Shown: positions 1-28,222 of the stretch, in pieces
Position numbering within the stretch: position 1 is the first letter of the stretch
How the letters are laid out: each line of letters begins with the position of its first letter
From: a virus
Reading direction: 5' to 3' (one strand)
Length of the DNA stretch: 28,222 nucleotides
Virus record (IMG/VR): IMGVR_UViG_3300025325_000116
Span: 1 to 28,222 of that record
Position numbers and translations under genes: made by a program
Notes under the pieces: model-generated
Database searches by the model: none
What the model was told of the DNA's origin: nothing
The model's input: only the letters and a program-made list of their open reading frames with translations

Positions 1-236
1 TGCGTCGGTTTGCGCACGGTGCCCCGGTAGGCCGAGGCCGCCTCCCACTCCTGCGTGATCCCGAACGTGTGGCGGCCCGGCAGCCCGGTTGGACGCCAGC
101 GGCGTACCGCCCCCGATTGTGCCAGCAGCATCCGGTAGCCGTCGTTGTACAAGCGCAGCAGCTCGGCGCGCGGCCAGAGCGCGTGGTCGTCGTGCAAACG
201 CGCCTCGACGAGATCCAGATCGGCGTCAACGGTCAC
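1..236 (-). CDS. phage connector/tail-type protein, 3' end cut
   Basis: The first 78 codons are visible; the gene runs off the left edge. The GTG start overlaps the TGA of the preceding gene (GTGA). The protein begins with a charged helix and the segment LWPRAELLRLYNDGYRMLL, followed by RRWRPTGLPGRHTFGITQEW. An early helical RLYNDGYR-type segment is what I expect of small phage head-tail connector or adaptor proteins, and it faintly recalls the adaptor-like gene at 7068-7706. That resemblance is my inference from pattern, not an alignment. A virion structural role fits the location at the end of the structural operon, but the function is not established. Confidence 0.6.
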   Translation of the reverse strand, partial: MTVDADLDLVEARLHDDHALWPRAELLRLYNDGYRMLLAQSGAVRRWRPTGLPGRHTFGITQEWEAASAYRGTVRKPT

Positions 237-1414
237 CGGCCCACCCCCATCACGAGTAGCCGCCGATGCGGACGGCGGGTGTCCGGTGCGGGGTCCGGCA
301 GGCCAAGGACGTCCCGAAGCCACGCCATGTCGTGCTGCCACTCGCCGCCGAAGAGATCCATCGTGACGCGCCGCCCGGCCATCCTGTAGCTGTTGGCGAG
401 ACCACCGTGGGGCGCCGTGAAGTCCGGGATGCTGAACAGAGGCTCCGTCGCCAGCCAGGCATCGAAAGTCGTGTCCTGTCGGCGAACGTCGAGATGCCGA
501 CCCGGCTCGCTCCGGAACGACCCGAGCAGATCGCCGATGCCGGGCCAGAGCGCGGCGTCAAAGAGGCTGAATTGCGACAGCCACGCGCCGGGGTCAGTCC
601 ACTGCAGATAGGCGGGGCTGAGACCGAGCCGCGCCGCCAGGCGGAACCCGCCCAGCAACTGGTCCAGGGCCGGCCGCTCGGCGGCCGTCTCCAGCCGATC
701 CGTGAGCCCGGTCCACCCGCTCTGCGTCCATTCATCAATGCGGCGGACGTCCCGCGTCCGCGGCGGGAGCAGGAAGGCGTCGAGTTGTTGCTTGAAGGCC
801 GGCGCCCAGATCGTTTCGTCTTCGGTGAAGGCTCCGGCCATCCGCCGGTTGACGTCCCAGAAGAGGATGTCGTCCGGCCGTTTCGATTTCCTCCGGTCGA
901 CCCGATACGAGGCGAGAGATTGAGCGGCCGGCGCCACACTGGCGATCGTGAAGGTCGGCGCCGGGATGCTGGTAAAGAGCGCGCCCAGGTCGTCGAGCCA
1001 GGAGTGCAATAACACACTGAAGCGAGTCCGGTCGGGGGTCCGATAGCCGCCGAGGGCCTGGTCCAGAGCGGCGCGGACCAGTGTGGCGGCGAAATCGCCT
1101 TTGGACGCCCCGACGCGGTTGAACTTACTGAGCGGGAGGCGGCGGCTTCTGAAGGATTCGAGTTGTAGCGCGAAGGCCGGCACCCAGGCGGTGTCGAAGC
1201 CGGCCTCCTGGGGATGGAGAATCCATCCACCGTCGCTCGTCCACTGGCCGTGATAGAGGACACTCTGTCGGTTCTTGAGATTATTGGGGACGCGGTAGCT
1301 GTCAGCCAGCAGCCGCACCGCCTCGACGTGGCGGCGGACGTCTTGCTCAAAGCTGAGCCAGCCGTCAAAGGTGCCGGAGATGCGCGGATAAACAACCCGT
1401 TTAACATAGGCCAC
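233..1414 (-). CDS. virion-type protein made of about eight ~44-residue repeats
   Basis: A 393-residue protein starting at GTG (residues VAYVKRVVYPR). No enzyme motif is visible. What can be seen is a degenerate internal repeat: an L-x-x-(S/G)-(Y/F)-R signature recurs near residues 40, 88, 124, 170, 257, 300 and 343, with a weak copy near 214, so the period is 36-48 residues. Each unit also tends to hold a Trp and a Phe about 20-30 residues earlier (for example DDILFWDVNRRMAGAF and TTFDAWLATEPLF). Its first 20 residues resemble the start of the 57-residue protein just upstream. It is not membrane-associated. A fibre, spike or baseplate-like structural role is likely by context, but I do not recognise the family. 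Confidence 0.75.
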   Translation of the reverse strand: MAYVKRVVYPRISGTFDGWLSFEQDVRRHVEAVRLLADSYRVPNNLKNRQSVLYHGQWTSDGGWILHPQEAGFDTAWVPAFALQLESFRSRRLPLSKFNRVGASKGDFAATLVRAALDQALGGYRTPDRTRFSVLLHSWLDDLGALFTSIPAPTFTIASVAPAAQSLASYRVDRRKSKRPDDILFWDVNRRMAGAFTEDETIWAPAFKQQLDAFLLPPRTRDVRRIDEWTQSGWTGLTDRLETAAERPALDQLLGGFRLAARLGLSPAYLQWTDPGAWLSQFSLFDAALWPGIGDLLGSFRSEPGRHLDVRRQDTTFDAWLATEPLFSIPDFTAPHGGLANSYRMAGRRVTMDLFGGEWQHDMAWLRDVLGLPDPAPDTRRPHRRLLVMGVGR

Positions 1415-1420
1415 GCGGCA

Positions 1421-1594
1421 CTACCGATCCCGACTGGCATAGAGCACCCAGCGGTCGATGGGTTGCGAACAATCGGCGAGTTGCGCAAGTGCGGGCCACA
1501 AGACGGGCTTGTACGTCGAGATGGCCGTAAGCCAGTCGACGTACTCCACCGTCTCCGCGCGCGGGTAGACCACCCGCGTGACACGAGTCTGCAT
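1421..1594 (-). CDS. 57-residue protein, paralogue of the next protein's N-terminus
   Basis: This short gene starts at ATG 1594 behind a GGAGGTGGGCC ribosome-binding site and ends at TAG 1421, seven bases before the GTG of the 393-residue repeat protein. Its sequence contains VTRVVYPRAETVEYVDWL, then Y-x(3)-LWPALAQLADC and DRWVLYASR. The VxRVVYPR start, the W-L pair and the LAD segment are shared with the opening of the downstream protein (VKRVVYPR, GWL, LLADSYR, VLYH). It therefore looks like one stand-alone repeat unit produced by duplication. No catalytic residues are evident, and the function is unknown. Confidence 0.7.
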   Translation of the reverse strand: MQTRVTRVVYPRAETVEYVDWLTAISTYKPVLWPALAQLADCSQPIDRWVLYASRDR

Positions 1595-1616
1595 GGCCCA
1601 CCTCCGGGGCTACGGT

Positions 1617-2087
1617 CTACCCGGCCTCCCAGAAATGCAGATGGCCGTCCACGGAGCCGGCCGCCGCCGAGATCACCCGCAGGCCCACCCCTTCGTCATC
1701 GAAGGCGCCGATCAGCATCAGCCCCTCGCCCTGCGGCACCGCCCAGCGCATGCCGCCGCGCTGGTTGAAGCCGAAGTTGATGGACGGCTGACCCGAGAAG
1801 GTCGTAGGCTCCGTCGTGAAGGTGTGCCCCGCGATGAACTGCGAGGCCCGCGCGCCCTGGTGGAACGGTTCCGGCGTCGCGGTCGTCGACACGCCGGTGG
1901 TGGCGAACGTGCAGTAGGTGACCTGGCAGCGGTGCTGCGTGTCAGCCGCCGTCGTGGTGCCCGAGCCCGTCATGACGGCCTCGACCACCTCGCCGGTTTC
2001 GCCGGCCGCGTTGGGCGCGGTGGCGATGGCGGTGGTGACCGTCGTGCTCGTCGTGAACGCTGAGACGGTGAGTGCGAATTTCCCCAT
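1617..2087 (-). CDS. conserved phage structural-type protein, 156 aa
   Basis: I chose ATG 2087 (MGKFALTVSAFTTSTTV) because a purine-rich run, GGATGGGGGGACTGAC, sits just upstream; an in-frame start further up would overlap the glycosyltransferase gene. The protein is rich in Thr, Ser, Gly and Val, consistent with beta-sandwich structure. It ends in segments such as FGFNQRGGMRWAVPQGEGLM and VDGHLHFWE. I recall similar sequences as abundant uncharacterised proteins of environmental phages, but cannot name a family. No signal peptide or membrane segment is visible. Its place among late genes suggests a virion surface or tail component. Confidence 0.7.
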   Translation of the reverse strand: MGKFALTVSAFTTSTTVTTAIATAPNAAGETGEVVEAVMTGSGTTTAADTQHRCQVTYCTFATTGVSTTATPEPFHQGARASQFIAGHTFTTEPTTFSGQPSINFGFNQRGGMRWAVPQGEGLMLIGAFDDEGVGLRVISAAAGSVDGHLHFWEAG

Positions 2088-2088
2088 G

Positions 2089-2784
2089 TCAGTCCCCCCA
2101 TCCTTTCTCGGCTGCGCCGGGAGGCAACTGCATCGCCCACTCCCGGTCGAAGCGGACCTCCACCGTCCATGTTCCATCGGCGCGGTGGGCCGGCCACAGC
2201 ACGCTGGGCGTGATGTGGCCGATGTGCGTGTCCAGGTCCACGTGCAGGGGGATGCCGACTGCCGCTAGTTTAGTACAGAAGTACGAGTCCTCATTCAACT
2301 GCTCGCTCGACTGCTGTCCGACCTCGAACCAAGGATCATTGAGCTTTTCGAGCACGTGCCGGCGGATCAACATCCCCGCCGAGCCCGCGACGTGAATCCG
2401 GTGGAGCCCCCCGGCCCTGGGAAGTTGGCTCCACTTCCAGGGCGGGAACTTCCACGGGGAGTCGCCCGGTAGCGGCTCCTTGAAGATGACCGGGATGAAC
2501 GGCGGCTTGCGGCGCACGCACAGCGGCACCACGACGTCGACGTCGTGCGCCAGCAGCCGGGCCAGCGTGTCGGGGCGCAGGATGTGGTCATCGCCCATGA
2601 TCCACACCCACTCGCCCACCATGTCGCGGATGCCCTGGTTGCAGGACGCCGCGACGTTGAGTCCGACCTGAAACCGGAACTCCGTACCCGCCGGCCGGAG
2701 CAAGTGCAACAGGCTCACGGTGAAGCCGGGATAACGAGCCAGGTCGCCGCTAGCGATGACGATCGTGCCGGGGGCGATGCTCAT
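2089..2784 (-). CDS. GT-A-type glycosyltransferase-like protein
   Basis: A 231-residue protein starting at ATG 2784, which overlaps the upstream stop (ATGA). An N-terminal Rossmann-like stretch leads to EWVWIMGDDHILRPD, in which D65-D66-H67 occupies the place of the DxD metal and nucleotide-sugar binding motif of GT-A enzymes. Further on come NEDSYFCTKL (E165-D166) and DTHIGH (residues 185-190), which fit the catalytic acid and the late His of family-2-like transferases. The protein at 10146-10901 has the same order of motifs. It probably transfers a sugar from an activated donor in the cytoplasm; the acceptor (virion protein, DNA or host glycan) cannot be told from sequence. Confidence 0.75.
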   Translation of the reverse strand: MSIAPGTIVIASGDLARYPGFTVSLLHLLRPAGTEFRFQVGLNVAASCNQGIRDMVGEWVWIMGDDHILRPDTLARLLAHDVDVVVPLCVRRKPPFIPVIFKEPLPGDSPWKFPPWKWSQLPRAGGLHRIHVAGSAGMLIRRHVLEKLNDPWFEVGQQSSEQLNEDSYFCTKLAAVGIPLHVDLDTHIGHITPSVLWPAHRADGTWTVEVRFDREWAMQLPPGAAEKGWGD

Positions 2785-3098
2785 CGACGGTCCTGCCCTG
2801 GCTTCGTACACCACTCGAGCGCCATTGCCGGTAGCGGGCTGCCGTGCATGATCGGGACGTTGTAGTTGCCCCACTTCAGTACGGTCCCGCACCGTCGGCA
2901 CCAGCGCTTGAACACGTACATGCTATCCCGATGGCTGGCCTCCGTGTCGGTGTCCATCTCGCCCTTGCAGACGTGGCACCATTCCAGACCCGTCGTCAAG
3001 AACGGATTGCCCACCGTCCGGTTGCCCCGGTGCGCTGCGCCGGCAATTGAGTGCAGCCGGCGCGTGGTCGGGCGATAGGCCCAGCGGCCCTTGGGCAT
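2781..3098 (-). CDS. zinc-ribbon-like small protein, 105 aa
   Basis: The preferred start is ATG 3098, overlapping the preceding TGA (TGATG) with GGGAG eight bases upstream; a GTG three bases earlier is an alternative. Two cysteine pairs, WCHVCKG and WCRRCGT, are separated by about 24 residues and look like a four-cysteine zinc ribbon. After that comes a short tail with MHGSPLP and a further Cys. The first 35 residues are basic. No catalytic residues are evident. The stop overlaps the glycosyltransferase start (ATGA), so the two are probably co-translated. Binding of nucleic acid or protein is a guess based on the fold class only. Confidence 0.7.
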   Translation of the reverse strand: MPKGRWAYRPTTRRLHSIAGAAHRGNRTVGNPFLTTGLEWCHVCKGEMDTDTEASHRDSMYVFKRWCRRCGTVLKWGNYNVPIMHGSPLPAMALEWCTKPGQDRR

Positions 3099-4276
3099 CA
3101 CACGTACTCCCGCCCGACCATACCGCCGGTCGCGGTGAACTGGTTGGCGGCGACCATGAACTGTTCGGAGCCGGCCGCCGCCGCCGCTGGCTTGAATGCC
3201 ACGGCGCCGATCCCCCAGAAGTCCGGCGTGCTAAACGTCCACGACATCACCCCCCCGGCGGTGCCGGGCTGCGTCGAGCTGCGGTAATGATTGCCGCCGA
3301 CATCCTCTGCCTCTCGAAGGGTCTGGTCAGCTCCGATCGTGGGGCCGGCCGGCGAGGACACATACAGGTCATCGACCACCAGATCGTCCGCGCCGACGCT
3401 GGCGACCGTGACCGTGGCTGGACTCGCGGTCCCGTCGGCGGTCACGGCCGTGCCAACCGGCGTGGTTTGATGGACGCCGGTCATTGAGATCACGAAGAGG
3501 ATATGGCGAAGCGGTTCGGTGGTCTCCAGATCGCTCGTCACCGTCTGCGCACCTGTGGCCTGCCCAGCTAGGTAGTAACCCGCCGACTGATCGTTAGCCG
3601 ACGCCGCGAGGCCGAAGTCCCACAGCTCCGTCATCCCGGACCCGCCATAGGTCGCGCTGGTGGACCCGCTGGCCCCGCCCCCGGTGTTCCAGCCCACTCC
3701 CGCGAACACCGCGCGATCGCTGCCGGCCGACGTGTGACTCAACGACAGCACCCCGTCGCCGCTGACCTCCTGCGCGCCGGTGGAGGTATCGAACGCGACG
3801 GAGTTGTGAACGGCGATCAACGGCGGCGGGGACTCCGTCGTCGCGGCGAGGACAATCTCCGTGTTGATCGTACCGCGCACACGCTCCAGGAGCACCCGAG
3901 CCTCAACCGTCGTTCGGCCTTCGCCGATGCGCCGGGCTGAACGCAGGCGACGGCCGTCCACCACAGTGAACGCCCCGCCGGGATCGAAGAGAGGGACGCG
4001 ATAGGCCAGCCGGTATTCACTCACCTCTCCACTCTGATCCACGCGGATGCCGCCGCTCACCTGCCCGACCGCCCGATACTCCTGCCCGTCAACCGCCAGG
4101 ATCAAGGACACTCGGCACACGCCGGTCGCCGCCCAGGCCAGCGGGGCCGTCGTCGTCGGTCGGCGCAGACGGATCTCGAGGACATCGGTCTGTGGGTCCA
4201 CGGGCACGAATATCGTCTCGACCCGGCGGGTGCCAGCGTCGAGCGTGACGAGTTGCCGGGGGGCGAGCGTGGCCAT
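3098..4276 (-). CDS. fibre-like virion protein with C-terminal beta-sandwich
   Basis: A 392-residue protein whose ATG overlaps the preceding stop (TGATG). Residues 1-150 are a beta-rich domain with TRRVETIFVPVDPQTDVLEI near the start. From about residue 155 a Ser/Thr/Gly/Ala-rich domain begins (AVHNSVAFDTSTGAQEVSGD, then AVFAGVGWNT, ending in WGIGAVAFKPAAAAAG). This resembles the jelly-roll/lectin-like domains that recur in phage fibres and environmental secreted proteins. It carries no signal peptide. It sits directly downstream of the membrane-anchored lectin-like gene. A receptor-binding or tail-fibre role is plausible; no enzymatic motif is visible. Confidence 0.7.
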   Translation of the reverse strand: MATLAPRQLVTLDAGTRRVETIFVPVDPQTDVLEIRLRRPTTTAPLAWAATGVCRVSLILAVDGQEYRAVGQVSGGIRVDQSGEVSEYRLAYRVPLFDPGGAFTVVDGRRLRSARRIGEGRTTVEARVLLERVRGTINTEIVLAATTESPPPLIAVHNSVAFDTSTGAQEVSGDGVLSLSHTSAGSDRAVFAGVGWNTGGGASGSTSATYGGSGMTELWDFGLAASANDQSAGYYLAGQATGAQTVTSDLETTEPLRHILFVISMTGVHQTTPVGTAVTADGTASPATVTVASVGADDLVVDDLYVSSPAGPTIGADQTLREAEDVGGNHYRSSTQPGTAGGVMSWTFSTPDFWGIGAVAFKPAAAAAGSEQFMVAANQFTATGGMVGREYV

Positions 4277-5541
4277 CAGATGCCTCGCTCTAGTTGATGC
4301 GCCATCAGGGCCAGGCCCAGGGCAAAAACGATGCTAGCGATGATCGCCAGGAGCCTCGCCGTCGGCCCTGCGGGCGGGGCCTCTACCCCCGCGAATCCGA
4401 TCGGCCCGATGGTCGAGACCTTGATGAGGTCATACCACTCGGTCCCGACCGACCCGCAGTTCGGAAAGACGGCCGGTGGACACGTCACACCGTCGCCCGA
4501 ATTCGCCCAGTTCTCGAACCACAACGTGCCGACCGCGCCATTGGTACTCGTCCGGTCGAAGCTGATCCCCGTATGCTGCATGCGGAGGGTCATCGAGCCG
4601 GAGCAGGCGGTGCCATCCGTCCCGCAATCGTCCCCATAGAACTCGAAGATTCCATTCGTGAATCCGACGTCGTTGAGCTTGATGTGGGTCTGCAGGGCAT
4701 ACCACCGCCCGCCGACGATGTTGAGATTGTTGCCTTGATTCTGGAAGAGGTTGACAGGGTCCGGTCCCGCTCCCGCGTGGTAGTTGTTGAAGACGATCGC
4801 CGGTGGACTACCGCTCGGCCCCTCAGCCCCATTAGTGTTAAAGCCAAAGTTCCCCCACCAGATCCCGCCGACGCCCGCGCAACAGCGATTGATCGTCAGA
4901 ACCTTCTGGCCTGACCAGAGATAGCCGACCGAAGCCTTGTAATACCAGCGCACGTAGAGCTCCGGGACCTCAACCAGCCCGACGAGGCTGTGGTCGGCCA
5001 TGTTACGGCCGCCGACGCTGCCGCCCTTCACCCCACTCGTCCCGGCGCACGATCCCGCGACTCCCGCGCCGCCGCACTCCGCCGCGCCGGCCGGAGTGAT
5101 CGGGTTGGCGAAGATTTGGCCACACCAGCCCTTCGTGCGGGTGGCAATGCCGCCGTTGGCGTTAGCCTGGTCACAGTCCTCGCCGTACCACTTGCCGTCC
5201 GGGCTGTTGGCGACTCCCGACGTCTCGAAGTCCTCGCACATCTTGACATTGGAGTCGGAGCCGTCGCACCCGGGCTCGCTGGAGTTGAAATACGGATCGG
5301 CGGCCACCGCGGCGGCCGGACCGATCACGAGGACCAGCGCGAGGAGCCATGGCCGCGCCAGGAGCCAGAGGGGCCGGAGGATGTCCGCGGTGACGAACCG
5401 CCACAACTCCACCGCCGCGGCGATCAGGAAGTAGAGGCCAGCGGCCGTCGCCATGAACCGGATGGGGTCTGCCGGCGCATCAGGCGACGCGCGCAGTGGC
5501 GCCCGGAGGCGCTCCAGCAGTTCCTGGGGCAGTCGCCTCAT
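4276..5541 (-). CDS. membrane-anchored, Cys-rich secreted lectin-like protein
   Basis: I chose ATG 5541 (MRRLPQELLERL) because it overlaps the acetyltransferase stop (ATGA). The 421-residue product has a cytoplasmic basic/amphipathic start, a hydrophobic segment near residues 30-50, and a second one near 56-81 ending in AAAVAADPYF, which looks like a signal-peptidase site. A large Cys-rich, Trp/Gly/Asn-rich domain follows (about 12 cysteines, e.g. CEDFE, NRCCAGVGG, GDDCGTDGTAC). It ends in another hydrophobic helix (LLAIIASIVFALGLALMAHQ) and a short tail. The central domain resembles concanavalin/laminin-G-type beta-sandwiches, including polysaccharide-lyase-like proteins, but I cannot assign a catalytic site. 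An envelope location in the infected cell is inferred from the helices. Confidence 0.7.
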   Translation of the reverse strand: MRRLPQELLERLRAPLRASPDAPADPIRFMATAAGLYFLIAAAVELWRFVTADILRPLWLLARPWLLALVLVIGPAAAVAADPYFNSSEPGCDGSDSNVKMCEDFETSGVANSPDGKWYGEDCDQANANGGIATRTKGWCGQIFANPITPAGAAECGGAGVAGSCAGTSGVKGGSVGGRNMADHSLVGLVEVPELYVRWYYKASVGYLWSGQKVLTINRCCAGVGGIWWGNFGFNTNGAEGPSGSPPAIVFNNYHAGAGPDPVNLFQNQGNNLNIVGGRWYALQTHIKLNDVGFTNGIFEFYGDDCGTDGTACSGSMTLRMQHTGISFDRTSTNGAVGTLWFENWANSGDGVTCPPAVFPNCGSVGTEWYDLIKVSTIGPIGFAGVEAPPAGPTARLLAIIASIVFALGLALMAHQLERGI

Positions 5542-5987
5542 CGCGCCGGATTCCCCCACACCGTCGTGTAGGCCGCCACGTCGTGCGTCACGACGGCGCC
5601 GGCCCCGACCCGGCAGCCCGTCCCCAGATGCACCCCGGGAAGAATCGTCGCGCCCGCCCCGATCGAGACGTCGGCCTCGACGACCGGCGGTTCGGCCTTG
5701 TAGTGCGGATTGACCACCACCGGGTAGCGATCATCGGTCATCGTGACGTTGGGGCCAATGAAGACGCGATCCCCGATCACCGTCCCGTTGGGGATGAACG
5801 CGCCGTGCTGGACCCGGACGCTCTCGCCGAGCCGGCTGTTGTGCCCCACATAGGCGCAGGAGCCGATCACGCAGAAGGGGCCCGTTCTGACGTTGCGCCC
5901 GACGGTGGCGAAGTTCCAGACCACCGTGCCTTCGCCCAGGGTGGCGAAGGCATGGACGGCGGCGTGCTCGTGGACGGTCGTCTCCAT
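5538..5987 (-). CDS. left-handed beta-helix (hexapeptide) acyltransferase
   Basis: A 149-residue protein built almost entirely of hexapeptide repeats, such as AFATLGEGTVVWNFATVG, SCAYVGHNSRLGESVRVQ, VFIGPNVTMTDDRYPV and VSIGAGATILPGVHLG, ending in VWGNPAR. This is the arrangement of trimeric acetyl-CoA-dependent sugar O- or N-acetyltransferases; the length and the late NPA motif resemble the acetyltransferases that modify UDP-amino sugars or O-antigen. The His in the YVGHNS loop may be catalytic. It lies between genes for an envelope protein and small virion proteins and is coupled on both sides. Acetylation of a sugar installed by the neighbouring transferases is inferred. Confidence 0.85.
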   Translation of the reverse strand: METTVHEHAAVHAFATLGEGTVVWNFATVGRNVRTGPFCVIGSCAYVGHNSRLGESVRVQHGAFIPNGTVIGDRVFIGPNVTMTDDRYPVVVNPHYKAEPPVVEADVSIGAGATILPGVHLGTGCRVGAGAVVTHDVAAYTTVWGNPAR

Positions 5988-6073
5988 CAGCGCCTCAGCA
6001 ACTCCTCCAGCATTCGGCAGTTCGCCAGCGCCAGCTCATACGCGCGCTTGTGCTGCGCCGACCAGCCAGTCAC
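5987..6073 (-). CDS. 28-residue coupled micro-gene
   Basis: A GTG at 6073 overlaps the TGA of the secreted protein (GTGA), and the TGA at 5987 overlaps the acetyltransferase ATG (TGATG), so the frame exactly fills the gap between two real genes. The peptide contains QHKRAYELALANCRMLEELL and looks like one amphipathic helix. AT/GC usage is like that of its neighbours. It could be a genuine small protein or a leader that couples translation of the acetyltransferase. The support is the double overlap; homology cannot be judged at this length. Confidence 0.5.
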   Translation of the reverse strand: MTGWSAQHKRAYELALANCRMLEELLRR

Positions 6074-6471
6074 GGGAACCTTGGCGTACTCAGCGCAGCT
6101 GGCGCCTGCCGATTCGACTCGAAAGGGGCGCGGGCCGACTTGGCGCCTCGATTCCCCACGACGTCCACCGCGTCGGCATCGACCTCGTACTGCCCATCGA
6201 CCGTCAGGTTGAAGGCTGCGATCGGCGCTGAGACCTTGGCCCCCGTCGGCGGGTCCAGGGTCGTCACCGGCACCGTGACGCAGCTGGACAGCACGGGGCT
6301 GCCGCTGAGCCCGGCGCAGAAGCGCGCCGAGGCCAGATCGTTCAGATTCGTGCCGTCCGCGTTCGTCTGCGGAAGGTCAGCCTCCACCGTGGTCGGATTG
6401 ACTGGCCCCACCGCCCAGGCGGACAGGGGGCAGAGCAGCAGTAGCGCGGCGACGAGCCACAGCCTTTTCAT
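6070..6471 (-). CDS. secreted small Ig/FN3-like protein, 133 aa
   Basis: The start is ATG 6471, overlapping the upstream TGA (TGATG) with GAGGAG eight bases ahead. MKRLWLVAALLLLCPLSAWA is a clear signal peptide with cleavage likely after residue 20. The mature part of about 113 residues has a Cys pair at 52 and 64 (possible disulfide) and the segment GQYEVDADAVDVVGNRGAKS, which resembles the strand pattern of fibronectin-type III or Ig-like domains. An exported protein within the virion-gene operon is unusual and parallels the membrane-anchored protein at 4276-5541. The function is unknown; cell-surface or periplasmic action during infection is inferred from the signal peptide. Confidence 0.7.
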   Translation of the reverse strand: MKRLWLVAALLLLCPLSAWAVGPVNPTTVEADLPQTNADGTNLNDLASARFCAGLSGSPVLSSCVTVPVTTLDPPTGAKVSAPIAAFNLTVDGQYEVDADAVDVVGNRGAKSARAPFESNRQAPAALSTPRFP

Positions 6472-6617
6472 CACGCGATCTCCTCTTTGCGAAAGATGCG
6501 ACGTTGCGCTTCCTCGTTCAGCGCGGCGAGCCGGTCGGCATGGAATCGGCGGGCATGGCGCAGCGCGGCGTCGGACAGCGCGGCGAGACCGGGGGAGCGG
6601 GCCGCCGGGCCGATCAT
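6471..6617 (-). CDS. 48-residue helical protein
   Basis: ATG 6617 overlaps the previous gene's stop (ATGA) and the TGA overlaps the next start (TGATG). The sequence is Ala/Arg-rich and predicted helical, with GLAALSDAALRHARRFHADR and LNEEAQRRIFRKEEIA. It contains no cysteine, signal peptide or membrane segment. It is probably a small helical phage protein; I do not recognise a family. Confidence 0.6.
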   Translation of the reverse strand: MIGPAARSPGLAALSDAALRHARRFHADRLAALNEEAQRRIFRKEEIA

Positions 6618-6790
6618 TGCCGCCGCTCGAAGGTAAATTCGCGCGGGTCTCGGGCCGGTGGGGGCGGCGTGCGGAGCGCCGCCAGGATGCGCTGCCGCAC
6701 CGAGGCATCGGGCGCCGGAGGATCGGGCGGGATCTCCACGAACGGCCCGCGCCACAAATCCGCCCAGAGCATCCGCACGAGGCGCAGCAT
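6614..6790 (-). CDS. 58-residue small protein, Pro-rich centre
   Basis: ATG 6790 lies in a TGATG overlap, preceded by AGGAG. The protein starts MLRLVRMLWADLWRGPFVEI, a hydrophobic/aromatic amphipathic helix that could touch a membrane. This is followed by a proline-rich linker (PPDPPAPD and TPPPPARDP) and a helix SVRQRILAAL. It is coupled to genes on both sides. The family and function are not recognised. Confidence 0.6.
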   Translation of the reverse strand: MLRLVRMLWADLWRGPFVEIPPDPPAPDASVRQRILAALRTPPPPARDPREFTFERRQ

Positions 6791-7071
6791 CACGGCTCCT
6801 TGAGGTAGACGAGCACCCGACCGGCGCCGATGACCTCCAGGCGGAAGCCCCCGGGAGCGGCCATGCCGTGCGGTCCGAACGTCTTGCCGAGGTACGTGCT
6901 GGTCGAATCCGTCAGACACTCCCAGAGCAACGCCCCGCTCTCCCGTTCGCGGAGCTCGACCCGGTCGCCGGCCGTCGTGGTGCCCACCCACAGGACGGAG
7001 GCGATCTGGGCAGGGTCCAGGTAGGCATCGCCGACCACGGACATCACGACGGGGCCGACGGCGGTGTTCAT
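6790..7071 (-). CDS. small beta-rich virion protein, 93 aa
   Basis: ATG 7071 overlaps the adaptor gene's stop (ATGA). The protein contains GDAYLDPAQIASVLWVGTTT, RVELRERESGALLWECLTD, TYLGKTFGPHGM and ends RVLVYLKEP. It looks like a small single-domain beta protein. I recall similar sequences in environmental phages beside connector genes, but have no named family. By position next to the adaptor it may be a head-completion, decoration or tail component. No signal peptide or catalytic motif is visible. Confidence 0.65.
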   Translation of the reverse strand: MNTAVGPVVMSVVGDAYLDPAQIASVLWVGTTTAGDRVELRERESGALLWECLTDSTSTYLGKTFGPHGMAAPGGFRLEVIGAGRVLVYLKEP

Positions 7072-7706
7072 GACGCCTCACGCCGCTGTAAGGCGCGCGC
7101 TTGCGCCCGGCCCACGCCCGAGCGCTGCGTGCTGGCCCCGGCGGCCTTGAGGAACAGCGCCCACGCCGAGAGCGCCGTCGGCACGTCCCACCGCTTGGCG
7201 GAGCCCTCGCTGACCGCATAGAGCGTCAGCGCGTCGTGGTCGGCGGCCAACAGCTCCGGCTCCTCGTCGTCGTCCTGCAGGGCCGCCGACCACGCCAGGC
7301 AGTCGAGACGCAGGACGCCGCCGCCGGCCGCGGGCGCCGGCCAGACGCCGAAGAGATCCCACGACACCGGGAACCAGTGCCACGGATCGCCCGTTACGGT
7401 AGGCCACGTCTCGTGCTGCCGGTCCAGCTCGCTCATAGACATCACGGTCAACCGACGGTCCTGCGTATGCAGCCACAACCGCCAGGGCGCCATGATCGAG
7501 GGCCCTAGCCCGCGCAGGCTGTAGTAGGCGGTGCCCGGCCGCAACGGCAGCATGACCGTCCGCAGGATGGCCCGCGACTCCTCACAGATCACCTCGGCGC
7601 CCTCGTCGATGAGCGCGTTGATCTCGGCCGCCGTCCAGAAGACGGGCGCCGCTGCCGACTCGTTCAGCGTTTCGAGGATGCGGGTGCGCAGCGCGCCGCG
7701 GTTCAT
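7068..7706 (-). CDS. head-tail adaptor-like protein
   Basis: A 212-residue protein with ATG 7706 overlapping the preceding stop. Its start, LRTRILETLNESA, followed by VFWTAAEINALIDEGAEVI, is the helical opening that I associate with phage adaptor (neck) proteins that pack against the portal ring. Next come beta segments RPGTAYYSLRGLG and RLTVMSMSELDRQHETWPTV, then PWHWFPVSWDLFGVWPAP, VLRLDCLAW and a C-terminal helical bundle with alternating charges. Phage adaptor proteins of this size and order attach the tail to the capsid vertex. The assignment rests on pattern recognition and gene order. Confidence 0.65.
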   Translation of the reverse strand: MNRGALRTRILETLNESAAAPVFWTAAEINALIDEGAEVICEESRAILRTVMLPLRPGTAYYSLRGLGPSIMAPWRLWLHTQDRRLTVMSMSELDRQHETWPTVTGDPWHWFPVSWDLFGVWPAPAAGGGVLRLDCLAWSAALQDDDEEPELLAADHDALTLYAVSEGSAKRWDVPTALSAWALFLKAAGASTQRSGVGRAQARALQRREAS

Positions 7707-8410
7707 AGGCGCTTGGCGGCCTCGGGGATGGGCTCCGCGAGTGCACGGTCGCCGTAGAACCACCGCTCGTATTCGTCGCCCCGGGTGAACAGGTTGTGGC
7801 TCCCGCTGCCCGAGACGGTGATGTCGGTATGCAGCGGGCGACCGTGCTTGCGCGCGTGCCGCACCTTGGCGTTTGCGTAGTCGATCCGGTGTAGGTGGAT
7901 GAGCCAGAGCGTCGTGTCGAGGCTCGTCGCATCCTCCGGGCCCGGGTGAAAGCCCCACGTCCACCGCTTCGGCTCCGTCACGATCAGCGGCTTGTCGTAG
8001 GACGGCTGGCGCGTCCACCAGTGCCGCTGAGGCAGCAGCGGCGCGGCCCATTCGATGGGCGGCTCGTGCATGTCCACCACGTCATAGCCCATCCCGGCGG
8101 CGCTCGGGGCGTGGAGGTGCTCGAGGTAGGCGCGCAGGGAGCCCGCGTGGGGCACCAGGAACTCATCAGGCGTGGCGAACACCACCACGCGGTACTCGGC
8201 GAGGAGCCGCGCCTGCCACTCTTGCGTCAGCGCGTGGAGCCAGGCATAGTCCCAGCTGAGCTCGTGGGCCACGCGGATGCCGCCCGGCACCGGCGGCTCC
8301 GAGGCGTGATCGAGGATGTAGGTGTCCCCGGCCCGGCCGTACCAGGCCAGCCAGTGCGGCAGGAACTCGGGCTCGTCCTGCACCACCGTGAAGATCGCGG
8401 CGGGCTTCAT
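7703..8410 (-). CDS. glycosyltransferase-like protein (Glyco_tranf_2_4 type)
   Basis: A 235-residue protein with ATG 8410 in an ATGA overlap. It begins AAIFTVVQDEPEFLPHWLAW, the N-E/D-E..L..W..W-Y pattern of family-2-related transferases that resemble GT92. Later VVVFATPDEFLVP (residues 76-87) stands where these enzymes have D-x-DEF; the first Asp is replaced, leaving P-D-E-F. TLWLIHLHRIDYANAKVRH near residue 185 fits the late His-rich conserved region. It is flanked by a SAM methyltransferase and the adaptor gene, so it belongs to the sugar-modification set threaded through the structural operon. The loss of the first Asp may weaken activity; donor and acceptor are unknown. Confidence 0.65.
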   Translation of the reverse strand: MKPAAIFTVVQDEPEFLPHWLAWYGRAGDTYILDHASEPPVPGGIRVAHELSWDYAWLHALTQEWQARLLAEYRVVVFATPDEFLVPHAGSLRAYLEHLHAPSAAGMGYDVVDMHEPPIEWAAPLLPQRHWWTRQPSYDKPLIVTEPKRWTWGFHPGPEDATSLDTTLWLIHLHRIDYANAKVRHARKHGRPLHTDITVSGSGSHNLFTRGDEYERWFYGDRALAEPIPEAAKRL

Positions 8411-9048
8411 CGCGCGACGATCACCGCGTGGCCGTCGGGATAGGCGGCCCACTGGTCCTTGATCCCCTCGACCCGCGCCCTCGCATCCTTGACAACGAAC
8501 CCGGCCGACTCGATCCGGTCACGCCACCAGTCACGCGGCTCTCGGATCACGTGATCGGGCTCCTCGTCCATGTACGGGATGGTATATCGCCCAGCAGCCC
8601 CGAGGGGGACGACGACTGCAAGCGCCTGCGTGCGATGGCGGAAGAGCTTGAGCAGCCGCGCCACACCCGCCTCGTCGCAATGCTCCAGCACGTCCTTGGC
8701 CACGATGAGCTGAAAGTCCATCGCGGTGAAGCCGAGCGGCGCGGACGCGGTCGCCACCCGCAAGTAGGTACGCACTTCGGCGTCGCCGTGCGCCACCGCC
8801 CAGGCCGAGTGGTCGCAGCCGTAGGCATCGCGCAACATCCAGCGCAGCGCCTTGACGAGCCATCCCTGCGCGCAGCCGAAGTCGAGAATCGGTTGTTGAG
8901 GGCCGGTCTCCGTCAGATCCACCAGCGCGGCCGCGAGGCGCACGCCCGTGCGTGGCATCCACCGATAGGCGTCGTAACAACTCCGCCCCGTCAGCGTGCC
9001 GCGCCGGTAGTAGTCCGCGTCGTAATACGACGCCGGGACGAGGCTCAC
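8407..9048 (-). CDS. class I SAM-dependent methyltransferase
   Basis: A 213-residue protein with a GTG start in a GTGA overlap. After SYYDADYYRRGTLTGRSCY come the SAM-binding motif I, ILDFGCAQGW (residues 54-63), an acidic segment YGCDHSAWAV as motif II, and LIVAKDVLEHCDE near 115-126 as motif IV/post-I. This is the Methyltransf_11/23-like layout common in polysaccharide and small-molecule methylation. No N-terminal DNA-recognition domain or NPPY/DPPY motif is present, so DNA methylation is unlikely. Methylation of a sugar made or placed by the neighbouring transferases is the most natural reading, but the substrate is unproven. Confidence 0.8.
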   Translation of the reverse strand: MSLVPASYYDADYYRRGTLTGRSCYDAYRWMPRTGVRLAAALVDLTETGPQQPILDFGCAQGWLVKALRWMLRDAYGCDHSAWAVAHGDAEVRTYLRVATASAPLGFTAMDFQLIVAKDVLEHCDEAGVARLLKLFRHRTQALAVVVPLGAAGRYTIPYMDEEPDHVIREPRDWWRDRIESAGFVVKDARARVEGIKDQWAAYPDGHAVIVAR

Positions 9049-9377
9049 AGGCTGCTGGCGAAGAAGTGCACAGCCCGTGGCCCCGCCTTCGCCTGGTCGC
9101 CGCTCGACGGCGTCGGCCCGAAGTCCGTCTCATGCGGGAAAGCGCTCGCTCGCATCGCTTCCTTCGCCTCACGGAATGGGGCGGCGCCGAGCAGGGGCAA
9201 GCCGTTGGACGCCGGCATCACGTACCGATTCGTCTCGCTGTCGTCCGCGAACTTCACGAACACCCACGGCAGCGCCTTCTCGGTCTGCGCCCAGGAGCCA
9301 TCGGCCAACCGCTCCCGATCCAGCACCACGCACCGCGTGATCACCGCCTTGTCGATCCCTTCGGTCGTCACCGCCAT
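9045..9377 (-). CDS. hypothetical phage protein, 110 aa
   Basis: ATG 9377 follows a GGGGG run five bases upstream. The protein has beta-type segments KAVITRCVVLDRERLADGSW and WVFVKFADDSETNRYVMP and a polar C-terminal half. No signal peptide, cysteine motif or catalytic site is visible. It lies between two methyltransferases and overlaps the first one (GTGA). It may be a small structural protein; the family is not recognised. Confidence 0.6.
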   Translation of the reverse strand: MAVTTEGIDKAVITRCVVLDRERLADGSWAQTEKALPWVFVKFADDSETNRYVMPASNGLPLLGAAPFREAKEAMRASAFPHETDFGPTPSSGDQAKAGPRAVHFFASSL

Positions 9378-9387
9378 GTCAGCCCCC

Positions 9388-10149
9388 TTACGTGGTATCG
9401 GCCCACGCCGCGACCACCTTGTCGTCGCCCAGCCACATGAGCTCCAGCTTCTCGCCGGGGTCGGGATGCGACCGCCCCTCCCACTGGTGCCGGTACATCA
9501 CCCATCGCGTCGCCACGGCGTTGCCGAAGTGTGGGCGGTTGCGCTCATACTCCTCCACCGCCTCGCGCGACTTGAGGGCCTGCAGGTACACCCAGATCTC
9601 CTCGGTGAACTCCGTCAGGCTCCGCCCGATGTTGAGCACCTGCGTGCGGATCGGCCGCCACCTGAGCCACCGGCGGAAGTTTCCGGCGATCCGCATATCC
9701 ACGCAGTGGATGGCGAACGGCCACTGCCAGCCCTCGTGTTGCGGATTCCCGGTACACACGGCGTGGCCCGGCTGGAACATGCAAAAGTTCTCCGGGAACC
9801 ACGGCCGGATATGCGTGAGATCCCACCAGGCCGAGCGATGGCTGCCGTAGGGCGTGCGCAAGGTCATCTCGCCGCCGGGCATCAGCACCCGCCAGGCTTC
9901 GCGCATGAAGGTGTAGGGATCGGTCAGGTGCTCAAGCACGTGGCTGCCGTAGATCACGCCGGCCGTGTTGTCGGCAAAGGGCCAGTCCTTCTGCAGATCA
10001 AAGGCGGCGTCGATGTGCGGCGCCGGGTCGAGGTCGCAGTTCACCCAGCCGTCCATGCGGTTCTTGCCGGCGCCCACCTGGATCTTGAGCGGCGCTGTCC
10101 CGTCCGCGCGCGGCGCCAGCACGGCAGCGCGGTAGAGCGGGCCGCTCAT
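9388..10149 (-). CDS. class I SAM-dependent methyltransferase (glycan-type)
   Basis: A 253-residue protein with ATG 10149 overlapping the glycosyltransferase stop (ATGA). LKIQVGAGKNRMDGWVNCDL (residues 21-40) is the G-x-G SAM-binding region, in the variant seen in methyltransferases of polysaccharide clusters (GxGxxxxxGWxNxD). GSHVLEHLTDPYTFMREAWR and VLMPGGEMTLRTPYG are the usual later motifs. The C-terminal 120 residues are Trp- and Arg-rich and probably bind the substrate. Its direct fusion-like overlap with a glycosyltransferase suggests that both act on the same glycan. DNA methylation motifs are absent. Confidence 0.85.
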   Translation of the reverse strand: MSGPLYRAAVLAPRADGTAPLKIQVGAGKNRMDGWVNCDLDPAPHIDAAFDLQKDWPFADNTAGVIYGSHVLEHLTDPYTFMREAWRVLMPGGEMTLRTPYGSHRSAWWDLTHIRPWFPENFCMFQPGHAVCTGNPQHEGWQWPFAIHCVDMRIAGNFRRWLRWRPIRTQVLNIGRSLTEFTEEIWVYLQALKSREAVEEYERNRPHFGNAVATRWVMYRHQWEGRSHPDPGEKLELMWLGDDKVVAAWADTT

Positions 10150-10901
10150 ACCTTCGTGTCCTCGGGCGCGCCGATGATGAACCCGCGATTCAGGCTCTCG
10201 TCGGGGTGCTGCAGGCGCTTGATGTAGTCGTCGATCGACGCTTCGGTGTAATCCATGTGCCCACACCGCACGGTGGGCTCAATCCACACCTCGAACCCGG
10301 CGTCCTTGACCTTGGTGTAGAAGTACATATCCGACCCGTAGCCCTCCAGCGTGTCGGGGTTCTTCTCCTTCAGGTCGAACCACGGGTACGGGATGGCCTC
10401 GAAGACCTCGCGCTTGATCAGGACGCACCCGAAGCCACAACAGCCGCCGGCCTTCGCCAACTTGAACGGTCGATCCAGAGGAAACATCGTCACGGGCGTG
10501 TGCGGAAACCGATTCAGCGCGGGCGTCACCGGGCTCGGCACGTAAAGGCACGCTTGGCCGGTGCCGCCGCGTAGGAAGTAGAGGCCCGAGGCGATCGGCT
10601 TGTCGAGCCTCTCCAGCTTCGTGATGGTGTCGAGGGGAATCCGCATGTCCATTTCCGTGAGGAATAGATGCGTGCCGTCCGTCTCATCGAGGAAACGGCG
10701 GGCCAGCAGGTTCTCCGCGGAATGCGTATAGGTCCGGTCCGTGGAGTAGGCCGATAGGATGCCGGCGCTGCCGTCGAGAAACGACGTTGCGTAGTACCGC
10801 GAGGCGTACGCGATGGCCAGCATGTGCGAGGTGTAGACGGGCGCATAGGGAAAGGGCCCGTAGGCCACCATGCCCCACACGATCCGCGGCGGCCGGCTCA
10901 T
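10146..10901 (-). CDS. GT-A-type glycosyltransferase-like protein
   Basis: A 251-residue protein with ATG 10901 in an ATGA overlap. HLFLTEMDMRIPLDT places D85 of E-M-D-M in the DxD position. FDLKE and GSDMYFYTKVKDAGFEVWIE place D191 as the later acidic residue, and VRCGHMDY supplies the late GH motif. Order and spacing match the protein at 2089-2784, so the two are probably diverged copies of one family. A Gly/Cys-rich segment, AGGCCGFGCVLI, precedes the acceptor region. It forms a coupled pair with the SAM methyltransferase downstream. It likely works in the cytoplasm on an activated sugar; the acceptor is unknown. Confidence 0.75.
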   Translation of the reverse strand: MSRPPRIVWGMVAYGPFPYAPVYTSHMLAIAYASRYYATSFLDGSAGILSAYSTDRTYTHSAENLLARRFLDETDGTHLFLTEMDMRIPLDTITKLERLDKPIASGLYFLRGGTGQACLYVPSPVTPALNRFPHTPVTMFPLDRPFKLAKAGGCCGFGCVLIKREVFEAIPYPWFDLKEKNPDTLEGYGSDMYFYTKVKDAGFEVWIEPTVRCGHMDYTEASIDDYIKRLQHPDESLNRGFIIGAPEDTKV

Positions 10902-11245
10902 CGGGCCCGCTCCGCGACCATCGCCAGCCGCCGCACCGACTCCCGGCGCACCTTCGGCGACGTCACCGACCAGGGCCACAACAGCAGCCGCGCCTTCTCG
11001 CCCATCCGCAGCTTGGCCGGCGAAATCTTCACGCTCTCGTGGCACGCGCATCCCCCGGTCACGATATGCCGATGCGTCACAATTCGCCGGCAGCCGTGGC
11101 AGCGGTAGAACTGGTACTGATGCGGCGCGCCCGTGCCATGCCAGTAGGCTAACCAGCGGCCCCCGACTCGCTCAGTGAACAAGGCGAGACAGAGCCCGCC
11201 GATGCAGACGATCGCGAACCACCCGATGATGACGGCCGACTCCAT
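10898..11245 (-). CDS. membrane-anchored zinc-ribbon protein, 115 aa
   Basis: ATG 11245 is preceded by GAGGAG eight bases upstream. Residues 1-25 (IIGWFAIVCIGGLCLALFTE) form one transmembrane helix. After it come YRCHGCRR and GGCACHE, two Cys pairs about 17 residues apart that look like a zinc ribbon, and then a basic Arg-rich tail. The Arg-rich part is expected to be cytoplasmic. It is the first gene after the gap at 11246-11370. Such membrane/zinc-ribbon proteins have no settled role in phages; I offer no function. Confidence 0.65.
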   Translation of the reverse strand: MESAVIIGWFAIVCIGGLCLALFTERVGGRWLAYWHGTGAPHQYQFYRCHGCRRIVTHRHIVTGGCACHESVKISPAKLRMGEKARLLLWPWSVTSPKVRRESVRRLAMVAERAR

Positions 11246-11370
11246 GCCCGACGCTCCTCTCTCTGTGCAGGTGAAAGCTCGGCCCCGGGGGCATGACCCC
11301 CCGGGGTTGCCTGACCGCTGCGCCCCGCGTCACCCGGGCTGCACGGCGCCTTGTGGGCGCCCGCGCTCCT
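11246..11370 (-). other. intergenic segment with GC-rich inverted repeats
   Basis: No gene is visible. It holds a perfect 9-bp inverted repeat, CCCCGGGGG at 11283-11291 and CCCCCGGGG at 11298-11306, around a 6-base loop, and a GGCGCC pair at 11345-11350 and 11356-11361 around TTGTG. On the transcribed (minus) strand both could form hairpins just downstream of the decoration-protein gene, but no clear T-run follows. They could act as an attenuator or mRNA-stability structure that lets capsid genes be expressed more strongly than the genes that follow. Confidence 0.4.
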
Positions 11371-11817
11371 CTACATCGACCGCATGAAGATCTTGCGACT
11401 CACGCTCCCGGTGGACGTCGTGATCGACTCCAGCAGCACCGCCCAGATCGGCGTCCGCGTGAAGTTGGCGTTCGACGTGTAGACCGTGTTCTCCGACTGT
11501 AGATAGTCCTGCGCGGCCACCGCCACCAGCGCCACCCCCGTGGTGATCGAGGTGTCGGTCGTCAGCACGAGCGACGTGCTGCGGTAACCGTAGATCTGGA
11601 TCAGCCCATACGCCTGGTCCGCGATCGCCGCATCCGCGATGCCGGCGAAGGCGTACAGGTTGGCCGTGTCCATGTCGCGCACTTTCACGCCGTCGACGGA
11701 GGCCGAGGCGATCTCCCACTGACACGTCTGATTCGCGTTGAGCGCGGCGCCCTCGTTGTTGAGGACGACGATGAAGATTTGCTCCGGGTCGGTCCGATTG
11801 ACTCGTTTGAACAGCAT
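11371..11817 (-). CDS. probable capsid decoration/head protein, 148 aa
   Basis: It starts at ATG 11817 behind AAAGGAG nine bases upstream. Segments such as FIVVLNNEGAALNANQTCQW, VDGVKVRDMDTANLYAFAGI, YGLIQIYGYRSTSLVL and ITTGVALVAVAAQDYLQ give a beta-rich protein with an N-terminal arm. In phages with a similar major capsid protein I recall a protein of this size and pattern next to the capsid gene. That position and pattern suggest a head decoration or head-stabilising protein. No catalytic or membrane features are visible. Confidence 0.65.
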   Translation of the reverse strand: MLFKRVNRTDPEQIFIVVLNNEGAALNANQTCQWEIASASVDGVKVRDMDTANLYAFAGIADAAIADQAYGLIQIYGYRSTSLVLTTDTSITTGVALVAVAAQDYLQSENTVYTSNANFTRTPIWAVLLESITTSTGSVSRKIFMRSM

Positions 11818-11909
11818 GGCGGCTTTCTCCTTTGGTCACTGACGCGGGTGCAAGCCGCCGTTTCGTCACTGTCTGGCGCGTCGGCCCAATTGCCGGGCGC
11901 CCCGTTGAG

Positions 11910-13016
11910 TTAGGAGACGATCGACTTCGAGATCCCGTACAGTACGCCGTTCTTCCGGCGGTTCTTCACGCAGTGCGCGCCCATCCAGAGAAGCTGACCG
12001 ACGCGAGCGTCCTGGTTCTCCGGACGAACCATCGGCGTCGAGATCCAGTCCGTGGCTTGATCGACCACGATCTCCATGGCCTCGCTGTTGATCATGAAGA
12101 CGGACGACACGGTGTGCGTGCCGATCGCGTCGACGATCTCCGCGTTGGTCTCAGTGTCGGGCACCACTTCGTCCCAGATGAAGGTCGCGCCGCGGAACTT
12201 CAGCAGATCGTCGCTGCCGCGCATGCCACCGAGCACGTCGATGACGCGCTTATCGGTGACCATGTAGCGCTCCTGGTTCTGGAGCGAATTGAAGTACTGC
12301 TCCCACGCCACCTGATCGCCGAGCAGCAGATCGGGCGAGCCGCCGGCCCCGCGCGTGCAGTCGTTGTACAGGTTGTTCAGCTCCTGCTTGTAGCCGGCGA
12401 AGGTGGTGGCGCTGCTGGAGTCGGCCATGTTGCGCCAGAAGGAGTAGGTATTGCCGTTGATGTTGCCGATGCTGACGGAGCGCGAGGCGTTGGTGTCGAT
12501 GAGCGCGGCGAGCGGCAGAGGGCCCGAGGCGCCCGAATCCAGGCGGCCGATGCGCGCGAGGAACTGGCCAGAGGCGGCCGAGGCCGTGATGCGGCCGGCT
12601 ACGATGCAGTTGTTGAGCAGCTCCCTCGCCGAAGACTCGGCCTGGGTGATCTTCTCTTCCAGGAGGCTGACGATGCGGTGCTTGCCGCTGTTCTGCCGTT
12701 CCTCCAGGCGCGAGATGGCGATGGAGACAGAGAGCTGCGACCACGAGTAGAACGCCGACGTGATGCCGTCCTGAGGCGTGGTGTCGAGCAGGCCGTAGCC
12801 CGAGTAGATGTCCGCCGTGCTGTTGAGCGCGTGCATGAGGCCGACCTTGACGCGCTCGCCGCCGTCGGTCGTCCGCACGCGACCCCGCATGTTCATGTAG
12901 GCCATGTAGCGGTTGCCCCGACTGATATTGTCGTGGATGCGCGGCTGCATGTTGCGCAGCGTGGTCGTGAGCAGGGCTCCGTAGGGATCGGTCAGTGTGC
13001 TGGGTTCGCCGGCCAT
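11910..13016 (-). CDS. major capsid protein
   Basis: A 368-residue protein starting at ATG 13016 with a strong AAGGAG eight bases upstream. Residues 48-86 include RTTDGGERVKVGL, IYSGYGLLDTTPQDGIT and FYSWSQLSVSIAISRLEERQ, followed by NSGKHRIVSLLEEKITQAE. I recognise this order (DGG, SGY-LDTTPQ-GIT, SR.E..NSGK, LL..KI.QAE) as a widespread family of tailed-phage major capsid proteins, presumed to have the HK97 fold. There is no obvious N-terminal delta-domain, which matches the presence of a separate scaffold gene just upstream. It would form the icosahedral shell. Confidence 0.9.
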   Translation of the reverse strand: MAGEPSTLTDPYGALLTTTLRNMQPRIHDNISRGNRYMAYMNMRGRVRTTDGGERVKVGLMHALNSTADIYSGYGLLDTTPQDGITSAFYSWSQLSVSIAISRLEERQNSGKHRIVSLLEEKITQAESSARELLNNCIVAGRITASAASGQFLARIGRLDSGASGPLPLAALIDTNASRSVSIGNINGNTYSFWRNMADSSSATTFAGYKQELNNLYNDCTRGAGGSPDLLLGDQVAWEQYFNSLQNQERYMVTDKRVIDVLGGMRGSDDLLKFRGATFIWDEVVPDTETNAEIVDAIGTHTVSSVFMINSEAMEIVVDQATDWISTPMVRPENQDARVGQLLWMGAHCVKNRRKNGVLYGISKSIVS

Positions 13017-13028
13017 CGGTCAGGCTCC

Positions 13029-13961
13029 TTAGTCGGGCACCGCCACGCCGGCCGCGCGCAACTCACGCTCCGCCTCTTCGGCGGCGATCTTCATGGCGTC
13101 GCGCGCAGTGGTGGCCTTGCGGACCCGATCAGTGACGTTGGGAAGGGTGGCGCGCCCGGACTGCCCGGTGCGGGTCGCGTTCCTCGCGGCGTCGCCCATC
13201 GCCCGGATGGCGTCCGCCTTCGCGGCCGATCCATTCGTGACGGCGTTGTAGAGAAACGCTAGCTTGTCGCCGAACCTCGGGTGCGTGAGGGACGGGGACT
13301 TGAGCCAGTCGGAGAGCTCGCCCATGTCGGCTTCGTGCGCTTCCCAGCCCGGTGCCGTCTCGGTGAGCTTGCCTGCGGAGGCGCCCCACTCGGTGTCACG
13401 CGCGGCTTGGTCCTTGGCTCGATCTCGATCCACCAGCGGCTTCGTGGCGATCTTGGCGGCTTCCATTCCAGCCGCCGCGAGGCTGTCGGCCATCCAGTGC
13501 AGCGAGGGGTCCAGGCGGGCCTTGACAGCGGCCACCAACTGCGGGCTTGGGGCCTCTCCGTCCTGGCGTGTCGGTTCGGTGGCTGCCGGGGTCGTCGTGC
13601 CAGGGGCCGGGGCGAGATGCAGGCCGCGGCGTTGGGCCTCGAGGCGGATCACTTCGGTGGCGAACGCCTCATCCGTGCGAAACCGCTTCAGCATCTCGGT
13701 ATCGGCGCGGGCGGGGTTGCGCTCCTTTTCGATCCACTTCGTGTAGGCGGCGTGCATCCGCTTCCAGTGCGGCTTGATCTCCTCGGGCAGATCGGCGGGG
13801 TTGATGAAGGACTCGACGGTTGCGGCGGCGGCGGCGGTCGTGTCCGGCTGGTCGGTCGCGCTCGCAGCGGCGGCGGTCGTATCGGTGGCGTCGGCAACCT
13901 GCTCGGCGCCCTGATTGACCGGCTCGTCGACTACGGCCGTTCCGAGGTCATCGTCGGCCAT
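13029..13961 (-). CDS. capsid scaffolding protein
   Basis: A 310-residue acidic, Ala/Thr-rich protein directly upstream of the capsid gene. Residues 1-50 are low-complexity (DATDTTAAAASATDQPDTTA). The middle and C-terminal parts are helical with heptad-like spacing: PHWKRMHAAYTKWIEKERN, EMLKRFRTDEAFATEVIRLE and ARDAMKIAAEEAERELRAAG. Low-complexity start, long helices, no globular motif and location just before the capsid gene are typical of phage scaffold proteins that direct procapsid assembly and then leave the head. No protease triad is evident, so self-cleavage is not suggested. Confidence 0.8.
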   Translation of the reverse strand: MADDDLGTAVVDEPVNQGAEQVADATDTTAAAASATDQPDTTAAAAATVESFINPADLPEEIKPHWKRMHAAYTKWIEKERNPARADTEMLKRFRTDEAFATEVIRLEAQRRGLHLAPAPGTTTPAATEPTRQDGEAPSPQLVAAVKARLDPSLHWMADSLAAAGMEAAKIATKPLVDRDRAKDQAARDTEWGASAGKLTETAPGWEAHEADMGELSDWLKSPSLTHPRFGDKLAFLYNAVTNGSAAKADAIRAMGDAARNATRTGQSGRATLPNVTDRVRKATTARDAMKIAAEEAERELRAAGVAVPD

Positions 13962-14119
13962 GAGAATCCCTCAACGCGAAAGGGCCGAACGGTCGGCCGC
14001 TCGGCCCTCTCAGGGGCTCTCAGGGTTTGCGCGTGGCCCTCTCAGGGGCTCTGGCGCGATGAGCAGAACGGCGGGTCCTGACCCTTTCGGGATGCTCCCC
14101 GCCGCCCGCGCGCGCGCTC
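13962..14119 (-). other. gap with an 18-bp direct repeat upstream of the scaffold gene
   Basis: No gene is supported here. The segment GGCCCTCTCAGGGGCTCT occurs twice, at 14003-14020 and 14035-14052, that is 32 bases apart, or about three helical turns. Each copy contains CCCT-CTC-AGGG, so it can also fold as a small hairpin. It lies just upstream of the scaffold and capsid genes on the transcribed strand, where a late promoter, operator or processing site would sit. I see no clear -35/-10 pair. Confidence 0.4.
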
Positions 14120-14287
14120 CTAATCCGGCACTATGGCACGGATTTGGAACTTGACAAGCCGTCCGCATTTCGGGCACTCGATCTCACCGACCAGGCGGCC
14201 GTCGAAGAGGCGCCGATGGCACTCAGGACAGCGCACGATCGGCAGCAACACCGGGGGCGCCTCGACGTCGAGGATGAGCAGGATCAC
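14120..14287 (-). CDS. Com-like four-cysteine zinc-ribbon protein, 55 aa
   Basis: The GTG at 14287 overlaps the preceding stop (GTGA); the frame ends at TAG 14120. The core IVRCPECHRRLFDG, then GEIECPKCGRLVKFQ, has Cys pairs at 20/23 and 38/41. The R-C-x-x-C-x(3)-L-x-x-G... I-x-C-P-x-C layout is that of the Com family of phage Mu-like elements (PF10122), in which Com is an RNA-binding protein that activates translation of the mom DNA-modification gene. Here it lies before the scaffold gene and no mom-like gene is visible, so an RNA- or nucleic-acid-binding role is inferred only from the fold. Confidence 0.7.
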   Translation of the reverse strand: MILLILDVEAPPVLLPIVRCPECHRRLFDGRLVGEIECPKCGRLVKFQIRAIVPD

Positions 14288-14553
14288 GCCTTCGCCGCCA
14301 CCTTCGGCGCTTCCGGCGGCGGCCCGATCTCAGCCTGCAGCCGCTTGATTTCCTCCTGCTTGCGCTGCCGCTCCACGAGTTGGGCCATGTAGCGGTTGTC
14401 CACGACGGCCTGGCACGCGACGCACCAATGACCGGCCGGCTCGGTGAAGGTGCCGCCCGCTTCCTTGTGCTTGAGCTTGACTAGGGCGACGAACAGATCG
14501 CCGCCGCAGGCGCATTTCAGGTTGGCGAACTCGGCGATGCGGCTCTCGGCCAT
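14284..14553 (-). CDS. zinc-ribbon protein with helical tail, 89 aa
   Basis: ATG 14553 is in a TGATG overlap. NLKCACGGDLF and HWCVACQAVVDN provide a C-x-C and a C-x-x-C pair about 29 residues apart, consistent with a zinc ribbon. Residues 56-80 form a charged helix, AQLVERQRKQEEIKRLQAE, possibly a coiled coil, and the end is Pro/Ala/Lys-rich. The function is unknown. It sits in a run of four small coupled genes between portal and scaffold. Confidence 0.65.
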   Translation of the reverse strand: MAESRIAEFANLKCACGGDLFVALVKLKHKEAGGTFTEPAGHWCVACQAVVDNRYMAQLVERQRKQEEIKRLQAEIGPPPEAPKVAAKA

Positions 14554-14849
14554 CAGACCCACCCCCCGCGCCCCTGCGTCTGGCGCTCGGTCGCCCATTC
14601 GACGCCCGCGCGCTTCATCTCGCGCACGTGCTGTGCATGGCTCGTGATGTAGACGGGCTCGACGCCCAGATTGCTGATCCACCGGCCGCGGCCTTCCTCG
14701 AACCACGTCAACCCCGTCCCCACCGACAGCACGGGCGCCAGGCTCTCCCCGCAGGCGCACACGCGCGTCTCGGCGCCTCGGTCATCGGGCGCGTGGATGT
14801 ACTGCTCGGCGGTGTGGTCGTTGACGCAGCGCAGGGCGAGGAGGGGCAT
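14553..14849 (-). CDS. zinc-ribbon phage protein (FmdB-like N-terminus), 98 aa
   Basis: ATG 14849 overlaps the previous stop (TGATG), with GAGG-type purines upstream. ALRCVNDHTAEQYI and TRVCACGESLAPVLSVGTGL give a ribbon in which the second Cys of the first knuckle appears replaced (C...D-H). GLTWFEEGRGRWISNLG, PVYITSHAQHVREMKRAG and the final GRGGWV form a conserved-looking second half; I recall this combination from phage structural regions. The exact role is unknown. A tail or portal-associated accessory protein is one possibility. Confidence 0.65.
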   Translation of the reverse strand: MPLLALRCVNDHTAEQYIHAPDDRGAETRVCACGESLAPVLSVGTGLTWFEEGRGRWISNLGVEPVYITSHAQHVREMKRAGVEWATERQTQGRGGWV

Positions 14850-15019
14850 CAGTTCGCCACCGCCTCCGCGATCCCCGCCGCCGCGATGAGCGCCCCGGCC
14901 AGCAGCCGCGCCTGCTCGGGCGTGAGCCACTGCGTGCCGACCGGGCGCGTGTGCTGGATCACCACGCGGTGGCCTTCGACCGCCACCGTCGTCTGTGTCT
15001 TCTCGGTCTGCGCGGCCAT
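14849..15019 (-). CDS. small protein with LTPEQA helix, 56 aa
   Basis: ATG 15019 lies four bases after the stop of the 72-residue gene; TGA 14849 overlaps the next ATG. A beta hairpin, TTVAVEGHRVVIQHTRP, is followed by a helix WLTPEQARLLAGALIAAAG. The second half resembles the end of the next-upstream protein (FVTPSDALALARFLNTAYG), suggesting that the two tandem genes arose by duplication. No catalytic residues are visible. Confidence 0.6.
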   Translation of the reverse strand: MAAQTEKTQTTVAVEGHRVVIQHTRPVGTQWLTPEQARLLAGALIAAAGIAEAVAN

Positions 15020-15023
15020 GCCG

Positions 15024-15242
15024 TTATGGTCCGTAGGCGGTGTTGAGGAAGCGCGCGAGCGCCAGCGCGTCGCTCGGCGTAACAAAGCCGCCGCGCAGAT
15101 CCAGATCACCATTCGGCATCACGGCGGCGGAGGCGACGCCGACCGTCGCCGTCCACGAGAGCGCCGCCACCTCCGCCTTGACGGCGTCGGCCGCCGCCTC
15201 GGCCAGCGCCAGGCGCGTCACGACGTCATTCGCGCGGCTCAC
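15024..15242 (-). CDS. small protein coupled to the portal gene, 72 aa
   Basis: GTG 15242 overlaps the portal stop (GTGA). The N-terminal half is an Ala-rich helix (VTRLALAEAAADAVKAEVAA), then strands WTATVGVASAAVMPNGDLDL and a final helix TPSDALALARFLNTAYG. The final strand-helix element resembles that of the 56-residue protein downstream. The family is not recognised; a small virion or portal-accessory protein is possible. Confidence 0.6.
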   Translation of the reverse strand: MSRANDVVTRLALAEAAADAVKAEVAALSWTATVGVASAAVMPNGDLDLRGGFVTPSDALALARFLNTAYGP

Positions 15243-17167
15243 CGCGCCCCTCCGGTGATCGCGGCCAGGATTTCCGACGAAGCCGTCGTGCCTGCCCCCG
15301 CGCCATTCGACGACCCGCCCGTCCGCCCGGCCTGATTGGCATTCACGGACACCATCTTCTCCGCGAGCGCCGTCAGCTCGTCCAGCAGCCGCTCGTCGTT
15401 CACCTCGAACTTTTCCGCCGTATAGCGCAGCAGCTCGCGCGAGAGCGCCAGTTGCGGCGCGGCGCCCAGCACCTTCAGGAACTCCATCCAGGAGCTGCGC
15501 TCGGTGTCGAGGTTGCGCGGCCGCGTGCTCCCCGGCACCACCGTGACGTCGGCCTCGAATTGCAACTGCTCGCGCGTCACCTGCAGCCACTTCTGCGTGC
15601 CGTGCCGCTCGCGGAACGCCTCCTTGAGCCCGGGCAGTGTCTTGAGCATCATCGGATCCAGCCCGTACACGCGCTGGGCGTACTGCGTGAACTCGCTGTC
15701 GTTCATCTCGCGCAGCTGGACCCACATGGTCAGCGTCAGGGTGGCCTTGAGGCACTGGAACATCTTGCGCCCCGCCTCGCTCATCCAGCGGATGACAGCC
15801 TTCTGCTGGTCCGCGTCGCGCAACCCGGCCGCGCGCTCCACGAACGAAGCTTCGGTCGCGGTGCCCTTGTCGGGATCGGAGAGCCGCGCGCCGGTCTGGC
15901 CGGTGATGATCCGCCAATCGCCCTGCAAGGCCGGCAGATCCCGCCAGATGTCCATGTTGAGCGGCGGGGTTTCGAGGATCTTGACCTTGTTGACGTCCTG
16001 GCACTTCGCCCACTCCATATCGCGCGCCGACTGCATGACCTTGATGGCTTCCTCTTCATCGGCGAACGCGCCATCCGTGTAGACGCCTTTACGCGCCGCG
16101 CGCTTGCAGCCTTCGTTGATCTGCGCGCGACGGATGTTGTACTCCTGCTGCACCGGCAGCCAGTCGCGCACCACGGGCTTGGGCCACGGATTCGGATCGG
16201 GCCCCACGATGGGGTCGCCGAGAATGAGCAGGGCGTAGGGATCGTTGTCGATCCACGCCGGGAACGGCTCGTCGACCAGGAACTCCTCGAACTCCTGCCC
16301 CTCGGCCCAGACGTACCAGCGCTTCGCGCGGATGTCGTAACACTCGTTATAGCGCAGGAGGTCTTCGGTCTCGCGCGCCATCGGTGAGGGGCTGGTCCGC
16401 TCCTTCGGCCCGCGGGTGGTGGCGTTGGCGACGAGCTGGGCACGCACCGACTCGCTGAAGCGCGGGTCCGCCTTCGCGTCCTCGAGCCGCACTACCACTT
16501 CCTCCCCGATCCACGTCCACTTCGTGCGGTCGGGGCCCTCGTCGGGCAGCAGCATGTTCGCGGCGTCCACCCACGTCCAGCGATACACCTCGTCGGTCAG
16601 CACCTCGGCCGGCTCGGTGAGCGGCTGGCCGGTCAACGGATTGATTACGGGCTGCGGCTGCTGCGTCGCCTTGTCGAGCGTCGGCTGCCCGGCCGCCGTC
16701 TGGTAGATGATCTCGCCCGAGCGCGGATTCGGCTCCATGCGCGGGTCGTAGCAGATCTTCAGCGCGCCGAGACGGAAGTAGGCTTGAAAGACGGAGAGGT
16801 TGCCGGCCGTCTCCAGGTGATCGTCCTGCCGAGCGATGGTCTCCATGAGGCCTTCGCCGATCGCCGCCGTGCGTTCCGTGACCGGCTCGGTGGTCTTGGG
16901 ATGGGCGCGCACGAAGAACTTGGGCGTCTGAAAGAACAGGTTGGGCCGGTTCGCTTTGATCGTCGCGGCCAGGTGGTTGTAGACGACATCGACGTCCTGC
17001 TCGCCGAGGAAGAACTTTTCGGACGTCTCGACCTTGTACTTGGTGATCCAGTCCTTGCGCTGCTCGACGGCGCGGCTGTAGCGGCGCTGCCACAGCTCGT
17101 AGAGCCGCGGCGTGTCGGCGGGTGGGGCCTTCTCAGCCGAGCGTCGGCGGCGCTTACGCGGGGGCAT
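15239..17167 (-). CDS. portal protein
   Basis: A 642-residue protein beginning MPPRKRRRRSAEKAPP; GAGG lies seven bases before ATG 17167 (an in-frame start exists 21 bases upstream). VDVVYNHLAATIKANRPNLF and FRLGALKICYDPRMEPNP are followed by a long alpha/beta core with VYRWTWVDAANMLLPDEGPD, WPKPVVRDWLPVQQEYNIRR and KGVYTDGAF. Then come helices resembling the portal stem and crown (RLSDPDKGTATEASFVERAA, DADQQKAVIRWMSEAGRKMF). Length, composition and position between terminase and scaffold fit the dodecameric ring through which DNA is packaged. The Gly/Ser-rich end (GGSSNGAGAGTTAS) is a flexible tail. Confidence 0.85.
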   Translation of the reverse strand: MPPRKRRRRSAEKAPPADTPRLYELWQRRYSRAVEQRKDWITKYKVETSEKFFLGEQDVDVVYNHLAATIKANRPNLFFQTPKFFVRAHPKTTEPVTERTAAIGEGLMETIARQDDHLETAGNLSVFQAYFRLGALKICYDPRMEPNPRSGEIIYQTAAGQPTLDKATQQPQPVINPLTGQPLTEPAEVLTDEVYRWTWVDAANMLLPDEGPDRTKWTWIGEEVVVRLEDAKADPRFSESVRAQLVANATTRGPKERTSPSPMARETEDLLRYNECYDIRAKRWYVWAEGQEFEEFLVDEPFPAWIDNDPYALLILGDPIVGPDPNPWPKPVVRDWLPVQQEYNIRRAQINEGCKRAARKGVYTDGAFADEEEAIKVMQSARDMEWAKCQDVNKVKILETPPLNMDIWRDLPALQGDWRIITGQTGARLSDPDKGTATEASFVERAAGLRDADQQKAVIRWMSEAGRKMFQCLKATLTLTMWVQLREMNDSEFTQYAQRVYGLDPMMLKTLPGLKEAFRERHGTQKWLQVTREQLQFEADVTVVPGSTRPRNLDTERSSWMEFLKVLGAAPQLALSRELLRYTAEKFEVNDERLLDELTALAEKMVSVNANQAGRTGGSSNGAGAGTTASSEILAAITGGAR

Positions 17168-17336
17168 GCGGGCCCTCGTTCTCAACATGCAGCGCGCGCT
17201 TGCATCGCTCGCAGAACCACTGCCCGGAGATGGGCGGGCCGTCTCGCCTCCACGAGAACGTGAAGACGGCCAGCTTGTGTCCGAACACGCGGCAGACCGT
17301 TGCTTCGACGAGGGACTCCTCGGGGTCGAATATCAT
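17154..17336 (-). CDS. small zinc-finger-like protein between terminase and portal, 60 aa
   Basis: ATG 17336 overlaps the terminase nuclease stop (ATGA); the stop at 17154 lies inside the start of the portal gene. TVCRVFGHKLAVF and WFCERCKRALH give C...H...C-x-x-C, a pattern that I know from small proteins encoded beside phage terminase genes. It probably binds one zinc ion. The function is unknown. Confidence 0.6.
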   Translation of the reverse strand: MIFDPEESLVEATVCRVFGHKLAVFTFSWRRDGPPISGQWFCERCKRALHVENEGPHAPA

Positions 17337-18316
17337 CCCACCATGCTCCGTCGATACGTCCCCACGGGTTGACCCTTCGAGGCGGCGATCGCCTGTTTGC
17401 GCCACCAGTCGAACGTCGCCGGCTGCGCCTTCGGCTTCGCGGCGCTCGGCGTCGGCGGGAAGCGCTGGAGGAACATCTTGAGCCCGTCCCAGGCGTGATT
17501 GTGCTTGTCGACGAGCACCTCGGAGGGGTCGCGCGTCAGCGCCTGCACCTCGCTCAGATCCTTGTACTTTTGCACGCCCAGCTCGCGGATCAGGTGCGGA
17601 CACTCCGTGGTGATCCGGTAGCGTGGCTTCTCGGGGTCGGCCCACAAGGTACCGATCAGCCACTCGACCACCGTGGTATCGCCACCCCGCTCGCCGCGCT
17701 CGAAATGCACGCCCTCGCGCGCGAACAGATCGGCGATCGACTTGTTCGGCTCGTCCTTCATCGGCTGGTCCTCGGCCCACATCGAGGGATCGGCGATCTT
17801 GATCCGCAGCGCCTCCGCGAACGGATTGCCTGGCCAGCGCAGGCGCGACGGTTCGATCGACGCCTCCGGCCGGCGCGGCAGTACGACGTCCTGCCCCTTG
17901 AGGATGCGCGCGATGTAGGACACGGGCACACGGTCGGCGTAGAACTCCCACAGCGTGATGATCTGTCCGTCGCCGTTGATACCGTGTACGTGGAACGCGG
18001 CCGGATTGTTCCAGCCGTGATCGTAGGACCCATAGAGCTGGTAGCCCGTAGGCGCAAAGGGCTGGCAGACGATCGGGCCTTGCTTCCACGTCTCCCACTC
18101 GGGGAACGCCTTGGCGCCGCCGAAGGCGCCGTAGTCGATCTCCATCTCTCGTTTCCACCGAGGAGACGCGACGCCACCCGCGTAGCCGGAGAGCGCCTGC
18201 TGCAGCCACGCCTCGCCGGCCACGGTGCCTGGCCGCTTGTCGGGGTCGGCCGAGTAGTGGACGCGCAGCACCGGCACGTCGCCGGGCACCACGCGAGCTG
18301 AGAAGCCGGGGATCAC
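17333..18316 (-). CDS. large terminase, nuclease subunit (separate gene)
   Basis: A 327-residue protein with a GTG start overlapping the stop of the ATPase gene (GTGA). It opens at the point where one-piece large terminases enter the linker before the nuclease (VLRVHYSADPDKRPG, then WKREMEIDYGAFGGAKAFPE). RNase H-like catalytic residues are visible: D99 in YGSYDHGWNNP, D176 in IKIADPSMW and D277 in NHAWDGLKMFL. It would cut concatemeric DNA during packaging. All expected acidic residues are present, so it appears functional although the polypeptide is separate from its motor domain. Confidence 0.85.
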   Translation of the reverse strand: MIPGFSARVVPGDVPVLRVHYSADPDKRPGTVAGEAWLQQALSGYAGGVASPRWKREMEIDYGAFGGAKAFPEWETWKQGPIVCQPFAPTGYQLYGSYDHGWNNPAAFHVHGINGDGQIITLWEFYADRVPVSYIARILKGQDVVLPRRPEASIEPSRLRWPGNPFAEALRIKIADPSMWAEDQPMKDEPNKSIADLFAREGVHFERGERGGDTTVVEWLIGTLWADPEKPRYRITTECPHLIRELGVQKYKDLSEVQALTRDPSEVLVDKHNHAWDGLKMFLQRFPPTPSAAKPKAQPATFDWWRKQAIAASKGQPVGTYRRSMVG

Positions 18317-19080
18317 GCCGCGTCCGCCGCGTTCACGATACTGGCGAACGCGCCCTGGCCGGCCGAGGAGAACGCGATCAACTGCCCGCCTCCCTGGACA
18401 GCCGGCAAGACCGCGGTGTAGGCGGCGTCGAACTCCGGCTGAAACGCACACTCGTCCGACGCCACCACGCTCGGGTGGTTCGACCGGATGATGTCGCCGC
18501 CCTGCGCGATCCCCCAGATCTGCGAGCCGTTGGTGAAGTACACACGCCCGAAGGCGCCCGAGCGCGGCCACGCGGTCATCCGCAGGTGCTGGGGCAGGTG
18601 GCTCTCCATGAAGCTGATCCGGCCGATATGTGGCTCCTTGACGAACACGAGCTGGGCGGCGTCGTCCTCCGTCTTGCTCTGCACCATCAGCAGCTGGTGC
18701 TCGAACGCACGTGCGCGCCAGAGCAAGTAGCCGCACGTGAGGTTGGTGGCGAAGACGTCGCGCGACTTTTCGATGAACAGAATACCCGTGCGGTGCATCA
18801 GCAGCAGCATCGGGAGCGAGACGCCGGCGTCAAGGGCGTGCCGCGCGTCCTCGGGGCTCATGAGACGACCGCTCACCAGCATGCAATCCAGCATCGCGCG
18901 CAGATAGGGAATACCGGGGAAGGGCTTGACCGGGTTGGTGGCGTCGTGCTCGTCTTTGGATTTCACCAGGCCGGCGTCGAAGAGGAAGTAATGCGCATCG
19001 CGCCGGCAGCGCTCGGCCTCCATCGCATGTCGCGCGCGCAGGATCGCCGCGGGAGGCTGGGGACTCAGGGCCCGCCCCAT
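18313..19080 (-). CDS. large terminase, ATPase subunit (separate gene)
   Basis: A 255-residue protein with ATG 19080 preferred. ARHAMEAERCRRDAHYFL and LVKSKDEHD precede the motor core. The Walker A position holds EKSRDVFATN (residues 104-113), lacking the classical G-K-T/S. SVVASDE (204-210) is Walker B with its Glu, and LIAFSSAG (234-241) is the coupling motif. VYFTNGSQIWGIAQGGDIIR is also typical of terminase motors. The reading frame stops right after the motor, at SIVNAADAA, and the nuclease starts in another frame. It powers DNA translocation into the head through the portal. Confidence 0.85.
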   Translation of the reverse strand: MGRALSPQPPAAILRARHAMEAERCRRDAHYFLFDAGLVKSKDEHDATNPVKPFPGIPYLRAMLDCMLVSGRLMSPEDARHALDAGVSLPMLLLMHRTGILFIEKSRDVFATNLTCGYLLWRARAFEHQLLMVQSKTEDDAAQLVFVKEPHIGRISFMESHLPQHLRMTAWPRSGAFGRVYFTNGSQIWGIAQGGDIIRSNHPSVVASDECAFQPEFDAAYTAVLPAVQGGGQLIAFSSAGQGAFASIVNAADAA

Positions 19081-19178
19081 CGCTGCCGGATCACGCGCCG
19101 CACGGCCCACCCCTGCCAGAGCAGGTGTAGGAAGATCCTGACCCGCATATAGACCCGATACCACCAGAAGACCTCCAT
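19065..19178 (-). CDS. 37-residue aromatic/basic micro-gene
   Basis: The frame runs from ATG 19178, seven bases after the stop of the Gly/Ala-rich protein, to TGA 19065, overlapping the terminase start by 16 bases. The peptide MEVFWWYRVYMRVRIFLHLL plus QGWAVRRVIRQRW is full of Trp, Tyr, Phe and Arg, like a short membrane or interfacial helix. It fills the only gap between two real genes. No strong ribosome-binding site is visible, so this could also be an untranslated spacer. Confidence 0.4.
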   Translation of the reverse strand: MEVFWWYRVYMRVRIFLHLLWQGWAVRRVIRQRWGGP

Positions 19179-19184
19179 CAGCGC

Positions 19185-20093
19185 CTACGCATAGATCGAT
19201 TCGCGCAGGCCCCGAAGCGGCTGGGTGCCGCGCCGCAGCCACGCGAGGTAATCGCTCAGCGCCACCGGCTCTCGGTCCGACTCCCAGGCCCACTCCGCGC
19301 CGCCTTGACCCCCTGGCGCGGCGCCTGTGCCCGCCGCCGCATCGGCCGCCGCCGTGTTCGCCGCCGCCATCGCGTTGGAGATTTCGCCGGGCGTCAGCCC
19401 CGTCAGGCCGCTGATCGCCGAAGTCTGCGCATTGGCCGCCCCGGTCATCGCTCCTGCGGCCAGCGCGGCCGCGGGGCCCAGACCCGCCGCCGAGAGCGCC
19501 GTGGCTACCGCTGTCGTCGTGGCGTCCGGCGGGGTGCCGACGACCCCGGCCGTCACGGCGCCGATGGCACCCGAGAGCGCCCCCGTCAACGCTGCGGTCA
19601 CACTGTCCGGGTGCCCGTGCGCGGCCGTAAGGCTCATGCCGGGCGTAAGCCCCTCGGCGCCGGGGTCACCCGTGATGCCCAGGCCCGACGTCCCCACCCC
19701 AGGAGGGGCCGGGCTTATTCCCAGCGCGGCCGCGACCCCAGGATCGTCGACGCCCACCGCGGCCTCGCCCGGATCGCTGGGGTCACCGCCCGGGTTACCT
19801 TCCCCGCTGTCCTCGCCCGTGTCGCCCCCCGCATAGTACGCCCGGCCCTTCCCGGGCTTCTCGGCCTTGACGCCCTTCGACGCCGGCACCGAGCGGTTCA
19901 TCGCCTCCAGGATCGGCCTGAACTTCTTCGTCGCCTCCGCGTTCATCACGAACTCGCCGCCGTGGCCCTGGCCAGCGCCCGGGAGCTTCTGGAGCTGGTC
20001 CGCCTGGCCCTCCAGGAAGCCGCCGGCCGGATCGCCGGGCTTGGCCGCTTTCAGGCTCGCCAGGTACTCGCGCAGCGGGATCGCGCCGGTCAT
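19185..20093 (-). CDS. Gly/Ala-rich virion-like protein
   Basis: A 302-residue protein with ATG 20093 overlapping the 26-residue gene (ATGA). Residues 1-75 include GGEFVMNAEATKKFRPILEA, a motif (GEFV-x-NA-x-AT.....LLEA.N) found near the ends of many phage tail and tape-measure proteins. The rest is a long low-complexity Gly/Ala/Pro/Thr stretch that contains hydrophobic helices (AALTGALSGAIGAVTAGVVG, AAGLGPAAALAAGAMTGAAN). A final acidic/basic part holds LSDYLAWLRRGTQPL. It could be an internal virion or membrane-interacting ejection protein; the location next to terminase is unusual for a tail protein. Confidence 0.65.
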   Translation of the reverse strand: MTGAIPLREYLASLKAAKPGDPAGGFLEGQADQLQKLPGAGQGHGGEFVMNAEATKKFRPILEAMNRSVPASKGVKAEKPGKGRAYYAGGDTGEDSGEGNPGGDPSDPGEAAVGVDDPGVAAALGISPAPPGVGTSGLGITGDPGAEGLTPGMSLTAAHGHPDSVTAALTGALSGAIGAVTAGVVGTPPDATTTAVATALSAAGLGPAAALAAGAMTGAANAQTSAISGLTGLTPGEISNAMAAANTAAADAAAGTGAAPGGQGGAEWAWESDREPVALSDYLAWLRRGTQPLRGLRESIYA

Positions 20094-20170
20094 CGCGTCA
20101 CCAGCGCCCAGATCAGTGACGTGATGAGGCTGCCGTAGGCGAAGCCGATAGAGGCCCAGAAGAACCTCAC
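20090..20170 (-). CDS. 26-residue membrane micro-protein
   Basis: GTG 20170 overlaps the stop of the 39-residue gene (GTGA) and TGA 20090 overlaps the next ATG (ATGA). The sequence RFFWASIGFAYGSLITSLIW followed by ALVTR is one transmembrane helix with a basic residue at each end. Both-end coupling and the membrane pattern argue for a real gene. A role as a holin-like, spanin-like or regulatory membrane peptide is conceivable but unsupported. Confidence 0.55.
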   Translation of the reverse strand: MRFFWASIGFAYGSLITSLIWALVTR

Positions 20171-20286
20171 GATACGAGCCCGTTGAGGATCGCCGCCACG
20201 CCCAGAAACGTCGCGGACCCCAGCCGGCCGTCGCGCAGCGACTCGATCGCCAGCGCCGCACAGAATCCGGCCATCGCCAGTGTCAT
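20167..20286 (-). CDS. 39-residue membrane-type micro-protein
   Basis: ATG 20286 overlaps the stop of the small-terminase-like gene (ATGA), and TGA 20167 overlaps the next GTG. The peptide has two hydrophobic stretches, MTLAMAGFCAALAIES and ATFLGVAAILNGLVS, separated by LRDGRLGS, suggesting a helical hairpin in the membrane. With the adjacent 26-residue gene it forms a tandem membrane micro-gene pair upstream of the terminase. The function is unknown. Confidence 0.55.
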   Translation of the reverse strand: MTLAMAGFCAALAIESLRDGRLGSATFLGVAAILNGLVS

Positions 20287-20699
20287 GCCTCCCCCCTCCT
20301 CGCCCCGTTCGCCTCCACCCACCCCTGCACCACCCGCACCTGCTCGTCCGTCAGCCCTCGCAGCCAGTCCCGCCCCACATCCGCTGGCCGGCTGTCCGGC
20401 TTGCCCGCCATGAACTCCCCCAGCCGCGCCAGCGTGTCCCCCGCCTTCAGCATCCCCGCCGCCGCCCGCGCCACCGCCTCCGGATCGGCCTGCGGCAAGG
20501 TGAACGTGCTCCTGACCTTGCACGCCGGGCACCGCGCCTCCACCTTCCGCCGCTTGTACTTCGCCCCCTTCAGGAACGCCATCTGCCGCGCCAGCGCCTC
20601 CTGCATGTCCGTCAGCGCCCGCCGCGTTAGCTCCGGATCGAGCCCCCCTGATGCTCCCACCATCGCCTCGTGCAGAAACACGTCGACGTCGCTGCTCAT
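20283..20699 (-). CDS. putative small terminase subunit
   Basis: A 138-residue protein with ATG 20699. It opens with helices (ELTRRALTDMQEALARQMAF), has a single cysteine pair in VEARCPACKVRS, then helices PEAVARAAAGMLKAGDTLAR and a C-terminal WLRGLTDEQVRVVQGWVEAN. Position at the head of the packaging block, size and helical content match small terminases that recognise the packaging site. There is no clear N-terminal HTH, so the call rests mainly on gene order. The start region overlaps a competing reading frame at 20680-20790. Confidence 0.5.
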   Translation of the reverse strand: MSSDVDVFLHEAMVGASGGLDPELTRRALTDMQEALARQMAFLKGAKYKRRKVEARCPACKVRSTFTLPQADPEAVARAAAGMLKAGDTLARLGEFMAGKPDSRPADVGRDWLRGLTDEQVRVVQGWVEANGARRGEA

Positions 20700-20790
20700 C
20701 GGCCCTCTCCTTCGCCCGCTGCTCGGTGAGAAACACCTGCTCCCAAGGGTAGCTCAGCACGTAGAATGGTTCGATACCCCATCGCTTCAT
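20680..20790 (-). other. coding-like frame overlapping the small-terminase start
   Basis: From ATG 20790 a frame reads MKRWGIEPFYVLSYPWEQVF and LTEQRAKERADEQ with good codon-position GC, then runs on without a stop as an implausible Gly/Ala shadow through the small-terminase gene to 20167. The 138-residue gene is in the next frame (+1) and starts inside this segment. A genuine overlapping gene, a +1 frameshift that would join this segment to the small terminase, or an assembly indel are all possible. The coding-like part is limited to about 37 codons. Confidence 0.4.
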
Positions 20791-20799
20791 GACTCACTG

Positions 20800-21095
20800 C
20801 GTTAAACCTCCCTGATTTCACGGCGCGGATTTCGAAGGGGATACGTCCGCGGCCGCGCAACCGAACCCGGGGTCGACCCCTCCCCCCTACCACCCGTAGA
20901 CCGACCCCTTCTACCGCTTGTGCCTCGGCTCGAGCATGCGCTCGGCACCAAGCCAGAGCAGCACCGAGCCTATCGGTATTCGTCAGTCTTTCCGCGTGTT
21001 TGCGGACTCGACTTCCGATAATAAGCATTATGTCAACCACGCTAGCATCCTACGCGCCCAGGGGCAAGCTTGTCCACAACAGCGTGGGAACGTTG
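20800..21095 (-). promoter_or_regulatory. probable control region of the late (packaging/structural) operon
   Basis: This is the longest stretch without a convincing gene and is noticeably richer in A and T than the rest. It contains the palindrome ATAAT-AAGC-ATTAT at 21018-21031, an operator-like site. On the minus strand a TTGACA occurs at 21036-21031 but no good -10 is seen at the usual distance. GGAGG on the minus strand at about 20806-20810 lies in front of the first packaging genes. Short minus-strand frames exist (for example 21099 to about 21030) but lack supporting codon use. A late promoter here is inferred from gene order. Confidence 0.45.
21018..21031. promoter_or_regulatory. AT-rich perfect palindrome, operator candidate
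   Basis: ATAAT (21018-21022) and ATTAT (21027-21031) form a perfect inverted repeat around AAGC in an otherwise GC-rich genome, downstream of the small HTH gene and upstream of the packaging genes. A TTGACA hexamer on the minus strand abuts it. It could bind the HTH protein encoded just before it or one of the Cro-like regulators. Confidence 0.4.
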
Positions 21096-21344
21096 TCATG
21101 CCGTCCTATTCTCCGGTTGACGCTTTCGGCCGATGGTCATCGCCAAAGGCGAGGAGCGATCGTAGATGCACCGTGAGAGTTCCCAGGTGTGCACGAGTTG
21201 ATCGTTGGTGTACCAGCATGGGCGAGTAGTAGGGCGGTGGCGCAGATACATCAGGAAGCCTTTGGTGTCGTGCCAGCGCCGGATGGCCGCGGTGGAGACG
21301 CCCATGCGCTTGGCGATAGCTTTCATACCCCAGTACTCGGCCAT
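21096..21344 (-). CDS. small HTH (MerR/excisionase-like) DNA-binding protein
   Basis: An 82-residue protein starting at ATG 21344 (TGATG overlap). EYWGMKAIAKRMGVSTAAIR followed by RWHDTKGF is a winged-helix/MerR-type helix-turn-helix with the typical recognition helix start. YTNDQLVHTWELSRC continues the wing-helix. The C-terminus is basic (IGRKRQPENRTA). It lies right at the boundary between early and late blocks, beside the AT-rich palindrome, so a switch or late-gene regulator is likely. An excisionase-like or small-terminase-like role is possible, since those also use this fold. Confidence 0.75.
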   Translation of the reverse strand: MAEYWGMKAIAKRMGVSTAAIRRWHDTKGFLMYLRHRPTTRPCWYTNDQLVHTWELSRCIYDRSSPLAMTIGRKRQPENRTA

Positions 21345-21484
21345 CAGGCGGGCTGGCCTCCTGGTTGGTGGTTCATCTGGCCACTGCCGTAGTGGGACAC
21401 GCCTGCGGCGGGCGTGGTACTGATCTTTATCGCGCGTTCTATGTACGCGCGCGCCTTTCGCGCTGCGTCAATCCGTCGGGTCAT
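21344..21484 (-). CDS. 46-residue coupled small protein
   Basis: ATG 21484 overlaps the stop of the zinc-ribbon gene (ATGA) and TGA 21344 overlaps the HTH gene's ATG (TGATG). The peptide starts TRRIDAARKARAYIERAIKI (basic helix) and ends with a polar Gly/Gln/Pro-rich tail. Exact overlap on both sides supports a real gene. The function is unknown; a small DNA-binding peptide is possible from charge. Confidence 0.55.
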   Translation of the reverse strand: MTRRIDAARKARAYIERAIKISTTPAAGVSHYGSGQMNHQPGGQPA

Positions 21485-21846
21485 AGGCCAAGCGGCCTCG
21501 GCAGGTTCCTGAGCAGGGCAGCGGCCTGCTCGCGCACGCGCTGAGCATGCTCGTCGGGTGGCGGCGCAAGACGCCGAGCGAACACGGGCGCAGGGCCTGT
21601 GACGATGCGCCTGAACTGCTCGATGTGATCACGCACGGTCAGCGCGCAGCCGGGCTCGGTGCAAGCGTCCTCAGGGCGCGAGTCCTTCCAGCTCGGCTTG
21701 TCCCACGGCGGTGTCCAGTCGGCTGATGGACGGGGCGCCGATGTGGTCGTGGTCTCGATGCGGGCGCTGCCGCAGGCGCCGCAGAAGCGGTTGGTCTCAA
21801 GGTTCTCGGCTCGGCAGTCGGCGCAGGTCCACGGCGTGACGCGCAT
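21481..21846 (-). CDS. zinc-ribbon (RanBP2-like) protein, 121 aa
   Basis: ATG 21846 lies four bases after the replication gene's stop. WTCADCRAENLETNRFCGAC is a tight C-x2-C...C-x2-C ribbon like those found at the start of RanBP2-type or zinc-ribbon proteins. A Pro/Trp-rich linker (SADWTPPWDKPSW) follows, then DACTEPGCALTVRDHIEQFR and a helical end. It follows the replication gene, so a role in binding replication proteins or nucleic acid is plausible but unproven. Confidence 0.7.
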   Translation of the reverse strand: MRVTPWTCADCRAENLETNRFCGACGSARIETTTTSAPRPSADWTPPWDKPSWKDSRPEDACTEPGCALTVRDHIEQFRRIVTGPAPVFARRLAPPPDEHAQRVREQAAALLRNLPRPLGL

Positions 21847-21850
21847 GGCA

Positions 21851-22552
21851 CTATCGCTCCTTGGCTCGCGTGAGCCAGTTGTTGAGGAACCGGGCGAGGT
21901 CTTTGCGGGGCGCGCGCGCGGGATTCGCCACGAGCCAGGCTTCGGCCTTCAGGATCTCGGCCGGCAGGTCGACTGAGCCGTTGGTCTGAATCTGCGCTTG
22001 CCAGAACACACTGGAGCGCAGGCGAGGGACGGCACCGAGGCGGCCCGAGCGGTCGAGGGCGCTCAGGATGCTTGGTGCGATGCGGAAGGCGACGCGGGCA
22101 TCCGCGGCCGATCCGTTCTGTCGCCCGGCTCCGACCTCGGTAGTATCAACGACTCCGGTAGTATCAACGACTTCGACTACGGCCACATTTGTTGTCATCT
22201 GACAGCAGATGTCAGCAGGTGTCGGCGGAGGGGGGAATTTGGACTCCTTGGCACGGGTCCGTTGGTGCTTGTCCCAGGTGACGAAGAAGCCCACGTGCTT
22301 GTCACCAACCCGGTAGCACCCCATGAGACCCGAGTAGCGCAGCTCGGTCAGCCACATGATCACGAGGCGCTCGGAAACCTTGTCGAGCATTGAGGGGAAG
22401 CAGAGCCCGCGGACCACCCCAGGCTCGGCGTTAAACCGCCCGTAGTCGTCAGCACATGTTGTCAAACGCCAGAAGCAGCGTTCCGCACCGTGGGACAGCT
22501 TGGCTAGGGTGGGACTGGTCCGGGCACTATCTCGAATCATCCGATTCGGCAT
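21851..22552 (-). CDS. replication initiation/helicase-loader-like protein
   Basis: A 233-residue protein starting at ATG 22552, with AGGT upstream. The N-terminal third (LAKLSHGAERCFWRLTTCAD, DDYGRFNAEPGVVRG and FPSMLDKVSERLVIMWLTEL) is the winged-helix module of phage replisome organisers and DnaD-like proteins. VTWDKHQRTRAKESKFPPPP follows. The middle is low-complexity, with an 18-bp DNA tandem repeat giving VVDTT twice. The C-terminus (EAWLVANPARAPRKDLARFL then NNWL) is the usual conserved end. It would bind the phage origin or load helicase. Confidence 0.75.
   Translation of the reverse strand: MPNRMIRDSARTSPTLAKLSHGAERCFWRLTTCADDYGRFNAEPGVVRGLCFPSMLDKVSERLVIMWLTELRYSGLMGCYRVGDKHVGFFVTWDKHQRTRAKESKFPPPPTPADICCQMTTNVAVVEVVDTTGVVDTTEVGAGRQNGSAADARVAFRIAPSILSALDRSGRLGAVPRLRSSVFWQAQIQTNGSVDLPAEILKAEAWLVANPARAPRKDLARFLNNWLTRAKER
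22139..22174 (-). repeat. 18-bp tandem duplication inside the replication gene
   Basis: GGTAGTATCAACGACTCC (22139-22156) is followed by the near-identical GGTAGTATCAACGACTTC (22157-22174). On the minus strand they encode a repeated VVDTT segment in the linker of the replication protein. In several phages such iterons inside the initiator gene mark the replication origin; here there are only two units, so this is a weak hint. Confidence 0.45.
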
Positions 22553-22701
22553 GGACACCTCGCTCAAGGTGGCCGTCACGAACGGGGCGGGCCAGGCCTC
22601 TCGGTGTGAGCGCACCGAGCGCCGGCCCGCCCAGCTTGCGGCGGGGAGCATTACTACCGAGTCGTAATTCTCTCACAGGAGGAGAACCTCGACGAGAGAA
22701 A
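22553..22701 (-). other. gap with an inverted repeat before the replication gene
   Basis: No gene is supported. TTCTCTC at 22668-22674 and GAGAGAA at 22694-22700 are perfect inverted repeats 19 bases apart, just after the methyltransferase stop. On the minus strand the structure could be an attenuator or operator. One short frame (about 49 codons from GTG 22677) has poor composition and no ribosome-binding site. Confidence 0.35.
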
Positions 22702-23296
22702 TCACGCGCGTGTGTTCATCGTCACGTGGTTCAGCGCCTCATCCCCCCAGGTGTCCCAGCCGAGACGGTTGCGCCGGGCGAATAGCTCGACACGCGGGGC
22801 CGGCGAGACACGCTCCACGAGGTCGAGGAACGCCTCGGGCTTGGCGCTGTGCTCGCCCCTGGGCCATTTCCCACCAGTTCGTCGGGATACGTTCGCTAGC
22901 GGGCAGCACGCCCCTCCGAGCGAACAGCACGTGCTCGGTCGTGAGCACATAGGCCCCGCCCAGTCCTATGCCGTGAGGCCGCTTACACCACGTCAGGAGT
23001 GTCGACGGCCGGAAGCCCCAATGCCGGGCGACTTCGTAGGCGTCCTCTACGAAGGCGTTGACCGTCCACAGGTAGAGGTGGGCGCGCCGCTCCGCGAGCC
23101 CGGCGACCGGCAGCGCGGCGATCTCCTCGACCGTCATGGTCGGATACGTCAGCGGGCGGGAAGGCCCATTGCTGGCCCACTCCGGCCCTCTACCGACTTC
23201 CCACGGCGGGTCCGCGACGATGGTCCTATACCGTTGCGGCACGCAGGCCCCCGAGCACATCTCCAGGCAATAGGACGTGTTCAGGCACGGGCGCAC
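22702..23296 (-). pseudogene. MT-A70 DNA adenine methyltransferase with a frameshift
   Basis: The upstream frame (GTG 23296 or a later GTG start) encodes YRTIVADPPWEVGRGPEW, with the DPPW catalytic motif of MT-A70 N6-adenine methyltransferases. HLYLWTVNAFVEDAYEVARH, then VLTTEHVLFARRGVLP and TNWWE follow. There the frame changes: the other frame continues with WPRGEHSAKPEAFLDLVERV and ELFARRNRLGWDTWGDEAL, the expected family end. The break coincides with an AAA run (22867-22869 on the plus strand as TTT); removing one A restores TNWWEWPRGEHSAKPE. A sequencing error or a recent mutation is likely. The intact enzyme would methylate adenine in phage or host DNA. Confidence 0.8.
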
Positions 23297-23325
23297 GGCT
23301 CACCGCCCGAACCACGGCGCGAGCC

Positions 23326-23577
23326 TCACGTCTTCCCCGCCTCGTCCCGGGCGCGCCAGGCGGCCAGGGCGGCGTCGGCTTCCTTGATGCGCAGGCGTAG
23401 CGCGGCAGCATTCGAGTTGCCCAGGCTCTCGCGGACAGCTTCAACCTGTAGGTCAGATAGCTCCGCGCGCAACTTCCTTAGCGCCCCCGCCAGCGCCTCG
23501 GCGCGCGTGAGGGCGGCGGCGACGGTGTCGAGTTCGTCCTCGGCACTTTCCAGACACGCCTCCCTGATGCGCCGCAA
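23326..23577 (-). CDS. coiled-coil protein (start uncertain), 83 aa
   Basis: The segment from a TTG near 23577 encodes a long amphipathic helix: ESAEDELDTVAAALTRAEAL, GALRKLRAELSDLQVEAVRE and IKEADAALAAWRARDE. Codon-position GC is high here. The same frame stays open upstream (SGFECERALRRIREAC) into the HTH frame, so the true start is unclear. It may be an independent coiled-coil protein or the C-terminal half of a gene broken near 23595. The function is unknown. Confidence 0.55.
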   Translation of the reverse strand: MRRIREACLESAEDELDTVAAALTRAEALAGALRKLRAELSDLQVEAVRESLGNSNAAALRLRIKEADAALAAWRARDEAGKT

Positions 23578-23687
23578 CGCCCGCTCACACTCAAAGCCAG
23601 ATCCTCTTGTTTCCAGCCGAGGGCGACACGAAGCTGAGCCACCTTCGCGCCCAGCATCCGGTAGACGGGCTCGAGATCCTTGTTCAT
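23478..23687 (-). pseudogene. broken HTH (Cro/C1-type) regulator fragment
   Basis: ATG 23687 has a strong GAGGAGGGG upstream. The frame reads MNKDLEPVYRMLGAKVAQLR and VALGWKQEDLA, the first half of a Cro/C1-type HTH, but then turns into a low-quality tail (SVSGRCGASGRRVWK). Around 23595, at a TTT/AAA run, coding-like composition switches to the frame of the coiled-coil protein. Either a truncated regulator or a single-base indel joins the two; the second HTH helix is missing in both readings. Confidence 0.5.
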
Positions 23688-23697
23688 CCCCTCCTCC

Positions 23698-23999
23698 TCA
23701 CGCTCGCGCCATCGGGACGGGCTCCAGTTCCCACGGTCACGCTCGCGCGCCAGCCCGCGGCTTCTTGGCCTGCACGAGCAGCCAGCGCGCGAGGCGAATG
23801 AGCGAGCCGGCGTCCGGTGTCAACCCCCGCTCAATCCGTGAGAGCGTCGGGTAGGAGACGCCGGTTTCTTTGGCCAGCCCGCGAAGGGATAGGCCACAGG
23901 CCACGCGCGTCTCCGACACGTCACCGGCCAGACGCCGGAGCACCTGGTCCACCTCAGCATCAGTCATTGGGAATGTCCTTCCATCCCTCACGCTCGCGC
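23698..23999. repeat. three copies of a 12-bp element around the regulator gene
   Basis: TCACGCTCGCGC occurs at 23698-23709, 23737-23748 and 23988-23999. On the minus strand each reads GCGCGAGCGTGA; the middle copy ends the Cro-like gene (codons for A-R-A and stop). They may be operators bound by that regulator or remnants of duplication at gene ends. Confidence 0.4.
23737..23967 (-). CDS. Cro/C1-type transcriptional regulator, 76 aa
   Basis: The start is ATG 23967 with GGAAGG about nine bases upstream. After TDAEVDQVLRRLAGDVSETR comes a complete HTH: ACGLSLRGLAKETGVSYPTL followed by SRIERGLTPDAGSLIRLARW. This is the usual one-domain XRE layout, with the second helix at GVSYPTLSRIERG. It ends RAGARA. 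A single-domain repressor/antirepressor switch of the early genes is likely. Copies of the 12-mer TCACGCTCGCGC flank it. Confidence 0.85.
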   Translation of the reverse strand: MTDAEVDQVLRRLAGDVSETRVACGLSLRGLAKETGVSYPTLSRIERGLTPDAGSLIRLARWLLVQAKKPRAGARA

Positions 24000-24010
24000 G
24001 CCCGCGGGGG

Positions 24011-24520
24011 TCAGAGCGCGAGTCTCCCTTGTGGGCGCCTAGAGGCGTTCAGCCGGCGCCGGAGCTTGCCTGTCTCCTTCGGGTGGCACCAGATGCAGAG
24101 CGTCCGGTAATTCTCCAGCCCACACCCGCCGCCACCTTCGGCAACCGGCACAATGTGGTCGGCCTCCCAGAGCGAGCGCCGGAACCAGATCCCGACCTCG
24201 CCGTGCTGGGCGGTCGTTAGGGTGACGCTTGCCACGTAGCGGGCCTGCACACCCTCAGCGATCAGGCGCCTGTACTCCGAGGTGCGAGCATCCACCGCCT
24301 CGCGCTCCAGCGCATCGGTGTCGAGGCCACAGAGCGCACAGACGCCGTGATCTCGCTCATGGACCTCGTGCCGCACGACGTTCCCATCTGCCCTGATCTG
24401 GTACTCGTGAACGCAGGCCGCCGAGCACCAGGTCCGGCGCGGCTTCTTGACCTCTCCCCCGCACCAACGGCAGACGCCGGCCGGAGCCCGCCCAAATGGC
24501 GGCCTGATCCAGCGTCTCAC
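24011..24520 (-). CDS. HNH endonuclease
   Basis: A 169-residue protein with a GTG start overlapping the VRR-NUC stop. Its N-terminal half has zinc knuckles (VCRWCGGEVKK with TWCSAACVHEYQIRADGN, then GVCALCGLDTDALE). The C-terminal HNH motif reads LWEADHIVPVAEGGGGCGLE then NYRTLCIWCHPKETGKLRRR, with DH as catalytic residues, N as the middle residue and C-x-x-C-H-x-x-E/K as the metal loop. HNH nucleases in phages serve in packaging, homing or host-DNA degradation. Next to a VRR-NUC gene, a DNA-processing role is likely. Confidence 0.85.
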   Translation of the reverse strand: MRRWIRPPFGRAPAGVCRWCGGEVKKPRRTWCSAACVHEYQIRADGNVVRHEVHERDHGVCALCGLDTDALEREAVDARTSEYRRLIAEGVQARYVASVTLTTAQHGEVGIWFRRSLWEADHIVPVAEGGGGCGLENYRTLCIWCHPKETGKLRRRLNASRRPQGRLAL

Positions 24521-25059
24521 CGCGCGCCCGCGCCGCCGGGGGTGGGGGTGGGGCGGAGGTCAAGCGCGATGGCGACGTCCTCGACGCTCCTGGCCAGGAT
24601 GGCGATGCCGCCGGCCTGCTGGACGCTGGCCAGGAAAAGCGTCTGCGGATTCGTCGGCCAGGTTCCGGGGCGCTTCACTTCGATGGCGAGGAAGCGAGCG
24701 TACCTGATGAACGGCCCGGCCTTGTGAACGCCGTCCGTCTGGCTCACCGTGATCCACCCGACGATATCCGCCAGCCCCGGCGCCCCGAAGCGGATGAACC
24801 GAGTCCGCCCCTTGTAGTCGGCCTTCACCGCCCCGACATTGTTCCGCCAAGCACAGACGCCCGGTACAGTGCGCAGGAAGGCCAGGATGGCGGCCTGGAT
24901 CTCCCGCTCCTTTCTGGAATGCGCGGCCCCACCACCGCGCCCCTTGCCGGCGAGCGATGTCCTCACCTCGGCGCCAAGCTGCCGGCTCCCCGCATCCATC
25001 GCCCGCCCGATCTTGCCCCTGAGCGCGGCGAGCTCCTCGCGGGTAATCGACGGACTCAC
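24517..25059 (-). CDS. VRR-NUC domain nuclease
   Basis: I prefer GTG 25059 since it overlaps the stop of the 46-residue gene (GTGA); this gives 180 residues. SRKEREIQAAILAFLRTVPG, AWRNNVGAVKADYKGRTRFI, FGAPGLADIVGW and FLAIEVKRPGTWPTNPQTLF are the ordered motifs of the VRR-NUC fold (PF08774: E-x-x-x-Q, G-x-x-D, E-V-K, Q). The metal-binding Asp and E-x-K are present. The end is Pro/Gly-rich. Such phage enzymes are Holliday-junction or replication-associated nucleases. The N-terminal 50 residues are an accessory helix. Confidence 0.85.
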   Translation of the reverse strand: MSPSITREELAALRGKIGRAMDAGSRQLGAEVRTSLAGKGRGGGAAHSRKEREIQAAILAFLRTVPGVCAWRNNVGAVKADYKGRTRFIRFGAPGLADIVGWITVSQTDGVHKAGPFIRYARFLAIEVKRPGTWPTNPQTLFLASVQQAGGIAILARSVEDVAIALDLRPTPTPGGAGAR

Positions 25060-25196
25060 CGCCACCGCCTCATCTCGCGCCGGATCTGCGCCTGCACCTG
25101 GAGACTCGTCAGGCCGTACTTGCGCGCGAGCCCGACCACGCTCAAGCCGCGCTGGAACTCGCGGAGGAGACGGCGAGCGGTCACGCGGCGCTTCAC
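25056..25196 (-). CDS. 46-residue HTH-type protein
   Basis: GTG 25196 overlaps the stop of the membrane peptide and TGA 25056 overlaps the nuclease GTG. RRLLREFQRGLSVVGLARKY then GLTSLQVQAQIRREMRRW has the spacing of a helix-turn-helix (helices LSVVGLARKYG and LTSLQVQAQIRR). The protein is strongly basic and could bind DNA as a compact regulator or nuclease partner. No longer frame is available, so the small size is genuine if expressed. Confidence 0.65.
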   Translation of the reverse strand: MKRRVTARRLLREFQRGLSVVGLARKYGLTSLQVQAQIRREMRRWR

Positions 25197-25315
25197 ACGA
25201 ACCACCCGCCGCCCTGCCACCGCCGATAGGACCGCTCCTCCCGGACCGCCTCGACGACGACGCCGACGATCACGAGGACAGCAAAGAGGACGGCGGTGTA
25301 GACGGCGGGCTTCAT
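25193..25315 (-). CDS. 40-residue membrane peptide
   Basis: ATG 25315 overlaps the DUF5131 gene stop (ATGA). MKPAVYTAVLFAVLVIVGVV is one transmembrane helix, followed by the charged cytoplasmic tail EAVREERSYRRWQGGGWFV. Cationic tail and single helix resemble small phage inner-membrane proteins. The function is unknown. Confidence 0.6.
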   Translation of the reverse strand: MKPAVYTAVLFAVLVIVGVVVEAVREERSYRRWQGGGWFV

Positions 25316-26067
25316 GGCCGGCCGTTCCATTCCCGTCCGTCGAGAAGCCTTCCGGCGCGCACGCGCCCTACTCGGGCCCGGTGCTCGTCGAACTCCCCCC
25401 ATTGCTTGAAGTGGAACGGGATCTGCCGTTCGACCGACCAGTCGCGCAGAATGCGGAACCAGTCTGGATCGGCGGCGCGGGCCTTCGGGCCTGACTCACC
25501 GCCCGTAATCATCCATGCCACTGCATCGCGCCAATCGTAGTGACCTGGGCGAGATGGTGTTACGGCACCGACCAGCGGCTCGGCACTGACGAAGATGGCG
25601 CGCCCGAAACGCTGAGCGCACTCATCCACCCGCCAGCCATAGTCGTCGCTCTCAACGCTTACGCCTGGCAGTACATTCGAGGCGGAGCGGATATCCTCGG
25701 GCACGACGAACGCGCGCCCCGGCCGCTTGGTGAGCAGGAGCCAGAGCAAATATCGCGTAGCTCGGATGAGATCCCACAGCCGGCCAAGTTGGCCTTCTGG
25801 GGCATCGACATCGAGGTAATCAGCCATCGACGCGCAGAACACCAACGCCCTCCCGTTTCCCTTGGCCGCCGCCGCGTTCCACCGGAGAGGCTCGTTCCAA
25901 TGCTTGTCGCCGAAGATGCGCCGCGGCGTCCCCCTGCCCCACACTGAGAAGCCGTAGCGCGTCGAGTCCCGCCGGGCATAGCAGTTGTCACAGCCGGGCG
26001 ATACCTCGACGCAACCCCACCACGGATTGAATGTGTGGTCGGTCCACGAAATATGACTATCCCTCAC
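25312..26067 (-). CDS. Gp37/Gp68 family (DUF5131) protein
   Basis: GTG 26067 overlaps the preceding stop, giving 251 residues. ISWTDHTFNPWWGCVEVSPG followed by CDNCYA is the family's diagnostic start: cysteines 19, 26 and 29 (C-x6-C-x2-C). FGDKHWNEPLRW, RALVFCASMADYLDVDAPEG and WLLLTKRP are the next conserved blocks, then GVSVESDDYGWRVDECA, FVSAEPLVG and MITGGESGPKARAADPDWFR. The end is PFHFKQWGEF. The family (PF07505) includes mycobacteriophage Gp37/Gp68; its three-Cys motif recalls radical-SAM-like proteins, but the reaction is unknown to me. Confidence 0.9.
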   Translation of the reverse strand: MRDSHISWTDHTFNPWWGCVEVSPGCDNCYARRDSTRYGFSVWGRGTPRRIFGDKHWNEPLRWNAAAAKGNGRALVFCASMADYLDVDAPEGQLGRLWDLIRATRYLLWLLLTKRPGRAFVVPEDIRSASNVLPGVSVESDDYGWRVDECAQRFGRAIFVSAEPLVGAVTPSRPGHYDWRDAVAWMITGGESGPKARAADPDWFRILRDWSVERQIPFHFKQWGEFDEHRARVGRVRAGRLLDGREWNGRP

Positions 26068-26543
26068 GCCCGACTCCCCGGAATGCCGGTCAGCGTGCGG
26101 CTCGCCAGCCACTCCTTGCTCAGCCACTTGCCGGGGTGCTGAGTCAGCTTCAGACGGCGCTTACGCTTCAGGATCTCCTGGAAGCGCGCTGCCTTCCTCG
26201 CCACCGATCCGACGCCCCCGTGGCGCACGCACGCGCCGTGACCGCTCGCCTCAGAGACGCGGCACCATTGGCAGGCCGCCTCCGTGCCCGCGCAGCCGGC
26301 GCAGTAGACCGAAGCCTTCCGTGCTGGCGCGCCGCATTTAGCACAGGGCAAGTCGGGTAGCCGCGTGTCATGTGAGCCTTTGACCGGGGGCGCGATCGGC
26401 TCCGGCTCACTCAGGACGCGCCAGACATCAAAGCCGTGGGGGCACACGTACCGCGCCTTCCGCTTCTGACACTCGCTCTCGGAGGCAACATCGAGTCGCC
26501 AGGGGCCCTGACAATGCGGGACGGTGGAGGCGGACGCGATCAC
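26064..26543 (-). CDS. Cys-rich zinc-binding protein, 159 aa
   Basis: GTG 26543 overlaps the stop of the upstream gene. The sequence has many cysteines: PHCQGPWRL and RYVCPHGF early, then LPCAKCGAPARKASVYCAGC and AACQWCRVSE with ACVRHGG. At least two ribbon-like knuckles are likely. A basic helix AARFQEILKRKRRLKLTQ follows. The protein probably binds nucleic acid. It sits between the annealing-protein region and DUF5131. The family is not recognised. Confidence 0.7.
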   Translation of the reverse strand: MIASASTVPHCQGPWRLDVASESECQKRKARYVCPHGFDVWRVLSEPEPIAPPVKGSHDTRLPDLPCAKCGAPARKASVYCAGCAGTEAACQWCRVSEASGHGACVRHGGVGSVARKAARFQEILKRKRRLKLTQHPGKWLSKEWLASRTLTGIPGSRA

Positions 26544-26788
26544 GCCGCCGCCTCCTTCTTCCGCAGCTCGGCCGCGAAGGTCGTCTCCAGATCGGCCAGC
26601 GTCCCCGCCACCGTCCGCGAGCACGTCGCCTCGGGGTGCCGCCTCAACCAGCCGTCGATCTGCATGTCGCGCATGATCCGCGCCTCTTGATCGGCGTTTG
26701 CCTTCACCTGGGCGTCGACCTGGGCCTTGGTGGGCGCCACCATGAACCACTCGCGGAACAAATCGGCCGGGAGTTTGTCGGGGTTCAT
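26540..26788 (-). CDS. hypothetical helical protein, 82 aa
   Basis: ATG 26788 overlaps the annealing-protein stop (ATGA). Segments DKLPADLFREWFMVAP, KAQVDAQVKANADQEARIMR, DMQIDGWLRRHPEA and a C-terminal helix ADLETTFAAELRKKEAAA. No motif is recognisable. It is coupled on both sides with DNA-metabolism genes. Confidence 0.6.
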   Translation of the reverse strand: MNPDKLPADLFREWFMVAPTKAQVDAQVKANADQEARIMRDMQIDGWLRRHPEATCSRTVAGTLADLETTFAAELRKKEAAA

Positions 26789-27768
26789 GCCGCCGCTCCG
26801 ACCTTCGGCTCCCCCGCTCGGGCGCGCAGCGCGTTGACCATATCGGCCAGAGCCGCCAGGTCGCAGTCGAAGGGCTCCGCGCCGCCGAGGTACGTCTGCT
26901 TGAACGTCTCCCGATCCTTCGGGGAGAGCTTCAGCAGCTTGGCGAGACGCTGGGCATCGGAGATCAGCGTGTTGCGGTCCTGCTCCTCGGGTGAGGGGAA
27001 CAGCGTGGCGGCTTCGTCCGTGGGTACGGCCGGTCCTCCGACCTGCGAGGTCTCCGGGGCGTGGTCAGCTACCCCGGGCACCGCCGGCCGCGGCGCATTC
27101 TCGTGCAGATCCTCAAGATCCTGCGTAAAGATGTCGCTCGCCGCCGTGACGTTCAGTACCGCCGCCACCAGCGCCCGCTTGTTCGCCATCTTCAGCACCG
27201 TGTTGTACTGGTCGGCGAGATCCTCATTCGCGCGCCGCCCCGTCTCCTGGGCCATGATCTGCGGATCGTTGGCCGCGAACTCCGCGCCGCATCCGCCGCT
27301 CTTGGCGTGGCAGTACCAGCCGGCCGGGCTGCCGTCCCGCCTCGGGAACTTGCTCTTGTTGATCTGCTCGGCGCCGCACTTCGGGCACGCGCGCCGGCTC
27401 TGCCGATAGGCGTACTTCGACTCCTTGGTGGAGCACGAGCCCTCGCCGCTGCCCCACACTTCGCCCGTGGGGATATGCGTCAGGATGTTCTTACTCTTGA
27501 CCGTCAGATGCTTGCCGTCATAGACCTCGACCGAGTGCGGGTCCGGTGCGAGCCGGAACAGCATGCACAGCTTCTCGGCGCCCGGCTTTAGCAGGCTCGG
27601 CTTGGTCCCGGTGCCAGGGATCACGCCGTAGTGCTCCCCCTCCTTCATCACGCGCTCCATGACCATCTGGATCTTCTGGACCTGGGCGATCATGTCCTCG
27701 ATGGTCAGCTCGTCGCGGCGGGCGAGGGACGACGGTGTCGGCTGTCGGATCGCTACCGCATCACTCAT
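26785..27768 (-). CDS. putative single-strand annealing/recombination protein
   Basis: ATG 27768 overlaps the preceding stop (ATGA), giving 327 residues. The N-terminal half contains QVQKIQMVMERVMKEGEHYG, VIPGTGTKPSLLKPGAEKLC, then HIPTGEVWGSGEGSCSTKES. A four-Cys insertion follows (RACPKCGAEQ and GWYCHAKSGGCGAEF). After it come DLADQYNTVLKMANKRALVA and AAVLNVTAASDIFTQDLEDL. I associate the LLKPGAEKL and KMANKRALV..V...T..S..FTQD pattern with phage recombination proteins of the RecT/Rad52-like type; the zinc insertion is a known variation. Family assignment is moderate; DNA annealing activity is inferred. Confidence 0.55.
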   Translation of the reverse strand: MSDAVAIRQPTPSSLARRDELTIEDMIAQVQKIQMVMERVMKEGEHYGVIPGTGTKPSLLKPGAEKLCMLFRLAPDPHSVEVYDGKHLTVKSKNILTHIPTGEVWGSGEGSCSTKESKYAYRQSRRACPKCGAEQINKSKFPRRDGSPAGWYCHAKSGGCGAEFAANDPQIMAQETGRRANEDLADQYNTVLKMANKRALVAAVLNVTAASDIFTQDLEDLHENAPRPAVPGVADHAPETSQVGGPAVPTDEAATLFPSPEEQDRNTLISDAQRLAKLLKLSPKDRETFKQTYLGGAEPFDCDLAALADMVNALRARAGEPKVGAAA

Positions 27769-27977
27769 GGCTCGTAATCTCCGTTCTTCACGGCCCTTCG
27801 GTGGGCCACGCCGTTGTGATTCGCCCAGCACGCGCATTCATCGCACCACACGCGCTGCCACCGGATCGGCCTCTCCTCCAGCGGCAGCACGACGTCCAGC
27901 GCGAACGCCAGGGCGCCGAACAGTCCATTGGCCCGCAGCCCAAACTCCTCCGACGCGCGCTCGCGCTCGCTAGGCAT
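27765..27977 (-). CDS. small C-x-x-C protein, 70 aa
   Basis: ATG 27977 overlaps the end of the Ala-rich gene by eight bases, and the stop overlaps the next start (ATGA). The protein begins with an acidic/basic helix (ERERASEEFGLRANG), then a hydrophobic stretch FGALAFALDVVLP and RVWCDECACWANHNGVAHRR with C-x2-C-x-C and two His, a likely metal site. The function is unknown. Confidence 0.65.
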   Translation of the reverse strand: MPSERERASEEFGLRANGLFGALAFALDVVLPLEERPIRWQRVWCDECACWANHNGVAHRRAVKNGDYEP

Positions 27978-28222
27978 CGGCGTTCACTGCGTCCCACAGG
28001 GCGACGCCGGGGGCGTTCATGTCTCGGAGCACTCGCAGGCCGATCTCAGCCATAAGCGCCAGTATGCCGTCACGTCGCGCGGCGTCGGCGGCGGCGTCGG
28101 CGGCGGCGTCGGCGGCGGCGTCGGCGGCGGCGGCGTCGGCGGCGGCGGCGTCGTCGGCGGCGGCGGCGTCGTCGGCGGCGGCGGCGTAGGCGGCGTAGGC
28201 GGCGGCGGCGGCGGCGGCGTAG
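27970..28222 (-). CDS. Ala/Asp/Tyr repeat protein, 5' end cut
   Basis: The last 83 codons are visible; the start lies beyond the right edge. In frame the DNA repeat encodes a long run built of A-A-A-D, A-A-A-A-D-D and A-A-Y units, ending with DAARRDGILALMAEIGLRVL then RDMNAPGVALWDAVNADA and TAG at 27970. The frame is preserved through all repeats, and tyrosines and aspartates recur every four or five residues, consistent with one long helix or stacked helical hairpins. I recall (A/Y/D)-rich repeats of this kind in phage proteins of unknown function. Unit number may vary. Confidence 0.65.
   Translation of the reverse strand, partial: YAAAAAAAYAAYAAAADDAAAADDAAAADAAAADAAADAAADAAADAARRDGILALMAEIGLRVLRDMNAPGVALWDAVNADA
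28078..28222. repeat. GCC/GAC/TAC codon repeat tract
   Basis: On the minus strand the tract is made of GCC codons with GAC or TAC every third to sixth codon. It includes a 12-base unit (GCCGCCGCCGAC) repeated several times near its end. It is entirely within the coding frame of the Ala-rich protein. Such tracts are prone to slippage and assembly collapse, so its length here may not be the true length. Confidence 0.8.

Follow-up and report, generated by a model that had tools for sequence, protein, structure and literature searches.

Separate genes for the ATPase and nuclease parts of a large terminase in an IMG/VR virus and its relatives

The window, that is, the whole stretch of DNA analysed, is a single IMG/VR viral record of 28,222 bases in which two genes on the minus strand were found to carry the parts of a large terminase (TerL). 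The motor gene comes first on that strand (18313-19080) and, according to its ORF and translation, encodes an ATPase core (ASCE, NsubI) of 255 aa with a likely ATG start at 19080. The nuclease gene comes after it (17333-18316, minus strand) and encodes 327 aa, assigned from the ORF and from profile and fold matches to a lid/linker and an RNase H-type nuclease. The two genes have the four bases GTGA in common (18313-18316, minus strand), where the motor stop TGA (18315-18313) overlaps the nuclease start GTG (18316-18314). Separate ATPase and nuclease genes joined by such an overlap had been described in an earlier note on this DNA, together with the retention of Walker B and the coupling motif FSSAG in the motor half and of the acidic residues D99, D176 and D277 in the nuclease half, and these observations were all confirmed by the reading of the junction and by the conservation of the residues given below. 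The nuclease start in the window is not preceded by a good Shine-Dalgarno sequence (GGCGGAC), so that translational coupling at this point is only inferred. A short ORF of 37 aa (MEVFWWYRVYMRVRIFLHLLWQ..., 19065-19178, minus strand), possibly encoding a small membrane protein, was also observed directly upstream of the motor start and overlapping it.

The Walker A position of the motor protein is occupied by KSRDVFAT (18745-18768, minus strand), with K105, S106 and R107 invariant in 28 homologues, and Walker B by VVASDE (18451-18468, minus strand), with D209 and E210 invariant in the 28 homologues. The coupling motif FSSAG (18358-18372, minus strand) lies 14 codons before the motor stop and aligns to residues TTT 285-287 of the T4 protein. 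When searched against PDB, the motor profile matched T4 gp17 residues 101-302 (E 3e-18), and the AlphaFold (AF2) model of the motor (pLDDT 92.9) had T4 gp17 as its top fold match in PDB (E 2.8e-10). The P-loop ASCE core with Walker A, Walker B and coupling motif that is required of a TerL is consequently present in the motor half. In the motor half of one relative (L030, 3454-4956), the sequence just before the Walker B acids was seen to be interrupted in frame by about 280 aa (CLGPETKV...SHN, followed by SDE); this insert resembles a complete intein with a LAGLIDADG-type segment, with the Pfam Intein_splicing match below the cut-off.

In the nuclease protein, the catalytic aspartate D99 (18020-18022, minus strand) was found to be invariant in 30 homologues, and D176 (17789-17791) and D277 (17486-17488), on the same strand, at least 90% conserved. 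The nuclease profile matched the D6E TerL in PDB (E 1.5e-12) as well as the SPP1 and P22 nucleases, and the best fold matches of its AlphaFold (AF2) model (pLDDT 85.9) were the D6E terminase and the P22 terminase nuclease, so the requirement for an RNase H-type nuclease with three acidic residues is also fulfilled. The N-terminal stretch of about 90 aa (18047-18316, minus strand) was assigned by hhalign to the T4 gp17 family as the ATPase lid (NsubII) and linker; its most conserved motif is HYSADPDK (18236-18259, minus strand), in which Y21, A23, D24 and K27 are invariant in 30 homologues. The lid expected between core and nuclease thus exists, but on the nuclease polypeptide.

The position of the cut was mapped with a profile of 14 one-piece homologues aligned against T4-type terminases (hhalign probability 99.7, E 1e-25). 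The junction falls near T4 gp17 residues 302-305, just past the coupling motif, and the nuclease protein aligns, over its first 65 or so residues, to positions of about 304-362 in gp17. Subdomain II of gp17, which we take to comprise residues 1-58 and 314-360, and the hinge, presumably near 355-361, would accordingly go with the nuclease. By this profile alignment, on which, and not on a solved structure, the lid assignment rests, the cut is placed between the ATPase core and the lid, with lid, hinge and nuclease sharing one polypeptide. The earlier note had put the motor stop exactly in the linker between ATPase and nuclease, which did not hold, since the alignment places the stop before the lid and well before the hinge. 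The motor tail after the coupling motif has a median length of 14 aa in split loci, indicating a cut site that is largely uniform across the clade.

Neither half of the window terminase was matched by Pfam, matches in PHROGs were weak, and a tblastn search of 50,697 phage records with either half gave no match at 1e-5; relatives, among them the Betaproteobacteria contig JACQGO010000170 (L112), were therefore drawn from public viral contigs and bacterial MAGs, by searches with each half and with an alignment. Profile HMMs were built from these relatives and both halves were mapped in every locus. A total of 115 distinct motor and nuclease pairs was obtained, of which 100 are separate genes (28 adjacent, 47 separated and 25 reversed, with the nuclease upstream of the motor) and 15 a single frame. 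As sampling depended on similarity to the query and near-copies were removed only in part, these values are counts and not frequencies. Separate genes are the rule in this clade (100/115 pairs). Core, lid and nuclease on one polypeptide, as in a standard TerL, are found neither in the window nor in these 100 pairs, and the homology of the halves to TerL makes this a split form of TerL and not a standard one-piece member. For this clade, the statement in the earlier note that large terminases of this type are normally one protein is thereby corrected. More distant isolates, found with other members of the clade, were one-piece where checked (Rollin, Hodr, HTVC103P, CV-1-33, RM378 and others). 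Of the 24 nearest distinct relatives (at least 42% identity in the nuclease), eight presented an overlap-type junction as in the window, 15 carried inserted sequence, which in two of them is an HNH endonuclease gene, and one (L003) was fused. The search for the same two-gene arrangement in related contigs, which the earlier note had proposed as a check, was thus answered positively by L002 and by most close relatives. In the literature searched, which was limited to open-licence papers, the phrase "split terminase" was not encountered and no split lineage was found to be described, and a description elsewhere is possible.

The junctions of the relatives were found to vary, with the forms GTGA, ATGA, TAATG, TGATG, TAGATG and a longer overlap. 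L002, which is 80% identical and comes from another metagenome, has the junction ATGA, with ATG in place of GTG, and the GTGA/ATGA junction recurs in L002, L137 and L139. Genes of HNH_3 homing-type endonucleases lie exactly between the halves in L133 (3384-3818) and L143 (4529-5014), with the ATG start on the motor stop, and the other inserts are small ORFs, most of which overlap the motor stop by an ATGA or GTGA at their start. The reversed-order lineage forms one clade in the tree, and the gene before the motor in this lineage is a small terminase (Terminase_2, PF03592, E 1.8e-12); in L015 (7090-8354), for example, the order is nuclease, an unknown gene of about 213 aa, small terminase (PF03592) and motor. 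In L043, L044 and L180 the nuclease is in the frame of the motor after TAG followed by ATG or GTG, and read-through of the stop would give a fused protein.

Comparison of the window with L002 gave dN and dS values of 0.13 and 0.89 for the motor (dN/dS of about 0.15) and 0.14 and 1.16 for the nuclease (about 0.12). By this estimate both halves are under purifying selection, in agreement with the absence of decay claimed in the earlier note, and the frame of the third-position changes switches at the junction, from that of the motor gene to that of the nuclease gene. A Shine-Dalgarno-like motif was detected before the nuclease start in 15 of the 28 adjacent loci (2.6 expected from phase-matched positions inside motor genes), the window being among those without a clear motif. 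Additionally, motor and nuclease distances were correlated in 51 split representatives (r 0.83, permuted maximum 0.18), as expected of partners inherited together. A second large terminase was not found in the window or in 13 other split viral contigs, a search limited by the fact that phrog_2 misses some terminases and that the records may be fragments.

The fused and split states require at least five changes on the family tree, three of them forced by supported branches, and the fused L003 sits among split relatives, suggesting that fission, fusion and insertion have occurred repeatedly. Whether the ancestral state was split or fused was not resolved, the trees being unrooted or weakly rooted. 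Homing endonucleases are a possible origin of the split, given the HNH genes of L133 and L143, but such an origin is not claimed here, since the inserts are for the most part unrelated small ORFs.

A single-base assembly or sequencing error in a gene that is truly one piece had been named in the earlier note as the rival to a real two-gene terminase. The evidence on the window junction comes from sequence comparison without raw reads, and the published split terminase of phage phiPDS1 does have such a look, its length and that of the intact gene in a relative with 90% identity being one base apart. Nevertheless, an error is highly improbable here in view of the recurrence of the GTGA/ATGA junction in three relatives, one of them with a different start codon, and of relatives with whole genes between the halves or with the halves in reversed order. 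The pattern of a broken or mis-assembled TerL, with one-piece close relatives and a single-base difference, was not encountered; the relatives are split, their junctions are varied and only 1/24 is one-piece. The refuting condition of the earlier note, a one-piece gene in all close relatives, was thus not fulfilled, and the two-gene reading is supported. Programmed ribosomal frameshifting, yielding a fused TerL besides or instead of two proteins, is possible in principle, the nuclease frame being open upstream of the GTG in the window, and yet it was judged very unlikely. It would call for a conserved offset and a slippery site, and neither was observed: the final 90 nt of the motor gene are free of X_XXY_YYZ heptamers in the window and in five relatives, and all three frame offsets between nuclease and motor are present (2, 1 and 0 in 18, 7 and 3 adjacent loci, respectively, with 2 in the window). 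The enrichment of Shine-Dalgarno motifs at the nuclease start also argues against it, and a single frameshift cannot join halves that have genes such as HNH_3 or Terminase_2 between them, which rules out joining in most relatives.

Decay of the terminase of a defective virus finds some room in the fact that the contig is a 28 kb fragment without a measured virion, but it is scarcely credible with the low dN/dS values of both halves, with all the catalytic residues kept and with an arrangement that recurs in many metagenomes. The same can be said of the rejoining of the halves by an intron or a split intein; the intein-like insert of L030 is complete and lies in a motor half, whereas an intron cannot be accommodated in a 4-base overlap and the termini at the junction (NAADAA-stop and VIPGFS) are unlike those of a split intein. 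A further alternative is that there is no single motor, and that the motor protein (TerL-N) packages DNA alone while the nuclease protein (TerL-C) acts only at initiation and termination with its own stoichiometry. The ATPase and nuclease domains of T4 gp17 are each active when separated (PMC3012670), and the two genes are often distant or reversed, which would allow separate expression. This alternative was considered unlikely, since the lid is placed on the nuclease protein and the ATP site of TerL-N would be incomplete without it, and since the parts of the T4 protein show no translocation once it is split at the hinge and the distances of the two halves are strongly correlated.

The preferred reading, to which we give a probability of roughly 0.8, is that TerL is encoded here by two adjacent, separately translated genes whose products most likely dock into the usual ring. 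TerL-N would be the ATP-burning core with Walker A, Walker B and coupling motif, and TerL-C would comprise the ATPase lid, the hinge and the RNase H-type nuclease. Ribosomes ending TerL-N would restart on TerL-C at the GTGA overlap, by which the two halves are proposed to be made together. Docking most likely takes place between TerL-N and the lid of TerL-C, across the ATP cleft, and the docked pair would then assemble on the portal into a TerL ring of the usual kind. The T4 model assigns the role of engine to subdomain I, that of transmission to subdomain II and that of wheel to the C-domain (PMC9958956, PMC3012670); in these terms, the "transmission" (lid) of the present terminase would remain in one covalent chain with the nuclease domain that handles the DNA, and the "engine" alone would be a separate subunit. 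It counts against this reading that the motor and the nuclease could act at different stoichiometries. Reinitiation, docking, ring assembly, activity and DNA translocation are all inferred, with no biochemistry, proteomics or isolate for the family. Thus, of the two-subunit motor arising from a real fission that the earlier note had envisaged, the two genes are real and the assembly of the motor remains an inference. The occurrence of a one-piece gene in the close relative L003 indicates that the split is not obligatory.

A broader proposal is offered only tentatively, namely that a large clade of uncultivated tailed viruses uses a motor with a detachable engine, in which a stand-alone core docks on a lid-nuclease subunit, the boundary between core and lid is a reused break point, and the subunits can be separately dosed, rearranged around the small terminase or possibly exchanged between lineages. 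According to packaging models, movement driven by ATP hydrolysis in the core is passed to the lid and from there to the nuclease domain with its DNA, and a natural cut one step before the hinge, repeated and retained, represents a natural test of how force passes to the DNA. A separable core and lid-nuclease would permit the mixing of mutants, the setting of ratios and the testing of which covalent link is needed for force transmission. There are also consequences for annotation, the one-piece TerL being the usual marker gene of tailed viruses and neither half being matched by Pfam here.

Among known systems, the Parabacteroides phage phiPDS1 was published with a split large terminase, for which its authors suspected assembly or the genetic code (PMC10773633). 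It was evaluated as a cultured example of the split in the window and was rejected, as its terminase belongs to an unrelated family (phrog_38), is cut after the lid, unlike in the window, and is not split in relatives. The phiPDS1 locus (L200, 23502-25054) and that of PD491P1 (L209, 1894-3447) differ in length by one base at 90% identity, and PD491P1, which is 97% identical to phiPDS1 in the nuclease half, has one terminase gene. Judged by this comparison of sequences, phiPDS1 has the look of a broken or mis-assembled terminase, and the window appears unlike it. The terminase coding sequence of herpesviruses (UL15/UL89) is also interrupted in the genome (PMC6466031), but, unlike in the window, it is spliced at the RNA level into one protein.

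A closer parallel is found in Podoviridae sp. ct2G2228 (MW202785; L208, 2962-4594), a circular podovirus genome from Manatee Spring with two CDS, each of which carries the annotation "large terminase protein". The motor of this genome ends just past CTFTPL and its nuclease gene opens with the lid, a small ATGA-overlapping ORF lying between them. The family is split in 7/7 scorable members, including six relatives (L211-L215 and L217), with an ATGA overlap, a short gap or a small ORF at the junction and, as in the window, two genes cut just past the coupling motif. No discussion of this split was found in the literature searched. The motor of MW202785 has a classical Walker A (NRVGKT) and gave no match to the window motor profile, which makes it a different terminase family. 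It probably represents an independent split at the same site, although on sequence evidence a shared ancient split followed by motor replacement is not excluded.

The terminases of D6E, SPP1 and P22 (PDB 5OE8, 2WBN and 4DKW), to which the window nuclease was found to be closer than to that of T4 in the profile search, share with it the RNase H-type nuclease and the conserved acidic residues; they are, however, single polypeptides with a different ATPase type. T4 gp17 (PDB 3CPE and 2O0H) resembles the window in its ATPase core fold and motifs and has an alignable lid segment, but it is one polypeptide of 610 aa, whereas the window terminase is cut between core and lid. When T4 gp17 was cut at the hinge, the ATPase and nuclease activities were kept and translocation was lost (PMC3012670, PMC9958956), which fits selection for another cut site in the family of the window.
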